Source: Gemmatimonadaceae bacterium (GTDB lineage: Bacteria > Gemmatimonadota > Gemmatimonadetes > Gemmatimonadales > Gemmatimonadaceae). Taken from it: DNA of 64,000 nucleotides. Of the stretch, positions 1 to 64,000 are shown in pieces; positions within the stretch are counted from its first letter, which is position 1, and each line of letters starts with the position of its first letter. The notes under the pieces are model-generated. The model did no database searches. It worked only from the letters and a program-made list of their open reading frames with translations, and was not told where the DNA came from. Where the stretch lies: NCBI GenBank assembly GCA_016742275.1, contig JACVCD010000003.1, positions 62,001 through 126,000 of the forward strand, written 5' to 3'. Position numbers and translations under genes: made by a program.

Positions 1-101
1 TCTCGTTCGTGGATGTCACGGTGCTCAACCAGAAGGATGTTGTGGTCGGACATTTTCGCGGCACGGTGTATCGCACACACAAACCGCACGTGTTCGACTA
101 A
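1..101 (+). CDS. paaI: PaaI-like hydroxyphenylacetyl-CoA thioesterase, 3' end only
   Basis: Only the last 32 codons are inside the window, read in frame from base 3 to a TAA at 99-101. The peptide ends with HFRGTVYRTHKPHVFD, which matches the last strand of PaaI-type hotdog-fold thioesterases (FRGxSYRxxxxH). In phenylacetate catabolism PaaI hydrolyses stalled CoA intermediates. The paaJ, paaY and paaZ genes immediately downstream on the same strand support this call. The active-site region lies outside the window, so the assignment rests on the C-terminal strand and the context. Confidence 0.72.
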   Translation, partial: SFVDVTVLNQKDVVVGHFRGTVYRTHKPHVFD

Positions 102-140
102 ACGCTTTTCGCACTTATCAGTTTTCTCTTCCGGAGACGG

Positions 141-1385
141 ATGATGGCTTCAGTTCCTTCGCAGGCATGGATCGTTGACGGTGTACGCACACCCATCGGC
201 AATCTCGGTGGATCGCTGAGTGGTGTGCGCGCCGATGATCTGGGCGCCCATGTCATTCAGACGCTGATTGCGCGTGTGCAGTCCGCTGCGCCCAACTTCG
301 ATGCCAAGGCCATCGCCGATGTCATACTCGGCTGCGCCAATCAGGCCGGTGAAGACAATCGCAATGTGGCACGCATGTCGGCGCTGCTGGCTGGTCTGCC
401 GGTTGAAGTACCGGGTGAAACGGTGAATCGTCTCTGCGCATCCGGTCTTTCCGCCGTTGCTGCCGCTGCGCGCGGCATCAAGGTGGGCGAAGGCGCGCTG
501 TACGTAGCCGGTGGTGTGGAGAGCATGACCCGCGCGCCATTTGCGCTGTCCAAGGGCAGCACGCCATTCGCGCGTGATGTGCAACTCTTCGACACCAGCC
601 TCGGCTGGCGTTTTGTGAATCCGCGCATGAAGGCCATGCACGGCACCGACAGCATGGGCGAAACGGCGGAGAATGTGGCGTCGGATTACGGTGTCACGCG
701 TGCCGATCAGGATGCCTTTGCCGTGCGTTCGCAGCAGAAGGCCGCCGCCGCCCGTTCGGCTGGTCGTTTTGAGCGCGAGATCACTTCGGTTCCTGTGCCA
801 CAGCGCAAGGGAGATCCGGTGCTCGTGTCGCAGGATGAATTCCTGCGCCCCGACACCTCGGTGGAAACCCTGGCCAAACTCAAGCCGGCATTCCGGCATG
901 ATGGACAGGGCAGTGTCACGGCCGGCAACGCCAGCGGACTCAATGACGGTGCGGCCGCGCTGCTGCTCGCATCCGACTCGGCCCTCACGCAGTACGGTCT
1001 CAAGCCGTTGGCGCGTGTGGTGGCCAGCGCCGCTGCCGGTGTGCCGCCGCGCATCATGGGCATGGGTCCGGTGCCTGCTACACGTCTCGTGCTTGAGCGC
1101 GCCGGTCTTACGCTCGATCAGATGGACGTGATCGAACTCAACGAAGCCTTTGCCGCGCAGTCGCTGGCCTGCATGCGCGAACTTGGCATGGCCGATGACG
1201 ACGCCCGCGTGAACCCCAACGGTGGTGCCATTGCCCTCGGTCACCCGCTCGGCATGAGTGGTGCCCGTCTCGCACTCACGGCCGCGCGTGAACTCGAGGC
1301 GCGCGGTGGCCGCTATGCGCTCTGCACCATGTGCATTGGTGTGGGGCAGGGTTACGCGATGATTCTTGAGCGCGCCGGGGTCTAA
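141..1385 (+). CDS. paaJ: Acetyl-CoA acyltransferase (thiolase) of phenylacetate/3-oxoadipate pathway
   Basis: Thiolase II family enzyme of 414 residues. It would release acetyl-CoA from 3-oxoadipyl-CoA and 3-oxo-5,6-dehydrosuberyl-CoA, the last steps of aerobic phenylacetate degradation. The acylated cysteine lies in NRLCASG (about C99). The catalytic His is in [10 protein letters not shown] (about H368) and the second cysteine in [10 protein letters not shown] (about C398). Length and motif order are normal for the family. Two ATG codons are adjacent at 141 and 144, and either could start. It sits 39 nt after paaI and 9 nt before paaY, so it is probably co-transcribed. Substrate specificity is inferred from the paa neighbours; a plain pcaF-type or generic acetyl-CoA acetyltransferase cannot be excluded from sequence alone. 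Confidence 0.88.
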
Positions 1386-1394
1386 CTAGTCAGC

Positions 1395-2030
1395 ATGATT
1401 TACGAATTCGACGGTTTCATCCCGGTTGTTCACGAATCGGCGTTCATTCACCCGCAGGCGGCGGTCACGGGCAATGTGATCATCGGCCGCGATGTGTATG
1501 TGGGTCCGGGCGCAGCCATTCGTGGTGACTGGGGTGGCATCATCATCGAAGACGGCTGCAATGTGCAGGAGAATTGCACGTTGCACATGTTCCCCGGTGT
1601 GACCATGACGCTCGAAGTGGGCGCGCACATTGGCCATGGTGCCATCGTGCATGGCGCGCGGATCGGTGCCAATACACTGGTGGGCATGAATGCGGTGATC
1701 ATGGACAATGCCGTGATCGGTGCCGGCTGCATTGTCGGCGCGCTCTGTTTTGTGCCAGCCGATATGCAGATCCCCGATCGCAAGGTCGTGGTGGGCAATC
1801 CGGCCAAGATCGTGAAGGACGTGAGCGACGAAATGCTCGCGTGGAAGACCGATGGAACGGCGCTCTATCAGCAATTGCCGGCCGCGATGCGGGCCGGCTG
1901 GCGTCCGGTGGAACCCCTGCGCGAGATCCCGAGTGATCGGCCTGCGCAGGCGAATATCCTGAAGACGTGGAACGACACCCAGAAGGGTCTCCGCAACGAT
2001 ACCCAGCGCAAGCGCGAGGAGAACGGCTGA
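1395..2030 (+). CDS. paaY: PaaY-like gamma-carbonic anhydrase/thioesterase family protein
   Basis: A 211-residue left-handed beta-helix protein built of hexapeptide repeats (for example the stretch around VYVGPGAAIRGDWGG and the following ENCTLHMFPG). Candidate metal-binding histidines occur in LHMF, AHIGHGAIVHG. PaaY proteins are trimeric gamma-carbonic-anhydrase relatives reported as thioesterases that clear inhibitory CoA esters during phenylacetate degradation. The C-terminal tail after about residue 170 is helical and polar, as in PaaY rather than YrdA. The TGA stop overlaps the ATG of paaZ by one base (TGATG), which indicates translational coupling. Confidence 0.85.
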   Translation: MIYEFDGFIPVVHESAFIHPQAAVTGNVIIGRDVYVGPGAAIRGDWGGIIIEDGCNVQENCTLHMFPGVTMTLEVGAHIGHGAIVHGARIGANTLVGMNAVIMDNAVIGAGCIVGALCFVPADMQIPDRKVVVGNPAKIVKDVSDEMLAWKTDGTALYQQLPAAMRAGWRPVEPLREIPSDRPAQANILKTWNDTQKGLRNDTQRKREENG

Positions 2031-4093
2031 TGTTGCAGTTGCAGAACTATGCTCTCGGCGAGTGGGTCGAGGGCACCGGTGCCAAGACCTCGCTCATCGA
2101 CGCGGTCACGGGCGAAGTGATCGGCGAAACCTCCAGTGGTGGTCTCGATTTCAACGCCATGCTGGATCATGCGCGTCGTGTGGGTGGACCCGCGCTGCGT
2201 GCGTTCACCTTCCATGAGCGCGCGCTCAAGCTCAAGCGCATTGCCCAGGCGCTGATGGCGCGCAAGGAAGAGTTCTATCCGCTGTCGTTCATGACCGGCG
2301 CTACGCGCACGGATTCATGGGTGGATATCGAAGGTGGTATCGGCACGTTCTTCGCGTACGCGAGCCGAGGACGTCGCGAATTCACGAATGAGCGCTTCCA
2401 TGTTGAAGGTCCCACCGAGCCGCTGTCCAAGGGCGGCACCTTTGTGGGACGGCACATTCTGGTGCCCATGGAAGGCGCGGCGGTGCACATCAACGCCTTC
2501 AACTTCCCCGTGTGGGGCATGCTCGAGAAGATGGCACCCGCCTTGTTGGCTGGTGTGCCCTGTGTGGTGAAGCCCAGCACCACGGGCAGTCATCTCACGC
2601 AGGCCGTGTTCAAGGCCATTCTCGAAACCGGTGAACTGCCGGCTGGTGCGCTGCAGCTCATTTGCGGTGAAGCGCGCACGCTGCTCGATCATGTGCAGGA
2701 GCAGGACATCGTGGCGTTCACCGGTTCGGCCGCCACGGGTCAGAAGCTCAAGAGTCATCAGTCGGTGGTGAAGCATTCGGTGCGCTTCAACATGGAAGCC
2801 GACTCGCTCAACTGCTGTATCCTTGGCCCCGATGCTACGCCGGGCACCGAAGAGTTTGATCTCTTCATCAAGGAAGTGGTGCGTGAGATGACCACGAAGG
2901 CTGGTCAGAAGTGCACGGCCATTCGTCGTACCATCGTGCCGGCCGGTCTTGAAGAAGCCGTCATTCAGGCTGTGTCGAAGCGCCTTGGCACCACGACCAT
3001 CGGCAATCCAACCACCGAAGGTGTGCGCATGGGGCCTCTGGCTTCGCGCGGTCAGGTGGTGTCGGTGACCGAGAGTGCGGCGGCCATTCGTGCGGCCGCC
3101 GAGCGTGTGTATGGTGGTGGTGACTTTGCGGTGGTGGGTGCGGACCGGGAGAAGGGCGCGTTCTTTGCGCCGGAGCTTTTGTACTGCGCCGATCCGCTGC
3201 GTCGTCTCGAGCCGCATGACATCGAAGCGTTTGGTCCGGTGAATACCATCATGCCGTACCGCGATCTCGATGAAGCCGTGCAACTGGCGCGCATGGGTCG
3301 TGGATCGTTGGTGGGTTCACTGGTCACGCATGATCCGGCCGTGGCGCAGCAGGTGGTGCTTGGTGCCGGTTGCTGGCATGGTCGCATGCTGGTGCTCGAT
3401 CGCACGAGCGCCAAGGAAAGCACCGGTCACGGCTCACCGCTGCCCAACCTCGTACACGGTGGCCCGGGTCGCGCTGGTGGTGGTGAAGAAATGGGTGGTG
3501 CGCGCGGCGTTACGCACTATCTGCAGCGTGTCGCCATTCAGGGCAGCCCCAGCATGCTCACGGCTATCACGCGTGAGTGGACGCGTGGCGCCGAAGAGAA
3601 GAAGGACGAGGTGCATCCGTTCCGGAAGACATTCGATCAGTTGCAGGTTGGTGATACCATCATCACCAAGTCGCGCGAGATCACGCTGGCCGATGTCGAA
3701 GCCTTTGCCAATCTTTCCGGCGACAAGTTCTACGCGCACATGAACGACGAACACGCGCGCAGCAATGGCGTGTTTGAAGGGCGTGTGGCGCACGGATACT
3801 TCATCGTGTCGGCGGCGGCTGGTTTGTTTGTCGAGCCCAATCTGGGGCCGGTGCTGGCCAACTACGGACTCGAGAAACTCCGTTTCACCAAGCCCGTATA
3901 CCCGGGAGACACGATCCATGTGCGTCTCACGGTGAAGCAGAAGACCGCGAAGGACACACCCGAAGGCACCATCCCGCAGGGCGTGGTGGAGTGGGATGTG
4001 GAAGTGTTCAACCAACTCAATGAGCCAGTTGCGGTGTACTCCATCCTCACGCTTGTAGCGCGGGGCGATACACCAAAACCCGTGCTCAATTAA
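2030..4093 (+). CDS. paaZ: Bifunctional PaaZ: oxepin-CoA hydrolase / 3-oxo-5,6-dehydrosuberyl-CoA semialdehyde dehydrogenase
   Basis: A 687-residue fusion of an N-terminal aldehyde dehydrogenase (about 1-525) and a C-terminal MaoC-type (R)-enoyl-CoA hydratase (about 540-687). It opens the oxepin-CoA ring and oxidises the resulting aldehyde. From the ATG at 2030 the ALDH general base falls at E256 (FNMEADSLN) and the nucleophile at C295 (GQKCTAIRR), the same numbers as in the E. coli enzyme as I recall them. The hydratase Asp/His pair is D565 and H570 (GDKFYAH). An upstream in-frame ATG at 1967 lies inside paaY and is rejected as start. Both active sites look intact. Confidence 0.93.
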   Translation: MLQLQNYALGEWVEGTGAKTSLIDAVTGEVIGETSSGGLDFNAMLDHARRVGGPALRAFTFHERALKLKRIAQALMARKEEFYPLSFMTGATRTDSWVDIEGGIGTFFAYASRGRREFTNERFHVEGPTEPLSKGGTFVGRHILVPMEGAAVHINAFNFPVWGMLEKMAPALLAGVPCVVKPSTTGSHLTQAVFKAILETGELPAGALQLICGEARTLLDHVQEQDIVAFTGSAATGQKLKSHQSVVKHSVRFNMEADSLNCCILGPDATPGTEEFDLFIKEVVREMTTKAGQKCTAIRRTIVPAGLEEAVIQAVSKRLGTTTIGNPTTEGVRMGPLASRGQVVSVTESAAAIRAAAERVYGGGDFAVVGADREKGAFFAPELLYCADPLRRLEPHDIEAFGPVNTIMPYRDLDEAVQLARMGRGSLVGSLVTHDPAVAQQVVLGAGCWHGRMLVLDRTSAKESTGHGSPLPNLVHGGPGRAGGGEEMGGARGVTHYLQRVAIQGSPSMLTAITREWTRGAEEKKDEVHPFRKTFDQLQVGDTIITKSREITLADVEAFANLSGDKFYAHMNDEHARSNGVFEGRVAHGYFIVSAAAGLFVEPNLGPVLANYGLEKLRFTKPVYPGDTIHVRLTVKQKTAKDTPEGTIPQGVVEWDVEVFNQLNEPVAVYSILTLVARGDTPKPVLN

Positions 4094-4125
4094 TCGCTCG
4101 ATTCTCTTTTTGATTCTCTGCCACC

Positions 4126-5529
4126 ATGGCCACGACCACATCCACCCGCAAGATCGATCGCTCCATTGTTGAGGGGCCAATCGGCCCGGCGGTGTGGAAG
4201 GTGGCGTGGCCTACGGTGCTGCAGAATGTCATTGGCGGTTTGCAGGGCATGATCGACCACGCGCTGGTGGGGCACTTTGTCGGCTACGCCGCGAATGCCG
4301 GCATCGGCGTGGGCTTCCAGATCTTTCTGGTGGTCATGGTGTTCATCTCGTCGCTGTTCAGCGGCATGGGCGTGCTGGTGTCACGCTTTGCCGGTGCCGG
4401 AGATGAAGCCGGTGTGAATCGCGCCGCGTCGCAGGCGTTTCTGTTGGCGTTGGCACTCTCTGTTGGTGTGCTGGCGCCGGTGGGTTACTTCTCGGCGCCC
4501 TGGCTGCTGAGCCTCGTGAATGCCGCGCCGAATGTGGAAGCCGAGGCGCTGCCGTTTTTGCGCATCATGTTCGTGTTTGGCTTTGGCATGATGATGTTCT
4601 TCATGCTGGGTGGTGCGCTGCGTTCGGCCGGTGATGCCAAGACGCCCATGCGATTGGGTATCGCGCTCACGATTGGCAATATCACGTTCAACGTGTTGCT
4701 CATTCGTGGTTATGGTCCGTTCCCCGAGATGGGCACCGCTGGCGCGGCCGCGGGCATCGCGATCTCGAGTGGGCTGGTGGCGTTGTACGCCATTCGCAAA
4801 TTGTTCAGCGGCGCGTGGGTGATTGATTTCCGCGGCATGTCGTGGAAGCCGGACTGGGAAATCATTCGTGCGTTGTTCCGTTTTGGACTGCCCACTGGTC
4901 TTCAGGGCATTGCCATGAACGTGGCGGGTGTGTTGTTGCTGCGTTTCATTGGATCGACCGCGCAGAGCGCCGAGGCCCAGGCTGCGTATGCTGTGGGGTA
5001 TACCGAACTGTTTTCACTGGTCACGTGGACTAGCGTGGGCCTGATGGGTGCCGCCGCGTCAGTGGCCGGGCAGAATCTTGGTGCCGGATTCCCTGATCGT
5101 AGTCACCAGGCCGTGCGCCATGCCGCGCGCATTGGGCTGGGCATTGCCGTGTTTGTGGGCGTGTTGTTCTGGGTTATTCCCGTGCAGTTGCTGGCGTTGT
5201 TCGGCATGACTGATCCCGAAGTCGTGCGCATTGGCCGTCAGTTGCTGATGTATCTCAGCGTATCGGGTGTGTTCATCACCCTGGCGCTTACGTTCACCGG
5301 TGGACTACAGGGCACCGGCGATACACGGAGTCCGTTGTATATCACCCTGGCGTCGCAATTTGCGTTGCCGGTGGGCTATCTCACTTTGGTGCAGTCCATG
5401 CGACCGTTGCAGCCTGCCGATGTGTGGCTGGCGATCGTGATGGGGCATGCTGCTCGTTGCCTACTAAGCGTTTGGCGGTTTGAGCAGGGGAAGTGGAAGG
5501 GGATTGAGTTGGGGGTGAGGGGGGCATAG
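4126..5529 (+). CDS. MATE family multidrug/toxin exporter
   Basis: A 467-residue integral membrane protein with about twelve hydrophobic helices in two homologous halves. The N-terminus (SIVEGPIGPAVWKVAWPT) has the usual MATE opening before helix 1. Helix-linking segments such as GGALRSAGDAKTPM and GGLQGTGDTRSPL are the paired internal-repeat signatures of the family. MATE proteins expel cationic or aromatic compounds using Na+ or H+ gradients. It follows paaZ by 32 nt on the same strand and could be co-transcribed, perhaps exporting toxic aromatic by-products; that link is inference. The substrate is unknown. Confidence 0.9.
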   Translation: MATTTSTRKIDRSIVEGPIGPAVWKVAWPTVLQNVIGGLQGMIDHALVGHFVGYAANAGIGVGFQIFLVVMVFISSLFSGMGVLVSRFAGAGDEAGVNRAASQAFLLALALSVGVLAPVGYFSAPWLLSLVNAAPNVEAEALPFLRIMFVFGFGMMMFFMLGGALRSAGDAKTPMRLGIALTIGNITFNVLLIRGYGPFPEMGTAGAAAGIAISSGLVALYAIRKLFSGAWVIDFRGMSWKPDWEIIRALFRFGLPTGLQGIAMNVAGVLLLRFIGSTAQSAEAQAAYAVGYTELFSLVTWTSVGLMGAAASVAGQNLGAGFPDRSHQAVRHAARIGLGIAVFVGVLFWVIPVQLLALFGMTDPEVVRIGRQLLMYLSVSGVFITLALTFTGGLQGTGDTRSPLYITLASQFALPVGYLTLVQSMRPLQPADVWLAIVMGHAARCLLSVWRFEQGKWKGIELGVRGA

Positions 5530-5711
5530 GGCGCTGGCGAAAACTACGAGTGGCCCGGGCTGGCGCTCGCCATTGAACGCGGCATAAGTTCTGGCCGTGC
5601 AACTGGATGGCATGCTTTGGAATGGCATGTCACCGACAATCATATGCCGCAAGCGATGGCCCATCCGGGGCGCGTCGAGCGATTTCATTCGCATGCCCCT
5701 GACTCTCCTGC

Positions 5712-7715
5712 ATGTCTGACCACAACACCTTTGCGAATCTGATCTGGCAGATCGCTGACTTGCTGCGCGGCCCCTATCGCCCGCCGCAGTACGAGCGCGT
5801 GATGCTGCCAATGACCGTATTGCGTCGCTTCGACTGTGTACTCGAGGCTTCCAAAGCCAAGGTCGTCGCAGCCCATCAGAAGCACAAAGGCGGAAAGCTC
5901 ACGGGAGATGCTCTCGACACGACGCTGAACAAGGTCGCGGGCCAGCGGTTCCACAACCACTCGCCGCTTGACTTCGCGAAGCTCAAAGGCGACCCGGATA
6001 ACATCAACAAGCACCTGGTCAGCTACATCAAGGGCTTCTCGGCCAACGTGCAGCGCATCTTCGAGTATTTCGAATTCGAAGCCGAGATCGAGAAGATGCA
6101 CGAGGCGAACATCCTGTACCTCGTGGTGTCGAAGTTCGCCGATGTGGATTTGCATCCGACGAACGTGGCGAACGAGCAGATGGGGCTCATCTTCGAAAAC
6201 CTTATTCGGCGCTTCAACGAACTCGCGAATGAAACGGCCGGTGATCACTTCACACCACGTGAAGTGATCCGTCTCATGGTGGACCTGCTTTTCATTCACG
6301 ACGACAAATTGCTCGCCACACCGGGCACTGTGCGCAAGCTGCTGGACCCGGCCTGTGGCACCGGCGGCATGCTGGCCGAAGCCCAGCGCTATCTGCGGGA
6401 ACATCATTCCGCCGCGCAGTTGTACGCCTATGGGCAGGACTACAACAAGCGCGCGTACGCGACGGCTGCTTCCGACATGCTCATGAAGGAAGTGAGTCAC
6501 AATGGCGGCGGGGATAACGTGCGCTATGGCGACACCCTGTTGCCCGACGCCGCAACCGGTGACCGATTTCCGAACGACACCTTTGATTACTTCCTGAGTA
6601 ACCCACCGTTTGGTGTCGACTGGAAGAAGCAGCAGAAAGAGGTGGTACGCGAGCACGAGAAGCGCGCCTTTGATGGTCGCTTTGGTGCAGGCCTGCCACG
6701 GGTGAACGATGGCGCGCTGTTGTTCCTGCAGCACATGTGGAGCAAGCGGGAGGACGTGAAGCCCAAGGAGCACAAACAGGGCTCGCGGCTCGCAATCGTG
6801 TTTTCCGGTTCCCCCATGTTTACCGGAGGCGCGGGCTCTGGTGAGAGCGAGATTCGCCGCTGGGTCATCGAAAATGATTGGCTCGAGGCCATTGTCGCAT
6901 TACCGGAGTCGATGTACTACAACACCGGTATTGGCACGTACATCTGGATCGTGACCAACCGCAAGGAAAAGCGGCGAAAGGGCAAGGTGCAATTGTTCGA
7001 CGCACGTGATGTGTGGACTGCCGGAGGCAGTGAAGACAGCAAGCGCAGTCTGGGCGACAAGCGGCGGCACATGACCATTGCGCAGATCGACGAGGTCGTG
7101 AGCCTCTATGGCAAGTTTGAGGAGGGCCCGCGCTCCAAGATCTTTGACAACGCCGACTTCGGCTACACACGGGTGACCGTTGAGCGACCGCTGCGTCTGC
7201 GCTACCAGATGACGGTGGATGAGAAAGCGCGTTTTCTCGAGGCGGTGCCGCACCTGCTGGATGATGTGGAGGCCATTGACAAGGCGTTTGGCCGCAAGCC
7301 GCTGCTGGACTGGTCGGCAACGTGGGGAAAGATCGAGAAGCTGCTCGAGAAGCGAGAAAGTCGTTGGAAGACGGCTGAGCAGAAGCTGTTTCGATCCGTG
7401 TTCACCCAGCGCGACCCGAAGGCTGAGTCCGTGCCGGTGAGTGGTCGTGGTGCGGGCTTTGAATCCGACGCCGACCTTCGTGACTACGAGAACGTGCCGC
7501 TCACAGAGGACGTGGACACGTACTTCGCGCGTGAGGTGCTGCCGCACGTGCCGGATGCGTGGACGGATCGGAGCAAGGACAAGGTCGGTTACGAGATCAA
7601 TTTTAACCGTTACTTCTATGTGTTCACGCCGCCGCGCGCTTTGGCGGAAATCGATCGAGATCTGAAGGCCGCCGAGGACGAGATCGTGCGGCTGCTGCGC
7701 GAGGTGACCACATGA
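5712..7715 (+). CDS. hsdM: Type I restriction-modification DNA methyltransferase subunit HsdM
   Basis: N6-adenine methyltransferase subunit of a type I restriction system. The SAM-binding motif I is DPACGTGGML (D212-) and the catalytic motif IV is NPPF (N297-F300). An HsdM N-terminal helical domain occupies about 1-150 (NLIWQIADLLRG). At 667 residues it is about 150 longer than many HsdM proteins; the extra length is after about residue 480 and is charged and helical, possibly for contact with HsdS/HsdR. The stop overlaps the hsdS start by 4 nt. It begins the island and lies 182 nt after the MATE gene; that gap has no recognisable tRNA or attachment site. Confidence 0.95.
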   Translation: MSDHNTFANLIWQIADLLRGPYRPPQYERVMLPMTVLRRFDCVLEASKAKVVAAHQKHKGGKLTGDALDTTLNKVAGQRFHNHSPLDFAKLKGDPDNINKHLVSYIKGFSANVQRIFEYFEFEAEIEKMHEANILYLVVSKFADVDLHPTNVANEQMGLIFENLIRRFNELANETAGDHFTPREVIRLMVDLLFIHDDKLLATPGTVRKLLDPACGTGGMLAEAQRYLREHHSAAQLYAYGQDYNKRAYATAASDMLMKEVSHNGGGDNVRYGDTLLPDAATGDRFPNDTFDYFLSNPPFGVDWKKQQKEVVREHEKRAFDGRFGAGLPRVNDGALLFLQHMWSKREDVKPKEHKQGSRLAIVFSGSPMFTGGAGSGESEIRRWVIENDWLEAIVALPESMYYNTGIGTYIWIVTNRKEKRRKGKVQLFDARDVWTAGGSEDSKRSLGDKRRHMTIAQIDEVVSLYGKFEEGPRSKIFDNADFGYTRVTVERPLRLRYQMTVDEKARFLEAVPHLLDDVEAIDKAFGRKPLLDWSATWGKIEKLLEKRESRWKTAEQKLFRSVFTQRDPKAESVPVSGRGAGFESDADLRDYENVPLTEDVDTYFAREVLPHVPDAWTDRSKDKVGYEINFNRYFYVFTPPRALAEIDRDLKAAEDEIVRLLREVTT

Positions 7716-8911
7716 CGGACTTCCGTGCGGCACCAAACTTCTGGTTGCGCAAGCAACTCAAGTGGGCCGTGACGTTTCAGCGTGGTCACGACCTACCCGA
7801 TGATGCGCGGGAAGAGGGGCCAGTGCCCATATATGCGGGCGGTGGAATTACAGGTTGGCACACGGAGTCCTGCGCCTCTCCCCCGGGGATCGTGACTGGT
7901 CGCTACGGCACGATCGGGGAATTTCACCTGGTGTCGACGCCGTACTGGCCGCTGAATACTGCTCTGTACAGCACCGACCTTCACGGCAATGACGCGGAGT
8001 ATTTGCGCTACTTGCTCGACTTTCTGGCGCCACTCTTTCAAGTCCATGCGGGCAAGTCGGCAGTCCCAGGCGTTGATCGAAACGATATTCATACGCTCCC
8101 TGTGGCGCTCCCCGGTTGGGATCAACAGCGGAGAATCGCGGCGTTCCTTGGAGGAGAGACGCGACGGATCGACGGACTGCTGGCGGCAAAGCGGTGCGTC
8201 CTCGACCTTCTCGCCGAGAAGCGCAAGGCCATCATCGCCACCGCAGTCACACGCGGACTCGACCCGAAGGTGAAGCTGCGCGACTCCGGCGTGCCGTGGC
8301 TGGGCGAGATCCCGGCGCATTGGGGCGTCGTTCAGAGTAGACGGCTGTTTCGTGTGCGAAACGAGCCGGCGCGACCATCGGATCGACAACTCACGGCTTC
8401 TCAGAAGTATGGGATGCTTCCTCAGTCCGACTTCGTGGAACTGGAAGGCCGTCGCGTCGTCGAGTTGGAAAAAGGCGTCGACAGCTTGAGGCACGTCGAG
8501 CCGAACGATTTCGTGATTAGTCTTCGCAGTTTTCAAGGCGGATTGGAGTGGAGCAAGATCTCGGGTTCCGTCACGTTTCACTACGTGGTCCTCGTCCCGA
8601 TTAAGTGGGTTCACCCGCCGTTCTTCGCTCATCTCTTCAAGAGCCTGCCATTCATCGAGGCTTTGAGGTCGACGGCTACGCTGATAAGGGACGGCCAGGA
8701 CCTGCGCTTCTCGCACTTCACGCTTGTCGACCTCCCCATCGTCCCCATTGACGAACAACGCAAGATTGCCGCCCATGTGGACCGCGAAACCGCAAAGCTC
8801 GACGCCGTGCGGGCGGCAACCGAGCGCACCATCGCGCTGCTCAAGGAACGGCGCTCTGCGCTGATCGCCGCCGCCGTAACCGGCCAGCTCGATATCACGG
8901 TGGCGGCGTGA
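7712..8911 (+). CDS. hsdS: Type I restriction-modification specificity subunit HsdS
   Basis: A 399-residue DNA-recognition subunit with two target-recognition domains, each followed by a helical spacer. The first conserved spacer begins WDQQRRIAAFLGGE (about 130) and contains AEKRKAIIATAVTRGLD. The second begins DEQRKIAAHVDRE (about 348) and ends KERRSALIAAAVTGQLD. Between them, PWLGEIPAHWGV opens TRD2. Both half-sites therefore look intact, implying an asymmetric bipartite target that cannot be predicted here. It overlaps hsdM by 4 nt upstream and the small fragment gene by 4 nt downstream. Confidence 0.95.
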   Translation: MTDFRAAPNFWLRKQLKWAVTFQRGHDLPDDAREEGPVPIYAGGGITGWHTESCASPPGIVTGRYGTIGEFHLVSTPYWPLNTALYSTDLHGNDAEYLRYLLDFLAPLFQVHAGKSAVPGVDRNDIHTLPVALPGWDQQRRIAAFLGGETRRIDGLLAAKRCVLDLLAEKRKAIIATAVTRGLDPKVKLRDSGVPWLGEIPAHWGVVQSRRLFRVRNEPARPSDRQLTASQKYGMLPQSDFVELEGRRVVELEKGVDSLRHVEPNDFVISLRSFQGGLEWSKISGSVTFHYVVLVPIKWVHPPFFAHLFKSLPFIEALRSTATLIRDGQDLRFSHFTLVDLPIVPIDEQRKIAAHVDRETAKLDAVRAATERTIALLKERRSALIAAAVTGQLDITVAA

Positions 8912-9039
8912 CGGACACGGCCCCCCACGAAGGCGAGCTGATTCTTTACCGCACCGCCGACAACACGATGCACGTCGAGGTGCTCCAAGAGTTCGAGACC
9001 AGTCGTCGCGACTACCCCGCCGCGTCGGAATCCACATGA
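8908..9039 (+). CDS. Short 43-codon gene between hsdS and rhuM, possible rhuM-type N-terminal remnant
   Basis: Starts with GTG at 8908, overlapping the hsdS stop by 4 nt, and its TGA overlaps the next ATG by 4 nt. The peptide begins VTDTAPHEGELILYRTADNT. The stretch EGELILYRTADNTMHVEVL looks like the first strand pair that opens many full-length RhuM-family proteins. The sequence then turns into an unrelated polar tail. It may be a degraded N-terminus of another RhuM-type gene kept because it preserves translational coupling, or a real micro-protein. The precise 4-nt overlap on both sides argues that it is translated. Function unknown. Confidence 0.5.
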   Translation: MTDTAPHEGELILYRTADNTMHVEVLQEFETSRRDYPAASEST

Positions 9040-10097
9040 CCCGCAAGAAGACCTCGCCCACGTCCCTCGTCCGCTCCTCCGCCGCCGAGTACCTGGTTTT
9101 TGTCGCGGCCAGCGGCGCGGGTGGCGTCGAGGCGGTCTATGCCGACGAAAATGTCTGGCTCAGCCAGAAGATGATGGCGCAGCTCTACGACGTGGAGGTC
9201 CCCACCATCAACTACCACCTGAAAAAGGTGTTCGAGGACAGCGAACTACAGGAGGTGTCAGTTATTCGAAATTTTCGAATAACTGCCGCCGACGGAAAAA
9301 CCTACGACACCAAGCACTACAACCTGTCGGCGATCATCGCGGTCGGCTACAAGGTCAACTCCGAGCGTGCGGTGCAGTTCCGCAAATGGGCCACGGGCGT
9401 GGTAGAGGAGTTCACCATCAAGGGCTTCGCGATGGACGACGAGCGCCTCAAGCGCGGCGGGTCCGTGCTGAGCGATCGCTATTTCGAAGAGCAGCTGCAG
9501 CGCGTTCGCGAGATCCGCCTGTCGGAGCGAAAGTTCTATCAGAAAATCACCGACATCTATGCGACCTCCGTCGACTACGATCTCACCGCGCAGGCCACCA
9601 AACGCTTCTTCGCCACCGTGCAGAACAAGCTGCACTGGGCGATTCACGGGCAAACGGCGGCCGAGGTCATCGTTGATCGCGCGGACGCGACCAAGGAACA
9701 CATGGGTCTGCGCACCTGGGCCGACGCGCCGCTCGGCAAAATCCAGAAGTTCGATGTGGCGGTCGCGAAGAACTACCTCACCGAACTGGAGCTGGCCCAA
9801 CTTTCGCGGCTGGTGAACGCCTACCTCGACGTGGCCGAGGACATGGCGCTGCGGAAGATCCCGATGACGATGCAGGATTGGGAGACGCGTCTGAATCGTT
9901 TCCTCGCGGCCACCGACCGCGAGGTATTGCAGGACGCCGGCAGAGTGAGCGCCGAGATCGCGCGTGCCCACGCCGAGACGGAGTTCGAGAAATACCGCAT
10001 CGTGCAGGATCGATTGTTCGAGAGCGACTTTGATCGCGTCGTGGCACAAGCCAGACGAATCGAAGCAAAGAGCGGTGAGTCGGAGGAGCAGCCGTGA
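9036..10097 (+). CDS. RhuM family (COG3943) protein inside the type I RM operon
   Basis: A 353-residue RhuM/virulence-type protein. An N-terminal winged-helix-like segment (about 30-100; WLSQKMMAQLYDVEVPTIN) precedes the conserved block YNLSAIIAVGYKVNSERAVQ (about 90-115) and FRKWATGVVEEFTIKGF. The rest is helical, with KFYQKITDIYATSVDYD and AHAETEFEKYRIVQDRLFES conserved in relatives I remember. Members often sit within or beside type I restriction loci. Their molecular role is not settled; suggestions include DNA-binding regulator and toxin-like partner. No Fic motif (HPFxxGN) is present. It overlaps the genes on each side by 4 nt, so it is made together with HsdS and HsdR. Confidence 0.88.
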   Translation: MTRKKTSPTSLVRSSAAEYLVFVAASGAGGVEAVYADENVWLSQKMMAQLYDVEVPTINYHLKKVFEDSELQEVSVIRNFRITAADGKTYDTKHYNLSAIIAVGYKVNSERAVQFRKWATGVVEEFTIKGFAMDDERLKRGGSVLSDRYFEEQLQRVREIRLSERKFYQKITDIYATSVDYDLTAQATKRFFATVQNKLHWAIHGQTAAEVIVDRADATKEHMGLRTWADAPLGKIQKFDVAVAKNYLTELELAQLSRLVNAYLDVAEDMALRKIPMTMQDWETRLNRFLAATDREVLQDAGRVSAEIARAHAETEFEKYRIVQDRLFESDFDRVVAQARRIEAKSGESEEQP

Positions 10098-13000
10098 CGA
10101 TCACACCCCGACACTCCGAGACTGCGTTCGAAACCGTCATCGAGCACCACCTGCTCAGTCACGGCTACGTTGCCGTTTCGTGCGATGACTTCGTCCACGA
10201 TCGTGCCGTGTTTGCGCCCGTAGTGCTTGAGTTCATCAAGGACACGCAGCCCAGAGAGTGGGCCAAACTCGAGGCGCTGCACGGAGCAAAGACCGGTGAG
10301 CAGATTCTCACTGACCTCTGCAAATGGATGGATACCCATGGTTCGCTGGCGACGCTCAGACACGGATTCAAATGTTACGGGCGTACACTCTACGCGGCCT
10401 TCTTCAAGGCTGCGCATGAGCTCAACCCGGAACTTGAAGAGCGCTACGCGAAGAACCGCGTGGGCATCACACGTCAGCTGCATCACTCGAAGGCCCGGCC
10501 CGGTGATTCGCTCGACGTGACCCTCAGCATCAACGGCATCCCCATCGCGACACTCGAACTCAAGAATGCGATGACGGGTCAGACCGTCGAGCACGCGCGG
10601 CGGCAATACAAACAGGACCGTGATCCCCGAGATCTCATCTTCGAGTTCAAGCGACGCACGCTCGTGCACTTTGCCGTCGATACCGACACAGTGCTCATGA
10701 CGACGCGCCTCGCCGGCAGTGCCACGCACTTCCTGCCGTTCAACAAGGGTGAGGCTGGTGGCGCTGGAAATCCTGCCGATCCACAGGGCCGGAGCTACCG
10801 TACGGCATACCTGTGGGAAGAGGTGCTTGCGCGGGATAGCCTGCTCGATCTGCTGGCGCGGTTCGTCCATCTGCAGATCGACGAAAAGCGCGACGACCAG
10901 GGCCGCAAGGTCAAGACCGAACAAATGGTGTTCCCACGCTATCACCAGCTCCAGGCGGTGCGCCAACTGGTGGACGCGGCCCGTAATGAAGGACCGGGAT
11001 ACAACTACCTTGTTGAGCACTCGGCCGGCAGCGGCAAGAGCAACACGATTGCCTGGCTTACGCACCGGTTGGCCTCGTTGCACAACGAAGGCAATCAGCG
11101 TGTTTTCGACAGCGTCATTGTTGTGACTGATCGCGTAGTGCTCGATCAGCAGCTCCAGGACAATATCTACCAGTTCGAGCACAAGCGCGGTGTGGTGCAG
11201 AAGATCGACGAGAGTTCGAGGCAGCTCGCCGAGGCGCTGGAGAACGCCGTACCGATCATCATCACCACGTTGCAGAAGTTCCCCTTTGTCTCGCGGCAGT
11301 TGCTCAAGATGGCCGAAGAGCGCGGCGAGACCGGTACAGGTACGCTACAGACCAGGCGCTGCGCGGTGGTCATTGATGAGGCGCACAGCTCGCAGGGCGG
11401 TGAGACCGCAACAGACCTGAAGGAAGTGCTTGGAGGTGAAGCGCTTCGCACGGAGTCTCAGAGGCAGGCGGCCGAAGAGGGACGGGAAGACCTCGAAGAG
11501 ATGTTCCGCAGCATGGCCAAACGTGGACGGCAGGCAAACCTGAGCTTCTTTGCGTTCACCGCCACACCCAAGCACAAGACACTCGCGGTGTTCGGACGTG
11601 GTGGCCAACCTGCGCACCGCTACACCATGCGACAGGCCATCGAGGAGGGTTTCATCCTCGATGTGCTGAAGAGCTACACCACCTACGCCACGTACTATCG
11701 GCTGCTCAAGGCGTGCGAGGATGATCCGAACGTCGAGCGCAAGAAAGCTGCGCGCGCACTGGCCCGCTTCCTCAAGCTGCATCCGCACAACATCGCGCAA
11801 AAAACGGAAGTGATGGTTGAGCACTTCTACTCGGTTACCCGACATAAGATCGGGGGGCGTGCCAAGGCCATGGTGGTCACCGGCTCGCGCCTGGAGGCGG
11901 TGCGCTACAAGCAGGGCTTCGACCGCTACATCAAGGAAAAGGGCTACCCCATCAAGTCATTGGTGGCATTCTCCGGTGTGGTGTCCGACGACAAGCTGTC
12001 CGATGTGTCGTATTCGGAAGTGGACATGAACGGGGGGCTTCGCGAGAAGCAGCTCCCCGAGACATTTGCATCACCAGAGTATCAGGTGTTGCTGGTAGCG
12101 GAGAAGTATCAGACCGGCTTCGATCAACCGTTGCTGCATTCGATGTACGTCGACAAGCGGCTCGCGGGCATTCAGGCGGTACAGACCCTTTCGCGACTCA
12201 ATCGCATTCACCCGGTCAAGGAAGACACGTTCGTTCTCGACTTTGTGAACGATCGCGAAGAGATCCGTGAAGCATTCAAGACGTACTACGAGGGAGCGGA
12301 GATTGGCGAAGAGGTCGATCCCTCGCGTTTGTATGCCATTCAGGGTGAACTTGATGCGGCGGGTGTGTATCTGACGGAGGAAGTGTCCCGCTTCTGTGAT
12401 GTGTATTTCAAACCCAAGCAGAAGCAGAGCGCACTCGACCACCAGGCGATGAATGCGGCTCTTGATCCGGCGGTTTCCCGATTCAAGGTGCGGCTTGGCG
12501 AAAGCCCGGAGGAGGCAGAACTCTGGCGCGGGAAGCTGCAGGCCTTTCAGAATCTCTACGGCTTTCTGAGTCAGGTCATTCCCTATCAGGACTCTGACCT
12601 TGAGCGCCTATACGTGTTCGTGCGGCATCTTCTGACGAAACTGCCGCGTCGTTCGGCTGGAGCCGCCTATCAGTTCGACGATGAAGTGAAGCTCGAGTAC
12701 TATCGACTGCAGAAGATCAGCGAAGGGTCGATTGCACTCACGGATGGAGCGGCACCGAAGCTCGATGGCCCGTCGGAGGTCGGGAGTGGCGCCCTGCATG
12801 AGCAGCCCGTTCCACTTTCGCAGCTCATTGATGTAGTGAACGAGCGCTTTGGTACGGACTTCAATCAGGCTGATCAGCTTTTCTTTGATCAGATCGTCGA
12901 GGCCGCGATGGGAGATGACGGCCTGCGTCGTGCCGCCGCGGTGAATCCCGGCGACAAGTTTGAGCTGCTCTTCAAGAGTGTGCTTGAACGGCTGTTCGTC

Positions 13001-13651
13001 GATCGCATGGATCAGAACGAGGACATTTTTGTTCGATTCATGAACGACGGAAATTTTCAGAAGATCGTTACCAGTTGGATGGCCGAAGAAGCCTATCGGC
13101 GCCTTCGTCATTCAGGCGGTGCCGAAGAGCGGGCGCCGAATGGGAAGCTGCCTGCGTCGCTCCGTCTCGTTGAGGGACGGCCAGCGGAGCGCTACAAGAG
13201 CTGCATCCCACTCGTACCGCTGAAGGCTGCTGCCGGGACATTCGGCGATCCGCAGCACGTCGCTGATGGCGAGTTTGAATGGGTGGAGCTGGAGATGCGC
13301 CGCCCCCTCAAGCGGGGAATGTTTGTTGCGGCTGTCGTCGGAAAATCGATGGAGCCCACGATCCCCGATGGCGCGTATTGCTTGTTTCAAGCTCCGGTGA
13401 AAGGAACTCGTCAGGGGAAGATCGTGCTTGTGCAGATGCGAGATGTTACTGACCCGGAAACAGGTCAGCGGTACACTGTCAAGCGCTATGAAAGTGCGAA
13501 AGCAACCAAGGGTGACTCGTGGCAGCACGAACGAATCACGCTCAAGCCGCTGAATCCTGATTTCGAACCGATCGCACTTACCGGCGACGACGAAGGCTCA
13601 GTGACCTTGATCGCTGAATTTGTCCAAGTAGTTGGCACGTCAGTCTCCTAG
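10094..13651 (+). CDS. hsdR: Type I restriction endonuclease HsdR with C-terminal S24 (LexA-like) peptidase domain
   Basis: Motor and nuclease subunit of 1185 residues. The N-terminal PD-(D/E)xK nuclease has D141 and E155-L-K157 (IATLELKN). The helicase has Walker A GSGKS (G312-S316), DEAH at 428-431 and motif III FTATP shortly after. After the usual HsdR C-terminus (about 1020) there is an added domain, about 1040-1185. It contains VGKSMEPTIPDGAY (S1085) and, 45 residues on, YTVKRY (K1130). This is the Ser-Lys arrangement of LexA/UmuD/CI-type S24 peptidases. The domain has no HTH of its own. Fusion to HsdR is unusual and could allow self-cleavage or damage-responsive control; that is inference. 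Confidence 0.92.
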   Translation: MTITPRHSETAFETVIEHHLLSHGYVAVSCDDFVHDRAVFAPVVLEFIKDTQPREWAKLEALHGAKTGEQILTDLCKWMDTHGSLATLRHGFKCYGRTLYAAFFKAAHELNPELEERYAKNRVGITRQLHHSKARPGDSLDVTLSINGIPIATLELKNAMTGQTVEHARRQYKQDRDPRDLIFEFKRRTLVHFAVDTDTVLMTTRLAGSATHFLPFNKGEAGGAGNPADPQGRSYRTAYLWEEVLARDSLLDLLARFVHLQIDEKRDDQGRKVKTEQMVFPRYHQLQAVRQLVDAARNEGPGYNYLVEHSAGSGKSNTIAWLTHRLASLHNEGNQRVFDSVIVVTDRVVLDQQLQDNIYQFEHKRGVVQKIDESSRQLAEALENAVPIIITTLQKFPFVSRQLLKMAEERGETGTGTLQTRRCAVVIDEAHSSQGGETATDLKEVLGGEALRTESQRQAAEEGREDLEEMFRSMAKRGRQANLSFFAFTATPKHKTLAVFGRGGQPAHRYTMRQAIEEGFILDVLKSYTTYATYYRLLKACEDDPNVERKKAARALARFLKLHPHNIAQKTEVMVEHFYSVTRHKIGGRAKAMVVTGSRLEAVRYKQGFDRYIKEKGYPIKSLVAFSGVVSDDKLSDVSYSEVDMNGGLREKQLPETFASPEYQVLLVAEKYQTGFDQPLLHSMYVDKRLAGIQAVQTLSRLNRIHPVKEDTFVLDFVNDREEIREAFKTYYEGAEIGEEVDPSRLYAIQGELDAAGVYLTEEVSRFCDVYFKPKQKQSALDHQAMNAALDPAVSRFKVRLGESPEEAELWRGKLQAFQNLYGFLSQVIPYQDSDLERLYVFVRHLLTKLPRRSAGAAYQFDDEVKLEYYRLQKISEGSIALTDGAAPKLDGPSEVGSGALHEQPVPLSQLIDVVNERFGTDFNQADQLFFDQIVEAAMGDDGLRRAAAVNPGDKFELLFKSVLERLFVDRMDQNEDIFVRFMNDGNFQKIVTSWMAEEAYRRLRHSGGAEERAPNGKLPASLRLVEGRPAERYKSCIPLVPLKAAAGTFGDPQHVADGEFEWVELEMRRPLKRGMFVAAVVGKSMEPTIPDGAYCLFQAPVKGTRQGKIVLVQMRDVTDPETGQRYTVKRYESAKATKGDSWQHERITLKPLNPDFEPIALTGDDEGSVTLIAEFVQVVGTSVS

Positions 13652-13674
13652 TCTGCACATTCCGCTACTCTCCC

Positions 13675-13698
13675 GTCACGGGCACCGCAGCTCGTGAC
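13675..13698 (+). terminator. Short inverted repeat after hsdR
   Basis: GTCACG at 13675-13680 and CGTGAC at 13693-13698 form a 6-bp stem with a 12-nt loop, 24 nt after the hsdR stop. There is no T-run, so it is at best a weak or factor-assisted terminator. Confidence 0.3.
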
Positions 13699-13699
13699 G

Positions 13700-13730
13700 T
13701 TGAGTAAAATTGCTCAATGCATTGAGTAAA
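13700..13730. promoter_or_regulatory. TTGAGTAAA repeat cluster, possible repressor operator
   Basis: TTGAGTAAA occurs twice in direct orientation (13700-13708 and 13722-13730). Between them the inverted CTCAA at 13713-13717 pairs with the first TTGAG. The AT-rich block stands out from its GC-rich surroundings and lies between hsdR and the XRE regulator gene, about 185 nt before that gene's ATG. It is a reasonable binding site for the XRE protein, but the long distance to the start is a caveat. Confidence 0.35.
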
Positions 13731-13913
13731 CCGGCCGAGACATAGGATTGCTTCGAATTCCTACGCTTCCTAAGGTAGTGCCTCATTTGCAGCATCCAGC
13801 CGACCTATCGTATGGGTCATTCCGGCCCTACGCTCCTCGTCCTCACCAACAGCTCTGTACGTTTCTTCGGCAGATGACTTGATATTGAAGTCAAGAAGCG
13901 TCAGCATTGATAG

Positions 13914-14282
13914 ATGCCTAAGTCCGCAACGTTCGGCAGCCGACTGCATGAGTTTAGAAAGCGGGCGCGGCTCACGCAGAAGGAACTCGCTGAAGCCATC
14001 GATGTCGATTTCACCTACATCTCGAAAATAGAGAGCGGTGGTGCACCACCGCCGGCGCGTGCTCGGATCGAGGAAGCTGCAAAGATCTTGAAACTCTCCA
14101 TAACCGAGACGGATGAGCTGTTTCACTTGGCGGAGAAGATTCCCGCAAATGTCGAGGACTTCGTCGCTAAACAGCCAGCGACCCAGCGGTTGCTTCGCAG
14201 CATTCGCGCCGTGCCCGTATCTGAGCAGGCAAAGCTGCTCGAAGATCTCATTAAAGAGGCGGAGAAGCGACACAGGAAGTGA
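13914..14282 (+). CDS. XRE family helix-turn-helix transcriptional regulator
   Basis: A 122-residue protein. The N-terminal HTH_3 domain (about 8-70) has LTQKELAEAIDVDFTYISKI as its helix-turn-helix. A C-terminal helical segment follows. The next gene, an ImmA/IrrE-type metallopeptidase, overlaps it by 4 nt (GTGA). Such repressor-peptidase pairs work as switches: on a signal the peptidase cleaves the HTH repressor (ImmR/ImmA of ICEBs1, DdrO/IrrE of Deinococcus). Here the pair lies just upstream of the ubiquitin-like cassette and probably controls it, its own operon, or both. No Shine-Dalgarno sequence is clear before the ATG at 13914. Confidence 0.88.
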   Translation: MPKSATFGSRLHEFRKRARLTQKELAEAIDVDFTYISKIESGGAPPPARARIEEAAKILKLSITETDELFHLAEKIPANVEDFVAKQPATQRLLRSIRAVPVSEQAKLLEDLIKEAEKRHRK

Positions 14283-15058
14283 ATCCAACGCCGGAGCATT
14301 TTATGGTACGAGCATCGAGATGGTTGGATCAAATCGAAGAACGGGCCTACTCGAGGCTCCGCCAGCTCCGGCAGCGTGGCCTCTGGGATGGTAAGCCACC
14401 AGTTCCCATTGAGCATCTGATCGAGCACATTCTCGAACTGAACCTTCGATGGGAGGTGATTCAGGAAGAGTCAGGTGAATCCGTTTTTGCGTGTCTTCGC
14501 CCGGCGACACGCGAGATCGTCCTGAATGAAATCCATCGCGAGCGGTTCCAGAATCAGCCGGGCCTCGAGCGGTTTTCGATTGCGCACGAAGCCGGCCACG
14601 CAGACGTTTTCGCAGTCGTCCGAGAAGCCGATCAGATCGGGCTTCTGGTTGGACTCGGCTACCGGCCACAGCGTCGATCAGCGACCAATGGGGAAGTCTT
14701 TTCGCTGCACACCCGACTACGAGAGCTACCACGGGCTATCCGTACCGAGGTAATGCAAGGTCTCGCTGCGCGCGAGCGGGAACGACGTGCGGCAGGAGAG
14801 GACTCCCCGCTCGAACGACGCGCGGTTGACCACTATGCGGCCGTGCTCTTGATGCCCGCCGAACAGGTGCGCGCTGCAGCAGCGGCCATCACTCTCAGAT
14901 CACAGCGAGACATTCGTAGGCTCGCAGACTCCTTCTTGGTGTCCACAGACGCCATGCGCATCAGACTTCAGGAACTCGGCCTGATCCATAGCGTCGCAAA
15001 GGATGGCACGGTCCAGATCACAGATCCCGCGACCCGGCTGCAAGGTTCGCTGTTCTGA
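14279..15058 (+). CDS. ImmA/IrrE family metallo-endopeptidase
   Basis: A 259-residue putative zinc peptidase. The metal-binding motif HEAGH (H103-E104-x-x-H107) lies in RFSIAHEAGHADVF. The third ligand cannot be assigned with certainty. A second conserved patch, about 180-200 (ERRAVDHYAAVLLMP), matches the region after the active site in this family, where E/D plus AxxxLMP is typical. The start is GTG at 14279, overlapping the XRE stop by 4 nt; an ATG at 14303 is an alternative. Expected to cleave the partner XRE repressor. A 126-nt gap with promoter-like sequence follows before the Ubl gene. Confidence 0.88.
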   Translation: MNPTPEHFMVRASRWLDQIEERAYSRLRQLRQRGLWDGKPPVPIEHLIEHILELNLRWEVIQEESGESVFACLRPATREIVLNEIHRERFQNQPGLERFSIAHEAGHADVFAVVREADQIGLLVGLGYRPQRRSATNGEVFSLHTRLRELPRAIRTEVMQGLAARERERRAAGEDSPLERRAVDHYAAVLLMPAEQVRAAAAAITLRSQRDIRRLADSFLVSTDAMRIRLQELGLIHSVAKDGTVQITDPATRLQGSLF

Positions 15059-15080
15059 CCACATTCGCGTAAAAATGAAA

Positions 15081-15110
15081 CTTGACTTTTAGTTCAACTT
15101 GACATTGAAT
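15081..15110 (+). promoter_or_regulatory. Promoter-like element with 17-nt-spaced CTTGAC direct repeats upstream of the Ubl cassette
   Basis: TTGACT at 15082-15087 and TTGAAT at 15105-15110 are separated by 17 nt, an acceptable sigma70 -35/-10 pair. CTTGAC also occurs twice (15081-15086 and 15098-15103), so the second copy sits in the spacer and could be a repressor site. The block lies 75 nt before the preferred Ubl start (ATG 15185) and just after the ImmA-like gene. It suggests that the cassette has its own controllable promoter. Confidence 0.4.
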
Positions 15111-15184
15111 TCATGTACAAGTCTGTCGCGCGCCGTTGCGCGCTGCAGAGTACGACATCACTCAGCGTAGCGGAGGTCCGCGAG

Positions 15185-15508
15185 ATGACCAGCAACATGG
15201 AAGGCGGAACTGAGGGAGCGAAGGATCCGGGTGCAGATGGCACACCCCCAGGTCGGGGCGTATACCACGTGAACGAGCGAAACGGGCGAGTAGATGCTCA
15301 CGGCGAAGAGCTTCTCGGGCGTGAGATTCTCAGTCGGGTTGGCCTGAGCACCGACAAGTACGAGTTATGGACCGAGGTCGCCGGCAAAACCGGCGAATCC
15401 ATTGAGCCCAACGAACGCCACTTCACCAAGCCCGGCGACCACTTTCGGGCCACAATTCGAGGCACGGACTACTCGAACGGAATGCTTCAGGTGGTGGTGC
15501 GCACATGA
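15185..15508 (+). CDS. Ubiquitin-like protein of the multi-ubiquitin domain type (single Ubl)
   Basis: The start is ATG 15185, preceded by GGAGG (15172-15176) with an 8-nt spacer; an in-frame ATG at 15113 has no such site. The product is 107 residues: a disordered Gly/Pro-rich tail (1-24), then one beta-grasp domain (about 25-107). Sequence landmarks are YHVNERNGRVD, GREILSRVGLSTDKYELW and PGDHFRATIRG, the pattern I recognise from bacterial multi-ubiquitin domain proteins. Those often have tandem copies; here there is one. It ends LQVVVRT, with no Gly-Gly; the nearest glycine is G99, eight residues before the end. It overlaps the E2-like gene by 4 nt. Likely the modifier of the conjugation cassette. 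Confidence 0.8.
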   Translation: MTSNMEGGTEGAKDPGADGTPPGRGVYHVNERNGRVDAHGEELLGREILSRVGLSTDKYELWTEVAGKTGESIEPNERHFTKPGDHFRATIRGTDYSNGMLQVVVRT

Positions 15509-15903
15509 GCCGCGAGATCATCCGACAGCAAGCTGCCGCGCTCAAGCGTGCGGGCTCGAACGTACGGACTGTCGACGAGGGAGAGAACGTCATCGTCATC
15601 CTCGAAGCCTACACGCCGCCGGGGGATAACTACGAGCCTCGACAGCTCGATGCGCTCGCCTTCATCGTGCCGGCGCCATACCCCGACGCGTCTCCCGATC
15701 CTTCTGGCTTCTTCGTCCGTCCCGCGTCGATCATTGTCGCCAGTACCAGGAGCAGTCCTCAGAGCACGAGCGACGCCATGCTGCTCGGTATACCGCATCG
15801 AAAGTTCTCCTGGAAGCCAAAGACATTTCAGTTCGACGGAACGGTCGACACGCTGGAGACACATCTCGCTACGATCGAACGGCGTTTCCTCCTCGGAACG
15901 TGA
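15505..15903 (+). CDS. E2/UBC-like protein (prokaryotic E2 family E type), cysteine-free
   Basis: A 132-residue protein between a Ubl and a JAB-E1 gene, with 4-nt overlaps on both sides (ATG 15505; TGA 15901-15903). The core QLDALAFIVPAPYPDASPDP fits the E2 strand followed by the YPxxxP element. FSWKPKTFQFDG and DTLETHLATIERRFL correspond to the Trp-Pro region and the C-terminal helix. The whole protein contains no cysteine, so it cannot form the usual E2-Ubl thioester. A serine-rich loop (about 80-90, STRSSPQSTSD) lies roughly where the catalytic loop would be. Either this is an E2 variant using another nucleophile, or an E2 fold with a binding role. Confidence 0.78.
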   Translation: MSREIIRQQAAALKRAGSNVRTVDEGENVIVILEAYTPPGDNYEPRQLDALAFIVPAPYPDASPDPSGFFVRPASIIVASTRSSPQSTSDAMLLGIPHRKFSWKPKTFQFDGTVDTLETHLATIERRFLLGT

Positions 15904-17423
15904 ACGCTCTCTCCTTCCTCCGACGCGCGGCTGGCGCAGTTTCAACCGCCCTGTTTCGTTTACTCGGGCGTCATCCAGAGGGAAGGCGCCTTGAAATCGC
16001 GTGGTCGGTGACCACGCGTGAGACCATGGTCGGCGTCGCGCTCGCCGCGAGCCCGCGCGAAGGTGCTGTTGTTGCCTACTGTCGGTCGAGTACTGCGTGT
16101 GATCGGGACACCCTCATTGTTCAGGACGTGGTCCCTCCGATCGCTCGCGACCTGAGCTATCACCGCGGGCCGGTTGTCACGGTCACCTCCCACTATTGGA
16201 ATCGGGTGATCGACGGTCTTGCCGGCCAAGGTCCTGATACCGGTCTGGCCGTTCTTCACACGCATCCGGGTTTCGGCGTACCGATGTGGAGTTCGGACGA
16301 CGATCGAGCGGACGACGATCTTGCCCGTTTCCTCTTCGGCGAAGGTTTTCTGCAACCTGAAGCTCCGCTGATCTCGATCGTTGCCAGTATGACGGATATC
16401 CGCGCTCGTGTTCTCAGGTTTGATCGCACATCCGCAATAAAGGTCTCAATGACGCCGGTCGAGCGTATACGAACGCTCGGTCCGAGTCGCATTCAGTTCG
16501 AATCAACGACTGATCGTCTGGACGAAGGTCGTATTCACGACGTTCCGGCCCACGCGGATCGCTCAGTTAGAGTTTTTGGCCGTGAAGGCCAACGACTTCT
16601 CGCCGATCTCCACATCGCCGTCGTCGGTAACGGCGGCGTCGGATCAATCTGCACCGAGCACGTCGCCCGGTGGGGAATCGGTCGCATCAGCTGCTGGGAC
16701 CTGGACATCGTCAAGGACGTGAACGTCAATCGATCGGCTATCATCACTTTCGCTGACGCCAAGCGAAAGAGGTCCAAGGCGGAGCGCCTCGCGCGCGCAC
16801 TCCCGGCCTTCTCCCTCGTCAGGGACATCCGGGTCCGCTGGAGTGTTTCCGACGTACGTGACCGCGCCGAGATCGCACATCTTCTCAGCGCTGACATCAT
16901 CCTGATGCTCGTGGACGATCCACGCCCAAGGCATTTCATCAATCGGCTCGCGTACGCGCATTATATCCCTGTCCTCGACGGTGGCAATGCCATCCGATCC
17001 ACTGCCGAGGATGACCCGTCAGCCGAAGATTCCATGGTCGAAGCCGGAGGCATCCGCATCAACTACCTCACACCCGACGGCCCATGTCTGTGGTGCGCTG
17101 GACATCTGACTTCGGAGCGTCTCGCCTTGGCGTTCCGTCCGGACTACGATATGGCCGCCGATCGTGCGCGTGGCTATGTCGAGGGGCTCGGCCCTGCACA
17201 CGCGCCTAGCGTCATGCCGGTGAACTCCCTCACGGCCGCGCTCCTTGAGATCCGACTTCAGGATCTCCTATTCGGGCTTTCAAACCGCAATGTCCCAGAG
17301 GTGTACTACGACCTGCTCGGCGGGACGCTTGATGAACTTCCCCGGTTGATCCGGTCACACTGTCCTCAGTGCATGCGGTGGCTGGGGCTAGGAGATGGGG
17401 CGGACCTACCGTTTCGCGAATAG
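15900..17423 (+). CDS. JAB deubiquitinase-E1 (ThiF) fusion protein
   Basis: A 507-residue two-domain protein starting at GTG 15900. Domain 1 (about 30-190) is a JAB/MPN metallopeptidase: LHTHPGFGVPMWSSDDD supplies H120, H122 and D134 of the JAMM motif. Domain 2 (about 225-490) is an E1/ThiF adenylation domain with the nucleotide loop VVGNGGVGS (243-249), WDLDIVKDVNVNR (D267/D269, N277, R278) and two zinc-type pairs, CLWC (396-399) and CPQC (488-491). No further cysteine sits in the expected catalytic crossover loop. JAB would trim or remove Ubl; E1 would adenylate it. Encoded last in the Ubl-E2-E1 cassette. Confidence 0.88.
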   Translation: MNALSFLRRAAGAVSTALFRLLGRHPEGRRLEIAWSVTTRETMVGVALAASPREGAVVAYCRSSTACDRDTLIVQDVVPPIARDLSYHRGPVVTVTSHYWNRVIDGLAGQGPDTGLAVLHTHPGFGVPMWSSDDDRADDDLARFLFGEGFLQPEAPLISIVASMTDIRARVLRFDRTSAIKVSMTPVERIRTLGPSRIQFESTTDRLDEGRIHDVPAHADRSVRVFGREGQRLLADLHIAVVGNGGVGSICTEHVARWGIGRISCWDLDIVKDVNVNRSAIITFADAKRKRSKAERLARALPAFSLVRDIRVRWSVSDVRDRAEIAHLLSADIILMLVDDPRPRHFINRLAYAHYIPVLDGGNAIRSTAEDDPSAEDSMVEAGGIRINYLTPDGPCLWCAGHLTSERLALAFRPDYDMAADRARGYVEGLGPAHAPSVMPVNSLTAALLEIRLQDLLFGLSNRNVPEVYYDLLGGTLDELPRLIRSHCPQCMRWLGLGDGADLPFRE

Positions 17424-17535
17424 ATCTTCGGATCCTGCCGTGTACCTTATGGCCGACCTCCGGAAGGCGACGTGTCGACGCATTCTATGCGCTCGTCTTC
17501 AGCAAAAATGATGTTTGACCACGTGCCAGAAATTC

Positions 17536-18513
17536 ATGCCATACGATCTTTCGCAGTACCTCGTCATCGGTGTATCCTCGCGGGCCTTATTCGATCTTTC
17601 GATTGAAGACGAGATTTTCCGCGCGCAGGGCCTGAGTGAGTACTCACGGTATCAGATTGAGCACGAGTACGATCTGCTGCGCCCGGGCGCAGCATTTCCT
17701 CTTGTGAGCGCCATTCTTGCCCTCAATGCGCTGGCGCCAGGAAAGCGTAAGGCGGAGGTCGTCGTGATGTCTCGAAATAGCGGCGACACAAGCCTTCGCA
17801 TCTTCAATTCCATCAAACACTACGAACTTGATATTACGCGGGCCGCGTTGACCGGTGGGGCCTCATTGGCGCCTTACCTTCACGCATATAAGGTCGACCT
17901 CTTCCTGTCGGCGGATGAAGCAGATGTGCAATCTGCCGTTGATGCCGGTATCGCAGCCGGAGTCATCTACGCCCCGCCAGCGAAACTGAGCGGAAAATCG
18001 GACCAGATCCGAATTGCATTTGACGGTGATGCGGTGCTCTTCTCAGATGAGTCGGAGCGTATATACCAAAGTGAAGGACTTGAGGCCTTTCTTGCACATG
18101 AGACCGTCAATGCTCAGAAGCCATTGCCAGAAGGCCCATTCGCAAAACTCCTGAAGACGCTATCCGCTCTTCAGAATGACTCGGCGCAAGATACTCCGCC
18201 CATTCGCGTCGCCCTTGTCACGGCACGCAATGCTCCTGCACATGAGCGAGTCATTCGAACGCTGCGCCGGTGGAACGTTCGCGTTGATGAGGCCCATTTT
18301 CTGGGTGGTGTCTCGAAGGCAGAGGTGCTGCAAGCCTTTGGTGCGCACATCTTTTTTGATGATCAGGACGGCCACGTTGGGCCGGCTTCTAAGTTTGTAC
18401 CAGCCGCACGTGTTCCGTATCTCTCCCGTCCGAGCGTGAAAAAGGCGGCTGAACCGCTACCCCCTGCGTATGATGCTGCGGATGCCGGTTGGCGCTCATC
18501 TTCTGCGATGTGA
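17536..18513 (+). CDS. 5'-nucleotidase family protein (PF06189, cytosolic NT5C1-like)
   Basis: A 325-residue protein. The start chosen is ATG 17536 because PYDLSQYLVIGVSSRALFDL is the usual family N-terminus; a TTG seven codons upstream is less likely. The HAD-like nucleophile motif is IAFDGDAVLF (D163, D165), and VRVDEAHFLGGVSKAEVL followed by HIFFDDQ matches the C-terminal HAD motif. Relatives dephosphorylate nucleoside 5'-monophosphates. It follows the Ubl cassette by 112 nt on the same strand, at the end of the island. Nucleotide-degrading enzymes occur in several antiphage systems, so a defence role is possible but unproven; a stand-alone metabolic gene is equally consistent. Confidence 0.85.
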   Translation: MPYDLSQYLVIGVSSRALFDLSIEDEIFRAQGLSEYSRYQIEHEYDLLRPGAAFPLVSAILALNALAPGKRKAEVVVMSRNSGDTSLRIFNSIKHYELDITRAALTGGASLAPYLHAYKVDLFLSADEADVQSAVDAGIAAGVIYAPPAKLSGKSDQIRIAFDGDAVLFSDESERIYQSEGLEAFLAHETVNAQKPLPEGPFAKLLKTLSALQNDSAQDTPPIRVALVTARNAPAHERVIRTLRRWNVRVDEAHFLGGVSKAEVLQAFGAHIFFDDQDGHVGPASKFVPAARVPYLSRPSVKKAAEPLPPAYDAADAGWRSSSAM

Positions 18514-18836
18514 CAAACGCATCGTATTTGATGGCACACGTGGATTGCGACTGTCCTTGTATGCCATTTTGTCGGTGACGGTCGCTCCGATACACCGGCA
18601 AGTCTTACGTCGACAGGCGTAGGGCTGAGGTAGTGGAGGTACGTGCGGGCTTTGGTGGTGTGAGAGATCCGCGAATGCGTATGGACGATCCGTGTGGCAG
18701 GCCAGCTAGCTGCATCACATATTCGGGCCGCCTGGGCACGCGCGGTTCGATGTTGGTCATACCGAGAGCCTTTCGGTGGAGAATGTTGTTGCTGCGAAGA
18801 GGGACTCTACTCGGCTCCTCGACGAGACACACTCGC
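18514..18836. other. 323-nt intergenic region between 5'-nucleotidase and alpha/beta hydrolase
   Basis: No intact gene is visible. The right half holds a degraded copy of part of a beta-lactamase-type gene (see the separate entry at 18704-18805). The left half shows no recognisable RNA gene, clear terminator or attachment repeat. Confidence 0.6.
18704..18805 (-). pseudogene. Fragment of a class C beta-lactamase-like serine hydrolase gene
   Basis: Read on the minus strand, this stretch encodes NNILHRKALGMTNIEPRVPR and then PEYVMQLAG. The intact serine hydrolase at 24872-26248 has DSVLYRKAFGMANVELRVPM and PEHVMQLAS in the same order. The DNA also lines up without gaps over about 80 bases at roughly 80% identity by eye, beginning CTGCATCACAT on the + strand in both places. 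The copy stops just before the SxxK catalytic motif. It looks like a relic of a duplicated or deleted paralogue. Confidence 0.75.
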
Positions 18837-20498
18837 TCAGCGCTTCATCCGCCTCTCCACCGCCTCCAACTGCTCCCTCGCCTTCGCATTGCTCGGATCG
18901 AGCATCACCGCGTATCGGTACCAGATAGCCGCGCGCTCGGGTTCGTTCGGCGCGAAACTGGTCATGGCGCTGCCCCAGGAGAGCATCGCGTTCATGATGT
19001 TGCTGAACCGCGGCGCGAGCGCGAGGTATCGCTGGTGGATGGCGCGGGCGCCGAGTGAGTCGCCGGCGGCGAGCCGCTCGCGGATGATCGCGAGTCCCAC
19101 GTTCTGGTGAAAAAGCGGCACCGTGGAGTCAGCACGCCAGGCGTCACCGAGAATGCGGAAGGCGGTGTCGTGATCGCCCGTGAGCAGGAGGCGACGCCAT
19201 TGGGCCGGAGTCGGCGCGCCGTGACTCGGCTGCCACGACGGCGGTCCCGATTCACCGATGTTACGATGCTCCACGCGCGACTGATTGCCGCCCAAGGGCT
19301 GCGGGAGCGGAGCGCGCAGTGTTGCACGCGCGGCGGTGTCACTGCGTAGAGTCGCTGCAAGTGTCGCCACGACATAGCCGTTGAGAAACGCGTTGACGGC
19401 GATGACAGCAGCAGTCTCAATGCTATCGGTCACCGGCTTTCCAGCGCGGCGTTCCGCATCGGCGCGCACTCGGCGACCGTCGATTCCTTGAGCGATGAAG
19501 TCGTTGTGGTCGAGATGAGGAAGGGTGAGGTACCAGCGCTCGCTGTTGGTCAGTGTGTCGCCGACCTGGAACTGGGCCTCCGGAACGGTGGCGAAGAGGA
19601 AGGTGCCGCTGGCGCGATGGTAGCGGTTGCGAATCACATCAAGGAAGCCACCGTCGCCCCAGCGTTCGTCAGTGAGTGACCAGGTGTCTTGCGTGGTGTC
19701 GAGTATGAGCGCGGCGCGGGCAGGCGAACTCCCTTCGGTCTGCAGACGGATGGCAGACTGTGCGCCGGCGCTGTGACCGATGAGCGCGACCCGAGTCCAG
19801 TCGGCACCATCGTGACGCGCGGCCTCCACGATCAGTGCGCGCACGTCTCCCTCCACCGTGCGGAATCGATCGTGCGTGCCAAGGTTCGTGCCATCTCCTC
19901 GCTGCCAGGCGCTCGATACCACCACATAACCAAGACTCGCCAACCGCTCGCAGAGGGCGGCGTTGTCGTCCCAGGAGGCGCCAGCGCCGGAAATGTAGAT
20001 CACCAGCGGGAAGCGGCCGATGGCGCGACGAGCATCGCGTCGCGCAGCGACAGGGGCCTCTAAGAAGGCGTCGACTGCAGCTCGATGCGCGGCGTCAAGC
20101 GAATCGACGTTCTGAACGCGAGTCAGTTCGATGGTCGCGGTGCGTCGATGATGAACCGCGAGGGCGCGCGTTATCGCGCCGAAAACGGACGGCAGTTTCG
20201 CTCCTGCCGGAATTGCACCGTCGAAGTAGTCGCCGTGCCTAAGCGGCGTGCCGCCGCCCGTCGCTGGATACCAAACGTTCATCGCAATCGGACGCGGCCC
20301 GTCGCTCAATACTCGGCCCGATGCATCGGCATAGCGATAGGTGCGGGTCGAGTCGACGATCCACCGCTGGGTGAAGCCGACCTGGTAAGGGCCACGGGCA
20401 GAATGGGTCTGCGCGGCGGCCGGCAGGGCGAGGCAGAAGAGCAGCGGTAAGACGCGGAGGTGCACGGGAGATCCCGGAAGAGAATGGGAAATCTCCAC
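18837..20498 (-). CDS. Secreted alpha/beta hydrolase with C-terminal TPR-like region
   Basis: A 553-residue protein with an N-terminal signal peptide (about 1-30, HLRVLPLLFCLALPAAAQ). The alpha/beta hydrolase domain (about 55-390) resembles dienelactone hydrolase or platelet-activating-factor acetylhydrolase types. PLVIYISGAGAS is the strand before the oxyanion hole and GHSAGAQ carries the nucleophilic Ser. An acidic residue and HLDHNDF are candidate remaining triad members. The last 130 residues are helical and TPR-like (about 425-553, DHDTAFRILGDAWRADS). Exported esterase or lipase is the best guess; the substrate is unknown. It is a single minus-strand gene. Confidence 0.8.
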   Translation of the reverse strand: MEISHSLPGSPVHLRVLPLLFCLALPAAAQTHSARGPYQVGFTQRWIVDSTRTYRYADASGRVLSDGPRPIAMNVWYPATGGGTPLRHGDYFDGAIPAGAKLPSVFGAITRALAVHHRRTATIELTRVQNVDSLDAAHRAAVDAFLEAPVAARRDARRAIGRFPLVIYISGAGASWDDNAALCERLASLGYVVVSSAWQRGDGTNLGTHDRFRTVEGDVRALIVEAARHDGADWTRVALIGHSAGAQSAIRLQTEGSSPARAALILDTTQDTWSLTDERWGDGGFLDVIRNRYHRASGTFLFATVPEAQFQVGDTLTNSERWYLTLPHLDHNDFIAQGIDGRRVRADAERRAGKPVTDSIETAAVIAVNAFLNGYVVATLAATLRSDTAARATLRAPLPQPLGGNQSRVEHRNIGESGPPSWQPSHGAPTPAQWRRLLLTGDHDTAFRILGDAWRADSTVPLFHQNVGLAIIRERLAAGDSLGARAIHQRYLALAPRFSNIMNAMLSWGSAMTSFAPNEPERAAIWYRYAVMLDPSNAKAREQLEAVERRMKR

Positions 20499-20719
20499 CA
20501 GAATCCGCAGCCGCGAGAACCGTTGTGTGACGACAGGCGGGGCTCACATGTCGATCGGGCTTTGCATCGGGCTGAACTGGTGACCTACCGACCAATGCGA
20601 CTTCCACTCACGGGCGTTGCAAAGAGGTTGACTAGGAAACTGTCGACTGGTATGCTTCCCGCATCGACACGGCGGCGCCACACGACCCCGCCGCGCAACG
20701 GGAACCGGACCGGAACGCC

Positions 20720-21121
20720 ATGGATGATCAACTGACCGCCACCGCTCGGAAGTGCCTGGATGCGGCGTACGCCGGCACCATGGACTTCCCGTCCATCGTG
20801 CGCCAATTGATGGACGCGGGATTTGAGGGGTATGACGTCGACTACCGGCGAGGTACGTCCACGTACTTCCGCGCCAACGGCGACCATGTGGAGCTCGCAC
20901 TGCCGGCGTCTCATACAAATATTGCGGCCGCATTCGATGCCCATGCCGTCGAACAGGCGGTGCGCGATGCGCAGAATCAAGTGCCCGGCTATACCTATCT
21001 CGGCTTCAGCGCGAGGGTCAGGTCTGCGGGATGTGCCGGGTACATGGTCTCATTCTCCGGAAGACGCGTTGTCTATTTCGGACGTACGGCGGAGACACAT
21101 GTCGAGCATTTCCCGCGGTAG
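20720..21121 (+). CDS. DUF1398 family protein
   Basis: A 133-residue protein of unknown function. The features I associate with DUF1398 are present: MDFPSIVRQLMDAGFEGYDV near the N-terminus, DYRRGTSTYFRANGD, a helix with FDAHAVEQAVRDAQ, and the C-terminal GCAGYMVSFSGRRVVYFGR followed by ETHVEHFP. No signal peptide. The MarR-type gene starts inside its last eight codons (ATG 21099), so the two are very probably co-expressed. The biochemical role is not known to me. Confidence 0.8.
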   Translation: MDDQLTATARKCLDAAYAGTMDFPSIVRQLMDAGFEGYDVDYRRGTSTYFRANGDHVELALPASHTNIAAAFDAHAVEQAVRDAQNQVPGYTYLGFSARVRSAGCAGYMVSFSGRRVVYFGRTAETHVEHFPR

Positions 21122-21590
21122 AGCGCGGCGCGGACACGGCCACGAGCTCAGTACACTCGACGCGCATCTCGGCTACTGGCTCCGCGCGGTGTCGAATCAC
21201 GTGTCCCATGCGTTCAAAATGCGGCTGGAAACACACGGCGTGACGGTCGCGGAGTGGGTGGTGCTGCGTGCGCTATTCGATCGCGACGGGGTGAATCCGA
21301 GTGAACTTGCGGCGACGCTTGGTCTGACACGCGGCGCGATCTCGAAGCTGGTAGACCGCCTGGTGGTGAAGGAGCTCGTTTCGGTCCGCAGCGATCCGCG
21401 GGACGGCCGCGCTCAACTCATCGCACTCAGAGCCCCCGCGCGGCGTCTCGTTCCGAAACTCGCCGCGCTTGCCGATGAAAACGACGAAGAGGCGTTTGGC
21501 CACCTCGATCATGAGCAACGCGTGGCGATGCTCGCACTGCTCAAGGAAATCGTTGAGCGCCTTGGAATTGGCGAGGCGCCGGTCACCTGA
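21099..21590 (+). CDS. MarR family transcriptional regulator
   Basis: A 163-residue winged-helix regulator. The start chosen is ATG 21099 in a different frame from DUF1398, overlapping it by 23 nt. The core has VAEWVVLRALFDRDGVNPSE, then LAATLGLTRGAISKLVDRL (recognition helix) and VSVRSDPRDGRAQLIAL (wing). C-terminal helices dimerise the protein. It likely controls its own operon with DUF1398; the ligand is unknown. Its end overlaps the convergent photolyase-like gene by 8 nt. Confidence 0.85.
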   Translation: MSSISRGRARRGHGHELSTLDAHLGYWLRAVSNHVSHAFKMRLETHGVTVAEWVVLRALFDRDGVNPSELAATLGLTRGAISKLVDRLVVKELVSVRSDPRDGRAQLIALRAPARRLVPKLAALADENDEEAFGHLDHEQRVAMLALLKEIVERLGIGEAPVT

Positions 21591-22803
21591 ACGGGTGCAG
21601 GTGAGCAGCCGCCACACCCGGCAGGTCCGTCAGCTGTGCGATGCCGCGCGTCGCGTGTTTCCACCACGATGAGAACGACTGGCAGAGGTGCGCGACCTCC
21701 GGAAACAGGCGCGGTGCGGCGATTCGCTGAATGCTTTGCGGCAGCAGTGACCGCACGTGGGGATTGTCGTACGTGTGGACGGCACGTGCGCCAGCGAGTG
21801 CGTGTTGTAGCAACGCCGTGTCACCCACACACTGTTGCGAGGTGAGTTGCGACATGGCGGCATCAACAAAACGCCAGCGCGCCGGGTTCCATGGCCAGCG
21901 CGCGTGAAACTCGGCGGGCCACCAGCCAATCAACACACACTCAGATGCGATCGAGGCGGGAGGTTTGTTGAGGTTCCACGGGTGTACCAGCCAGACCTCG
22001 CGTCTGTGCACGGAGTGAAGAGGCGCTGCCGCACGTTGCGGAGGGTCCGGCAGGAGCGGTGGTTCGAATACGTGTGTGCGCCTAATGACTTCGCTGGCTG
22101 CATCGTCACCGGTTTGCTCGTTCATGGCCGCACCCGGGGTTCGAGCGATCGCATCCAGCGCCTCGTAGGTAGTGTCGAGCACCGATCCCGCACTGTGCCA
22201 CTCGGGTGGTGCAAAACGTGCCACATTCTCCGCATTGAACAGGTACGGCTTGGAGCTTGCCGTGCCGGCGATCCATTGCCAACTCAGGTGATTGCTGGCG
22301 AGGTCACCGTCGAGCAGATGGGCAAACATCCAGTCAGCTCCCGCTCGCCAATGGATCTTTCGCATATGCACGACGTAGCTCGCCAACCACATGCGGGCGT
22401 GATTGTGGAGATAGCCCGTGTCGTAAAGCACTTCAACCGCGCGATCGATCACCGGAACACCGGTGCGCGCCTCGCGAATGTCTGCGGGCATATCCGGATG
22501 GTACACCGATTCGGGTAGCGGGCCGGCGTGGAAGGAATCCAAGATGCCGTCACCCCGGTGTTGCCACACATGGTGGAAATACTCCCGCCATCCCAATTCC
22601 TGCACCAGCTTGTGCTGGACGGGCAGTGGGTGCCGCGACGCGACGCCAACTAGCACTTGCGGCAGGCTGATCATGCCGTGCGTGATGTAGGGCGACAGTT
22701 GGGACACCGCCCCGTCCAGGTGATTGCGGGTTCTGGCGTAGTCAGCGGGGCGTATTGACCGAACACGCGCCTGCGCTGCTTCAAGTGTTGGCGGGAACAA
22801 CAC
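21583..22803 (-). CDS. Photolyase/cryptochrome-like FAD-binding protein, apparently permuted domains
   Basis: The N-terminal two-thirds is the photolyase FAD-binding helical domain: YARTRNHLDGAVSQLSPYIT, KLVQELGWREYFHHVW, TGYLHNHARMWLASYVVH and LLDGDLASNHLSWQWIAGT are classical FAD and DNA-lesion pocket motifs. The alpha/beta antenna domain is missing from the N-terminus; the C-terminal third (about REVWLVHPWNLNK onward) looks like a Rossmann-type domain in its place. GTG 22803 is preferred because relatives begin at LFPPT and it leaves room for the divergent flavoprotein promoter; ATG 22905 gives 34 more residues but overlaps that gene. Probably light-driven DNA repair or a photoreceptor. 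Confidence 0.78.
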   Translation of the reverse strand: MLFPPTLEAAQARVRSIRPADYARTRNHLDGAVSQLSPYITHGMISLPQVLVGVASRHPLPVQHKLVQELGWREYFHHVWQHRGDGILDSFHAGPLPESVYHPDMPADIREARTGVPVIDRAVEVLYDTGYLHNHARMWLASYVVHMRKIHWRAGADWMFAHLLDGDLASNHLSWQWIAGTASSKPYLFNAENVARFAPPEWHSAGSVLDTTYEALDAIARTPGAAMNEQTGDDAASEVIRRTHVFEPPLLPDPPQRAAAPLHSVHRREVWLVHPWNLNKPPASIASECVLIGWWPAEFHARWPWNPARWRFVDAAMSQLTSQQCVGDTALLQHALAGARAVHTYDNPHVRSLLPQSIQRIAAPRLFPEVAHLCQSFSSWWKHATRGIAQLTDLPGVAAAHLHPFR

Positions 22804-22889
22804 GCGGCAATTGTCCGTTGAAGCGACGAGGATGATGGATCGCGGGTCCTGATGTAGAACCTGTGCCACCCCAAACAATAACGCAGCGC

Positions 22890-24416
22890 ATGGACCACGC
22901 ATCAAAGGATCGTGTGATCATCGTCGGGGCAGGGGTGGCCGGCCTGACCTGTGCCATTGCGCTGCATCGCGCGGGGCGGGATGTGCTCATGCTCGAAGCA
23001 CAGGATGATGTCGGTGGTCGGGTGCGTTCGTCACGCATCGATGGTGCAACTATCGATCACGGATTCCAGGTGATGTTCACCGCGTATCCCACGCTGCGTC
23101 AGTATCTGGACCTGCCGGCTCTTGCGCTGCGCCGCTTCGATCCCGCTGCGCGCATCGTGCGCAACGGAAAGGCATCGCTGGTCGGTGATGGGCTGCGTGA
23201 CTCAGGGTTGCTCGTCGACACCCTCATGTCGGGGGCATTTCCATTCGCAGACAAGGTGCGTCTTCTCGCTCTGCGTACATTTGTGAATACTCTGTCGATC
23301 GACGACTGCTTCAGTGCGCGCTTTGCAAACCAGAGCACACGCAACTTCCTGGTGAGTCGCGGATTTCAGGCGGAAACACTCGACGGATTCTTCGCGCCGT
23401 TCTACGGCGGCATTCTGCTGGACCGCACGCTGTCGACCAGTGCATCAGTGCTGCTGTTCACATTCAAGATGCTTGCCGAGGGCGATACGGTGATCCCAGC
23501 AGGTGGCATGGGCGCCATCACCGCCGCGCTCGCCGCGAATCTCCCGCGGGAGAGGGTTCGGGTTGGCGTACGAGTTGCCGCAGTCCGCACGAATCCTGAT
23601 GGTGTGCACAGCGTCTCGCTTGCCGACGGAAGTGTGCTCGACGCACGACATGTCGTCATCGCGACCGATGCACCAATGGCGGTACAGCTTGCACGGACGG
23701 CGGGTGTGACACTCAGCGAGCCCTCCCAGGCGCTTGATTGTACGACGCTTTGGTATCGTGCCGAACGAGCGTTGCTTCCCGGAAAGGCGCTGTGGCTCAA
23801 CGCCGCGGCGGATGCGGTGATCAGCCATGCGGTCACGATCACCGACGTTGCACCCGAGTATAGTGAGGCAGGGCCCGTGATTTCCGCGACAGCCGTTGGC
23901 GCGAGTGCCACGCTGCCGGATGAGGATCTCGATGCCGCAGCGCGAACCGAGATCGCGTCAATGTCGCAGGCGGGTGGCATGTCTGTGGGCACCGATGATG
24001 TTGCCCGCGAGGTGCAGCGGATGACCCGACTGGCCGTGTCTCGTGTGCCTTTTGCGCAGTTTGCGCAGCCACCGGGAGCGCGTGCACAACAGCCCAGCAC
24101 GGCGTGCGGTGTACCCGGATTGTGGCGGGCCAGTGAGACATTCCACAGCAGCTCCCTCGAAGGCGCGGCGCGAGGCGGTACGGCGGCGGCGCACGCCACC
24201 TCGCTGCGCAATAGTCCTTCACATACTGGGCATACATGCACCTCGCCGTTTTCGGAGCCACCGGTCGTGTGGGTGGACGCTTTGTCGAGTACGCGCTCGC
24301 CGATGGGCATACCATTCGTGCGCTGGTGCGCGATCCGTCTGCGATACGGACGCGCCCCGGCCTCGAGCTCGTACAGGGCGACGTGCTCACGCTCGGCGAT
24401 GTCACGCACACCGTGA
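22890..24416 (+). CDS. Amine-oxidase-type FAD-dependent oxidoreductase (phytoene desaturase/protoporphyrinogen oxidase-like)
   Basis: The N-terminal dinucleotide-binding motif is VIIVGAGVAGLTCAIALHRA, followed by MLEAQDDVGGRVRSS, the standard start of this family. The middle is typical of carotenoid or steroid desaturase-like NAD(P)-binding proteins. The FAD-closing motif near the C-terminus is WRASETFHSSSLEGAARGGT. After that motif relatives end within about 20 residues; here the frame runs on for about 75 more, the last 60 overlapping the next gene (24236-) in another frame and having no family character. A small indel may have destroyed the natural stop. Divergent from the photolyase-like gene; a photoprotective pigment link is conceivable. 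Confidence 0.8.
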   Translation: MDHASKDRVIIVGAGVAGLTCAIALHRAGRDVLMLEAQDDVGGRVRSSRIDGATIDHGFQVMFTAYPTLRQYLDLPALALRRFDPAARIVRNGKASLVGDGLRDSGLLVDTLMSGAFPFADKVRLLALRTFVNTLSIDDCFSARFANQSTRNFLVSRGFQAETLDGFFAPFYGGILLDRTLSTSASVLLFTFKMLAEGDTVIPAGGMGAITAALAANLPRERVRVGVRVAAVRTNPDGVHSVSLADGSVLDARHVVIATDAPMAVQLARTAGVTLSEPSQALDCTTLWYRAERALLPGKALWLNAAADAVISHAVTITDVAPEYSEAGPVISATAVGASATLPDEDLDAAARTEIASMSQAGGMSVGTDDVAREVQRMTRLAVSRVPFAQFAQPPGARAQQPSTACGVPGLWRASETFHSSSLEGAARGGTAAAHATSLRNSPSHTGHTCTSPFSEPPVVWVDALSSTRSPMGIPFVRWCAIRLRYGRAPASSSYRATCSRSAMSRTP

Positions 24417-24859
24417 CCGGTGCCGATGCCGTCGTGTCCGCCCTCGGCGGTGCCGGCGTCGAGGCGCCGGGTGACGCCCAGTCCCAAGGCATGCGCAATA
24501 TTGTCGCGGCCATGCACACGTGTGGTGTCACGCGTGTGCTCGGCGTCGCTGGGGGCGGCATTCTCAATGCGGCGAGCGGCGGCCTTCGTCAGGACCAGCC
24601 AACCTTTCCCGAGGTGTTCAGAAAGGTGAGTGCCAGGCACAAGGAGGCATGGCAGGCCATGCACGATGGCAATGTGGACTACACGATGGTGGCCACGGGT
24701 GACATCGTGCCAGGCGATCGGACCGGCGTGTATCGAACTTTAGAGGACTTTCTACCGGAGGGCGGCCGCAGAATCAGCGTGGAGGATGTCGCGGATTTTC
24801 TGCTCAGGGCGCTCACGCAGGGATTGCATGTGCGCAAGCGTGTGGGAGCCGGGTACTAG
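24236..24859 (+). CDS. NAD(P)H-binding atypical SDR family protein
   Basis: A 207-residue Rossmann-fold protein of the flavin-reductase/biliverdin-reductase-B-like atypical SDR group. The cofactor motif is FGATGRVGGRF (residues 5-15). Also present are IRALVRDPSAIR, VVSALGGAG and the late VEDVADFLLRALTQ. Such enzymes reduce flavins or quinones, or act as NADPH sensors. It overlaps the end of the preceding flavoprotein reading frame by 181 nt, which is more likely an artefact of that frame's lost stop than genuine. Substrate not predictable. Confidence 0.85.
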   Translation: MHLAVFGATGRVGGRFVEYALADGHTIRALVRDPSAIRTRPGLELVQGDVLTLGDVTHTVTGADAVVSALGGAGVEAPGDAQSQGMRNIVAAMHTCGVTRVLGVAGGGILNAASGGLRQDQPTFPEVFRKVSARHKEAWQAMHDGNVDYTMVATGDIVPGDRTGVYRTLEDFLPEGGRRISVEDVADFLLRALTQGLHVRKRVGAGY

Positions 24860-24871
24860 GCTCTACCGCCC

Positions 24872-26248
24872 TTACAATTCCAGCGGCTTCTCCGTCTCGG
24901 TACCAACACTCTGGACGATGCGGTCCGTATACCGCACCTGTCGCTTACCCTCCTTCATCGAGAAGTCGAACGTCGCCAGTCGGTCTGCAATCCGGAATCG
25001 TGTGGCCGACAACGGCTCAAGTTTGAGCGGCCGTCCGCCCTCACGCGCGCTGTACAACGCTCCGTCCTCAAACGTCACGATCCGAACAACGTCATCGAAT
25101 CGATACGCACCTACCCAACGTTTGAGTTGCCCTTCGGTAAGCAGCACGGGTGCGGCTTCCGCGATCGGCTTTCCCAATACAATGGACACCGCCCGGATAT
25201 TGTACGATTCGGGTCCTCTGCCATCATCACGATTGGTCAGGACAATCGCGTACACATCACCGTCGGTGACATGGATGCCCGAGGTTGCGTAGCCATTGAT
25301 GCCTCCGGTGTGCTCCACTGTGGGCAGGTCGGCCAGTTCATTGATTGACCATCCGTATCCGTAGTTGCTGGGGCGGCCGTTCGCGAGCTTGTGATTGGCA
25401 AATGCCAGGCGTTTGCTCTCCTCGGAGATAAGTGTGTTCTGCCGAAGGGCGCGATTCCAGAGCAGCATGTCATCGACCGTCGACATCAATGATCCTGCCG
25501 CGTATGCGATCGACGGGCTCAGGTACTCGGGATTCTCGACAACGCCTTCGTACACCTGATAACCGCTCGCCCGATTTGCAACTAGGGCATAGTTGCTCGC
25601 GTAGTGCGAGTGTGTCATGCCGAGCTTGGCGAAGATGTTTTTCTGCACGAACTCGGCATACGGCATCCCCGAGATCTGTTCGATGATCATGCCGAGCAGC
25701 AGATAGCCAGAATTGCTGTACGCGTATTGTGCGCCGGGCGTGAACTCGAGCGGCAAGTCCTTGACGTGTGCGAGGATTTCCGCGGGCGACAAATCCTGCC
25801 GCGTAAGCGTGCGAAATGACGGCACATTGGTATAGCTGGTGATGCCCGACGAATGATTGAGCAGATGGTGCATGGTGATCTCACCGCCACTCGGGAAATC
25901 TGGTAGGAATTTCGAGAGGCGGTCCTGCAGACTGAGTTTGCCCTGTTCCACCAGCATGAGCGTCGCCACGCTGGTGAACTGCTTCGTGATGGAAGCCAAC
26001 TGCATCACATGCTCGGGCCGCATGGGCACGCGCAGTTCGACGTTGGCCATTCCGAAGGCCTTTCGGTAAAGAACGCTGTCGCCACGCGCGAGCAACACGG
26101 TCGCGCCCGGAGATTCCGCGGGATACGCCTGACGGAAGATGGAGTCGATTGCCGCTTCGTCCTTCGGCGTCAGCGCCACAGTGGCTCCTTGGCCGAACAT
26201 GACTGACGGAACCAGCAGCAAGGCTATGGCGAGCGTGAGGTGTCTCAT
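24872..26248 (-). CDS. Secreted serine hydrolase, class C beta-lactamase/DD-peptidase-like
   Basis: A 458-residue protein starting at ATG 26248, where a signal peptide begins (MRHLTLAIALLLVPSVMFGQ); an in-frame extension to 26680 lacks family sequence. Penicillin-binding motifs: SITK (S86-x-x-K89), YSN in YAYSNSGYLL, and HTG in VEHTGGINGY. A C-terminal lipocalin-like beta domain (about 355-458) follows, as in EstB/Pab87-type proteins. It may act as an esterase, D-aminopeptidase or beta-lactamase; most family members with this layout are peptidases or esterases rather than resistance enzymes. A degraded partial copy lies at 18704-18805. Confidence 0.88.
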   Translation of the reverse strand: MRHLTLAIALLLVPSVMFGQGATVALTPKDEAAIDSIFRQAYPAESPGATVLLARGDSVLYRKAFGMANVELRVPMRPEHVMQLASITKQFTSVATLMLVEQGKLSLQDRLSKFLPDFPSGGEITMHHLLNHSSGITSYTNVPSFRTLTRQDLSPAEILAHVKDLPLEFTPGAQYAYSNSGYLLLGMIIEQISGMPYAEFVQKNIFAKLGMTHSHYASNYALVANRASGYQVYEGVVENPEYLSPSIAYAAGSLMSTVDDMLLWNRALRQNTLISEESKRLAFANHKLANGRPSNYGYGWSINELADLPTVEHTGGINGYATSGIHVTDGDVYAIVLTNRDDGRGPESYNIRAVSIVLGKPIAEAAPVLLTEGQLKRWVGAYRFDDVVRIVTFEDGALYSAREGGRPLKLEPLSATRFRIADRLATFDFSMKEGKRQVRYTDRIVQSVGTETEKPLEL

Positions 26249-26486
26249 CTGCTTCTCAAGCGGGGAAGGCATGCGCCGGACCTGCGAGAAAGACGGCGCG
26301 ACCGAAAAGGTATACGTTTTGAGTGTACCTATCCCGCACCTATCCCACCACGCGGCAGGGAGAGGCCGCTGAGCGACTGTGATGGATGGTGGGCATCGAC
26401 CGCTCCGACTGGCCGGTTGACCGAATTGCTCGCCGAATGATGGCGCGTGCTGTGGCGCTGCGGTGTGCCAGACGCAAAGATGTGAG

Positions 26487-27542
26487 ATGACTCCTCGCGC
26501 TCCGTCACATACGCCGCGACCGCCGCTTCGCTTTGTGCTGGTGGTCGCGGCCCTCTTGTGCGCAGCGTACATCTCGGTGTTCCTCGCCGGTGGTCTCCCC
26601 ATGTCGCTGTATGTGGGAGTGGACGCTCTGGCCAATACCGCGGCGCTGGCTCTTATGGCACTGGGCGTTCGATGGGTCACCGATCAGGTGCCGTGGTCAT
26701 ACGCTCCGAAGTGGTGGTTCTTGCCGCTGCACGTGCTGGCAGGACTGGTTGCGGCGCAGATGTCGCTCGCGTTTACTGCGATCGCACTCGGCGTCGCGTC
26801 GCTGACGCGAAACGGCGGACTGACGGTCACGTGGCTAGTTGGGCCGGCTCGTCACTGGCAACTCTTCACGTTCGTGTTTGCCTACGCGGCGGTTGCCGGT
26901 AGTTGCTACGCTCTGCAGGTCATGGCCGAGGCGCGCGACGCACGCGTGTTGCGGCAAGATGCCGAGCTGGCGCGACTGCGCGAGCGGCTCGATCCACACG
27001 TGCTGCTCAACACGCTGCATTCTCTGTTGGAGATGGTGCGCGGCAATGATCCAGGCGCGGAGGAGGCGATCGAACGCTACGGACGGGTGGTGCGATACGT
27101 GACGGCTCCTCGTGAGGGTGTCGACGATCTGGTGCCGCTCCGCGACGAGTGGGCGCATCTGGAAGACTATCTCCATCTCGAGCAGCTTCGGCTCGGTGAC
27201 CGTCTCCGCGTGGTGCTGGACGTGGCCCCCACCGCATTGGCCGTGCGAGTCCCGGCGCTCTCTCTGCAGCCGTTGGTCGAGAATGCCATTGTGCACGGCA
27301 TCGCCCCGCGACCCGGTGCGGGATCCGTCACCGTGCAGGCAACGCGCGAGGCGCGTGCCGTGTCCATCATGATTGAGGATGACGGTGTTGGGACGCAGGC
27401 TCCTGCGACGCCGGGCTCTGGAAGAGCGCTGCAACTGATTCGCTCGCGTCTACGCCTGCACTTTGGTGCGCAGGCTGACATGCAGTGGGGCGCTGGACCC
27501 GGTGGCTGTGGATGGCGCGTGACGCTACGTGTGCCAGCGTGA
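26487..27542 (+). CDS. LytS/YehU-type sensor histidine kinase
   Basis: A 351-residue membrane kinase of the His_kinase (PF06580) family. Four hydrophobic segments fill about 1-150. The phosphoacceptor region is RERLDPHVLLNTLHSLLEMV; the usual PHFLFN is PHVLLN here. The ATPase N-box is LSLQPLVENAIVHGIAP and a G-box follows (IEDDGVG). ATG 26487 is preferred; a GTG eight codons upstream is possible. The stop overlaps the GTG of the response regulator by 4 nt, making a standard operon pair. The signal sensed is unknown. Confidence 0.87.
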   Translation: MTPRAPSHTPRPPLRFVLVVAALLCAAYISVFLAGGLPMSLYVGVDALANTAALALMALGVRWVTDQVPWSYAPKWWFLPLHVLAGLVAAQMSLAFTAIALGVASLTRNGGLTVTWLVGPARHWQLFTFVFAYAAVAGSCYALQVMAEARDARVLRQDAELARLRERLDPHVLLNTLHSLLEMVRGNDPGAEEAIERYGRVVRYVTAPREGVDDLVPLRDEWAHLEDYLHLEQLRLGDRLRVVLDVAPTALAVRVPALSLQPLVENAIVHGIAPRPGAGSVTVQATREARAVSIMIEDDGVGTQAPATPGSGRALQLIRSRLRLHFGAQADMQWGAGPGGCGWRVTLRVPA

Positions 27543-28312
27543 GCGACGCGGCCGATCATTTGCGCGTGGCCATTGCCGAGGACGAACCGCTGGCTCGTCG
27601 CGCGCTCCGGCGCATGCTTCAGGAAGACCCGGCCGTTACCCTGATATCGGAGGTGGTCGATGTGCCCGCACTCACGGCCTTGTTGCGCAGCGCTCCGGCG
27701 CTGGACGTGCTCTTCCTCGATATCAGGATGCCGGGTGGATCCGTCTTCGACTGCCTGACGCTTCTCTCGCCCGATACGTTGGTGGTGTTCACCACCGCGC
27801 ATGCCGAGCACGCCGCGACGGCGTTCGACCTCGATGCGGCAGACTATCTCCGAAAGCCTTTCGGTGCGCGCCGCGTGCACCAGGCGCTCGAGCGCGTGCG
27901 ACGCCGGCGGCGCGTGCGTCCGTCGCGTGCGGATAACGAATACCATCTGCTCGTGCGTGTAGGGGTCCGTGATGTCCCCATCCGGCTGGCGAGCGTGTGG
28001 CGATTCGAGGGGGCCGACGACTGCGTACGCGTGGTCACCGCCGATCGCGCGCTCCTGCACACGACCACGCTGCAGGCGTTGGACGACGCGTTATCGCCCC
28101 GGGGCTTTCTGCGTATTCACCGCCGCCATCTCGTGAACAGCGGCGCAATTCGCGCCCTGATCCCACACGATGCGCATCGGCTCGCCGTGGAGATGCCGAA
28201 CGGCGAGCGGCTGGTGGCGAGTCGACGCGGTACGGCGGCACTCCGGGCTTGGGCGCAGCGCACGCCCGACGTCGCGGCGCCACCTCACTCTCCGGGCGGC
28301 ACGCGCAGCTGA
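27539..28312 (+). CDS. LytTR family response regulator
   Basis: A 257-residue regulator starting at GTG 27539 (GTGA overlap with the kinase stop). The receiver domain (about 8-125) has VAIAEDEPLARRAL for the acidic pocket, the phosphorylated Asp in LFLDIRMPGG, and KPF as the conserved Lys loop. The C-terminal LytTR DNA-binding domain (about 145-245) includes FLRIHRRHLVNSGAI. Together with the LytS-type kinase it would regulate transcription in response to an envelope or small-molecule signal. Its last nine codons overlap the convergent amidohydrolase gene. Confidence 0.88.
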   Translation: MSDAADHLRVAIAEDEPLARRALRRMLQEDPAVTLISEVVDVPALTALLRSAPALDVLFLDIRMPGGSVFDCLTLLSPDTLVVFTTAHAEHAATAFDLDAADYLRKPFGARRVHQALERVRRRRRVRPSRADNEYHLLVRVGVRDVPIRLASVWRFEGADDCVRVVTADRALLHTTTLQALDDALSPRGFLRIHRRHLVNSGAIRALIPHDAHRLAVEMPNGERLVASRRGTAALRAWAQRTPDVAAPPHSPGGTRS

Positions 28313-29628
28313 ACTCCTTGCTTTACCCGATCGCGGATGTCGAGCAGGCATTCGCGGCGCACAAGCGGGTCGCAGCCGAGGGTGAGGAAGCTGGCTTCGT
28401 AACCCGCGCGAAGCAGCCCGATGCGACGACCCGGGAAAATGCTTTGCGGCGTAGTTACCGCGCGCATCCGGATCAGGCTCGCTGCATCACCTCCCATGAC
28501 ATCGACGAGCGCCGTGGCGTCGCGAACGATGATCTCGGTATCGGAGTAGGTATCGGAGCCGGTGATGAGTCGAGCGCCGTAACGCTGCAGCAAGCGGATG
28601 TTGGCCTCGAACACCGTGCGAACGCGCCGCTGGCTGGCGGTGTCTCGCGCAGCCCCACGCGCGAGACCAATGGTGGTCACGACGGGAATGCCCGAGGCGC
28701 CGATGCGGCGGGCGAGTGGCTCCGGCAGACGGTAGCGATCGAGAGTGCTGTCGGCTGCGTCGGCAACGCCGTACCCCGGTACGTGCGCAAAACCATCGAT
28801 TCCGGCGTCCATGGCGAGCTGCGCATCGAAGGCGGTCTCCACGTGCGCCCACGCCTTCCGACCCATGGCGTGTGCCGAGTCCACGAGGGGGCGCACCACG
28901 TCGGCGCTCAGCCCGTAGCCGCCGGCCCGTGAGGAGTCGGTGAGGATTGTACGCCGATGCTCCGTGTCGAGCAGCATCACCTTGAGAATCGGCACCGTGT
29001 CGCGACGGAGACGCCTGACCACTTCCGGAAGCTGTGGCAGGCTGTCGAGCGTGAGGTAGACATCTCCCTCGCGCGCGCGACTGCGAGCTGCCGTCAATCG
29101 CTGCGCCGGATCGGGAGGGAAGGGCATGCGATAGAGCCCAAGCGCTTCGTAGAGCAGTTGCGGGTGACCACCATATGCAGTGACGGGTGTGTTGGCGTAG
29201 ACCACGTCGATGCTGGTGGGCGTGTTGAGCTGTGACAGGAGCTCGCGGCGTCCGGATCGACTGTTGCCGAGCACCTGTACGTAGAACACACCGCTGCGCA
29301 GATACAAATCGCGTATGCTCGCGAAATTGAATGCTCCGTCCGGGCTGTGCGTGTGGGCATCACCGTATGGCGGCACTACGAACTGGCCGCGCATGGGTAC
29401 AACACTGTCGGGCCGGCTGGTCGGAGGGGCAACGAACCGTCCGTTTCGCACGAAACGCGAACCAGCGACGAAGCGCGTTCCGTCGAACCACTGCGCGTTG
29501 CGAAACTCAATCACGCGGCCCGTATCGGGCGCGATCGCGCGGGTTGGTTGCGCCGCCGCGTGCACGGTCGGCACCAGCAGGAGCGCCACGAGTGGCATGG
29601 GCCAGCAGCTAGTCAGAAGAGTAGGCAT
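28285..29628 (-). CDS. Secreted amidohydrolase-like protein
   Basis: A 447-residue protein beginning at ATG 29628, where a signal peptide fits (LLTSCWPMPLVALLLVPTVH); an upstream ATG at 29673 only adds a polar leader. The metal-dependent amidohydrolase barrel shows DAHTHSPDG (first metal motif, after VVPPYG), AWAHVETAFDAQLAMDAGID and FAHVPGYG, and the late GSDTYSD with the metal-binding Asp. The composite beta domain (FRNAQWFDGTRF) flanks the barrel. Sequences of this sort are annotated as imidazolonepropionase-like or prolidase-like hydrolases; no substrate can be named. Convergent with the LytTR gene. Confidence 0.78.
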   Translation of the reverse strand: MPTLLTSCWPMPLVALLLVPTVHAAAQPTRAIAPDTGRVIEFRNAQWFDGTRFVAGSRFVRNGRFVAPPTSRPDSVVPMRGQFVVPPYGDAHTHSPDGAFNFASIRDLYLRSGVFYVQVLGNSRSGRRELLSQLNTPTSIDVVYANTPVTAYGGHPQLLYEALGLYRMPFPPDPAQRLTAARSRAREGDVYLTLDSLPQLPEVVRRLRRDTVPILKVMLLDTEHRRTILTDSSRAGGYGLSADVVRPLVDSAHAMGRKAWAHVETAFDAQLAMDAGIDGFAHVPGYGVADAADSTLDRYRLPEPLARRIGASGIPVVTTIGLARGAARDTASQRRVRTVFEANIRLLQRYGARLITGSDTYSDTEIIVRDATALVDVMGGDAASLIRMRAVTTPQSIFPGRRIGLLRAGYEASFLTLGCDPLVRRECLLDIRDRVKQGVQLRVPPGE

Positions 29629-29763
29629 GCGAATAAGCTGCGCGTGCCAGGCCGGAGGTGGCCGGCCTGGCATCGTCGTACCGGCGAGTGCGCCACTCCC
29701 GACGGCGAATCGTCCACGAGACGTTTGCGCCGATTGCTCGCGGACGCGGAGAAGTATGATTGC

Positions 29764-31311
29764 TTATGCCCGGTCTGGTGCGTACGTCAGCCGTTCGTCT
29801 TCATCCGGCTCCAGGCAATAGATGTCCCAGCCGGCTTTCAGCTTCTCTTTGCGGTAGGCCATCACCACGTTCGTTCCGTCGGTTCGCAGGTTGATGGCGC
29901 CGTACACCTCGACCCCACGCGCAAGCACCGTACGTTCCATCTTCTCCAAGGCAGCCAGGGTCTTCTCACGCGCCTCATCGGTCGTGGCGTTCGCGTGTCG
30001 CTCTCGTGCTTTCTCGAGCTTTGCGAGATCTTCCCTGGTCACACCGCGCTCTCGTGCTGAGCGTGCCAGTTCCGTGCTGAAGATCAACGGGCGCTTGCCG
30101 CGACCATACAACCCGATGGCGCCAAGCGTATCGCATCGTGGGTGCGCATGACTTTCGTTGTCGCCACTGGAGATGACCGTGGCCGCGGCATTGAATGCAC
30201 GCATCAGATCATCGGGCACATCATGGCTGCCGTGGTGGCAACTCTTGGCGACATCGCTCTGAAATACCTCGCGGGCGCGCATAACGGCTTCTTCGCGCGC
30301 GTCATCCGATTTGGGTAGCGACTCGCCATTGTTGCCGTACTGCTCCAGCAGAAACACGCCCGCTGATGTGTTGAGATCTCCACCGAGCAGAATGCGTACA
30401 CCGCCATACTGCAGTTGGAGAATGACGGAGTGCCCATTCTTTGTTTTTCCCGCGTTGTAACTTCGGCTCGTAGGTGATGCCGCGAACCAGCGCAGTCGAT
30501 CCTTGCCGTCGCTGTTGCGCTCCAGCACCGGACCGAGCACCTGAATTGCCAGTGTGCCGTCGGCGGGCTCATATCCGGGCAAGTAGCTATTCGCGTCCGG
30601 CTTGGTATTCAATGCGCTGAACGTCTCCACGCGATCGGATTGCGCGAGCGTGTTGAGCATGTTGCCATACACCTTCGGTGATTCCCTGCTTGAGTCCAAT
30701 ATTCTTACCCAGCGCGTCCGGTCGTCCAGGAAGGCCCGCATGGCGTCGTCATCCTGGATGACCTCATCTACATAGCGGCGCCCGTCAATGTCGATGTGTC
30801 CGCCCAAGCCATCTTCGCTCGTGTCCTCGATGATGCCATTGTGGTAGATGGTGTCGAACTGAACATTCGCGTCCTCGAAGAGCGGCTCGAAGCCCTTGTA
30901 GTGATCGAGATCGGAATGACTGATGATGCCGGTGAACTTGAATGGCAGACGTTGCTTTCTGAAGTTGTACTTCCACTTCAGGAACCGATACATGTTGTCC
31001 GACTGTCCGGCATCAAGGATGATGTGCCGGTCGTCCGGTGTGCGAATAAGCGCACCGTCGCCCTGACCAATGTCAACAAATGTCACTTCCAGCAAGCGCT
31101 CCGACTGTACTTCCGATTCCTTCACTCGACAGGGCATCTCCGCTTCAAGGCCCCGAGGGCGAACTGGTAGCCAGCCGTCTTGCGCATCTCCGGTGACTTC
31201 CATCCAATCGCCCCATAACAATTCGCGTGTTGTCGTCTTGCCATCCTCCTCAATCTCGAGCGTCGCTTTCGGATAGCCAGCGTAGCAGACGTCTCCCGTG
31301 CGATTCGGCAT
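29764..31311 (-). CDS. ComEC/Rec2-type MBL-fold hydrolase, cytoplasmic
   Basis: A 515-residue protein without a signal peptide. A short beta-rich N-terminal segment (about 1-65) precedes a metallo-beta-lactamase domain of the ComEC type. Motifs: FVDIGQGDGALI (opening strand), HSDLDH (H132-H137, metal site), GGDLN, and AKSCHHGSHD (further metal His). A charged coiled-coil-like stretch (KLEKARERHANATTDE) lies near residue 430. Stand-alone ComEC-type hydrolases are nucleases or phosphodiesterases, and some occur in defence loci. It stands alone on the minus strand, and a palindrome lies 58 nt upstream (31369-31383). Confidence 0.8.
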   Translation of the reverse strand: MPNRTGDVCYAGYPKATLEIEEDGKTTTRELLWGDWMEVTGDAQDGWLPVRPRGLEAEMPCRVKESEVQSERLLEVTFVDIGQGDGALIRTPDDRHIILDAGQSDNMYRFLKWKYNFRKQRLPFKFTGIISHSDLDHYKGFEPLFEDANVQFDTIYHNGIIEDTSEDGLGGHIDIDGRRYVDEVIQDDDAMRAFLDDRTRWVRILDSSRESPKVYGNMLNTLAQSDRVETFSALNTKPDANSYLPGYEPADGTLAIQVLGPVLERNSDGKDRLRWFAASPTSRSYNAGKTKNGHSVILQLQYGGVRILLGGDLNTSAGVFLLEQYGNNGESLPKSDDAREEAVMRAREVFQSDVAKSCHHGSHDVPDDLMRAFNAAATVISSGDNESHAHPRCDTLGAIGLYGRGKRPLIFSTELARSARERGVTREDLAKLEKARERHANATTDEAREKTLAALEKMERTVLARGVEVYGAINLRTDGTNVVMAYRKEKLKAGWDIYCLEPDEDERLTYAPDRA

Positions 31312-31645
31312 AACAATTGTGGTGTGAGGTTTTCAGTTCGCGGATGCACATGATTCTTTACAGACATTGTGCGGAATCCGCACGCGACGCGTTTGTGCAC
31401 CGGCCACAACGGCCTGGAAAACGCGCGCTGGCTTATGAGTGGTATTTGCGGGCTGCGCCGTCAAGCTGATGGCGTGGAAAACCGCAGTGCGCCTCCGAAC
31501 GAAAGCCATGATGATCGTTCGTAGCGCCAATGATCGCAGGCGTGGAGGCGAGCTGATCATTTCCCTTGGTAGGTAGTTGTGTCGATCAGACTTCTCGTCG
31601 GGTTGAGTCACTACACCAATTGCCCGCGACTCAAGACAAACAATC
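31312..31645. other. 334-nt divergent intergenic region
   Basis: It separates the ComEC-type gene (leftward) from the secreted gluzincin gene (rightward). A 15-bp palindrome is present at 31369-31383. Frames crossing it on the minus strand have no family-like sequence and run into the gluzincin signal peptide. No RNA gene was recognised. Confidence 0.55.
31369..31383. promoter_or_regulatory. 15-bp palindrome, possible operator
   Basis: GTGCGGAATCCGCAC has 7-bp perfect arms around a single A. It lies 58 nt upstream of the ComEC-type MBL gene start (31311, leftward) and 263 nt before the gluzincin gene. The position suits a repressor or activator site; the cognate protein is unknown. Confidence 0.35.
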
Positions 31646-32839
31646 ATGCTGCGATATGCATGCCGTTCGACGTTGCGTGTGCCTGTGTGCAGGCTCGTTG
31701 GTTTTGCGTTGGCCGCGTTGCTGTTCTTCGGCGTACGAACCGAGTGCCGCGCGCAGACCACTGTAGTCAGCGGCGCGCCGCCCATTCGCCTCGCGATTGG
31801 TTTTGGGGTAGACACAAACGCGAATCCTGCGCGCGAGATTCTTGCGCTATGGCGCAACTACCTGCAGGAAACAGACGGACCACGGGCGAATGCGTTTTGG
31901 GCCCGCGCCGAGCAGGCGATGTATCCCGATGTCGATCTGCTGCGGACGTTTGTCTACCAGGGATTCACGAACTTCACCCTCATCCACCTTGGGCCGAGTC
32001 CGGGTGAGCCTGGCGTGTACGAGTTGCGCACGTTTGTTGGTCGTGCGGACTCCGCGACACGTGATGTTTATCCGCTCGCTGTTTATGCGGTGTACGCCGT
32101 GCGTGAGGGTGGCCGATGGGTGCTCAGCAACGCGTTGGTGCACCGCACGCGTGCGTGGTATCGGTACCGAGTTAGACACATTGCGTACGCGGTGTCGTCG
32201 CCAGCATTGATGGATACTCTTCGTGCAACGCGGACGGCGACGTATATGGATTCCGTCGGAACTGCGTTCGGTGTCACGGTTCCAGAGATTTCGTACTACG
32301 CGGCTGAAAGTCTGAGTGGTATCTACGCCGCACTGGGACTCGACTTCTTTCCCCTCGCAACGGATACCGCCGGCGGCAGAGCATTGGTATCGCAGCGTAT
32401 GGTGCTTGTTGGCGGAACGACCAATACCGAATCCAATCGGCACGAACTCGCGCATGTCGTGCTCGCATCGCTGTCCACGCCACGAACGCACCGGCTTCTT
32501 GCAGAGGGACTGGCGACATGGATTGGTGGCTCAGCGGGATTGCCGTACACGGCCTTGCTGCCCGGTCTTGCCGCGTGGTTGTCCGCACACCCGGACGCGA
32601 CGCTGCTCGGCATCCTCACCAATCCGCCGCGTCGTGAGGGAACACTGGATGTGGGCTACAACGTGCTCGCGGTGATTTGCGCATTGGCCCATGAGCGCGG
32701 GGGCGTGGCGGCTGTACGGGCGATCATGGACGGGGGACCGGCTCCGGAGGACGTGGTGCGGACCATTGCACGTGTCTTCGGTCTTACTCCGGCGCAGGTC
32801 GACGAACTGTGGCGTGGGCGCGTGCGTGAGGGTCGATGA
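31646..32839 (+). CDS. Secreted putative gluzincin metallopeptidase
   Basis: A 397-residue protein with a signal peptide (about 1-36, GFALAALLFFGVRTECRA). The zinc motif NRHELAHVVL gives H266-E267-x-x-H270, and LLAEGLATWIGG places E287 seventeen residues later, the third ligand of gluzincins. The surrounding helices are MA-clan-like, resembling peptidase MA-like or M1-related cores. No closer family is recognised. The C-terminus ends in a helical segment typical of TPR-like or linker helices. It is a single-gene unit followed by 79 nt containing the MarR-type palindrome. Confidence 0.7.
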   Translation: MLRYACRSTLRVPVCRLVGFALAALLFFGVRTECRAQTTVVSGAPPIRLAIGFGVDTNANPAREILALWRNYLQETDGPRANAFWARAEQAMYPDVDLLRTFVYQGFTNFTLIHLGPSPGEPGVYELRTFVGRADSATRDVYPLAVYAVYAVREGGRWVLSNALVHRTRAWYRYRVRHIAYAVSSPALMDTLRATRTATYMDSVGTAFGVTVPEISYYAAESLSGIYAALGLDFFPLATDTAGGRALVSQRMVLVGGTTNTESNRHELAHVVLASLSTPRTHRLLAEGLATWIGGSAGLPYTALLPGLAAWLSAHPDATLLGILTNPPRREGTLDVGYNVLAVICALAHERGGVAAVRAIMDGGPAPEDVVRTIARVFGLTPAQVDELWRGRVREGR

Positions 32840-32880
32840 ACCCCCAGTCTTGCGAAAAAGGGACATTGAATTCAGATTGA

Positions 32881-32893
32881 TTGCCTGAGGCAA
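32881..32893. promoter_or_regulatory. TTGCC-TGA-GGCAA palindrome, probable MarR autoregulatory operator
   Basis: TTGCC (32881-32885) and GGCAA (32889-32893) are perfect inverted arms 25 nt upstream of the ATG of the MarR-GNAT gene. MarR proteins often bind such TTGC/GCAA dyads in their own promoters. A TAATTAT stretch immediately follows and could be the -10, so bound protein would block transcription. Confidence 0.5.
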
Positions 32894-32918
32894 GTAATTA
32901 TCTGCTGAGGGCACTTAT

Positions 32919-33863
32919 ATGGTCCAACCGTCGACGCAGTCGCCCGCCATACCCGCCGACCAGATCCAGGCAGTCCGTGCATTCAGCCGCTTCTATACGC
33001 GGTTCGTTGGCGCGCTCAACGAGGGGCTGCTCAGCAGTCCGTTTTCGCTGACGGAGGCGCGCCTCATCTACGAACTGGCCAGCCGTGGGCGCGCCGATGC
33101 GGTCACGCTCAGCGCGGATCTGGGGCTCGATTCAGGTTACTTGAGTCGCGTCATCGGGCGACTCACAGAGCAGGGCATCGTATCGCGCAGCGCCTCCCCG
33201 GAAGACGGGCGCGTGAAGTCACTGGCTCTCTCGTCCGCTGGCGAGGCCACATATGCGCAGCTGAACGCCGCGTCCAATGCCCAGATCGAACGAGCTCTTG
33301 CTGCGCTCTCTTCTGATGATCGCGCGCGACTCCAGGCGGCGATGCACACCATCCGCACGGTACTTGGCGAGTCGCCGTCACCGACGCCCTATGTGTTGCG
33401 TCCACCGAACCCCGGCGATCTGGGTTGGGTGGTGCAACGTCACGGTGCCATCTACGCCGCCGAGTACCACTGGGATATGCGCTTCGAAGGACTCGTGGCT
33501 GAGATCGTGGCGGCCTTTGCCCGAAACTTTGATGCACAGCGTGAGCGATGCTGGATCGCTGAAATCGATGGCGAGAATGTTGGTAGTGTCTTTCTTGTGA
33601 AGAAATCGGAGACCACCGCGCAGCTGCGCATGCTGCTCGTGGAACCGCGTGCGCGAGGGCACGGGATCGCGCGTCGTCTGGTTCGCGAATGTGCGCGGTT
33701 CGCGCGACAGGTCGGCTACGACGAGATCGTATTGTGGACCAACAGCATTCTCACCAGCGCGCGCCGCATCTACGAGACGGAAGGATATGTCCTCGTCGAG
33801 GAAGAGCCGCACGAAAGCTTCGGGCATTCACTGGTCGGTCAATACTGGCGACTCACGCTGTGA
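32919..33863 (+). CDS. Bifunctional MarR-type regulator / GNAT N-acetyltransferase
   Basis: A 314-residue fusion. The N-terminal MarR winged helix (about 15-150) has LSADLGLDSGYLSRVIGRL as recognition helix and SASPEDGRVKSLALS as wing. The C-terminal GNAT domain (about 155-314) has the acetyl-CoA loop VEPRARGHGIARRLV and the preceding strand LRMLLVEP. Such fusions are known bacterial proteins; the acetyltransferase substrate is not established. GAGGG (32907-32911) is a reasonable Shine-Dalgarno site. The stop overlaps the GTG of the ThiF-like gene by 4 nt, so the acetyltransferase and the adenylating enzyme are produced together. Confidence 0.9.
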   Translation: MVQPSTQSPAIPADQIQAVRAFSRFYTRFVGALNEGLLSSPFSLTEARLIYELASRGRADAVTLSADLGLDSGYLSRVIGRLTEQGIVSRSASPEDGRVKSLALSSAGEATYAQLNAASNAQIERALAALSSDDRARLQAAMHTIRTVLGESPSPTPYVLRPPNPGDLGWVVQRHGAIYAAEYHWDMRFEGLVAEIVAAFARNFDAQRERCWIAEIDGENVGSVFLVKKSETTAQLRMLLVEPRARGHGIARRLVRECARFARQVGYDEIVLWTNSILTSARRIYETEGYVLVEEEPHESFGHSLVGQYWRLTL

Positions 33864-34969
33864 CGAGGCTGACCTCCATACACCAGCTGTTCGAGCTGAT
33901 TGACGATGCGCCGACGACGCTGCATTGGCGCACGGTGCGACTGCATCTCTCGGCGGAGGCCGAGTTGGAGCTCACTGCCCAATGCGCCACGCGAAATATC
34001 GCGCTGATTGATGCATTGAACAGTCAGATTGTCGAGCTGGCACGTGTGCGGTTTCCGGCAGCAGATGCGCTCGCCCAGCGCACGGCATTCGAGGCGAACT
34101 ATCGTGAACGGCTTCATGCACAGGGTTCCGACTGGATGTACTTCCATTGGAATCGTCGACTTGTCCGCGTACTGCCACGTGACGACTACTTCGATGTGGT
34201 CACCAATCGCAATCAGGACAAGATCACACGCACCGAACAGGAAGTTCTGCGTAATCGCGTGATCGGCGTTGTCGGTCTTTCGGTTGGCGGCGAAATCGCG
34301 GTGACGGTGGCGCAGGAACACCTGTGCGGGCGCATCAAACTGGCGGACTTCGACACGCTCGATCTTTCGAACCTGAATCGACTTGGCGCGTCCGTGGAAG
34401 ATCTCGGCGTCAACAAGGGCTGGTTGGTTGCCCGTCGCATTGCGGCGCTCAATCCCTGGCTCGAGGTGGAGGTGTTTGCCGAGGGGTTAACAGAGCAAAA
34501 TGCTGACCCATTCCTTGATGGCCTGGATCTCGTGATCGATGAATGCGATGGGCTGGCCATGAAATTCCGGTTGCGCGAGATGGCGCGGGAACGGCGACTC
34601 AATTTGGTCTTCGCTGCCGATGAGCGCGGCATGCTCAGTGTCGAGCCGTATGCGCACACGGACCTCGCGTTGTTTCATGGCTTGGTGACCGCACCACATG
34701 GAGCACGCAGCGACTACCCGGATGATCAGGCGTACTTCCGTGCGCTGTCGGAATGGCTGGGGGGCTGGGATCGTTTGTCCGAGCGGTCGCGCGCTTCACT
34801 CGTGCGCATCGGACATGACCTGGCGGGCTATCCACAGCTCGCGGGTGAGCCGCGTCTCGCAGCGGGACAGGTAGCGCATGTGGCAAGGCGGCTATTGCTC
34901 GGCGAACGATTGGCGCCGTTCTTCGGTTATTTCGATTTGGAAGAGTTTCCTGTCGTCACGTCACATTGA
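33860..34969 (+). CDS. Stand-alone ThiF/E1-like adenylyltransferase
   Basis: A 369-residue protein starting at GTG 33860 (GTGA overlap). A helical N-terminal region (about 1-125) precedes an E1-like Rossmann domain. That domain has RNRVIGVVGLSVGGEIAV (nucleotide loop), LADFDTLDLSNLNR (conserved Asp and the N-L-N-R motif) and LDLVIDECDG. No CxxC zinc pairs and no evident catalytic cysteine are visible. It resembles the ThiF-like part of Rv1355c/MoeW-type proteins without a nitroreductase domain. No Ubl or sulfur carrier gene is adjacent. Possibly it activates a carboxylate for acetyl- or peptide-type modification with the coupled GNAT enzyme; this is speculation. Confidence 0.8.
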   Translation: MTRLTSIHQLFELIDDAPTTLHWRTVRLHLSAEAELELTAQCATRNIALIDALNSQIVELARVRFPAADALAQRTAFEANYRERLHAQGSDWMYFHWNRRLVRVLPRDDYFDVVTNRNQDKITRTEQEVLRNRVIGVVGLSVGGEIAVTVAQEHLCGRIKLADFDTLDLSNLNRLGASVEDLGVNKGWLVARRIAALNPWLEVEVFAEGLTEQNADPFLDGLDLVIDECDGLAMKFRLREMARERRLNLVFAADERGMLSVEPYAHTDLALFHGLVTAPHGARSDYPDDQAYFRALSEWLGGWDRLSERSRASLVRIGHDLAGYPQLAGEPRLAAGQVAHVARRLLLGERLAPFFGYFDLEEFPVVTSH

Positions 34970-35002
34970 AGCAAGCGTTCGCCAGTGCGGCGATCCACGT
35001 AG

Positions 35003-35023
35003 TGGTACCCCGCAAGGGTACCA
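35003..35023 (+). terminator. Perfect 8-bp hairpin after the ThiF-like gene
   Basis: TGGTACCC (35003-35010), loop CGCAA, GGGTACCA (35016-35023), 33 nt after the stop of the ThiF-like gene. The stem is strong but no T-run follows, so intrinsic termination is uncertain. Confidence 0.45.
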
Positions 35024-35071
35024 GGATGAAACCCGATAGTATTCGGATCGACTTGCAGTTGCCATGACGCA

Positions 35072-35097
35072 AGGCCGGCCTACTTTGACACCGGCCT
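35072..35097. repeat. 7-bp inverted repeat
   Basis: AGGCCGG (35072-35078) and CCGGCCT (35091-35097) with a 12-nt AT-richer loop. It could be part of a terminator or a regulatory hairpin upstream of the M35-like gene. Confidence 0.3.
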
Positions 35098-35279
35098 GTC
35101 TGCTGGCGAAAGGGCAGCATCACATTGTCTAGACGTTGCCCACAGGTGAACTGGCCAGGACGAGCCGAACGTGCAGCCCGGTAGCTGCCCGTTGGTCGAC
35201 ACTCGAGAGTTGCGAATGGCTGTGCACGGCCGGATACTAGGCTACCGGCAATATCCCCTACCCAAGGACGTCCTTCCAC

Positions 35280-35891
35280 ATGGCCAATCATAGTTTCAAG
35301 AATTTTGCAACAGTCAGCGAGCGCGTACAGTGGGAAAGCGCCCTGCTTGAAGCCGCCAAGTACATGCCGCGCATCGTGAAGGATGCCAAGACGAACACGT
35401 CCGATATTGCGACGCGTGCGTATGCTCTGTACTTCGGGCAGTATGACAAGGCGCGATGGACGCGTGTCGTTGCCACCCTGTCTGCAATCGATTTCGCACT
35501 CAGTTCGGCCGGTGTGACCTTTGTGCGCGTCTACACTGGCAGAGGCGCGCAAAATTGCGCGGCCACGCAGGCGCCGTATGGTCGTTGGAAGGATCAGACG
35601 CCGGGCATGATGTCGGACAGTGCGCACCGCCGTCAGCACGGCTATGTCATGACCGTGGGTGACGACTTCTACACTGCGGACAACAGCATCGACCGCACGA
35701 TCAAGATGGCGCAGTTCAACACGCTGTGTCATGAGTTCTCGCACCTGGTCTCGAACACCGATGACCCGGTGTATGGCAACATTCAGTCGCGCGCGTTGGC
35801 CATCAGCAATCCCGGCACGGCGGTGGCCTGCGCCGAAAACTACGGATTCTACTGCGAGATGTTGTACGCAGAGTACAGCCGCAACGGGTAG
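35280..35891 (+). CDS. M35-like (aspzincin) metallo-endopeptidase domain protein
   Basis: A 203-residue protein without signal peptide. LCHEFSHLVSNTDDPVYG contains H151-E152-x-x-H155 followed by TDD-x-x-YG (D162 as third ligand), the HExxH plus TxDxxYG layout of aspzincins such as deuterolysin and the Lys-specific metalloendopeptidase domain. In M35 the glycine before TxD is usual; here it is Asn. Fungal and Aeromonas members are exported and larger; this is a minimal domain with a short N-terminal helix. It could be a cytoplasmic peptidase, an effector released by lysis, or a toxin-like protein. Monocistronic. Confidence 0.72.
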   Translation: MANHSFKNFATVSERVQWESALLEAAKYMPRIVKDAKTNTSDIATRAYALYFGQYDKARWTRVVATLSAIDFALSSAGVTFVRVYTGRGAQNCAATQAPYGRWKDQTPGMMSDSAHRRQHGYVMTVGDDFYTADNSIDRTIKMAQFNTLCHEFSHLVSNTDDPVYGNIQSRALAISNPGTAVACAENYGFYCEMLYAEYSRNG

Positions 35892-35992
35892 TGCGAACGG
35901 TGGTATCTCCAGCGCGTCGTTGTGGTGAAGCGACTGCGCTGGAGATGCATGCACTATGAGATAGATGGTACGACTGTCTCGCCGCTACTTGG

Positions 35993-37210
35993 CTACTTCA
36001 GCTGCACAATGGCCACTCGCCAATCGGACACAAATGCACCTCTGGCATCGTCGCCTGGAGTGACACGCGACCAGTAGCCGAGTTGAAGGACTTGATTCAT
36101 CGCCACGAGATCACCAACCAGTTTCTCTCGTTCGATGTCGATGTTGTCTTCGACTCGATGTGTGAATCCGCGATGTTCGCGGGACACCAATACGCCAATG
36201 TCGTGAGTGGCGGCAGCCAACCAGACAGAACCACCGGCCACCGTACTGTCGGTGCGCCAGATGCGTACGTGATGCCGTTTCGCGAATGTGTCGGTGACGC
36301 GCTGGAACACGAGATCAGGATCGCGACCGAACATCGTTTGCGCTGACACCGGCTGATGCGTGTATCCTTCCGCCGCCGCCGCGCGCACGAATGTTTCGAA
36401 ATCGGATCGGGTGGACATGTGATCGGGCGTGTCCCAACCCGCTGCGGCAAACGCGGCACGCAATTGTGCTTCGCTGCCGAGTAGCATGATGTTGACGAAA
36501 TCACCCGGTCCACGACCGCCCGCTGCGAGACCGCGTGCAGGCAGTGAAGTCAGCACGGCCACATTTGTGGCATCGAGCGGCAATGCAGCGGGCGGGGCAT
36601 AGACAGGCCACGCCGGCAGCGTCGCCGGCTGCCGCAAACTGAGCGTCATATCCGTACCTGGTGGAAACGCCACGCGCCGATGCCGCTCTTCGGCTTCGCC
36701 GCGTACCGCCGTGAAGAGCAGTGCACCCGCTACCGGATCGACCGACCCCAGTATCAGTGTCGACCACGCCGCGCGGGATCGTATCAGGCTGGCCAACGGC
36801 GGCCCGAGAATGCGCCCGTCGTCATCCACCGTTTCGCGGGCATTGTCGACGGAGGACACGATTGCATCGATAGGGACGCTGGAACTATCGGGAATCAGCG
36901 ACGTGAATCGCACATGCACCGTGTGACGGGCACCTGAAAGACGTTCAATGCCCACATCGTCCACCACACCGACCATTTGCGCACGGGGCGCAATCGCGAC
37001 ACGACCATTCACCATGACAGGCGCCAGTACAGTGGCACGTATGGTTCGACCGCGAAACGAATCGTGTGAGCCGAGGGAGTCGAGCAGGCGCACATTGACT
37101 GTTGCACCCGCAGGCACCTGCTGCGCCCGTGCGTGAGTCGGAGCACTCAGCATCAAACTCGGCAACAGCGCTGCATGTGAAATGAATCGCACGAGTCGTT
37201 GCACTCCCAC
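35993..37210 (-). CDS. Secreted protein with LssY C-terminal-like domain
   Basis: A 405-residue protein with a signal peptide (about 1-30, SHAALLPSLMLSAPTHARA). The C-terminal 190 residues match the LssY_C pattern: FVNIMLLGSEAQLRAAFAAA, then GW, FGRDPDLVFQRV, RHHVRIWRT and WLAAATHDIGVLV. The N-terminal half (about 35-200) is beta-rich with VMVNGRVAIAPRAQMVGVV, like a periplasmic beta-sandwich. The role of LssY_C is not well defined. It is 8 nt downstream of the 37219-38361 gene on the same strand and probably last in that operon. Confidence 0.72.
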   Translation of the reverse strand: MGVQRLVRFISHAALLPSLMLSAPTHARAQQVPAGATVNVRLLDSLGSHDSFRGRTIRATVLAPVMVNGRVAIAPRAQMVGVVDDVGIERLSGARHTVHVRFTSLIPDSSSVPIDAIVSSVDNARETVDDDGRILGPPLASLIRSRAAWSTLILGSVDPVAGALLFTAVRGEAEERHRRVAFPPGTDMTLSLRQPATLPAWPVYAPPAALPLDATNVAVLTSLPARGLAAGGRGPGDFVNIMLLGSEAQLRAAFAAAGWDTPDHMSTRSDFETFVRAAAAEGYTHQPVSAQTMFGRDPDLVFQRVTDTFAKRHHVRIWRTDSTVAGGSVWLAAATHDIGVLVSREHRGFTHRVEDNIDIEREKLVGDLVAMNQVLQLGYWSRVTPGDDARGAFVSDWRVAIVQLK

Positions 37211-37218
37211 CTCCCCTC

Positions 37219-38361
37219 CTATCGCATGCGTGTCACCAACTGCCGATAGCTCGTCACCTTATCCACCGCCGGATCTGTCGCAAATGTCTCCATGCGCTCC
37301 ACCAACTGCGTGGTGGAGTAGCCATTCACATTCTGTGGATGCGTACCGGGGCCACCAAACCAGCTGCGAATGATCACTGCATTCGGCATGCGCGGCAGGG
37401 CTCGCGTGGACTTCACGAAGTCACGGAAGGTACCGTAGCGCAGCAGATAGTCTTCCACGTTGGACGTGTACATCACCGACATGGCGAGCTGCTGTTCCTT
37501 GAGCCACGGTGCGAGCTTGGGCAGTACAGTGGGACCCGCCAGGTCACCGACCAATGGGATGATGACATTGCGGCGCTGCATGGACTGTACGATGCCGAAC
37601 AGCGAGTCGGACGACATGTAGCTGCGCTGCTTTCCTGCGCGATCTCGCTCGCGCAGCAATTGACCCAATGTGGGATACGATCGCTGCGGCGGACGACCGA
37701 TGGTCGTGAAGCGCAAGTTCGTACCTTGCTGCATGAACTCGCGGTGGAACTTGGCGATGGTTTCGAGATCCTTGGCTGAAACCGGAATGCCAAACGTGCC
37801 CACGAGTGTAAGCAACCGCCGATTGGCCTGCGTGCGACTGGCATTCGTCGTGGGCGTTCGCTCAGCCCACGCGATCAGCGAATCAATCGGCAAGTCACGG
37901 CGATGCGGGGCCGCGGGAATGGGCTTGCCCAACCAGAGCGCGAGAAATTCCTGACGATCAGCGGCGGCATGAAACAGTGCCTTGAACAGCAACAACAACA
38001 GCATGTTGTCGCGCCGGATGTCGGCAATGAACGCCACGCGCGGCACGGTCTGCGCGATGTAGTTGAAGTTCTGATCAGGTCCGACACCGAGATACACGCC
38101 ACCACGAAGCTTCAGGCTATCGAGTGTGGTGAGGGGATGCAGCAGGCTCGGCTCGTTGGAGATCAGGTTGTCGGTGTCGAAGTAGCCGCCGGCGTCGGAG
38201 AATCGGGCGGCTAGAGCGGCGAATTCCTTGGTTGAATAGGACGGCTGTTGGGCGTGTGTTTCAACTGCGCCTAATAGCGTTAGCGGTACAATCGCTAGCG
38301 CACGAGCCGCTAGCGCTTTCAGCGCGAATGCGCGTGCTGGCGCTGTTCGCGCAGTTTTCAC
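37219..38361 (-). CDS. Conserved secreted protein of unknown function
   Basis: A 380-residue protein with a long N-terminal leader rich in Ala/Arg ending near VETHAQQ. Recognisable conserved text is FSDAGGYFDTDNLISNEPS, then GGVYLGVGPDQNFNYIAQ and VAFIADIRRDNMLLLLLFKA. I remember this pattern from uncharacterised proteins of Acidobacteria/Gemmatimonadota-type genomes, but no function. The core resembles a SAM-methyltransferase-like or GNAT-free Rossmann scaffold only weakly, so no call is made. Its ATG overlaps the stop of the upstream TolB-GGT gene by 4 nt. It is translationally coupled to that gene and followed closely by the LssY_C gene. Confidence 0.72.
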   Translation of the reverse strand: MKTARTAPARAFALKALAARALAIVPLTLLGAVETHAQQPSYSTKEFAALAARFSDAGGYFDTDNLISNEPSLLHPLTTLDSLKLRGGVYLGVGPDQNFNYIAQTVPRVAFIADIRRDNMLLLLLFKALFHAAADRQEFLALWLGKPIPAAPHRRDLPIDSLIAWAERTPTTNASRTQANRRLLTLVGTFGIPVSAKDLETIAKFHREFMQQGTNLRFTTIGRPPQRSYPTLGQLLRERDRAGKQRSYMSSDSLFGIVQSMQRRNVIIPLVGDLAGPTVLPKLAPWLKEQQLAMSVMYTSNVEDYLLRYGTFRDFVKSTRALPRMPNAVIIRSWFGGPGTHPQNVNGYSTTQLVERMETFATDPAVDKVTSYRQLVTRMR

Positions 38362-41210
38362 TTTTGTACAGCTCCTGCCGTACCGGCACGTCTCGGATCG
38401 GCGCCCGCTGTCACGCGTGCCCCATCAATGCGTACTGCGGCGCCGTAGCCTTCGCGCAACTCGCCGTGCGCGGATACGAAGGTGAGTCCGTAACCCAGTG
38501 CGCGGAGACGTGCGACGACATCGGGTGCAAAGCCGTCTTCGAGCTGCAGGTTGTAGCCAGTCTGCGGTCCACCACCAAATCCGCCGCCGGGGAGAAACCG
38601 CGGGAGTTCGAGTGCGGCCTGCGGTCCGAGTCCGTAGTCGAGTGCGCCCAACAAGGTCTGATACACGGCAGATGTGATCCACGCGTTGCCGGCCGCGCCC
38701 ACGGCGAAGACGGGGCGATCACCAGCAAACGCAATGGTTGGTGCCAACGTGCTGCCATGTCGGGCGAAGGGGAGGCGGGAGCCGTACTGGGTGGGATCGG
38801 TGCCGTACGAGGTGAGCTTGTCATTGCTCAGGAACCCCAACCCCGGAGAGACATAAAAGTTGCCTCCCCAGGTGCCGAGTGTTTGGGTGACGGCCACGGC
38901 GTTGCCGTCGGCGTCGGCCACGGTGTAGGCGGTGGTGCCGGAGCTGTGGCAGAACGTCATTTCGGCGGCGTGGTCGTCGCCACAAGGAGACTCGATGCCG
39001 TCGTCTCTGCTAGCGCTTTCCGCGCTGTTCAACCGCCCTCTGAGGCACGCGAGTGTATCCCCACGCACCGAAGCCGGTGTGAGAGCACTATCCGGCCTAT
39101 AGCACTGCCACCTCACTCGCGCCGTATCGCGATTGACGATCGACGCCACATCCACCGGCCAGAGTGCAGGATCGGCAATGCGATTGCGCGACGACGGGGT
39201 CAGGAACCACGCGGTAAGTGCTGCATGCAGCGTTGGCGCGTGATCGACATACGAACGTGGGGCAGGGAAGTGCTCCAACAGATTGAGACGCGCCACGAGA
39301 TCGGCACCACCACTCACCGGCGGCGCACTCGAACACACACGGTACATGCGATACCGCCCGCACACGGGTTCGCGCTCGTTGGCGAAATAGCGTGCGAGAT
39401 CACTCTCCTTCATGGCGTTGCCATTGCGGCTCAGGTCGCCGGCATACTTGGACGCGACTTCACCCTTGTAGAACCCGTCGGCACCCTTCGCGGCAATCTG
39501 CTCGAGCGTCCATGCAAGATCGGGATTGCGTACGGTGTCACCGGCTACCAGCGGCGCATCACCCTTGAAGAAGAGTGCGCGGCTGCTGGCATACTTGGCA
39601 AAGTGTTCGCGCTCGGTAGCCAACGTGGTGGCCAAGCCATCACTCACGGCATAGCCTTCGCGCGCCGCACGAATGGCGGGTGCCAGTAGCGCAGCCCACA
39701 GCAACTTGCCGCTGCCGTGACGCTGCCACGCGAGGTACATGCCGGCCACGGTGCCAGGCACATTCACCAGTACCGGACCATCGACAGGATAACGTCCGTT
39801 CACCAGCAACGAGGTGTTGTTCAAACCGCCCGCCTCGGGTACGCGGCTCATGAACTCGATCATTGTGGGTGCTTTGCCCTTGAGGGCAATCACCATCTCG
39901 CCATAGCCACCAATGCCGCTGGCGTCGGGTTCCACCACACCCAATGCAAAGCTGGTGGCCACGGCAGCATCCACCACATTGCCCCCGCGCCGGAACATCT
40001 CGAGTCCGGCTTCGGTGGCCACCGGATGCGCACTCGACACGGCAGCCTGACCACTGGCTTCACGCCGAAGCGGCGGACGTGCCTTGAGCGTGGCGTGCAG
40101 CACGGTGTTCAGTGCACTGTCGCTCGTGGCAGCCAGCGCCTGCGGGCGCATACGGGTGCGAACGGCCTCCCACGTAGCCAGACGATCGGCAGCATCACTG
40201 CCGGAGAAGTACAACTGCCTGGAACGCTGCCACACACGATCGAATGCGGCGGCGTTGCTGGTCGCGCGGTCCACTGCGGCACTCTGCGCGACGGTGACCA
40301 ATCCGGCATCTGGTGCACGCGGTGCGGCAACGCGCACCATCGCAGACGGCGCTGCGTTGGCGGTCGTGCCACGCTCATGCGACGAACGATCGACACCACG
40401 ATCAGGGTCACCGTTGTACGACACCGTGACATCACGCACCTCTGCGATGGTGAGCCACTCACCATTGGCCGACCAGTCCAGTTCGCCGTGCGCACGTGAT
40501 ACCAGATTCGTATAGCTCGCCCCGCGCACGGGAATCACGTACGTGCCTGTGCGAATGGAAACGGCCAGACGGTTGTCCGGTGACCACGACAGGTCTTCCA
40601 GTGTGGGCTCGCTGTACACCACAGTATCGCGGCGAGTGGCCAACGTGTGCACCACCACCGATCGCGTGGTTTCGCCAATCACGAGAAACGCGATACGTGT
40701 GCCATCACGGGACACACGCGGTCGACGCTCGGTGCGTTCGGCAGTGCTCAGTCTTCGCTCGGCACCATCGGCGCCGTGAAACCAGATGCGCGATTCGCCG
40801 CCCAGTCCGCGTTGGAAGTAGAACGAACCATCAGACAATGGCGCAGGTGCTACATCGTGCGAACTGCTGGTGGTGAGACGTCGTGCACTGCCTTGCGGAA
40901 CGACCTGGTCATTCACGTCACGTACGAAGATGTCGTACTGACCGGCCGAGTCGTGTGCGAAGTAGAGGCGGTTGGCGGCGAAGGCCGGATCACGGTGGTA
41001 GGCACTGCCGCCCGAGATCATGGACGGTTCGGCCGTTCCCTGCTGCGCGAACAAATAGCCGTTGCGGGCAAACACCAACACACCAGACGTGTTGGTCGTT
41101 GGCTGGCGCGCATCGGTGGATTGCGCGTGCAATGGCGCGTGCGCCGCAAAGCCGGCGAGGCACATGGCGGCAATCGCGGTACTCCAGCTGCGGCCAGTCA
41201 CCTGTTTCAC
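38358..41210 (-). CDS. Gamma-glutamyltransferase fused to an N-terminal TolB-like propeller
   Basis: A 950-residue exported protein (signal about 1-30). Residues about 40-300 contain PD40/TolB-like repeats (ARRLTTSSSHDVAPAPLSDG, RRPRVSRDGTRIAFLV, LEDLSWSPDNRLAVS). From about 385 a complete gamma-glutamyltranspeptidase follows: AAVSSAHPVATEAGLEM, GGNVVDAAVATSFALGVVEP, and the autoprocessing and nucleophile site TTAYTVADADGNAVAVTQTL with T759 as catalytic Thr. The glycine-rich C-terminal region fits substrate binding. Likely hydrolyses gamma-glutamyl bonds (glutathione, peptides) in the periplasm. The propeller may recruit a partner. Coupled at both ends by 4-nt overlaps to the HEAT-cyclophilin gene and the 37219 gene. 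Confidence 0.87.
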   Translation of the reverse strand: MKQVTGRSWSTAIAAMCLAGFAAHAPLHAQSTDARQPTTNTSGVLVFARNGYLFAQQGTAEPSMISGGSAYHRDPAFAANRLYFAHDSAGQYDIFVRDVNDQVVPQGSARRLTTSSSHDVAPAPLSDGSFYFQRGLGGESRIWFHGADGAERRLSTAERTERRPRVSRDGTRIAFLVIGETTRSVVVHTLATRRDTVVYSEPTLEDLSWSPDNRLAVSIRTGTYVIPVRGASYTNLVSRAHGELDWSANGEWLTIAEVRDVTVSYNGDPDRGVDRSSHERGTTANAAPSAMVRVAAPRAPDAGLVTVAQSAAVDRATSNAAAFDRVWQRSRQLYFSGSDAADRLATWEAVRTRMRPQALAATSDSALNTVLHATLKARPPLRREASGQAAVSSAHPVATEAGLEMFRRGGNVVDAAVATSFALGVVEPDASGIGGYGEMVIALKGKAPTMIEFMSRVPEAGGLNNTSLLVNGRYPVDGPVLVNVPGTVAGMYLAWQRHGSGKLLWAALLAPAIRAAREGYAVSDGLATTLATEREHFAKYASSRALFFKGDAPLVAGDTVRNPDLAWTLEQIAAKGADGFYKGEVASKYAGDLSRNGNAMKESDLARYFANEREPVCGRYRMYRVCSSAPPVSGGADLVARLNLLEHFPAPRSYVDHAPTLHAALTAWFLTPSSRNRIADPALWPVDVASIVNRDTARVRWQCYRPDSALTPASVRGDTLACLRGRLNSAESASRDDGIESPCGDDHAAEMTFCHSSGTTAYTVADADGNAVAVTQTLGTWGGNFYVSPGLGFLSNDKLTSYGTDPTQYGSRLPFARHGSTLAPTIAFAGDRPVFAVGAAGNAWITSAVYQTLLGALDYGLGPQAALELPRFLPGGGFGGGPQTGYNLQLEDGFAPDVVARLRALGYGLTFVSAHGELREGYGAAVRIDGARVTAGADPRRAGTAGAVQK

Positions 41211-43084
41211 CGTGAACCCTGACGCTTGATCACCAGGCGGGTCATCACGTCGCCTTCCTGAATACGATCCACCACATCGAGCCCACGCACCGTTTCGGCG
41301 AACACGGTGTAGTCGTGATCGAGACGCATGTTGTCGATGAGGTTGATGTAGAGCTGCCCGTCGCCTGTATCACGTCCGCGTGTGGAAATGCCGAATGTAC
41401 CGCGCGCATTGCGGGCAAATCCCACTTCATCGCGCATGAAGTACGAAGTGGCCGGGTCGTATTCATCGGCGCCCGGGCTGCCGCCCTGGACCACGAAGTT
41501 GGGCACGATGCGATGCAGCGTGCGTCCAGCAAATGCACCAGTCTCCGCCAAGGTTACGAAGGCGTGCACGGCCATCACGGCCTCATCGCTCAACAAACGC
41601 ATGGCAATGATGCCCTTGCCGGCAATGTGAATCTCAGCTGTCGCGCCCTTGAGGCCATTCAACACCGATGCCGACGGAAATGGCGTGGGCTCATAGCGTG
41701 TCGTGTGCGCCAGAAGCTTCGTGGTGTCAGGAGACAGACGCATCGCCACACGTCGCGCGATAGCCGGATCGGGGTGCTTGAGCAGTGGCTCAAGCCAGGT
41801 GCGGGTGGCGTCATCGAGCAACACTGCCTGCACAATGGCTTCACGCGGATCGCGCCAGGTTACGCCGCGACGCGCAATACGGTCAAACGCCGCACGGAGC
41901 GCAGGCCCGTTGGCGCGGCGTGTGGCGGAATCGGCACGTCCAATGACCTGCGCTCCATGCAACATGGCGCCGGCGTGTTCGCGCTTGAGCAGCGCCAGTG
42001 CCGTGGGCACCGTGTGGGAGGCGGCCAGCGCCACGTTGGGTTCGGCGTCGGTGGCAAGCTTGGCGAGTGTGGCGTCGTCCTTGATGAGCACAGCCGCCTG
42101 AGCCGCCCATGCGCGGGCCTGCCACACGGACGCACCGGCGAGTGCTTTCACTGCGGGCGCGGCTTCTGCTGGTGCAACACGGGCGAGCGCCACCACGGCA
42201 TGTGCACGACGTCTCCAGTCCGCGTGCGATGTCAACGCACGCAGCGGCGCCGTGTCGCATTTCTTTTCGCCGAGCAGATCGATAGCGACGAGACGCACAT
42301 GTTCGCTGGTGTCGGCGACATGCGCGGCAGCACGAGCACAGTCACCGGCAACACGCAGCGCCTGCCAGCGCACCATCGGGTGCGGATCATCGAGCCAGGT
42401 GCGGCTCAGTGCCACCGCTGCACGGCGTACCTGCGGATCGGCATCAGCGCGGGCACGTGACAACGTGACGGAATCACGATCCGCCGCGGCGGTGAGCGCG
42501 AGCATGGATGCCAATCGCACTTCACTGTCCGAGTCTTGCTGTACACGCGCGCGCAATGCCGCCAACGTGGCGGGCTGCGCCTTCAGCGTGCGGGCATTGC
42601 GACGGAGATACGACTCGAGTCCACGCGCCATGCCACGCCGCGTGTCCACGCTCGCGTCACCCAACTGTGAAACCAACGCGCCCTCAATGGCGGCATCCGG
42701 TGTCGCAATACGTCCGAGTGATTCGCCCCACGCGCCGCGCGCCCTGGGATCGGCATCGGGCGTGGCTCGCGGCCAAAGCAGCGACAGCACACGCATCTGC
42801 GCTGCGGCATCATATGCCTGCCGACGCACCCCCGGCGATGTTGATGCAATCAGCGGAGCGAGGCGATTTGCATGTGCGGCCTGCTCCCAGCGTCCCAGTG
42901 CGCGTGCCGCGAGTCGCTGCAATGCAGTGTCACCCGAGGCGATGGCCCGATCGATGGTTGCCACCTGAGCGGCCGGCGCGCCGCGGCTGTACTCGGCCGC
43001 CAAAACATCGTGGACAGAAGGCTGCGCGGATGCGCCGGACGCCGACGCGCCAACCTGCAGGAGAGGGACGAGAAGATGCCACAT
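41207..43084 (-). CDS. HEAT-repeat protein with C-terminal cyclophilin-type peptidyl-prolyl isomerase
   Basis: The start chosen is ATG 43084, giving 625 residues with a signal peptide (MWHLLVPLLQVGASASGASA); an upstream frame to 43276 overlaps the divergent promoter region. Residues about 40-450 are HEAT-like helical repeats (QRLAARALGRWEQA, VRRQAYDAAAQMRV, PMVRWQALRVAGDC). The C-terminal 165 residues form a cyclophilin: FAGRTLHRIVPNFVVQGG, GTFGISTRGRDTGDGQLYIN and YTVFAETVRGLDVVDRI are the usual PPIase strands. A periplasmic folding helper with a protein-binding scaffold is the best reading. Its stop overlaps the TolB-GGT start by 4 nt. Confidence 0.85.
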   Translation of the reverse strand: MWHLLVPLLQVGASASGASAQPSVHDVLAAEYSRGAPAAQVATIDRAIASGDTALQRLAARALGRWEQAAHANRLAPLIASTSPGVRRQAYDAAAQMRVLSLLWPRATPDADPRARGAWGESLGRIATPDAAIEGALVSQLGDASVDTRRGMARGLESYLRRNARTLKAQPATLAALRARVQQDSDSEVRLASMLALTAAADRDSVTLSRARADADPQVRRAAVALSRTWLDDPHPMVRWQALRVAGDCARAAAHVADTSEHVRLVAIDLLGEKKCDTAPLRALTSHADWRRRAHAVVALARVAPAEAAPAVKALAGASVWQARAWAAQAAVLIKDDATLAKLATDAEPNVALAASHTVPTALALLKREHAGAMLHGAQVIGRADSATRRANGPALRAAFDRIARRGVTWRDPREAIVQAVLLDDATRTWLEPLLKHPDPAIARRVAMRLSPDTTKLLAHTTRYEPTPFPSASVLNGLKGATAEIHIAGKGIIAMRLLSDEAVMAVHAFVTLAETGAFAGRTLHRIVPNFVVQGGSPGADEYDPATSYFMRDEVGFARNARGTFGISTRGRDTGDGQLYINLIDNMRLDHDYTVFAETVRGLDVVDRIQEGDVMTRLVIKRQGSR

Positions 43085-43185
43085 GCGGGAATGCACACTG
43101 GTGAGAGAGATACGAGGGCACGCGGCCCCACTCGCACGAATATGCGTGAAGGGAATCGACCTCGTAACTTGTAGTTCGGTGTCAC

Positions 43186-43221
43186 GCACACGGTGTCGCA
43201 CACGGTGTCGCACATGGTGCC
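43186..43221. repeat. Three 12-bp tandem repeats in a divergent promoter region
   Basis: GCACACGGTGTC occurs at 43186-43197 and 43198-43209 and, with two changes, at 43210-43221. The array lies between the leftward HEAT-cyclophilin start (43084) and the rightward M28 peptidase start (43275). Twelve-base spacing is close to one helical turn, so it could position a DNA-binding protein; simple slippage is the other explanation. Confidence 0.6.
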
Positions 43222-43274
43222 GTGCGCCGATGATTTTCCTTTCCGTTCCCACCTGCATTCCATCCGGAGTTTCC

Positions 43275-45080
43275 ATGCGGCCAGCCCGCTTACTGACGTC
43301 GGCATTTGGCGTCGGCCTTTTCGTCCCGCAGCTGCTGTCGGCACAGAGGCCGGCGGTGAATCAGTATGGCAATCCTGAAAAGATGCGGCCGGCACCTACG
43401 ACGGGTGCCATTACCGTGCGCGATCTGCAGACGCGTCTTTATCAGTTTGCCGACGACAGCATGCAGGGCCGCCAGGTTGGCCGCGCCGGAAATGAGAAGG
43501 GCACCAACTTCATCGCGGCGGAGCTCAAGCGTTTGGGCGTGCAGCCGGCCGGTGTGAATGGCACCTACTTTCAGAATCTGCCGTTTCATACCCGGCGTTT
43601 CACTGATCACTCACGGGTGACGGTGAATGGCAATCCGCTGCAGTGGAATACGGAAGTTGTTGCGGTTCCGGGTCAGCGAGCGCCGCGTCCGGTGGTGGAT
43701 GCGGATGTCGTGTTTGGTGGCGTGCAGGGTGATACCAGCGGGCAAATCACTTCGGCTCAGGCGGCGGGGAAGGTGGTCGTGCTCTTGGCCAATCCTGCTG
43801 GTACGCGTGGTGGACAGGGGCAGGCTTTCGCTGTTCGACCGGGCTTTGCGCCGCCAGTTGGGCGTTTTGACAATGCGGCCGCTGTGGTGACGGTGGATCT
43901 CGATGCGCTTACACCAGCACAGCGCAAGGCGATCAATGTGCCGACGGCAGCCTCGCAAACGGTAGCGCCGGTAATGCCGGCTCGGCAGGACACGACGGTA
44001 CCTGAAACACTCGAAGAATTCCGTGGTCGTGCCGCGAGATATCAGAATCAGATGTATCCGCAGGCCGCCTTGCGCATGACACGCGATGCCGCCGCCAAAC
44101 TGTTTGGTGTTGCATCACTCGATGCCCTTTCGCCTGGTAGTGCAGGCGGCAAGGTGTCTCTGGCGCTGGACTTCGCTGAAGAGCCGACCAACTGGGGCCG
44201 CAATGTCATCGGTGTCATTCCCGGCAGCGATCCCAAGCTCAAGCATCAGTATCTTGCCGTCGGCGCGCACAACGATCACGTGGGCTTTGCTCCCGTTGTC
44301 GACAAGGACTCGGTGCGTGCGTTCAACGTGGCGCGCAACAAGGTGCTGATTGCCAACGGGATGAAGAATCTTGGCCCCGACCTGATGGCCACGATTCGCG
44401 TGAATATGGACAGCATTCGCCGCATTCATCCTAAGCCGCGTCTCGACTCCATCCGCAATGGTGCGGACGACGACGGATCAGGCTCCATGGCCGTGCTCGA
44501 AATCGCCGAAGCCATCATGGCCATGCCGGTCAAGCCCAAGCGTTCAGTGCTGTTCGTGTGGCACACGGGTGAAGAGGCCGGTCTGCTTGGTGCCGCACAT
44601 TTCACGCAGAACCCCACGGTTCCCATCGACTCCATTGTGGCGCAGCTCAACATCGACATGATCGGTCGTGGCCGCGCGGAAGATCTGCCGATCGGTGGTG
44701 AAGACTATGTGTCGGTGATCGGCTCGTTGTTTGACTCGAAGGACCTTGGTGAACAGGTGAAGGCCGTGAACGCCAAGCAGTCCAAGCCGCTCAAGCTGGA
44801 CTACTCACTCGATGAACCGTCGCAGTGGTCGGGTTACAACAACATCTACGGTCGCAGCGATCACTTCCGCTATGCGCAGCAGGGCGTGCCGATCGCGTTC
44901 TTCTTCACGGGTCTGCATGGTGACTATCACCAGTACAGCGACGAGCCCGAGTTCATTGACTATCCGCACTACGCGCGCATCGCGAATTACATCAAGGATA
45001 TCGCGATAGAAGTAGCGAATGGGCCGCGGCCAAGGCTGAATGGCACGAAGCCGGTGAAGCCCAAGACGATTGTGCCGTAA
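43275..45080 (+). CDS. Secreted M28 family metallopeptidase with PA-domain insertion
   Basis: A 601-residue protein starting at ATG 43275 with a signal peptide (RLLTSAFGVGLFVPQLLSAQ). A protease-associated-type insert spans about 125-300. The M28 zinc core: AVGAHNDHVGF (His and Asp), ADDDGSGSMAVLEIAE (bridging Asp), VWHTGEEAGLLGA (catalytic Glu and Glu ligand), LNIDMIGRG (Asp) and FFFTGLHGDYHQYSDEPEF (last His). All ligands are present. Such exported aminopeptidases of the Zn2+/dinuclear type release N-terminal residues from peptides. It ends at a long inverted repeat shared with the convergent S9 gene. Confidence 0.92.
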   Translation: MRPARLLTSAFGVGLFVPQLLSAQRPAVNQYGNPEKMRPAPTTGAITVRDLQTRLYQFADDSMQGRQVGRAGNEKGTNFIAAELKRLGVQPAGVNGTYFQNLPFHTRRFTDHSRVTVNGNPLQWNTEVVAVPGQRAPRPVVDADVVFGGVQGDTSGQITSAQAAGKVVVLLANPAGTRGGQGQAFAVRPGFAPPVGRFDNAAAVVTVDLDALTPAQRKAINVPTAASQTVAPVMPARQDTTVPETLEEFRGRAARYQNQMYPQAALRMTRDAAAKLFGVASLDALSPGSAGGKVSLALDFAEEPTNWGRNVIGVIPGSDPKLKHQYLAVGAHNDHVGFAPVVDKDSVRAFNVARNKVLIANGMKNLGPDLMATIRVNMDSIRRIHPKPRLDSIRNGADDDGSGSMAVLEIAEAIMAMPVKPKRSVLFVWHTGEEAGLLGAAHFTQNPTVPIDSIVAQLNIDMIGRGRAEDLPIGGEDYVSVIGSLFDSKDLGEQVKAVNAKQSKPLKLDYSLDEPSQWSGYNNIYGRSDHFRYAQQGVPIAFFFTGLHGDYHQYSDEPEFIDYPHYARIANYIKDIAIEVANGPRPRLNGTKPVKPKTIVP

Positions 45081-45104
45081 ACCAAAAGAGGCGTAAGGTT
45101 GATG

Positions 45105-45188
45105 GGCGTAAGGTGAAAAAGCGTAAAGGTGAGGCACGCGAGACTGCGGTAGCGTGTGCCTCACCTTTACGCTTTTTCACCTTACGCC
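45105..45188. terminator. Perfect 33-bp inverted repeat, bidirectional terminator or repeat element
   Basis: The left arm at 45105-45137 and right arm at 45156-45188 are exact reverse complements over 33 bases, with an 18-nt loop. Each arm contains the word GCGTAAGGTGAAA or close variants, and extra copies of GGCGTAAGGT and CACCTTACGC flank the structure on both sides. It sits exactly between the convergent M28 (stop 45080) and S9 (stop 45208) genes. The A5/T5 tracts inside the stem could serve as terminator tracts in both directions. It is far longer than a normal terminator stem. Confidence 0.75.
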
Positions 45189-45207
45189 TTTCACCTTACG
45201 CTTCTAA

Positions 45208-47910
45208 CTACATCGCCTTCGGCTTAGTCTGATTCGCGTTCTTAACGTATTTGTCTAACCAAGCCACCCACCGCCCCCACTGATCCAGCACCGTTTCCTT
45301 CGCGATCGGGCCGTGATCTTCGTACGGGTACATGTACAGCGATGCGGTCTTGCCGAGTCCCATCAGCGCGTGGTAGAGCTTCTCTGAGTTGATTGGGTCG
45401 GTACCAACGTTCTGATCTTCCGTGCTGTGATACATCAGCAGCGCGCCGTTCAACTGATCGGCATAAAGGAACGGTGACATCTCGAGATACGTCTGCCGGC
45501 CCTGCCAGAGATCACGACGTTCGGTCTGGAAGCCGTTGGGCGTGAGCGTGCGATTGTACGCACCGTCACCCGCGATGCCGGCCTTGAAGAACGGTGTGTG
45601 CACCATGGCATTCACCGTGCTGAAGGCACCGTAACTGTGGCCGCCAAGACCCAGACGATGACGATCGATGATGGCCAGCGTGTCGAGCGCATCGATGATG
45701 GCCGACAGATTGTTACGGAGATCGACAACGTAGTTGTCGTTCGGCAACTGACCTTCGCTGGCAAAGATCGGCGCATCGGGTTCGACCACGGCGTAGCCCT
45801 GCGTCACCAGGAACTGCAGTGAGCGCGGACCAAAGGTCGGGAAGCGATTGGTCTGGGCCGGTGACTGCTGCGCCGAACGCGTGTACGCCTGCTGATTGTC
45901 GTACTCACGCGGATAGAACCAGAACATCGCCGGCAGGCGCGTGCCGTCCTTGTAATCCGCAGGCAGCGTGACACGCACATTGAACGAGTAGCCATCGGCG
46001 CGGCGTGCGACCACCGTCTTCTTGATCGCACTCGACATCTCCGGCATGAGGTCACGGTTGTTCGTGAGCTGCTTGGCGTCCTTGCTGGCCAGCGTGAGCA
46101 CAAACGACTGCGGCACCATGGTCGACGATTCCCGCTGAATCACCGCCTTCGAGAAATCATCGTCGAGCGGCGCCGAAATCGTTTCGATTACATCACCCGC
46201 GCTTTCGTAGAGGCGCGAACGCGTGCCGGTGCGGATTTCGATGCGCTCCACGAATGCCTTCGGAATGCGAAGGCTGTCGGGTGTGGTGCCCTGCGTGAAC
46301 ACGAACTTGCCATCGGCCGACACCACTACCACCGGTGCTCCGGCCTTGCCCATGCGTGTCACGAGGCTGCCGGCCGCTGCGCCAAAACGTCCGCCCGGGC
46401 CGCCGCCGCCCGGCGGGCCACCAGCAGGTGCCGCCGGCGCTGCCGTGCTGTCACCACGTCCGCGAGCACGCGGTGCGATGACCGTGAACTTGGCGTTGTT
46501 CTCGGTCAGGAAGATGGCCTGTTCGAATGTGCCACCCGTTCCCGTTTCGCTCACGAAGAGAATGGTGCCCGCGTCATTGAAGCGCGCAGCCGTGATGCGA
46601 TTGGGTGTTTCGTACAATGCTGAAGCACTGGACGAGTCGAACGGCGCCTTCCAATGCATCACACGATCCGGACGACGGGCGAGCGAGGCGCTGTCGTTTC
46701 GCGTACCGACTCCACCGGTTGCCCGCGCAATCTGCGTGTACACCAGTCCACCGGCCGTCGGATGCCAGGCGAGATTGCGCTTGCCCGTATCCGTCGCGGC
46801 CGCACGACCAAATCCACCAGGACCCGCCTGCGGACGCGGCTGCGGATCGTTCGGATCGGCGGGCTCTTCACCTTCACGCAGCGGACGCTTGTTGAGCTCC
46901 GCCAGCACCTTGCCGGTGCCATCGATGATCACTTCACGCGTGCCGAATGACGACACCGGCAGCACGTAGCTGAACGGCTGCTCGACATAGACCACGCGCA
47001 CATGCTGTCCATCGGGCGACGCATCCACACTGCGCACGAGACCCGGTGCGCCAACCTTGCGCACCGCGCGCGACTTGGCGTTGATGACCGCAACCTGACC
47101 CGTCATGTGATAGACCGCGAGATCCTTCTCGTACGGCGTCATGAGCAGGTCGGCGTACGTGCGCGTCTTGAGCTTGTTGTTCTCATTGAGACGCACCATC
47201 GGACCGCTCGCCAACACCGGTTCACGCGGTTCGGCGGCACGACCATCGGGCACGAGCACCGTCACCAGCGCCGATCCATCGGCAATCCACTGCGGCTGCG
47301 TGACAGAGGTAGCCAACACGGTACGCGGCGACACCGCGCGCGCCGCACCCGTCGCCGCATCGGCAACGAAGATCTGCGTGGCATCTTCGAACAGCGCGAA
47401 GAACGCAACCTGCGATCCATCAGGTGACCACACCGCGCTGCCAACACGCGCGCCGGCCGGTACCTGGACCGCAACCTTGCGGCCCGTGGCCCAATCCGTG
47501 ATCTCGATGCCAGCGCTGCTGCGCATCGTCAGCGTGCGCTCACGATTGGCGCGCTGATCGATCTGCCATCCGCCGAGATTGTGGTGCGTTTTGCCCACCT
47601 GCTTGAGCGACGGCAAGCCATCACTCACCATGCGCATGAAGTACTTCCGATTGCCGGGGCTCGGCGACGCAAACGTGGAGTTGAGTTCGCGTGGTGCCGT
47701 CACCAGACGAGCGATCGCTTCAGGCGGTGTGACGTAGCCTTCGTCCGCCAGCGGATCGGACTTGGCGCTGCTGTTGCTGGCGCTTGCACTGGCACCAGCG
47801 GAGCCAGAGTTGGACGCCTGTGCCGCAACGGTGTGCGGCAGCGTGAGTGTGGCCAGCAGTGCAGGCACGAGCGCGGCGTGCACAGTGGCGAGGGAGGGAG
47901 AGCGGGGCAT
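45208..47910 (-). CDS. Secreted S9 family (prolyl oligopeptidase-like) peptidase
   Basis: A 900-residue protein with a signal peptide (about 1-30) and a low-complexity Ser/Ala/Gly linker. Residues about 60-640 form a beta-propeller (WSPDGSQVAFFALF, ADGKFVFTQGTTPDS). A long Gly/Pro/Ala-rich insert lies near residue 490 (GGPPGGGGPGGRFG). The C-terminal alpha/beta hydrolase has GLGGHSYGAF (S759) as nucleophile elbow, DQNVGTDPINSEKLYHAL near the Asp, and EDHGPIAKE with the catalytic His. It resembles the large S9D-type dipeptidyl or acylaminoacyl peptidases of Gemmatimonadota-like bacteria. It degrades oligopeptides in the periplasm. Confidence 0.9.
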   Translation of the reverse strand: MPRSPSLATVHAALVPALLATLTLPHTVAAQASNSGSAGASASASNSSAKSDPLADEGYVTPPEAIARLVTAPRELNSTFASPSPGNRKYFMRMVSDGLPSLKQVGKTHHNLGGWQIDQRANRERTLTMRSSAGIEITDWATGRKVAVQVPAGARVGSAVWSPDGSQVAFFALFEDATQIFVADAATGAARAVSPRTVLATSVTQPQWIADGSALVTVLVPDGRAAEPREPVLASGPMVRLNENNKLKTRTYADLLMTPYEKDLAVYHMTGQVAVINAKSRAVRKVGAPGLVRSVDASPDGQHVRVVYVEQPFSYVLPVSSFGTREVIIDGTGKVLAELNKRPLREGEEPADPNDPQPRPQAGPGGFGRAAATDTGKRNLAWHPTAGGLVYTQIARATGGVGTRNDSASLARRPDRVMHWKAPFDSSSASALYETPNRITAARFNDAGTILFVSETGTGGTFEQAIFLTENNAKFTVIAPRARGRGDSTAAPAAPAGGPPGGGGPGGRFGAAAGSLVTRMGKAGAPVVVVSADGKFVFTQGTTPDSLRIPKAFVERIEIRTGTRSRLYESAGDVIETISAPLDDDFSKAVIQRESSTMVPQSFVLTLASKDAKQLTNNRDLMPEMSSAIKKTVVARRADGYSFNVRVTLPADYKDGTRLPAMFWFYPREYDNQQAYTRSAQQSPAQTNRFPTFGPRSLQFLVTQGYAVVEPDAPIFASEGQLPNDNYVVDLRNNLSAIIDALDTLAIIDRHRLGLGGHSYGAFSTVNAMVHTPFFKAGIAGDGAYNRTLTPNGFQTERRDLWQGRQTYLEMSPFLYADQLNGALLMYHSTEDQNVGTDPINSEKLYHALMGLGKTASLYMYPYEDHGPIAKETVLDQWGRWVAWLDKYVKNANQTKPKAM

Positions 47911-47923
47911 GGGAGGGACTCGG

Positions 47924-48715
47924 TTATCGGGGCAGCCCGGTGTGGTTCAAGACCACCCACAAGGTACGATTGTTTTCGTTGGCGCGCGCGCGTGGAACGG
48001 CCACCCACTGCTGCATCCAGAGCACGTCCAGACGCTTTGTACGATTCCACTGAATGGCAGGACCAAACGCCAGACGATTCTGGTCCACCGATACGCCGCG
48101 TTCGTTCCCTCCCAGCCCCACGAACAGATCGTTCTGGATCAGCCCGAGTACGGGAAGTCCCCGGAACTCGAGTGCGGGAATCGGGCGCATCATGCGGACG
48201 AGGTATCGGGCCCGTCGTCCGAAACGTTCGTTGACCAGTTCCTTGTCGCCATTCTCGTCCGTGCTCACGTCGGCCAGCCAGCGGTTCTCGAACCGGAAGC
48301 GGTGCATGAAGTCGGTGCTGCCCTGACGGTGATTCAATTGGGCCAGATAGAACACCTGGCGGTCGCGTGTCGGACGTGCGGCCGGCAGTTCGCCGTAAGG
48401 CGCACTCGCGACATAGTTGAGACCCACGCCGACACGAAATCCCGGCGCCACCCGGTACAGTGCGGTGGTACGCACCATGAACTGCTGTGGGTCGGACAGA
48501 CCACTCGTGCGACGCCACTGAACGTCTCCGAGCGTTGACCACTTACTAGAGAGAGGCTGATCGTAGGCGAAGGCCAACCACGTCTGTTCCTGACGCACCG
48601 TGCGCCAGTCGGTGTCCTGTGCGGGAAGGATCTGAGGGATAGACAGGCTGGCAGAAACCAGACCGATCGCGAGGCAGAGGCGCCCGTGGCGCGCAGGGGG
48701 GTTGGCGTGCGTCAT
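47924..48715 (-). CDS. DUF2490 family outer-membrane-like protein
   Basis: A 263-residue protein with a signal peptide (about 1-32, LAIGLVSASLSIPQILPA). The rest is a series of amphipathic beta strands, such as RTTALYRVAPGFRVGVGLNY, MHRFRFENRWLAD and AIQWNRTKRLDVLWMQQWVA, the style of the small barrel-like DUF2490 proteins. It ends in a strand (TLWVVLNHTGL) but lacks a terminal Phe. The function is unknown; some related barrels serve as porin-like channels. It lies 13 nt upstream of the S9 gene on the same strand. Confidence 0.75.
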   Translation of the reverse strand: MTHANPPARHGRLCLAIGLVSASLSIPQILPAQDTDWRTVRQEQTWLAFAYDQPLSSKWSTLGDVQWRRTSGLSDPQQFMVRTTALYRVAPGFRVGVGLNYVASAPYGELPAARPTRDRQVFYLAQLNHRQGSTDFMHRFRFENRWLADVSTDENGDKELVNERFGRRARYLVRMMRPIPALEFRGLPVLGLIQNDLFVGLGGNERGVSVDQNRLAFGPAIQWNRTKRLDVLWMQQWVAVPRARANENNRTLWVVLNHTGLPR

Positions 48716-48815
48716 GGGAGCAACCTGCTAACTTTTACACAACTGACACAAGCCATGGCACGATGTTGTCTTGGCCGTCAGGAGACTTTGAGAGGCGCCC
48801 TCGGGCGGAACGTGT

Positions 48816-49304
48816 ATGACCGAACCTCGTGATCTTGCTGAAAACACCACTGAGAACCCAACCGGTGCGCCGGGTGCTGCTGCGGAGTTGCCGCTGGCCA
48901 GCGCCGGCGAGCTGGAGCTGCTGGACCGCGCGCGCACCCATCTGCTGATGATTCATCGCGGGCTGCTGCAGGCCGAACGTACCCGCTATGAGAAGGTGCG
49001 GGGGCGTATCGAGAACAACAGCGCCTTTCTGCAGCTGGTGATCAACGATCCGTGGTTTGATTGGCTTCGTCCCATGGCGCAGCTGGTGCTGCTCATCGAT
49101 GAGCGGACGACGGACAAGAAGTCGCTGCTCGGCAGTGCTGAAGCTCGGGCGTTGTTTGATCGGGCGCGTATGCTGCTCAAGGCAGACGCCGAGGGGGATG
49201 CGTTCCAGCGTCTCTTCTTCCAGGCGATTCAGCAGTCGCCGGATCTGGCGGTGCTGGCCCGTCAGGTCGCCACGGCACAGGGAGCCGTGGCTCGGGGGCG
49301 CTAA
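48816..49304 (+). CDS. Hypothetical helical protein
   Basis: A 162-residue soluble protein without signal peptide. After a disordered acidic N-terminus (about 1-30) it is all helical: LELLDRARTHLLMIHRGLLQ, ERTRYEKVRGRI, then LQLVINDPWFDWLRPMAQLV (aromatic core) and LLIDERTTDKK. The ARxxLLxIHRxLLxxER pattern is one I have seen in unnamed bacterial proteins, but I cannot attach a function. Preceded by a 100-nt gap; GGCGGAAC before the ATG is a poor Shine-Dalgarno sequence. It stands alone, followed 82 nt later by an S41 peptidase. Confidence 0.7.
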   Translation: MTEPRDLAENTTENPTGAPGAAAELPLASAGELELLDRARTHLLMIHRGLLQAERTRYEKVRGRIENNSAFLQLVINDPWFDWLRPMAQLVLLIDERTTDKKSLLGSAEARALFDRARMLLKADAEGDAFQRLFFQAIQQSPDLAVLARQVATAQGAVARGR

Positions 49305-49386
49305 ACCGCTTCGTTGGCCCGGATCCGCCACCGCGGATTGTCCCAAAGGACTAGACCGGTGGCGGTCCGGGCCGCAAGCTTTCAGG

Positions 49387-50595
49387 ATGCGACGCGCAGG
49401 GGTTGTCCTTGCCGCTGCCGCGCGATCGGTCCTCCTCCTGACCGCCACCGCGCTGGCCATGTCATGTGGGCGTGTCTCCACGCCTGCACGGTCTGCTGCG
49501 CCATTGGCGTATCCGTCGACCGTTTATCTCGACCAGTTCGACTCGCTCTGGACGCGTTTCCAGGAAGTTTATCCGTCCTTTGAGTACAAGGGCGTGGACT
49601 GGCGCGAGCAGCGGGCACGATTCCGTCCTCGCGCCGCCCAGGCACGATCTCAGGATGAACTGGTGTCCGTATTGCTGGCCATGTTGGCACCCCTTCGTGA
49701 TCTCCACGTCTGGCTGGTCGACCCCCGCGGACAGGCCGTCCCTTCGTATCGTCCGCCGACGCTGGTGAACTTCGATCGCCGGCGCTGGGAGTCGGCCATG
49801 CGCGATGTGAACTACATCGCTCGGGCGTCGCAGGCTGGTGATGCGGTCATCGGTGGCTATGGCTACCTGTGGATTGGTACCTGGAAGTCGCCGGTCGACA
49901 GCGATCTGCTCGATCTCATGCTGCAACGCGCCAAGGATGCGCCGGGGCTCATCATCGATGTGCGCACCAATGCCGGTGGCAGTGACGCTGCAGCCCTCGC
50001 GTTTGCGAGCCGATTCACGCAACGCTCGTTCACCGCATCGTACGTGCAGCTCAACATCGATCCGCGTGTGCGTGATCTCGAAATGCCACTGGCGCGCACG
50101 ATCGGGCCCAGAGGGACATGGCAGTTCACGCGCCCGGTGGTGATCATCGCCGGACGCGGTGGCTTCAGTGCCACCGAAAGTTTTGTGGCGGCCATGCGTA
50201 CCATGCCGCAGGTGACGGTGATTGGCGATACAACCGGCGGCGCCAGCGGCAATCCCGCGACGTATGCACTGGGCAAGGGATGGCAATTCACCGTCCCGCG
50301 CTGGCTCGAGTTTGCGCCCGACAAGCAGCCCATCGAATGGCGCGGTGTGGCGCCACAGATTGCCATGGCATGGCGACCGCGCGACTACGATGCGCGGCGT
50401 GATCCCCTCATTGATGCCGCGGTCGGCCTGCTCGGCGAACGCACGGGGGTGTATCGCATTGGCCCACTCATTGGCGACCCGTCGCGTGATGGGCTGCGGG
50501 AGCCGCCACCGGAATCGGCGCCGCGTGAATCCATTGTCCGCGATACGCTAGTCCGCGATCCGCTGTCGCTGAGCAGCCGCTCCGTTCGTCGGTGA
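49387..50595 (+). CDS. S41 family (C-terminal-processing-like) peptidase
   Basis: A 402-residue protein starting at ATG 49387; an in-frame extension to 49057 overlaps the previous gene in another frame. The N-terminus is a lipoprotein-like signal (LLLTATALAMSCGRVST; the lipobox is imperfect). The S41 helical domain (about 40-110) starts DQFDSLWTRFQEVYPSFE. The core is GLIIDVRTNAGGSDAAA, VVIIAGRGGFSATESFVAAM (catalytic Ser region) and VIGDTTGGASGNP. The usual PDZ domain is missing or minimal, as in tricorn-core-like secreted peptidases. The last 60 residues are disordered. Probably processes periplasmic proteins. Confidence 0.87.
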   Translation: MRRAGVVLAAAARSVLLLTATALAMSCGRVSTPARSAAPLAYPSTVYLDQFDSLWTRFQEVYPSFEYKGVDWREQRARFRPRAAQARSQDELVSVLLAMLAPLRDLHVWLVDPRGQAVPSYRPPTLVNFDRRRWESAMRDVNYIARASQAGDAVIGGYGYLWIGTWKSPVDSDLLDLMLQRAKDAPGLIIDVRTNAGGSDAAALAFASRFTQRSFTASYVQLNIDPRVRDLEMPLARTIGPRGTWQFTRPVVIIAGRGGFSATESFVAAMRTMPQVTVIGDTTGGASGNPATYALGKGWQFTVPRWLEFAPDKQPIEWRGVAPQIAMAWRPRDYDARRDPLIDAAVGLLGERTGVYRIGPLIGDPSRDGLREPPPESAPRESIVRDTLVRDPLSLSSRSVRR

Positions 50596-50602
50596 AGTGC
50601 CC

Positions 50603-51808
50603 ATGAACGACAACCATGAGCCGCATGCTGTCGATCGCCGTGCGCCTGAGCCCGCTCCGCCTGTTTGGGACGACGGATCGTGGACATCGTTGCCGACACT
50701 TCGTGGCGACTCCAGCGCTCACAGCTGTGTCATCGGGCTCGGCGGAACGGGGCTGACACTCATCGCCGAACTGCTGGCGCGCGCCGAGAATGTGATTGGA
50801 CTCGATGCACGCGATGTTGGAGGTGGCGCAGCGGGGCGGAATGGCGGATTTCTGCTCGCCGGCTGCTACGATTTCTATCACGACGCGATTGAGCGGCACG
50901 GTGCGCGCCGAGCGACTCGTATCTACGAAGCAACGATCGGTGAGATCGAGCGCATTCGTATGGCGTCGCCGACAGCAGTGCAACGCGTAGGATCCAAGCG
51001 ATTGGCGGCGTCTGCCGAAGAACTGGCGGATTGCCGCAAACACTACGACGCGCTGCGCGCCGACGGCTTCCCGGCGCAGTGGTATGCCGGTGATGATGGC
51101 GAAGGTTTGTTTCTCCCCACCGATGGCGCTTTCAATCCGCTCGCACGGTGTCGTCAACTGGCGCAGGAGGCTCGTGACGAGGGTGCGCGGTTGTTCGCCA
51201 ATTCACCGGTGCTGCGATTCGACGGGACACGTGTCATCACGCCGCATGGCATCGTGCACGCCGAGCGTGTGTTCGTCACGGTGGACGGCGCGCTCGATGT
51301 GCTGCTGCCGGAATTGGCGGGTCGTGTGCGTACGGCGCGGTTGCAAATGTTGGCCACTGAACCGTTGGCGCCCGGTCGTATTGCCTGTCCCGTGTACCAC
51401 CGTGAGGGGTTTGAGTACTGGCAGCAGCTTCCCGATGGACGCGTGGCACTCGGTGGTTATCGCGATCAGGGCGGCGATGCCGAGTGGACGACGGATATGA
51501 CACCGTCTCCTGTCGTTCAGGGTCTGCTTGAGCGGCATTTGCGTGAGCAACTCCACATCGATGCCCCCATCACACATCGGTGGGCTGCTTCGGCGGGTTA
51601 TACGGATACTGGCTTACCGGTACTCGAGCAGGTTCGTCCCGGGCTATGGGCCGCTGGGGGTTACTCGGGCACCGGCAATGTGATTGGTGCGCTCGCCGCT
51701 CGGGCCCTGGCTTCCGCAGCCATCGATGGGGATTCGGTACCCGCGCAGATGCTGCTCGGCGACAATTGGGAGCCGCGCGTCACCCATGGGCGGGTGACAT
51801 CGCAGTAG
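50603..51808 (+). CDS. FAD-dependent oxidoreductase of the DadA/glycine-oxidase (DAO) family
   Basis: A 401-residue protein starting at ATG 50603 (a GTG two codons earlier is possible). The DAO FAD-binding motif is CVIGLGGTGLTLIAELLARA, with GLDARDVGGGAAGRNGGFLL, the usual D-amino-acid-oxidase-family AGRNGG segment. The C-terminal FAD loop is RPGLWAAGGYSGTGNVIGAL. The substrate domain between them has GGYRDQGG. It likely oxidises an amine or amino acid such as glycine, sarcosine or a gamma-glutamyl-amine (PuuB-like). The gene begins 7 nt after the S41 stop, so the two are probably co-transcribed. Confidence 0.87.
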   Translation: MNDNHEPHAVDRRAPEPAPPVWDDGSWTSLPTLRGDSSAHSCVIGLGGTGLTLIAELLARAENVIGLDARDVGGGAAGRNGGFLLAGCYDFYHDAIERHGARRATRIYEATIGEIERIRMASPTAVQRVGSKRLAASAEELADCRKHYDALRADGFPAQWYAGDDGEGLFLPTDGAFNPLARCRQLAQEARDEGARLFANSPVLRFDGTRVITPHGIVHAERVFVTVDGALDVLLPELAGRVRTARLQMLATEPLAPGRIACPVYHREGFEYWQQLPDGRVALGGYRDQGGDAEWTTDMTPSPVVQGLLERHLREQLHIDAPITHRWAASAGYTDTGLPVLEQVRPGLWAAGGYSGTGNVIGALAARALASAAIDGDSVPAQMLLGDNWEPRVTHGRVTSQ

Positions 51809-51846
51809 ATTGTGGGGCGAGTAGTTGATCCCCCAAGCCTGACGCC

Positions 51847-52704
51847 ATGCCTCGCCTGTCCCGCCGTGCCCGGATGCTGTCCGTCATGATGCCCTGTGCT
51901 CTGACGTTGCTGATTGCTCCGGCTCGCACGTTGTTGTCGCAGCCTCCCGGATCGCCGGGCGCCGCGCGTCCCAATCCGCCGCAAGGACCGCCGGTTCCGA
52001 CGACGTTTGAGGGGCTGTTTGCCGAACGTGATCTTCGTGCGCGCGGTGCACTGCAATACATGCAGTGCTTGCAGGAGACCACGCAGGCTGCGCGCAATGG
52101 CGCACTCGGTGATATGTCGCCCTCCTGGTCTATTGCCTGCGTTCCGCAGGGCAATGAGTGGCGCGGCGCGGTCGTGGAGTTGATCACGAAGGACCCCGGT
52201 GTGCGTGTGCACCGTCAGTGGGCTTTGCGTGGCAGTGGCATGGCCGTGCGCGATCGAGTGGATACGACGCTTGTCAGTTCCGTCGCGTATGCCATGGAGC
52301 GTGGCATGTCTGTCGTACGGCCGGGGCGCGGCGTCGCAGATTTCATGCCGATCGCGCTCGTGCATTCCGGCTACAGCGAGGTGTGGTTTCTGCCAGCGCT
52401 CGGCAATTCGGCGCGACCGGTTGTTGGAGGTGACTCCGTCATTCAGATGAAGCAGGACGGGACCGGTGAGCTGGGGCACGCCAAGAACACGCCACCCATT
52501 CGCACGCTGACCGCACCAACGGCGAATGTGCCGTGGACCATTGTGAGCAGTGAGGAGCGGGTGCCGCTGATCAGCGAACTGATTGCTGCGCGCCGTGGGG
52601 TTGCCGTGGCCGGAGAAGTGCGCCTGCGCACCAAGGACTATGACTCGGTATTGCGCCGTAACGGTGCGTGGACACATACGCTGCGTGCGGGTGCCAAGCC
52701 GTGA
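51847..52704 (+). CDS. Secreted hypothetical protein
   Basis: A 285-residue protein with a signal peptide (about 1-31, MLSVMMPCALTLLIAPARTL) followed by a Pro-rich linker (GAARPNPPQGPPVPTT). The mature part has DLRARGALQYMQCLQETTQA, two cysteines in the mature region that may form a disulfide, and several amphipathic strands. No family is recognised. The stop overlaps the GTG of the GNAT gene by 3 nt, which places both in one operon. Confidence 0.72.
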   Translation: MPRLSRRARMLSVMMPCALTLLIAPARTLLSQPPGSPGAARPNPPQGPPVPTTFEGLFAERDLRARGALQYMQCLQETTQAARNGALGDMSPSWSIACVPQGNEWRGAVVELITKDPGVRVHRQWALRGSGMAVRDRVDTTLVSSVAYAMERGMSVVRPGRGVADFMPIALVHSGYSEVWFLPALGNSARPVVGGDSVIQMKQDGTGELGHAKNTPPIRTLTAPTANVPWTIVSSEERVPLISELIAARRGVAVAGEVRLRTKDYDSVLRRNGAWTHTLRAGAKP

Positions 52705-53186
52705 CGCTGGTCCTGCGCGCGGCCGTTCGTGACGATGTACCGGTCATTCGCGAACTGATCGAAGGGCTCGCCGAATACGAACGTCTGCGGCATGAGTGTG
52801 TTGCCACGGACGAGGCGTTGCTGACGTCGCTGTTTGGCGAACGTCCGTTTGCTGAGGTCGTGCTGGCTCTCTGGAACGATGAAGTGGCCGGCTTCGCGCT
52901 GTTCTTTCACAACTTCTCCACGTTTCTTGCTCGCCCCGGGATCTATCTCGAAGATCTCTTTGTGCGTCCGGAGCAGCGTGGACGCGGTATTGGCAAGGCG
53001 CTTCTCAAACATCTGGCGGCGCTTGCCGTGGCACGTGGTTGTGGCCGACTCGAGTGGTCGGTGCTCGATTGGAACGTGGATGCGATCGGCTTCTATCAGT
53101 CTCTTGGTGCGCGCCCGCAGGACGAGTGGACGGTCTATCGTGTGACGGGTGAAGCGCTCGAACAACTGGCTCAAGCGAAGGAGTGA
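52701..53186 (+). CDS. GNAT family N-acetyltransferase
   Basis: A 161-residue protein starting at GTG 52701 (overlapping the previous stop); an in-frame ATG at 52668 lies inside that gene. Motif A, the acetyl-CoA loop, is RPEQRGRGIGKALLKHLAAL, preceded by IYLEDLFV. Late motif B is WNVDAIGFYQSLGARPQDEW. The text AGFALFFHNFSTFLARPGIY is typical of the diamine (spermidine/spermine) N-acetyltransferase-like branch. The substrate is probably an amine or amino acid derivative. Its stop is followed within 2 nt by the isomerase ATG. Confidence 0.9.
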   Translation: MTLVLRAAVRDDVPVIRELIEGLAEYERLRHECVATDEALLTSLFGERPFAEVVLALWNDEVAGFALFFHNFSTFLARPGIYLEDLFVRPEQRGRGIGKALLKHLAALAVARGCGRLEWSVLDWNVDAIGFYQSLGARPQDEWTVYRVTGEALEQLAQAKE

Positions 53187-53188
53187 AC

Positions 53189-54064
53189 ATGTTGAACGAT
53201 TCGCAAAAAGCGTGGACACGCCGTGATGTCATGCGGATGCTTGCGGCCGGTGTCACCGGCAGCGCCTTGTTGCCAACGCTGACACGGGCGGCTTCGTTTG
53301 CTGGCAGCGACGAATCGTCGCGCATCGAACGTGTCGGCCTTCAGCTTTACACGGTGCGTTCGGCGTTGTCCAAGGACATCGAAGGCACGATGGCGGCCGT
53401 GGCCAAAGCGGGTATCACCGAAGTCGAGTTCTTCAATCTGTTTGGCAAGGACGCCGCGTTCTGGCGCGAGCAGCTTTCGCGCAATGGACTCACGGCGCCG
53501 GCCGCACATGAAGGACTTCCCAATACTGACGATGGCTGGGATCCGATTTTTGAACGCGCGAATGTGATCGGGCATAAGGTCGTGTTTGTGCCGTTTGTCG
53601 GGAACGAGTATCGCGGTACTCGTGCCAACTGGCAGCGACTCGCTGAGCGCCTCAACATCGCCGCGTCGCGCGCGAAGGCCGCCGGTCTCGAGTTCGGCTA
53701 TCACAATCACGATTTCGAGTTTGCCGCTGTAGAGGGCACCACCGGCTACGATATCCTGACCACGGAGACCGATCGCTCACTGGTCAAGCTCGAACTTGAT
53801 CTCTATTGGGCCGTGAAGGCAGGGCAGGATCCCATGGCGCTGCTCAAGAAGTGGCCCGGGCGTGTCGTGGCCTTCCACGTCAAGGATGCTGGCCCGCCGC
53901 CGGAGCGTGCGATGCTCGATGTGGGCAAGGGCACGATCGACTTCAAGTCGCTCATTGCGCAGGGTCGCAAGCAGGGACTGCGGCACTGGTTCATCGAGCA
54001 CGACAATCCCACCGATCCCATTGCGTCGATCACAGCCAGTGCGGCTGCGCTCAAGGCACTGTAA
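53189..54064 (+). CDS. Tat-exported sugar phosphate isomerase/epimerase-like TIM-barrel protein
   Basis: A 291-residue protein starting at ATG 53189, preceded by GAAGGAG (53177-53183). The N-terminal twin-arginine signal is TRRDVMRMLAAGVTGSA followed by a hydrophobic stretch to about residue 33. The mature AP-endonuclease-2-type barrel shows RVGLQLYTVRSALSKDIEG, GITEVEFFNLFGK, LEFGYHNHDFEF and DLYWAVKAGQDP with metal-ligand Glu, Asp and His residues, plus VVAFHVKDAG. Exported members of this group are 3-keto-glycoside lyases/eliminases or epimerases. Sits just before the GMC dehydrogenase genes, supporting a periplasmic keto-sugar role. Confidence 0.85.
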   Translation: MLNDSQKAWTRRDVMRMLAAGVTGSALLPTLTRAASFAGSDESSRIERVGLQLYTVRSALSKDIEGTMAAVAKAGITEVEFFNLFGKDAAFWREQLSRNGLTAPAAHEGLPNTDDGWDPIFERANVIGHKVVFVPFVGNEYRGTRANWQRLAERLNIAASRAKAAGLEFGYHNHDFEFAAVEGTTGYDILTTETDRSLVKLELDLYWAVKAGQDPMALLKKWPGRVVAFHVKDAGPPPERAMLDVGKGTIDFKSLIAQGRKQGLRHWFIEHDNPTDPIASITASAAALKAL

Positions 54065-54100
54065 GACTCATTTTCCCCCTCCCCTCTCCCTTCCGCATCA

Positions 54101-55798
54101 ATGCAGATCCAACCCCGTCGAACAGAGTATGACGTGTGCATTGTGGGCTCCGGCGCCGGTGGTGCCATGGCAGCCTACGAACTCACGCGCCAGGGCGCGC
54201 GTGTCGTGATGCTCGAAGCAGGTCCCTGGTGGGACAACACCAAGGACTCGTCGATGCTCAAGATGCCGTATGACACGGCACGTCGCGGTGGCAGCACACC
54301 GGAGCGACAGTTCGGTGAGCATGATGCCTGCCTTGGTGGCTGGGACATTCCCGGTGAGCCATACACCGTGGCCCAGGGCTCGCAGAACTTCCGTTGGTGG
54401 CGCGGGCGTATGCTTGGCGGGCGTACCAATCACTGGGGACGCATCTCGCTGCGATTTGGTCCGCATGACTTCAAGGCCAAGTCGCGCGATGGTCTGGGTG
54501 ACGACTGGCCAATTGGCTACGACGACATCAAGCCATACTACGATCGTGTCGACAAGCTGATCGGCATATTCGGCACCAACGAAGGTCTGGAGAATCATCC
54601 CGACGGATTCTTCATGCCGCCGCCAGAGCCGCGGTGTTATGAAAAGCTCGTGCTCAAGGCGTCGAAGAAGCAGAACGTCACCTGCATTCCGGCGCGCCTC
54701 TCCATCATCACGAAGCCGTTGGGCAATCGCGCGCCCTGCCATTATTGCGGGCAGTGCAATCGCGGTTGCATGACCAACTCCAACTTTACGGCGCCCAATG
54801 TGCTGCTGTTCCCGGCGCAGGCCACAGGACGGCTGCGCATCATCAGCAATGCGATGGCGCGTGAAGTGTCGGTGAATGACGCCGGTCTCGCGACGGGTGT
54901 GCACTACATCGACAAGAGCACGGGACGCGACGAACATGTGCGCGCCAAGGTGGTGGTGCTTGCGGCATCGAGCCTCGAGTCGAGCCGCATCATGCTCAAC
55001 TCCAAGTCGAGCCGTTTTCCGCAGGGGCTTGGCAACTCGAGCGGTGTTGTAGGCCGATACATCACGGACTCCACCGGTACCGACGTGGCGGGTTACATCC
55101 CCGCACTCGAGAACATGCCGCGTCACAACTGCGACGGCGTGGGCGGCGGTCACGTGTACATGCCGTGGTGGCTCGACAACAAGAAGCTCGACTTCCCGCG
55201 TGGCTACCACATCGAGGTGTGGGGCGGCTTCGGCATGCCCAGCTACGGCTTCATGGGTGGTATTCAGCGCTACCCTGATGGTGGTGGTTACGGCGCGTCG
55301 CTCAAGGAGAGTTACCGGAAGTACTGGGGAACCACGATCGGCTTCAGTGGTCGTGGTGAAATGATTCCCAACGACAAGAGCTTCGCCGAACTCGATCCGG
55401 AACGCCGCGATCAGTGGGGTATCCCGGTGCTGCGCTTCAACTGGCAGTGGACCGACCACGAGTACAACCAGGTGAAGCACATGCAGGAGACGTTCCGCTC
55501 ACTCATCGCCGAGATGGGCGGAACGGTGTTCAATGCCATGCCCACGAAGGAGCAGGGGTACGGTATTGCGACGGGTGGCTCGATCATTCACGAGCTGGGC
55601 ACCGTGCGCATGGGTGACAACGCCAACAGCTCGGCGCTCAACAGCAACTGTCAGGCGCACGACTGCAAGAATCTGTTCGTGGCTGACGGCGGTCCGTTCG
55701 TATCGCAGTGCGACAAGAACCCGACGTGGACGATTCTGGCGCTGTCGATGCGCACGTCCGAGTACATCACGGCACAGCGTAAGGCGGGGGCACTCTGA
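54101..55798 (+). CDS. GMC family oxidoreductase (large FAD subunit of a periplasmic sugar dehydrogenase)
   Basis: A 565-residue FAD protein. The dinucleotide motif is CIVGSGAGGAMAAYELTR (about 12-29), then VVMLEAGPWW. GRTNHWGRISLRFGPHDF is the second GMC signature; HELGTVRMG and ADGGPFVSQCDKNPTWTILA are at the C-terminal FAD/active site. APCHYCGQCNRGC (near residue 210) holds clustered Cys typical of gluconate/sorbitol dehydrogenase-like large subunits. There is no signal peptide, so export would rely on the Tat signal of the next gene. It shares a TGATG overlap with the small subunit gene. A cytochrome c partner is not visible nearby. Confidence 0.9.
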   Translation: MQIQPRRTEYDVCIVGSGAGGAMAAYELTRQGARVVMLEAGPWWDNTKDSSMLKMPYDTARRGGSTPERQFGEHDACLGGWDIPGEPYTVAQGSQNFRWWRGRMLGGRTNHWGRISLRFGPHDFKAKSRDGLGDDWPIGYDDIKPYYDRVDKLIGIFGTNEGLENHPDGFFMPPPEPRCYEKLVLKASKKQNVTCIPARLSIITKPLGNRAPCHYCGQCNRGCMTNSNFTAPNVLLFPAQATGRLRIISNAMAREVSVNDAGLATGVHYIDKSTGRDEHVRAKVVVLAASSLESSRIMLNSKSSRFPQGLGNSSGVVGRYITDSTGTDVAGYIPALENMPRHNCDGVGGGHVYMPWWLDNKKLDFPRGYHIEVWGGFGMPSYGFMGGIQRYPDGGGYGASLKESYRKYWGTTIGFSGRGEMIPNDKSFAELDPERRDQWGIPVLRFNWQWTDHEYNQVKHMQETFRSLIAEMGGTVFNAMPTKEQGYGIATGGSIIHELGTVRMGDNANSSALNSNCQAHDCKNLFVADGGPFVSQCDKNPTWTILALSMRTSEYITAQRKAGAL

Positions 55799-56391
55799 TG
55801 GAACGCCGCGACATCATGAAACTGCTGGCCACGGTGCCACTGGGTGCGTGGGCTCTCTCGAGTGGGGATGTGGCCGATGCGGCGCTGCACACGCACGGTG
55901 TGCTCGATGAACTCGAACAGACCCAGCCTGCGCGCGCCTACACACCAAAGTTCTTCCAGCCGCTCGAGTGGCGCACCGTGCGCGTGCTGAGTGATATCGT
56001 CATTCCGCGCGATGCGAAGTCGGGAAGTGCCACGGAGGCCGGCGTGCCGGAGTTCATGGACTTCGTGATGGTCACCTATACCAACAATCAGGCGCGCATG
56101 CGCGATGGATTGGGGTGGCTCAATGCGGAGTCGCGCGCACGGTTCACGAAGTCATTTCCTGACCTTACGGCTGCGCAGCGCATCGCGATCGTGAACGACA
56201 TTGCCTGGCCCAACAAGGCCAAGCCTGAACATCAGGCCGGTGTGCGTTTCTTCAACGCGTTCCGTGATCTGTGTGCCGGTGCATTCTTCACGTCCCGTAT
56301 TGGTGTGAAGGATATCGGCTACATGGGCAATGTGCCGCAGGTGGCGTGGAAGGGTTGCCCGACCGCCGCCAATACGAAGGCGGCGGGATAA
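55798..56391 (+). CDS. Gluconate 2-dehydrogenase subunit 3 family protein with Tat signal
   Basis: A 197-residue protein. ERRDIMKLLATVPLGAWAL is a twin-arginine leader (R3-R4). The mature part includes WRTVRVLSDIVIPRDAKSGS, GVPEFMDFVMV and GYMGNVPQVAWKGCP, standard for the small subunit of membrane-bound GMC dehydrogenases. It pairs with the preceding large subunit, which lacks its own signal, and carries it across the membrane by hitch-hiking. Other systems of this type (gluconate, fructose, lactose or glucoside 3-dehydrogenases) add a cytochrome c subunit. The start overlaps the GMC stop by one base. Confidence 0.9.
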   Translation: MERRDIMKLLATVPLGAWALSSGDVADAALHTHGVLDELEQTQPARAYTPKFFQPLEWRTVRVLSDIVIPRDAKSGSATEAGVPEFMDFVMVTYTNNQARMRDGLGWLNAESRARFTKSFPDLTAAQRIAIVNDIAWPNKAKPEHQAGVRFFNAFRDLCAGAFFTSRIGVKDIGYMGNVPQVAWKGCPTAANTKAAG

Positions 56392-56396
56392 CGCTC

Positions 56397-57836
56397 ATGC
56401 GCCACGGAACCTCTCTCATTGTCGCGCTATTGGCGGGCGCGCTGACTGCGACTGCGGGAGAGGCCGCGGCGCAGCGCGCGCCGGTTGGTCCTGCTACGCG
56501 CAGTTACGTCAAGTACGACACCACCATGCTCGCGCTGACGAACGCGCGCGTCATCGATGGTACGGGTGCTGCCGCACGTGAGGGCCAGACACTCATCATT
56601 CGTGACGGCAAGATTGCCAGCGTTGGTCCGTCGGCTTCAGTGAATGTGCCGGCTGGTGCGCAGATCGTGGATCTCGCAGGCAAGAGCGTGATTCCGGGCC
56701 TCGTGATGGTGCACGAGCATCTGTATTACCCGGTGGGTGCCGGCACGTACGGCAATCTGACCGAGAGTTTTTCGCGACTCTATCTGGCCGGTGGTGTGAC
56801 CAGCATGCGCACCGGCGGCAACATGAATGGCCTCGCGGAAATTCTCATCGCCAAGTCCATTCTGCGCGGCGAAAAGGCCGGCCCGTTCATCGACGCCACG
56901 GCGCCGTATCTCGAAGGCCCCGGTATGGGGTTCAATCAGCTCATTCCGCTGCGTGACACCACGCATGCCAAGGAGTTGGTGAAGTACTGGGCGGATCAGG
57001 GCGCGACATCGTTCAAGGCGTACATGAACATCTCGCGCGATGAGCTGCGTGTGGCCGCACGTGAAGCGCATGCCCGTGGCCTCAAGATCACAGGGCACCT
57101 CTGCAGCGTGACGTATCGCGAAGCGGCTGATGCGGGCATCGATGACCTCGAGCATGGCTTCTTTGCCATGAACGACTTCGTGCCGAACAAACAGCCCGAT
57201 CGATGCACGGGCCGTGGTGGCGCTGCCACGCAGAACATGGCCACGCTCGATCCGGAAAGCGCCGAAGTGCAGGCGCTGTTCAAGTATCTGATCGACAAGA
57301 AGGTGGCGGTTACCAGCACACTTACGATCTTCGAGACCTTCACACCCGGTCGCCCGATGCCGCGTGGGCTCGATGTGTTGCTGCCCATGCTCAAGGACGA
57401 CTACGAGCGGCGTCATGCGTCCACGCAGCGCAACACGCAGTCGCCGTACATCAAGGCATTCCCGCGCGGCATGGTATTCGAGAAGGCCTTCGCGAAAGCG
57501 GGCGGCACACTCATTGTTGGAACCGATCCCACGGGCGGCGGTGGACTCGTTCCGGGCTACTCCAATCAGCGCGCGGTCGAGCTGTTGGTGGAAGCAGGAT
57601 TCACTCCACTCGAAGCATTGCGCATCTCCACGCTGAATGGAGCGACCTACCTTGGCCGCGGTGCGCTCACCGGTTCGGTGGAAGCCGGCAAGCTGGCCGA
57701 TCTCGTGATAGTTTCGGGCAATCCTGCCGCGGACATCACGGCTGTGCGCAATGTGGAGTGGGTGTTCCGTCAGGGTGTGGGCTACGACCCCAAGGCGCTG
57801 ATTGAATCGGTGCGGGGCAAGGCCGGTCTGTGGTAG
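56397..57836 (+). CDS. Secreted metal-dependent amidohydrolase
   Basis: A 479-residue protein starting at ATG 56397 with a signal peptide (SLIVALLAGALTATAGEAAA). The composite domain is ALTNARVIDGTGAAAREGQT and GKSVIPGLVMVHEHLY (first metal site HEH). SFKAYMNISRDELR supplies a carbamylated-Lys-type residue, KITGHLCSV and IDDLEHGFFAM the His ligands, and VGTDPTGGGG the Asp. This matches imidazolonepropionase or prolidase-like amidohydrolases. It begins 5 nt after the dehydrogenase small subunit, within the same run. Substrate unknown; the neighbours suggest a sugar- or peptide-derived amide. Confidence 0.85.
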   Translation: MRHGTSLIVALLAGALTATAGEAAAQRAPVGPATRSYVKYDTTMLALTNARVIDGTGAAAREGQTLIIRDGKIASVGPSASVNVPAGAQIVDLAGKSVIPGLVMVHEHLYYPVGAGTYGNLTESFSRLYLAGGVTSMRTGGNMNGLAEILIAKSILRGEKAGPFIDATAPYLEGPGMGFNQLIPLRDTTHAKELVKYWADQGATSFKAYMNISRDELRVAAREAHARGLKITGHLCSVTYREAADAGIDDLEHGFFAMNDFVPNKQPDRCTGRGGAATQNMATLDPESAEVQALFKYLIDKKVAVTSTLTIFETFTPGRPMPRGLDVLLPMLKDDYERRHASTQRNTQSPYIKAFPRGMVFEKAFAKAGGTLIVGTDPTGGGGLVPGYSNQRAVELLVEAGFTPLEALRISTLNGATYLGRGALTGSVEAGKLADLVIVSGNPAADITAVRNVEWVFRQGVGYDPKALIESVRGKAGLW

Positions 57837-58774
57837 TGCTGAGACGGTGCGCGGCGGCAGCGCTGCTCCTGCTGACCACTGCATCCGTAGCGCAGGCACA
57901 GCGACGCTTCACCACCGTGCATCGCTGCACGCCAGCGCAGCGTGATGCGGGCTGCCTCATTGTGTTGGGATCCGGTACGCCAGTGCCGGATCCCGAACGT
58001 TTGGGGCCCGCGTACGCCTTCGTGTTTGGCGATCAGACCCTGTTGTTTGACGCGGGGGCAGGCGTCATGCGTCGGGTTGCCGGAGCGGGACTTCGCATTG
58101 ATGGATTCACGTCGGTGTTCCTGACGCATCTGCATTCCGATCACACGCTCGGTCTGCCGGATGTGCTGCTCACGACATGGGTCATGGGTCGTCGCACACC
58201 GCAGCGGTTGATCGGACCGCCCGGCACCGAACGCATGACGGCCAGCATCCTGGATGCCTGGAAGGACGACATCGCGGTGCGCACCGATGGTCTCGAGCGC
58301 GGGCAGCCCGGTGGTCAACGCGCAGACGTGCGGGAAATCACCGGCGGAGTGGTGCACGACAGCGCGGGACTCAAGGTCACGGCCATTGCTGTACCGCACG
58401 GTGAATGGAAGCACGCCTTTGCCTACGTGATCGAAACGCCGACCCGCCGTATTGTGCTCTCCGGTGACGCGGCGCCAGGCCCTGCACTTGAGGCGGCGGC
58501 CAGGGACGCCGATGTGCTGGTGCATGAGACCTATCCCGAAATGCGTCTCCGGCCGGAAGCACGACCCGGTGGTGATGCGTGGCCGCGCTACATGCGCAGT
58601 GTGCACACCAGCGACCGCGAGGTGGGTGTGTTGGCCGCCAAGGCTGGCGTGAAGCTCGTGGTGTTGAGTCACGTGGTGCGCATGGGCGGCACCGACGCCG
58701 AACTCGTGGCCGGTGTGCGTCGCGGCGGATACAATGGCCCGTTACGCGTTGCCCGTGATCGTGACGTGTACTGA
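57836..58774 (+). CDS. Secreted MBL-fold hydrolase, RNase Z-like
   Basis: A 312-residue protein with a signal peptide (CAAAALLLLTTASVAQAQ). The metallo-beta-lactamase motif is FLTHLHSDHTLGLPD, preceded by LLFDAGAGVMRR; later ligands appear in VVHDSAGLKVTAIAVPHGEW (His), VLSGDAAPG (Asp) and VVLSHVVRMG (His). The layout is that of the ElaC/arylsulfatase-like group, many members of which are exported lactonases, arylsulfatases or phosphodiesterases. GTG 57836 overlaps the previous TAG by one base; a GTG at 57830 is an alternative. Coupled to the amidohydrolase. Confidence 0.83.
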   Translation: MLRRCAAAALLLLTTASVAQAQRRFTTVHRCTPAQRDAGCLIVLGSGTPVPDPERLGPAYAFVFGDQTLLFDAGAGVMRRVAGAGLRIDGFTSVFLTHLHSDHTLGLPDVLLTTWVMGRRTPQRLIGPPGTERMTASILDAWKDDIAVRTDGLERGQPGGQRADVREITGGVVHDSAGLKVTAIAVPHGEWKHAFAYVIETPTRRIVLSGDAAPGPALEAAARDADVLVHETYPEMRLRPEARPGGDAWPRYMRSVHTSDREVGVLAAKAGVKLVVLSHVVRMGGTDAELVAGVRRGGYNGPLRVARDRDVY

Positions 58775-58862
58775 ACAGGCGCTGAGCGTGTACTGAGTAT
58801 TCTGCGTGCGTTACATTCTGTTTCATCGATAACTCGTTCCCCTGAACATTCCCGCCCCCGCC

Positions 58863-60098
58863 ATGACCGCTACTCGCCTCGGCGTCGGATTCATTGGGTC
58901 CGGCTTCAACGCCCGCTTTCACATGCAGGGCTTCCGCTATGTCCGCGACGCCGACGTGCTCGGCGTGTGGAGCCCAAGCGCCAAGAATGCTGCTGCGGCG
59001 GCCAAGTACGCCCGCGAGCTCGATGTCGGTGCCTGCAAGGCGTACAAGACCATCGGCGACATGGTGGCGGATCCGGCCATCGATGCCATCTGGCTCAATG
59101 GTCCGAATCACGCGCGTATCGAGAATGTTGAAGAGATCATCGATGCTGTGACCAGTGGCCGCGGCACGCTCAAGGGCATTGCCTGCGAGAAGCCGCTCGG
59201 CCGCACCGTGGCAGAAGCCAAGCACATTCTCAAGCTTGTTGAGAAGGCCGGCATCATGCACGGCTATCTCGAGAATCAGTACTTCGCGCCGCAGGTGGCG
59301 GTGGGGCACAATCTCAGCTGGAAGCGCGGCGCGGCGGGTAGTGGACGCCCGTATCTTGCGCGCGCGGCAGAAGAGCACAGCGGCCCGCACGGCCCGTGGT
59401 TCTGGAATGGTGTGCAGCAGGGCGGTGGTGTGTTGAACGACATGATGTGTCATTCGGCGCTGGTCGTGCGGCAGCTGCTCACGCCGCCGGGTGAGTCGCT
59501 CTCCACGCTCAAGGTGAAGCGCGTTACGGGCCACATCGCCTCGCTCAAGTGGACCCGCAAGAACTACGCGGCGCAGCTCAAGAAGGAGATGGGTGTCGAC
59601 TATCTCAAGGCACCGTCGGAAGACTTTGCGAGCGTGCACATCGAGTTCGAAACACCCGATGGACAGATCGCGATTGGCGAAGCCACCACCTCGTGGAGCT
59701 TTGTCGGACCTGGTCTGCGCCTCAGCGCGGAACTGCTCGGCCCCGAGTACTCGATGAAGTGGAACTCGCTCGACTCGGGCCTCGATCTCTTCTTCTCACG
59801 CGGCGTGCGTGGCAAGTCGGGCGAAGACATTGTCGAAAAGCAGATGGCCGAACAGGGCCAGATGCCGGTCGTGGTGAACGAAGCCATCGCGTACGGCTAT
59901 GAAGCCGAAGACAATCACTTCGTGCGCGCGTTCCTCGGCAAGGAGAAGCCGCTGCTCACGTGGCATGATGGTCTCGATGTGGTGCGCATTCTCATGCATG
60001 CGTACAAGAGCGCCGAGTTGGGCAAGACGCTCGAGTACAAGGAGAATGGCGTGGACAAGTTCGTGCCGCAGGTTGGGCAGGGTACCTGGAAGCCCTGA
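58863..60098 (+). CDS. Gfo/Idh/MocA family oxidoreductase
   Basis: A 411-residue NAD(P)-dependent sugar dehydrogenase-like protein. The N-terminal Rossmann motif is GVGFIGSGFNARFHMQGF. ACEKPLGRT (C-E-K-P) gives the catalytic Lys of this family. LSWKRGAAGSGRPYLAR and NDMMCHSALVVRQLLTPPG match the second alpha/beta domain. There is no signal peptide, so it would act in the cytoplasm. In the context of an exported isomerase/lyase and a GMC dehydrogenase, it could reduce or oxidise a keto-sugar product after uptake. It is the last + strand gene of this run. Confidence 0.87.
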   Translation: MTATRLGVGFIGSGFNARFHMQGFRYVRDADVLGVWSPSAKNAAAAAKYARELDVGACKAYKTIGDMVADPAIDAIWLNGPNHARIENVEEIIDAVTSGRGTLKGIACEKPLGRTVAEAKHILKLVEKAGIMHGYLENQYFAPQVAVGHNLSWKRGAAGSGRPYLARAAEEHSGPHGPWFWNGVQQGGGVLNDMMCHSALVVRQLLTPPGESLSTLKVKRVTGHIASLKWTRKNYAAQLKKEMGVDYLKAPSEDFASVHIEFETPDGQIAIGEATTSWSFVGPGLRLSAELLGPEYSMKWNSLDSGLDLFFSRGVRGKSGEDIVEKQMAEQGQMPVVVNEAIAYGYEAEDNHFVRAFLGKEKPLLTWHDGLDVVRILMHAYKSAELGKTLEYKENGVDKFVPQVGQGTWKP

Positions 60099-60138
60099 TC
60101 CAAAACGGAGCTACAACTGACGTGTAGGACCGAGCCGT

Positions 60139-61350
60139 TTACGCGGCGATGAGGACCGTCTGCATTTCCAGCAGGCGGTCCTTTGTCCATAGCGCATTGC
60201 CCGTTGGTGTCGGCTGCTGTTCGAGCAATGCAAGCGCACCGCTGATGTGCGCGTGCGCTTCCGCCTTTCGGCCAGCGGCGGCGTCGAGTGCGGCAGCAAT
60301 GCGAGCCCGTTCGTAGGCGGGAAGCACCGCTTCCACAGCCTTGGCGTGTGGCGCAAGACGCGCGCGCGCAGTGTCGGCATCGCGGTCATACCACGCACGC
60401 ACAAATGCTTCTTCAGCCGCTACGAATGTCGTCAGGTTGAATGGCAGTCCACCACCAAGTGCAGCGGCGCGAGAAAGTTGTGCCCGTGCTTCCGACACCC
60501 GTCCGTGCGCAAGCAGCCACGTGTAGGCAGTGGTGCGGCCGAGGAACTCCATGATGGAGCCGTCGACCGGCGCGAGAAGTGCTGCGATCTGTTCGCGCGG
60601 AATCGATTCGATGCGGGCACCGGACTGAATGCGCACGCTGAGTGAAAGCTGCGCGGCGTCACGCTGTGCTTCCGGACCTTCCCGATGGAGCTGTAGGAAA
60701 CGCTTACCATCGGTGACGAAGTTTCCGTTACGCATGGGAATCAACGTGGCCACCGTGAGGCCCGCGCTCACCGCGCCCGTGATAAGCACAAATGCGCTCC
60801 AAGCCGCCGGCTGCGTGGTGAGCAGCACCAGCGCACACAACACCGTCAGCGCGATACTCGCCAGCGGCCCTGCGATAACCATCCACTTCGTGCGGCGCAC
60901 GAGATCTCTATCGTCGAGTGGCAGACATGCCGCTACACCGCCAGCGAGTTCGAGCGATGTGTTGAGTCCCAATCGAATGGGAGCGCCCTGGTCTCGGCGA
61001 TACAATCGAAACGGACCCACCACCAGCAACATGAAGCGAAACTTCTGGGACACACCACCAATTGTGTGTCCGAGTTCGTGCACCAGGAGAGCCGTGAACA
61101 TGGCCAGCAGCGCCGTTCCCCATCGCCACGCCGCACCCGGTGGAAGCGGTGCCAGCAGGGCCGCGATGGAATCACGCGCCAGCGCTCGTCCCACATAGAT
61201 GCCGAGAAGACCGATGCCAGCCCCAGCGAGTGCGCCGAGTGCGAAGGTCCGCCAGGTGGCCGAACGCCCGGTGATGATGGGGGCATTGTCCGGCGGAACC
61301 GGAAGCAGCGGAGTTTGATTCGGCGGGGAGGAGGGATTGGGCAGGGTCAT
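60139..61350 (-). CDS. M50-like membrane metallopeptidase
   Basis: A 403-residue protein with about five or six hydrophobic helices in the first 260 residues. The membrane-embedded motif is LLVHELGHTIGGV (HELGH), with a likely later Asp in the GL-N-SLELAGG region (LGLNTSLELAGGVAACLPL), characteristic of site-2-protease-like peptidases. A helical TPR-like tail (about 265-403, AIAALDAAAGRKAEAHAHI) follows. M50 enzymes cleave transmembrane substrates in regulated proteolysis. It is convergent with the Gfo/Idh gene and 11 nt downstream of the GH20 stop; the link to sugar metabolism is unclear. Confidence 0.8.
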   Translation of the reverse strand: MTLPNPSSPPNQTPLLPVPPDNAPIITGRSATWRTFALGALAGAGIGLLGIYVGRALARDSIAALLAPLPPGAAWRWGTALLAMFTALLVHELGHTIGGVSQKFRFMLLVVGPFRLYRRDQGAPIRLGLNTSLELAGGVAACLPLDDRDLVRRTKWMVIAGPLASIALTVLCALVLLTTQPAAWSAFVLITGAVSAGLTVATLIPMRNGNFVTDGKRFLQLHREGPEAQRDAAQLSLSVRIQSGARIESIPREQIAALLAPVDGSIMEFLGRTTAYTWLLAHGRVSEARAQLSRAAALGGGLPFNLTTFVAAEEAFVRAWYDRDADTARARLAPHAKAVEAVLPAYERARIAAALDAAAGRKAEAHAHISGALALLEQQPTPTGNALWTKDRLLEMQTVLIAA

Positions 61351-61361
61351 CGCACCACGTG

Positions 61362-63047
61362 TTACCGATCGAGCGGCCTATAGTTCACGTCGAGCGCATC
61401 CAGTCGTGCGAGATGGGGCACGAGCCGGGTGCGGAAATCCGAAAAGTCCCGAGCGGCGCGCGGACTCCACAGAACTTCGGAGAGCGCCACGAGTCTCGGG
61501 TACGCCATGTATTCCACTTGGCGTGAATTGGGAATGTACTCAGTCCACACCTGAGCTTGAGCCCCCAGCACGTGCTTTGCCTCCTCCGGGGTAAGGGAGG
61601 GAGGGACGGGCTCGAAGGCGTAGGCCGAATCGAGCGGGGTGAATCCGCCAAAGGCCAACGGTTCACGTGCCTTATCGCGCGACTGGTAATGGTCAAAGTA
61701 CGTGTGGCTACCCGGAGCCATCACGACATCATGTCCCGATTTGGCCGCGGCAATGCCGCCCGCCATACCACGCCAGCTCATGACGGTGGCGTTGGGTGCC
61801 AGACCTCCCTCGAGAATTTCGTCCCAGCCAATCAGACGCCGATTCTGCGCGGTGAGGAAGGTATCCATCTGCTTGATGAACCAGCTCTGCATCTCGTGCT
61901 CGTCCTTGAGACCGAGTGAGCGGATGCGCTCCTGAATCTGAGGATTGTTTTTCCACTGCTCCTTGGTGGCTTCATCCCCGCCCACATGAATCCATGGCGA
62001 CGGAAACAGTGTGAGCACTTCGCGCAGCACATTCTGCATGAACTGCACGCTGGCATCAGTGGGATTGAGAATGAACGGACTGACGCCCCAGATCTGCAGT
62101 ACACCAGGCGCCGAATCGGGTCGACTGGATAGCTCGGGATATGCGTGAATGACGGACTGCACGTGCCCCGGCATTTCTATCTCGGGCACGACGGTGACCA
62201 TGCGATCAGCGGCATACGCCACCACTTCGCGAATGTCGTCCTGCGTGTAGAAGCCACAGTGCCGCTTGCCATCGAACACACGCTTGGCCGGATCCGACTG
62301 GTACGGGCCCACCATCGTCTGTTCGCGGCACGATCCCATTTCGGTGAGCTTGGGATACTGGGCAATAGCGATGCGCCAACCCTGATCATCGGTGAGATGC
62401 CAATGAAAGCGATTGAGCTTATGCCGTGCGAGCAGGTCGATGTATTTCTTGACGAAGCCCTTGGAGCTGAAGTGGCGCGCCACATCGAGATGCGCACCGC
62501 GCCATGGAAATCGCGGCGCATCTTCGATGGAAACGGCAGGAACGGACCAGGTTGTGCCGGCGACAGGTGCTGTGCGGTAGATGGCCGGCGGCAACAACTG
62601 CTTGACGGTCTCGAGCGCATAGAACGCACCGGCCGAATCGCTGGCCTGGATATCGATTCGCGCGCTCGTCACATCGAGCTTGTAGCCTTCACGGGGAAGA
62701 CCGGCCACGCGGCGCAGATGAATACCGCCCGACGCTGCAGCGCCACTGGCATTGGCGATCGTGAGATCAAAGCCGGTGGGGTCGGCGATATCACGTACAA
62801 AGCGCGTTGCAACGCGGCGGAACGCCGGTGCCGTGTGGATGACCGTGCGACCGGTCAGCAGATACTGTCCGGTACGCGTCTCCTGCCGAATGGGGCGCGG
62901 CATCACCGATTGCGCAGACAGCGTTGCGGTTGTTGCCAGCTGTGCGCTGCATACAGCAAGGGCAAAACTGACGACACGCGAGACGCGGACCGTCAAGATC
63001 GAATACATGGTCGAATACATGATCGAATACCCGATTCGAGGGGCCAT
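61362..63047 (-). CDS. Beta-N-acetylhexosaminidase, glycoside hydrolase family 20
   Basis: A 561-residue exported enzyme (leader with MYSIMYSTMYSI repeats, then SFALAVCSAQLATTATLSA). The N-terminal alpha/beta support domain (about 35-165) is followed by the GH20 barrel: WRGAHLDVARHFSSKGFVKK, KLNRFHWHLTDDQGWRI and WIHVGGDEATKEQW, whose D-E pair is the catalytic Asp/Glu. Hydrolyses terminal GlcNAc or GalNAc, for example from chitin or peptidoglycan fragments, by substrate-assisted catalysis. The start may be any of the ATGs in the repeated leader. In an operon with CutC and an MFS permease upstream. Confidence 0.92.
   Translation of the reverse strand: MAPRIGYSIMYSTMYSILTVRVSRVVSFALAVCSAQLATTATLSAQSVMPRPIRQETRTGQYLLTGRTVIHTAPAFRRVATRFVRDIADPTGFDLTIANASGAAASGGIHLRRVAGLPREGYKLDVTSARIDIQASDSAGAFYALETVKQLLPPAIYRTAPVAGTTWSVPAVSIEDAPRFPWRGAHLDVARHFSSKGFVKKYIDLLARHKLNRFHWHLTDDQGWRIAIAQYPKLTEMGSCREQTMVGPYQSDPAKRVFDGKRHCGFYTQDDIREVVAYAADRMVTVVPEIEMPGHVQSVIHAYPELSSRPDSAPGVLQIWGVSPFILNPTDASVQFMQNVLREVLTLFPSPWIHVGGDEATKEQWKNNPQIQERIRSLGLKDEHEMQSWFIKQMDTFLTAQNRRLIGWDEILEGGLAPNATVMSWRGMAGGIAAAKSGHDVVMAPGSHTYFDHYQSRDKAREPLAFGGFTPLDSAYAFEPVPPSLTPEEAKHVLGAQAQVWTEYIPNSRQVEYMAYPRLVALSEVLWSPRAARDFSDFRTRLVPHLARLDALDVNYRPLDR
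62997..63032. repeat. Three 12-bp tandem repeats in the GH20 leader
   Basis: GATCGAATACAT at 62997-63008, GGTCGAATACAT at 63009-63020 and GATCGAATACCC at 63021-63032. On the minus strand they encode the MYSI-MYST repeat at the very N-terminus of the GH20 protein and offer several in-frame ATG starts. Copy-number change would alter leader length in multiples of four codons without a frameshift. Confidence 0.7.
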
Positions 63048-63055
63048 GCCAACGA

Positions 63056-63739
63056 CTACGAGTGGCGGAGGGCCGTCACCGTGTCGCGAATGAAAGAGGG
63101 ATCGGTGCCGCGCACATGCACTTCGTGAACACCGCCGTTCTGCACGATGCCCCGCACATTGCTGCCGCGAACGGTACCGCCGGCAAGAATCACGAGGCGA
63201 TCACCGGCATGTCTTTGCAACTGCTGCAATTCCGCTGCACCTTCGAGGGCGGTGCGCTGATGTCCGGCGGTGAGAATCAGATCGACCCCGGCTTCAAGAA
63301 TGGCGTCGAGCGCGGCGATGGCATCCGGTGTACGATCGAAGGCGCGATGAAAGGCGACGCGCAGTCGGCGGTCACCCGCGTGGGCACGTGATACGAGGGC
63401 TTGCAACACGTGCCGATCAACCGTGTTGTCGACCGAGAGCGGACCAAACACCACACCGTCCATGCCCAGCGAGCGCGCTACATCGATGTCGCGCAGCATC
63501 ACACCGACGTCTTCGGCGTCGTAGATGAAATCCCGCGTGTGCGGACGGATCATGGCGTGAATGGGCGCCGCGACGGCAGCGCGGCACGAAGCCATGAGAC
63601 CATGCGACGGTGTGGTGCCGCCATCACCCGGACCACACAGTTCGATGCGGTTGGCGCCGAAAGAAACCGCGGCACGGGCGGTGGAGACCGAATCACAGCA
63701 GGCCTCCACCAGCACGACGCTAAATGGCGTATGCGCCAC
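63056..63739 (-). CDS. cutC: CutC family protein
   Basis: A 227-residue TIM-barrel protein of the CutC family. LVEACCDSVSTARAAVSFGA is the opening strand and the family's AA..GA..RIELC pattern continues as GANRIELCGPGDGGTTPS. IHAMIRPHTRDFIYDAEDV and GVDLILTAGHQRTALEGA match conserved later strands. Once called a copper-homeostasis factor, CutC is now generally regarded as a small sugar-phosphate or deoxyribose-like barrel of uncertain substrate. It lies 8 nt before the GH20 gene and 24 nt after the MFS gene, so a carbohydrate role fits the context. Confidence 0.88.
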   Translation of the reverse strand: MAHTPFSVVLVEACCDSVSTARAAVSFGANRIELCGPGDGGTTPSHGLMASCRAAVAAPIHAMIRPHTRDFIYDAEDVGVMLRDIDVARSLGMDGVVFGPLSVDNTVDRHVLQALVSRAHAGDRRLRVAFHRAFDRTPDAIAALDAILEAGVDLILTAGHQRTALEGAAELQQLQRHAGDRLVILAGGTVRGSNVRGIVQNGGVHEVHVRGTDPSFIRDTVTALRHS

Positions 63740-63763
63740 GATCAGTCGTTACTTGCCGATCGT

Positions 63764-64000
63764 CTAGTGCTCACTGGCAGCGCGAGCAACTGATGACGAC
63801 GGACGGAACAGGAAGAAGAACACGGCAAACACGGCGAGCGCAAAGAACGCGGCGGTCTGCCACACCTGCAGCCAGTCGTGCGTGGTCGTGCCATCGGCCA
63901 GTTTGCTGGCGTACTTGTTAACCGTGCTGGCCGACACGTTGGCACCGATGTAGTAGCCGACGCCGTTGGTGATGAGGTTGAGGAAGCCCTGGGCAGCTGC
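63764..64000 (-). CDS. MFS permease of the nucleoside/sugar (NHS-like) type, C-terminal part
   Basis: Only the last 78 codons lie in the window, read in frame from the right edge to a stop at 63764-63766. The sequence opens AAAQGFLNLITNGVGYYIG, continues with a periplasmic loop (KLADGTTTHDWLQVWQTAAF), and ends with one hydrophobic helix (FALAVFAVFFFLF) and a short cytoplasmic tail. QGFLNLITNGVGYYIG plus DWxxVW is what I recall for NupG/XapB-like and related sugar permeases. Context with GH20 and CutC suggests uptake of an amino sugar or nucleoside. Confidence 0.72.
   Translation of the reverse strand, partial: AAAQGFLNLITNGVGYYIGANVSASTVNKYASKLADGTTTHDWLQVWQTAAFFALAVFAVFFFLFRPSSSVARAASEH

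What the first reader, a model, noticed from the sequence alone, without database searches (positions are those of the whole stretch)
15185..17423. Compact ubiquitin-like conjugation cassette: Ubl, E2-like, JAB-E1 fusion
Three genes with 4-nt overlaps encode a multi-ubiquitin-type Ubl, an E2-fold protein and a JAB-ThiF fusion. Comparative genomics (Iyer, Burroughs and Aravind) predicted such bacterial cassettes, and some related operons have since been tied to antiphage defence. This version has a single Ubl domain and no separate E3. It lies inside a restriction-modification island next to a repressor-peptidase switch. It is the best candidate in the window for an undescribed variant of a defence system.
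Basis: partly seen in the sequence, partly recalled or inferred. Interest (0 to 1): 0.88.

Follow-up and report, generated by a model that had tools for sequence, protein, structure and literature searches.

The report
Damage-switched bacterial ubiquitin-like tagging operon
This is a five-gene bacterial operon in which a DNA-damage-type repressor/protease switch sits in front of a minimal ubiquitin-like protein-tagging set; it belongs to the recently described 'Bub' kind, in a distant branch that lacks the usual fourth gene, and its antiviral role is plausible but untested.

Summary
Three genes (15185-17423) with ATGA/GTGA overlaps encode a single-domain Ubl, a Prok-E2_E protein and a JAB-E1 fusion. 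The unit is really five genes: CapH-like (13914-14282) and CapP-like (14279-15058) precede it. It is not an undescribed system. The layout is Iyer et al. 2006 class 6e, now called Bub (bacterial ubiquitination-like); the closest solved structures are Citrobacter BubCD and bacterial multi-ubiquitin proteins, including BubA. CapH+CapP is a known Bub regulator pair.

New here: (i) three ACTTGA-N8-TCAAGT-like dyads before capH and bubA only, probable CapH operators; (ii) the JAB-E1 falls in a strongly supported 19-row branch (haloarchaea, actinobacteria, window phylum) in which no locus carries DUF6527, the usual fourth gene; (iii) the E2 has no cysteine, but a serine (S102) is among the family's most conserved residues; (iv) JAMM and adenylation residues are intact.

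Most likely mechanism: DNA damage activates CapP, CapH is cleaved, the operon is derepressed; BubCD adenylates the Ubl; it is transferred without thioester chemistry, with BubB, to targets; JAB trims or removes it. Antiphage function is unproven, also for Bub in general. A variant of a known kind, of moderate interest.

The parts
13877..13896 (.). putative CapH operator 1, ACTTGATATTGAAGTCAAGA, 17 nt before the capH start
   Evidence: dyad ACTTGA-N8-TCAAGT with 1 mismatch; 3 such in 64 kb against 0.04 expected
13914..14282 (+). capH-like HTH repressor, 122 aa
   Evidence: PADLOC capH 3e-9; Pfam HTH_31 4e-13, HTH_3 2e-10
14279..15058 (+). capP-like M78 (ImmA/IrrE) metallopeptidase, 259 aa, HEAGH at residue 103
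   Evidence: PADLOC capP 5e-13; Peptidase_M78 1.7e-4, just under cut-off; HExxH motif
15080..15099 (.). putative CapH operator 2, ACTTGACTTTTAGTTCAACT
   Evidence: also a 17-nt direct repeat with operator 3
15097..15116 (.). putative CapH operator 3, ACTTGACATTGAATTCATGT
15185..15508 (+). bubA-like: single Ubl domain (core residues 32-92), C-terminus ...GDHFRATIRGTDYSNGMLQVVVRT
   Evidence: AlphaFold core pLDDT about 80-88; VIA-align Z 6.7 to 9d5b and 8u38, 6.5 to 9cd2, 5.1 to BubA 9ea8_B; hhalign
15505..15903 (+). bubB-like: Prok-E2_E protein, 132 aa, no Cys, conserved Ser102
   Evidence: PF14462 5e-9; hhalign 97% to the BubB family; Ser column 36/38
15900..17423 (+). bubCD-like: N-terminal JAB (JAMM) fused to E1/ThiF, 507 aa; E1 Zn-type cysteines C396, C399, C488, C491
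   Evidence: ThiF 6e-22; Citrobacter BubCD 1e-16; catalytic residues conserved

Best explanation
A CapH/CapP-controlled Bub-type ubiquitin-like conjugation operon (capH-capP-bubA-bubB-bubCD) of a branch without DUF6527. CapH represses its own promoter and the bubA promoter through shared dyads. DNA damage or ssDNA activates CapP, which cleaves CapH and derepresses the operon. The JAB domain may trim the Ubl tail. The E1 domain adenylates the Ubl C-terminus. The Ubl is then passed, without a cysteine thioester and with the help of BubB, probably through its conserved Ser102 as an oxyester, to target proteins; JAB can remove it again. Shown here: gene content, order, homology, intact catalytic residues, operator-like repeats. 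Inferred from characterised relatives: CapP sensing and CapH cleavage, adenylation, conjugation, deconjugation. Hypothesis: the Ser step and an antiphage purpose.
For: Domains and PDB relatives BubCD, BubA, BubB. Same Ubl-E2-JAB/E1 order in bacteria and haloarchaeal plasmids. HTH + M78 genes beside trios of both clades, including the nearest relative L071, where they are divergently oriented. Operator dyads only at the capH and bubA promoters. JAMM and adenylation residues conserved in 45 homologues. No conserved candidate catalytic Cys in E1 or E2, but a nearly invariant Ser in E2. CapP is activated by ssDNA and cleaves CapH, and Bub operons are often CapHP-linked (PMC13373217; PMC10904395).
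Against: No experiment on this operon. Ubl by sequence alone is weak. The E2 model failed (mean pLDDT 52), so the place of Ser102 relative to the canonical E2 cysteine is not established; aligning on other motifs would shift it by a few residues. The Ubl ends in ...VVVRT, without a terminal Gly. The operator motif was derived from the sites it was then counted on. DUF6527, common in Bub operons, is missing.
Confidence: 0.8

Rival explanations
1. A stress-response (not antiphage) protein-modification operon: the same chemistry, induced by DNA damage, tagging host proteins.
For: [quoted passage not shown] The regulator senses damage, not phage as such.
Against: The operon lies in a defence island: type I RM, RhuM/PDC-S05 and PDC-S08 flank it, and an RM-regulator-immune operon layout is described for CapKS. 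Relatives are patchy and often on plasmids.
Confidence: 0.3
2. The E2-like protein is a non-catalytic scaffold (RWD-like), and BubCD transfers the Ubl adenylate directly to targets.
For: Iyer et al. 2006 judged class 6e E2s inactive because they lack Cys. This E2 has no Cys and does not keep the S-R-H motif of the characterised clade.
Against: A residue near-invariant in 38 divergent sequences (Ser, 36/38; the apparent exceptions look like alignment shifts in rows that have a Ser nearby) is unexpected for a mere scaffold.
Confidence: 0.35
3. A sulfur-carrier/cofactor (ThiS/MoaD-ThiF/MoeB-like) pathway.
For: The E1 domain matches ThiF/MoeB models.
Against: Only at scores far below their cut-offs; no rhodanese or cofactor genes seen nearby; an E2-family gene is present; JAB is fused to the E1; best structure match is BubCD.
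Confidence: 0.03

Closest known systems
Bub (bacterial ubiquitination-like) operons, Citrobacter BubA/BubB/BubCD (PDB 9ea4, 9ea8, 9eae, 9eav)
   Same: Ubl, cysteine-less Prok-E2_E and JAB-E1 fusion, same gene order, intact JAMM and adenylation residues
   Different: window E1 only about 20-30% identical to its wider relatives; single separate Ubl instead of multi-Ubl or Ubl-E2 fusion; no DUF6527; E2 lacks the R-H after the conserved Ser; E1 keeps Zn-type cysteines that the Enterobacter homologue lacks
Iyer et al. 2006 operon class 6e (PMC1779556)
   Same: JAB fused N-terminally to E1; E2/RWD-like protein without Cys encoded between Ubl and JAB-E1; a solo-Ubl example (Amac) is listed
   Different: no metal-binding 'Y' protein (C-x3-C-x35-38-H-x2-C, which fits DUF6527)
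CapH+CapP regulators of CBASS/Bub
   Same: HTH gene overlapping an M78 peptidase gene directly upstream of the operon
   Different: PADLOC models match only moderately (3e-9, 5e-13); same orientation as bub here, divergent in relative L071
Bil (ISG15-like) and type II CBASS
   Same: bacterial Ubl/E1/E2/JAB logic in defence islands (general knowledge of these families)
   Different: no E1-E2 fusion, no CD-NTase; JAB is fused to the E1

Membership tests
Bub / class 6e | Ubl of the bacterial multi-ubiquitin type | tested here: met
   hhalign prob 94, E 1e-7; top four VIA-align matches are multi-ubiquitin/BubA structures, Z 5.1-6.7, below 8; no direct Pfam hit
Bub / class 6e | Prok-E2_E-type E2 lacking the catalytic Cys | tested here: met
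   PF14462 5e-9; hhalign 97% to the family, whose profile finds Citrobacter BubB at 2e-46; zero Cys
Bub / class 6e | JAB fused to the N-terminus of the E1, active-site residues of both intact | tested here: met
Bub / class 6e | metal-binding DUF6527/Y gene (listed for 6e, but the text gives 'two or three' genes besides the E1, so optional and not treated as defining) | tested here: not met
   none beside the trio; none found in the genome with one query; absent in the whole 22-row clade
Bub / class 6e | Ubl is conjugated to protein targets | not testable with these tools
   needs biochemistry
CapH+CapP regulator pair | HTH repressor and HExxH M78 protease encoded next to an immune operon | tested here: met
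CapH+CapP regulator pair | ssDNA-activated cleavage of CapH and derepression | not testable with these tools
   operator-like dyads support repression only
Type II CBASS / Bil | E1-E2 fusion with CD-NTase (CBASS) | tested here: not met
   PADLOC E1-E2 models match only the ThiF part; no CD-NTase among the scanned neighbours

The most novel reading that the evidence does not exclude
A minimal three-protein branch of bacterial and haloarchaeal ubiquitin-like systems that conjugates without any catalytic cysteine, through a conserved E2 serine, without the DUF6527 partner, and that in this lineage is switched on by DNA damage through CapH/CapP.
Probability: 0.3. Interest if true: 0.65.

Novelty: new variant of a known kind. 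Interest (0 to 1): 0.42.

Why it matters
Bub pathways show that ubiquitin-like tagging exists in bacteria, but their biological role is open. This branch strips the set to three genes and keeps a near-invariant E2 serine where no cysteine is present, so it makes cysteine-free transfer directly testable. Related trios on haloarchaeal plasmids may widen the known range. The operator dyads give a simple handle on when the system is switched on.

Tried and rejected
Genome-contig scan with the single JAB-E1 found nothing and the 15-row alignment was too diverse for patterns; a two-row alignment found one true relative, the same locus as L071. Viral contigs gave none. The E2 against plasmids by tblastn gave none. 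The AlphaFold model of the E2, from two sequences, was poor and not used. Foldseek alone gave no significant E-value for the Ubl; only the VIA-align ranking and family consistency are used. An apparent Gly-rich reading (NASGGGAHM) in the other frame at the 3' end of the Ubl gene, in frame with the E2, was considered as a lost or programmed Ubl-E2 fusion; orthologue L071 ends in the same frame with its own stop and ATGA overlap, so I did not adopt it. The downstream 5'-nucleotidase is not counted as part of the unit: I saw none among the ORFs of L071. The primary Bub/Bil papers are not in the library, so their mechanism could not be read.

Full report
Observation. Upstream, an HTH gene (13914-14282) overlaps an M78 peptidase gene (14279-15058) in the same way and orientation. 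The E2 matches Pfam Prok-E2_E (5e-9) and the third protein ThiF (6e-22), with a weak Prok-JAB match. The two upstream genes match PADLOC capH (3e-9) and capP (5e-13), and the peptidase has HEAGH.

Is it more than chance? Profiles made without the window sequence rank these three ORFs first among 76 ORFs of the region (E1 5e-82, E2 6e-11, Ubl 0.003). The Ubl is the weakest part. Its nearest orthologue (L071, 50% identical) touches Multi_ubiq at 0.006; hhalign joins the pair to independent Bub-type Ubls at probability 94. Its AlphaFold model (core residues 32-92, pLDDT about 80-88) has as its four best VIA-align matches only bacterial multi-ubiquitin proteins, among them Citrobacter BubA in complex with BubCD (Z 5.1-6.7; below the level at which Z alone would be proof).

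What it is. The best solved relative of the JAB-E1 is Citrobacter BubCD (1e-16). The E2 profile of relatives finds Citrobacter BubB at 2e-46, and the window E2 aligns to that family at 97%. Iyer et al. 2006 described this layout as class 6e: poly- or solo Ubl, Cys-less E2/RWD, JAB-E1 fusion, and a metal-binding protein with C-x3-C-x35-38-H-x2-C (PMC1779556). The kind is now called Bub; 219 of 544 Bub operons stand beside CapW or CapH+CapP, and none had been shown to protect against phage (PMC13373217). The window operon is therefore a CapHP-linked Bub-type operon.

Relatives. Annotated plasmid records show the same order in Rhizobium, Celeribacter, Enterobacter, cyanobacteria, actinobacteria and haloarchaea, several with HTH + ImmA/IrrE neighbours. 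Of 395 genomes of the window's phylum, about 30 carry long JAB-E1 matches. Of 31 loci read out, 24 have an adjacent E2-profile hit and 27 a Ubl hit. The closest, L071/L092, is Gemmatimonadetes bacterium 2013_60CM_65_52 (57% in E1, 52% E2, 50% Ubl), with HTH and M78 genes oriented divergently.

The branch. In a tree of 45 JAB-E1 proteins the window sits in a 19-row group (support 100/99) with haloarchaea, actinobacteria and members of its phylum. None of these loci has DUF6527, nor have three more rows that join with weak support (87/54). In the other half, which holds the Enterobacter relative of the solved proteins, 18 of 23 loci have it. Three changes suffice on the tree. DUF6527 was not found elsewhere in the genome with one query, a weak negative. 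Haloarchaeal E2s are recognised by a profile made without them only at 2e-4 to 2e-3, so their membership is likely but not strong.

Active sites. JAMM residues E54, H120, H122, S131, D134 and E1 residues G243, G248, D267, D269, N275, R278, K293, D339 are kept in all or nearly all homologues. No cysteine is invariant in E1; the most frequent are the CxxC pairs typical of zinc binding, and the Enterobacter/Rhizobium group lacks them. The window E2 has no cysteine at all. In 38 E2s the two most conserved columns are Pro60 and Ser102, each 36 of 38; haloarchaeal rows also have a Ser after an aromatic residue close by. I read this as a sign that Ser102 takes part in catalysis. I recall, but could not read here, that the Bub mechanism paper reports non-thioester intermediates; the structural position of Ser102 is unresolved because the E2 model failed.

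Ubl C-terminus. In the Enterobacter Ubl-E2 fusion a Gly lies at residue 229, the same number as the last residue of the BubA(155-229) construct in 9ea8; other relatives carry ...TEG...NPG or ...PG followed by a short tail. In the window the corresponding stretch is ...DYSNG-MLQVVVRT, so JAB trimming to Gly is possible, but several actinobacterial-type members end in ...PVA without Gly. This remains an inference.

Regulation. The dyad ACTTGA-N8-TCAAGT with at most one mismatch occurs three times in the window, once 17 nt before capH and twice before bubA, against 0.04 expected. With an extended pattern, the only sites at one mismatch in the whole 4.57 Mb genome are two of these, and the third has two. 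The motif was found by eye at these sites, so the expectation is post hoc, but the placement only at the two relevant promoters and the symmetry fit a CapH operator. CapP activation by ssDNA and CapH cleavage are established for relatives.

Setting. Upstream lie hsdM (5712-7715), hsdS (7712-8911), a RhuM/PDC-S05 gene (9036-10097) and hsdR (10094-13651); downstream a PF06189 5'-nucleotidase, PDC-S08 (17515-18513). This is a defence island, and an RM system, regulator and immune operon in that order is a layout described for CapKS. The 277 bp before capH have no match in 30 related genomes, in keeping with a locally acquired segment but not proof of it.

Verdict. Confirmed, well explained, known in kind, probably a less described branch. 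The open points are function (defence or stress) and chemistry (serine or direct transfer).

Noticed in passing
window 10094-13651 (residues 1043-1173 of the product): HsdR carries a C-terminal Peptidase_S24 (LexA-like) domain, 8.6e-9, with a G-K-S-M-E-P motif and a possible Lys partner: a restriction subunit perhaps tied to damage-induced self-cleavage.
   Followed up: no
window 17515-18513: PF06189 5'-nucleotidase, candidate defence gene PDC-S08 (1e-133), 92 nt after the operon; not seen beside the trio in the nearest relative.
   Followed up: partly
window 9036-10097: RhuM-family gene (PDC-S05, 1e-151) between hsdS and hsdR.
   Followed up: no
L018 4179-6704, L019 3723-6467, L024 2684-5494: Haloarchaeal plasmids carry Ubl / E2-like / JAB-E1 trios, two of the Ubls with long N-terminal extensions; Pfam gave no hit for the Ubl and E2 of the one scanned (L018).
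   Followed up: partly
window 15470-15510: The frame that becomes the E2 reads NASGGGAHM just before the E2 start, i.e. a Gly-rich stretch overlapping the Ubl 3' end.
   Followed up: partly
window 15900-15970: BubCD begins with about 24 residues resembling an amphipathic helix (LSFLRRAAGAVSTALFRLLGR), not seen in most relatives.
   Followed up: no
L004/L061 (same genus, G001): A congener has a different Bub-type locus with a single Ubl fused to the E2 and no DUF6527.
   Followed up: partly
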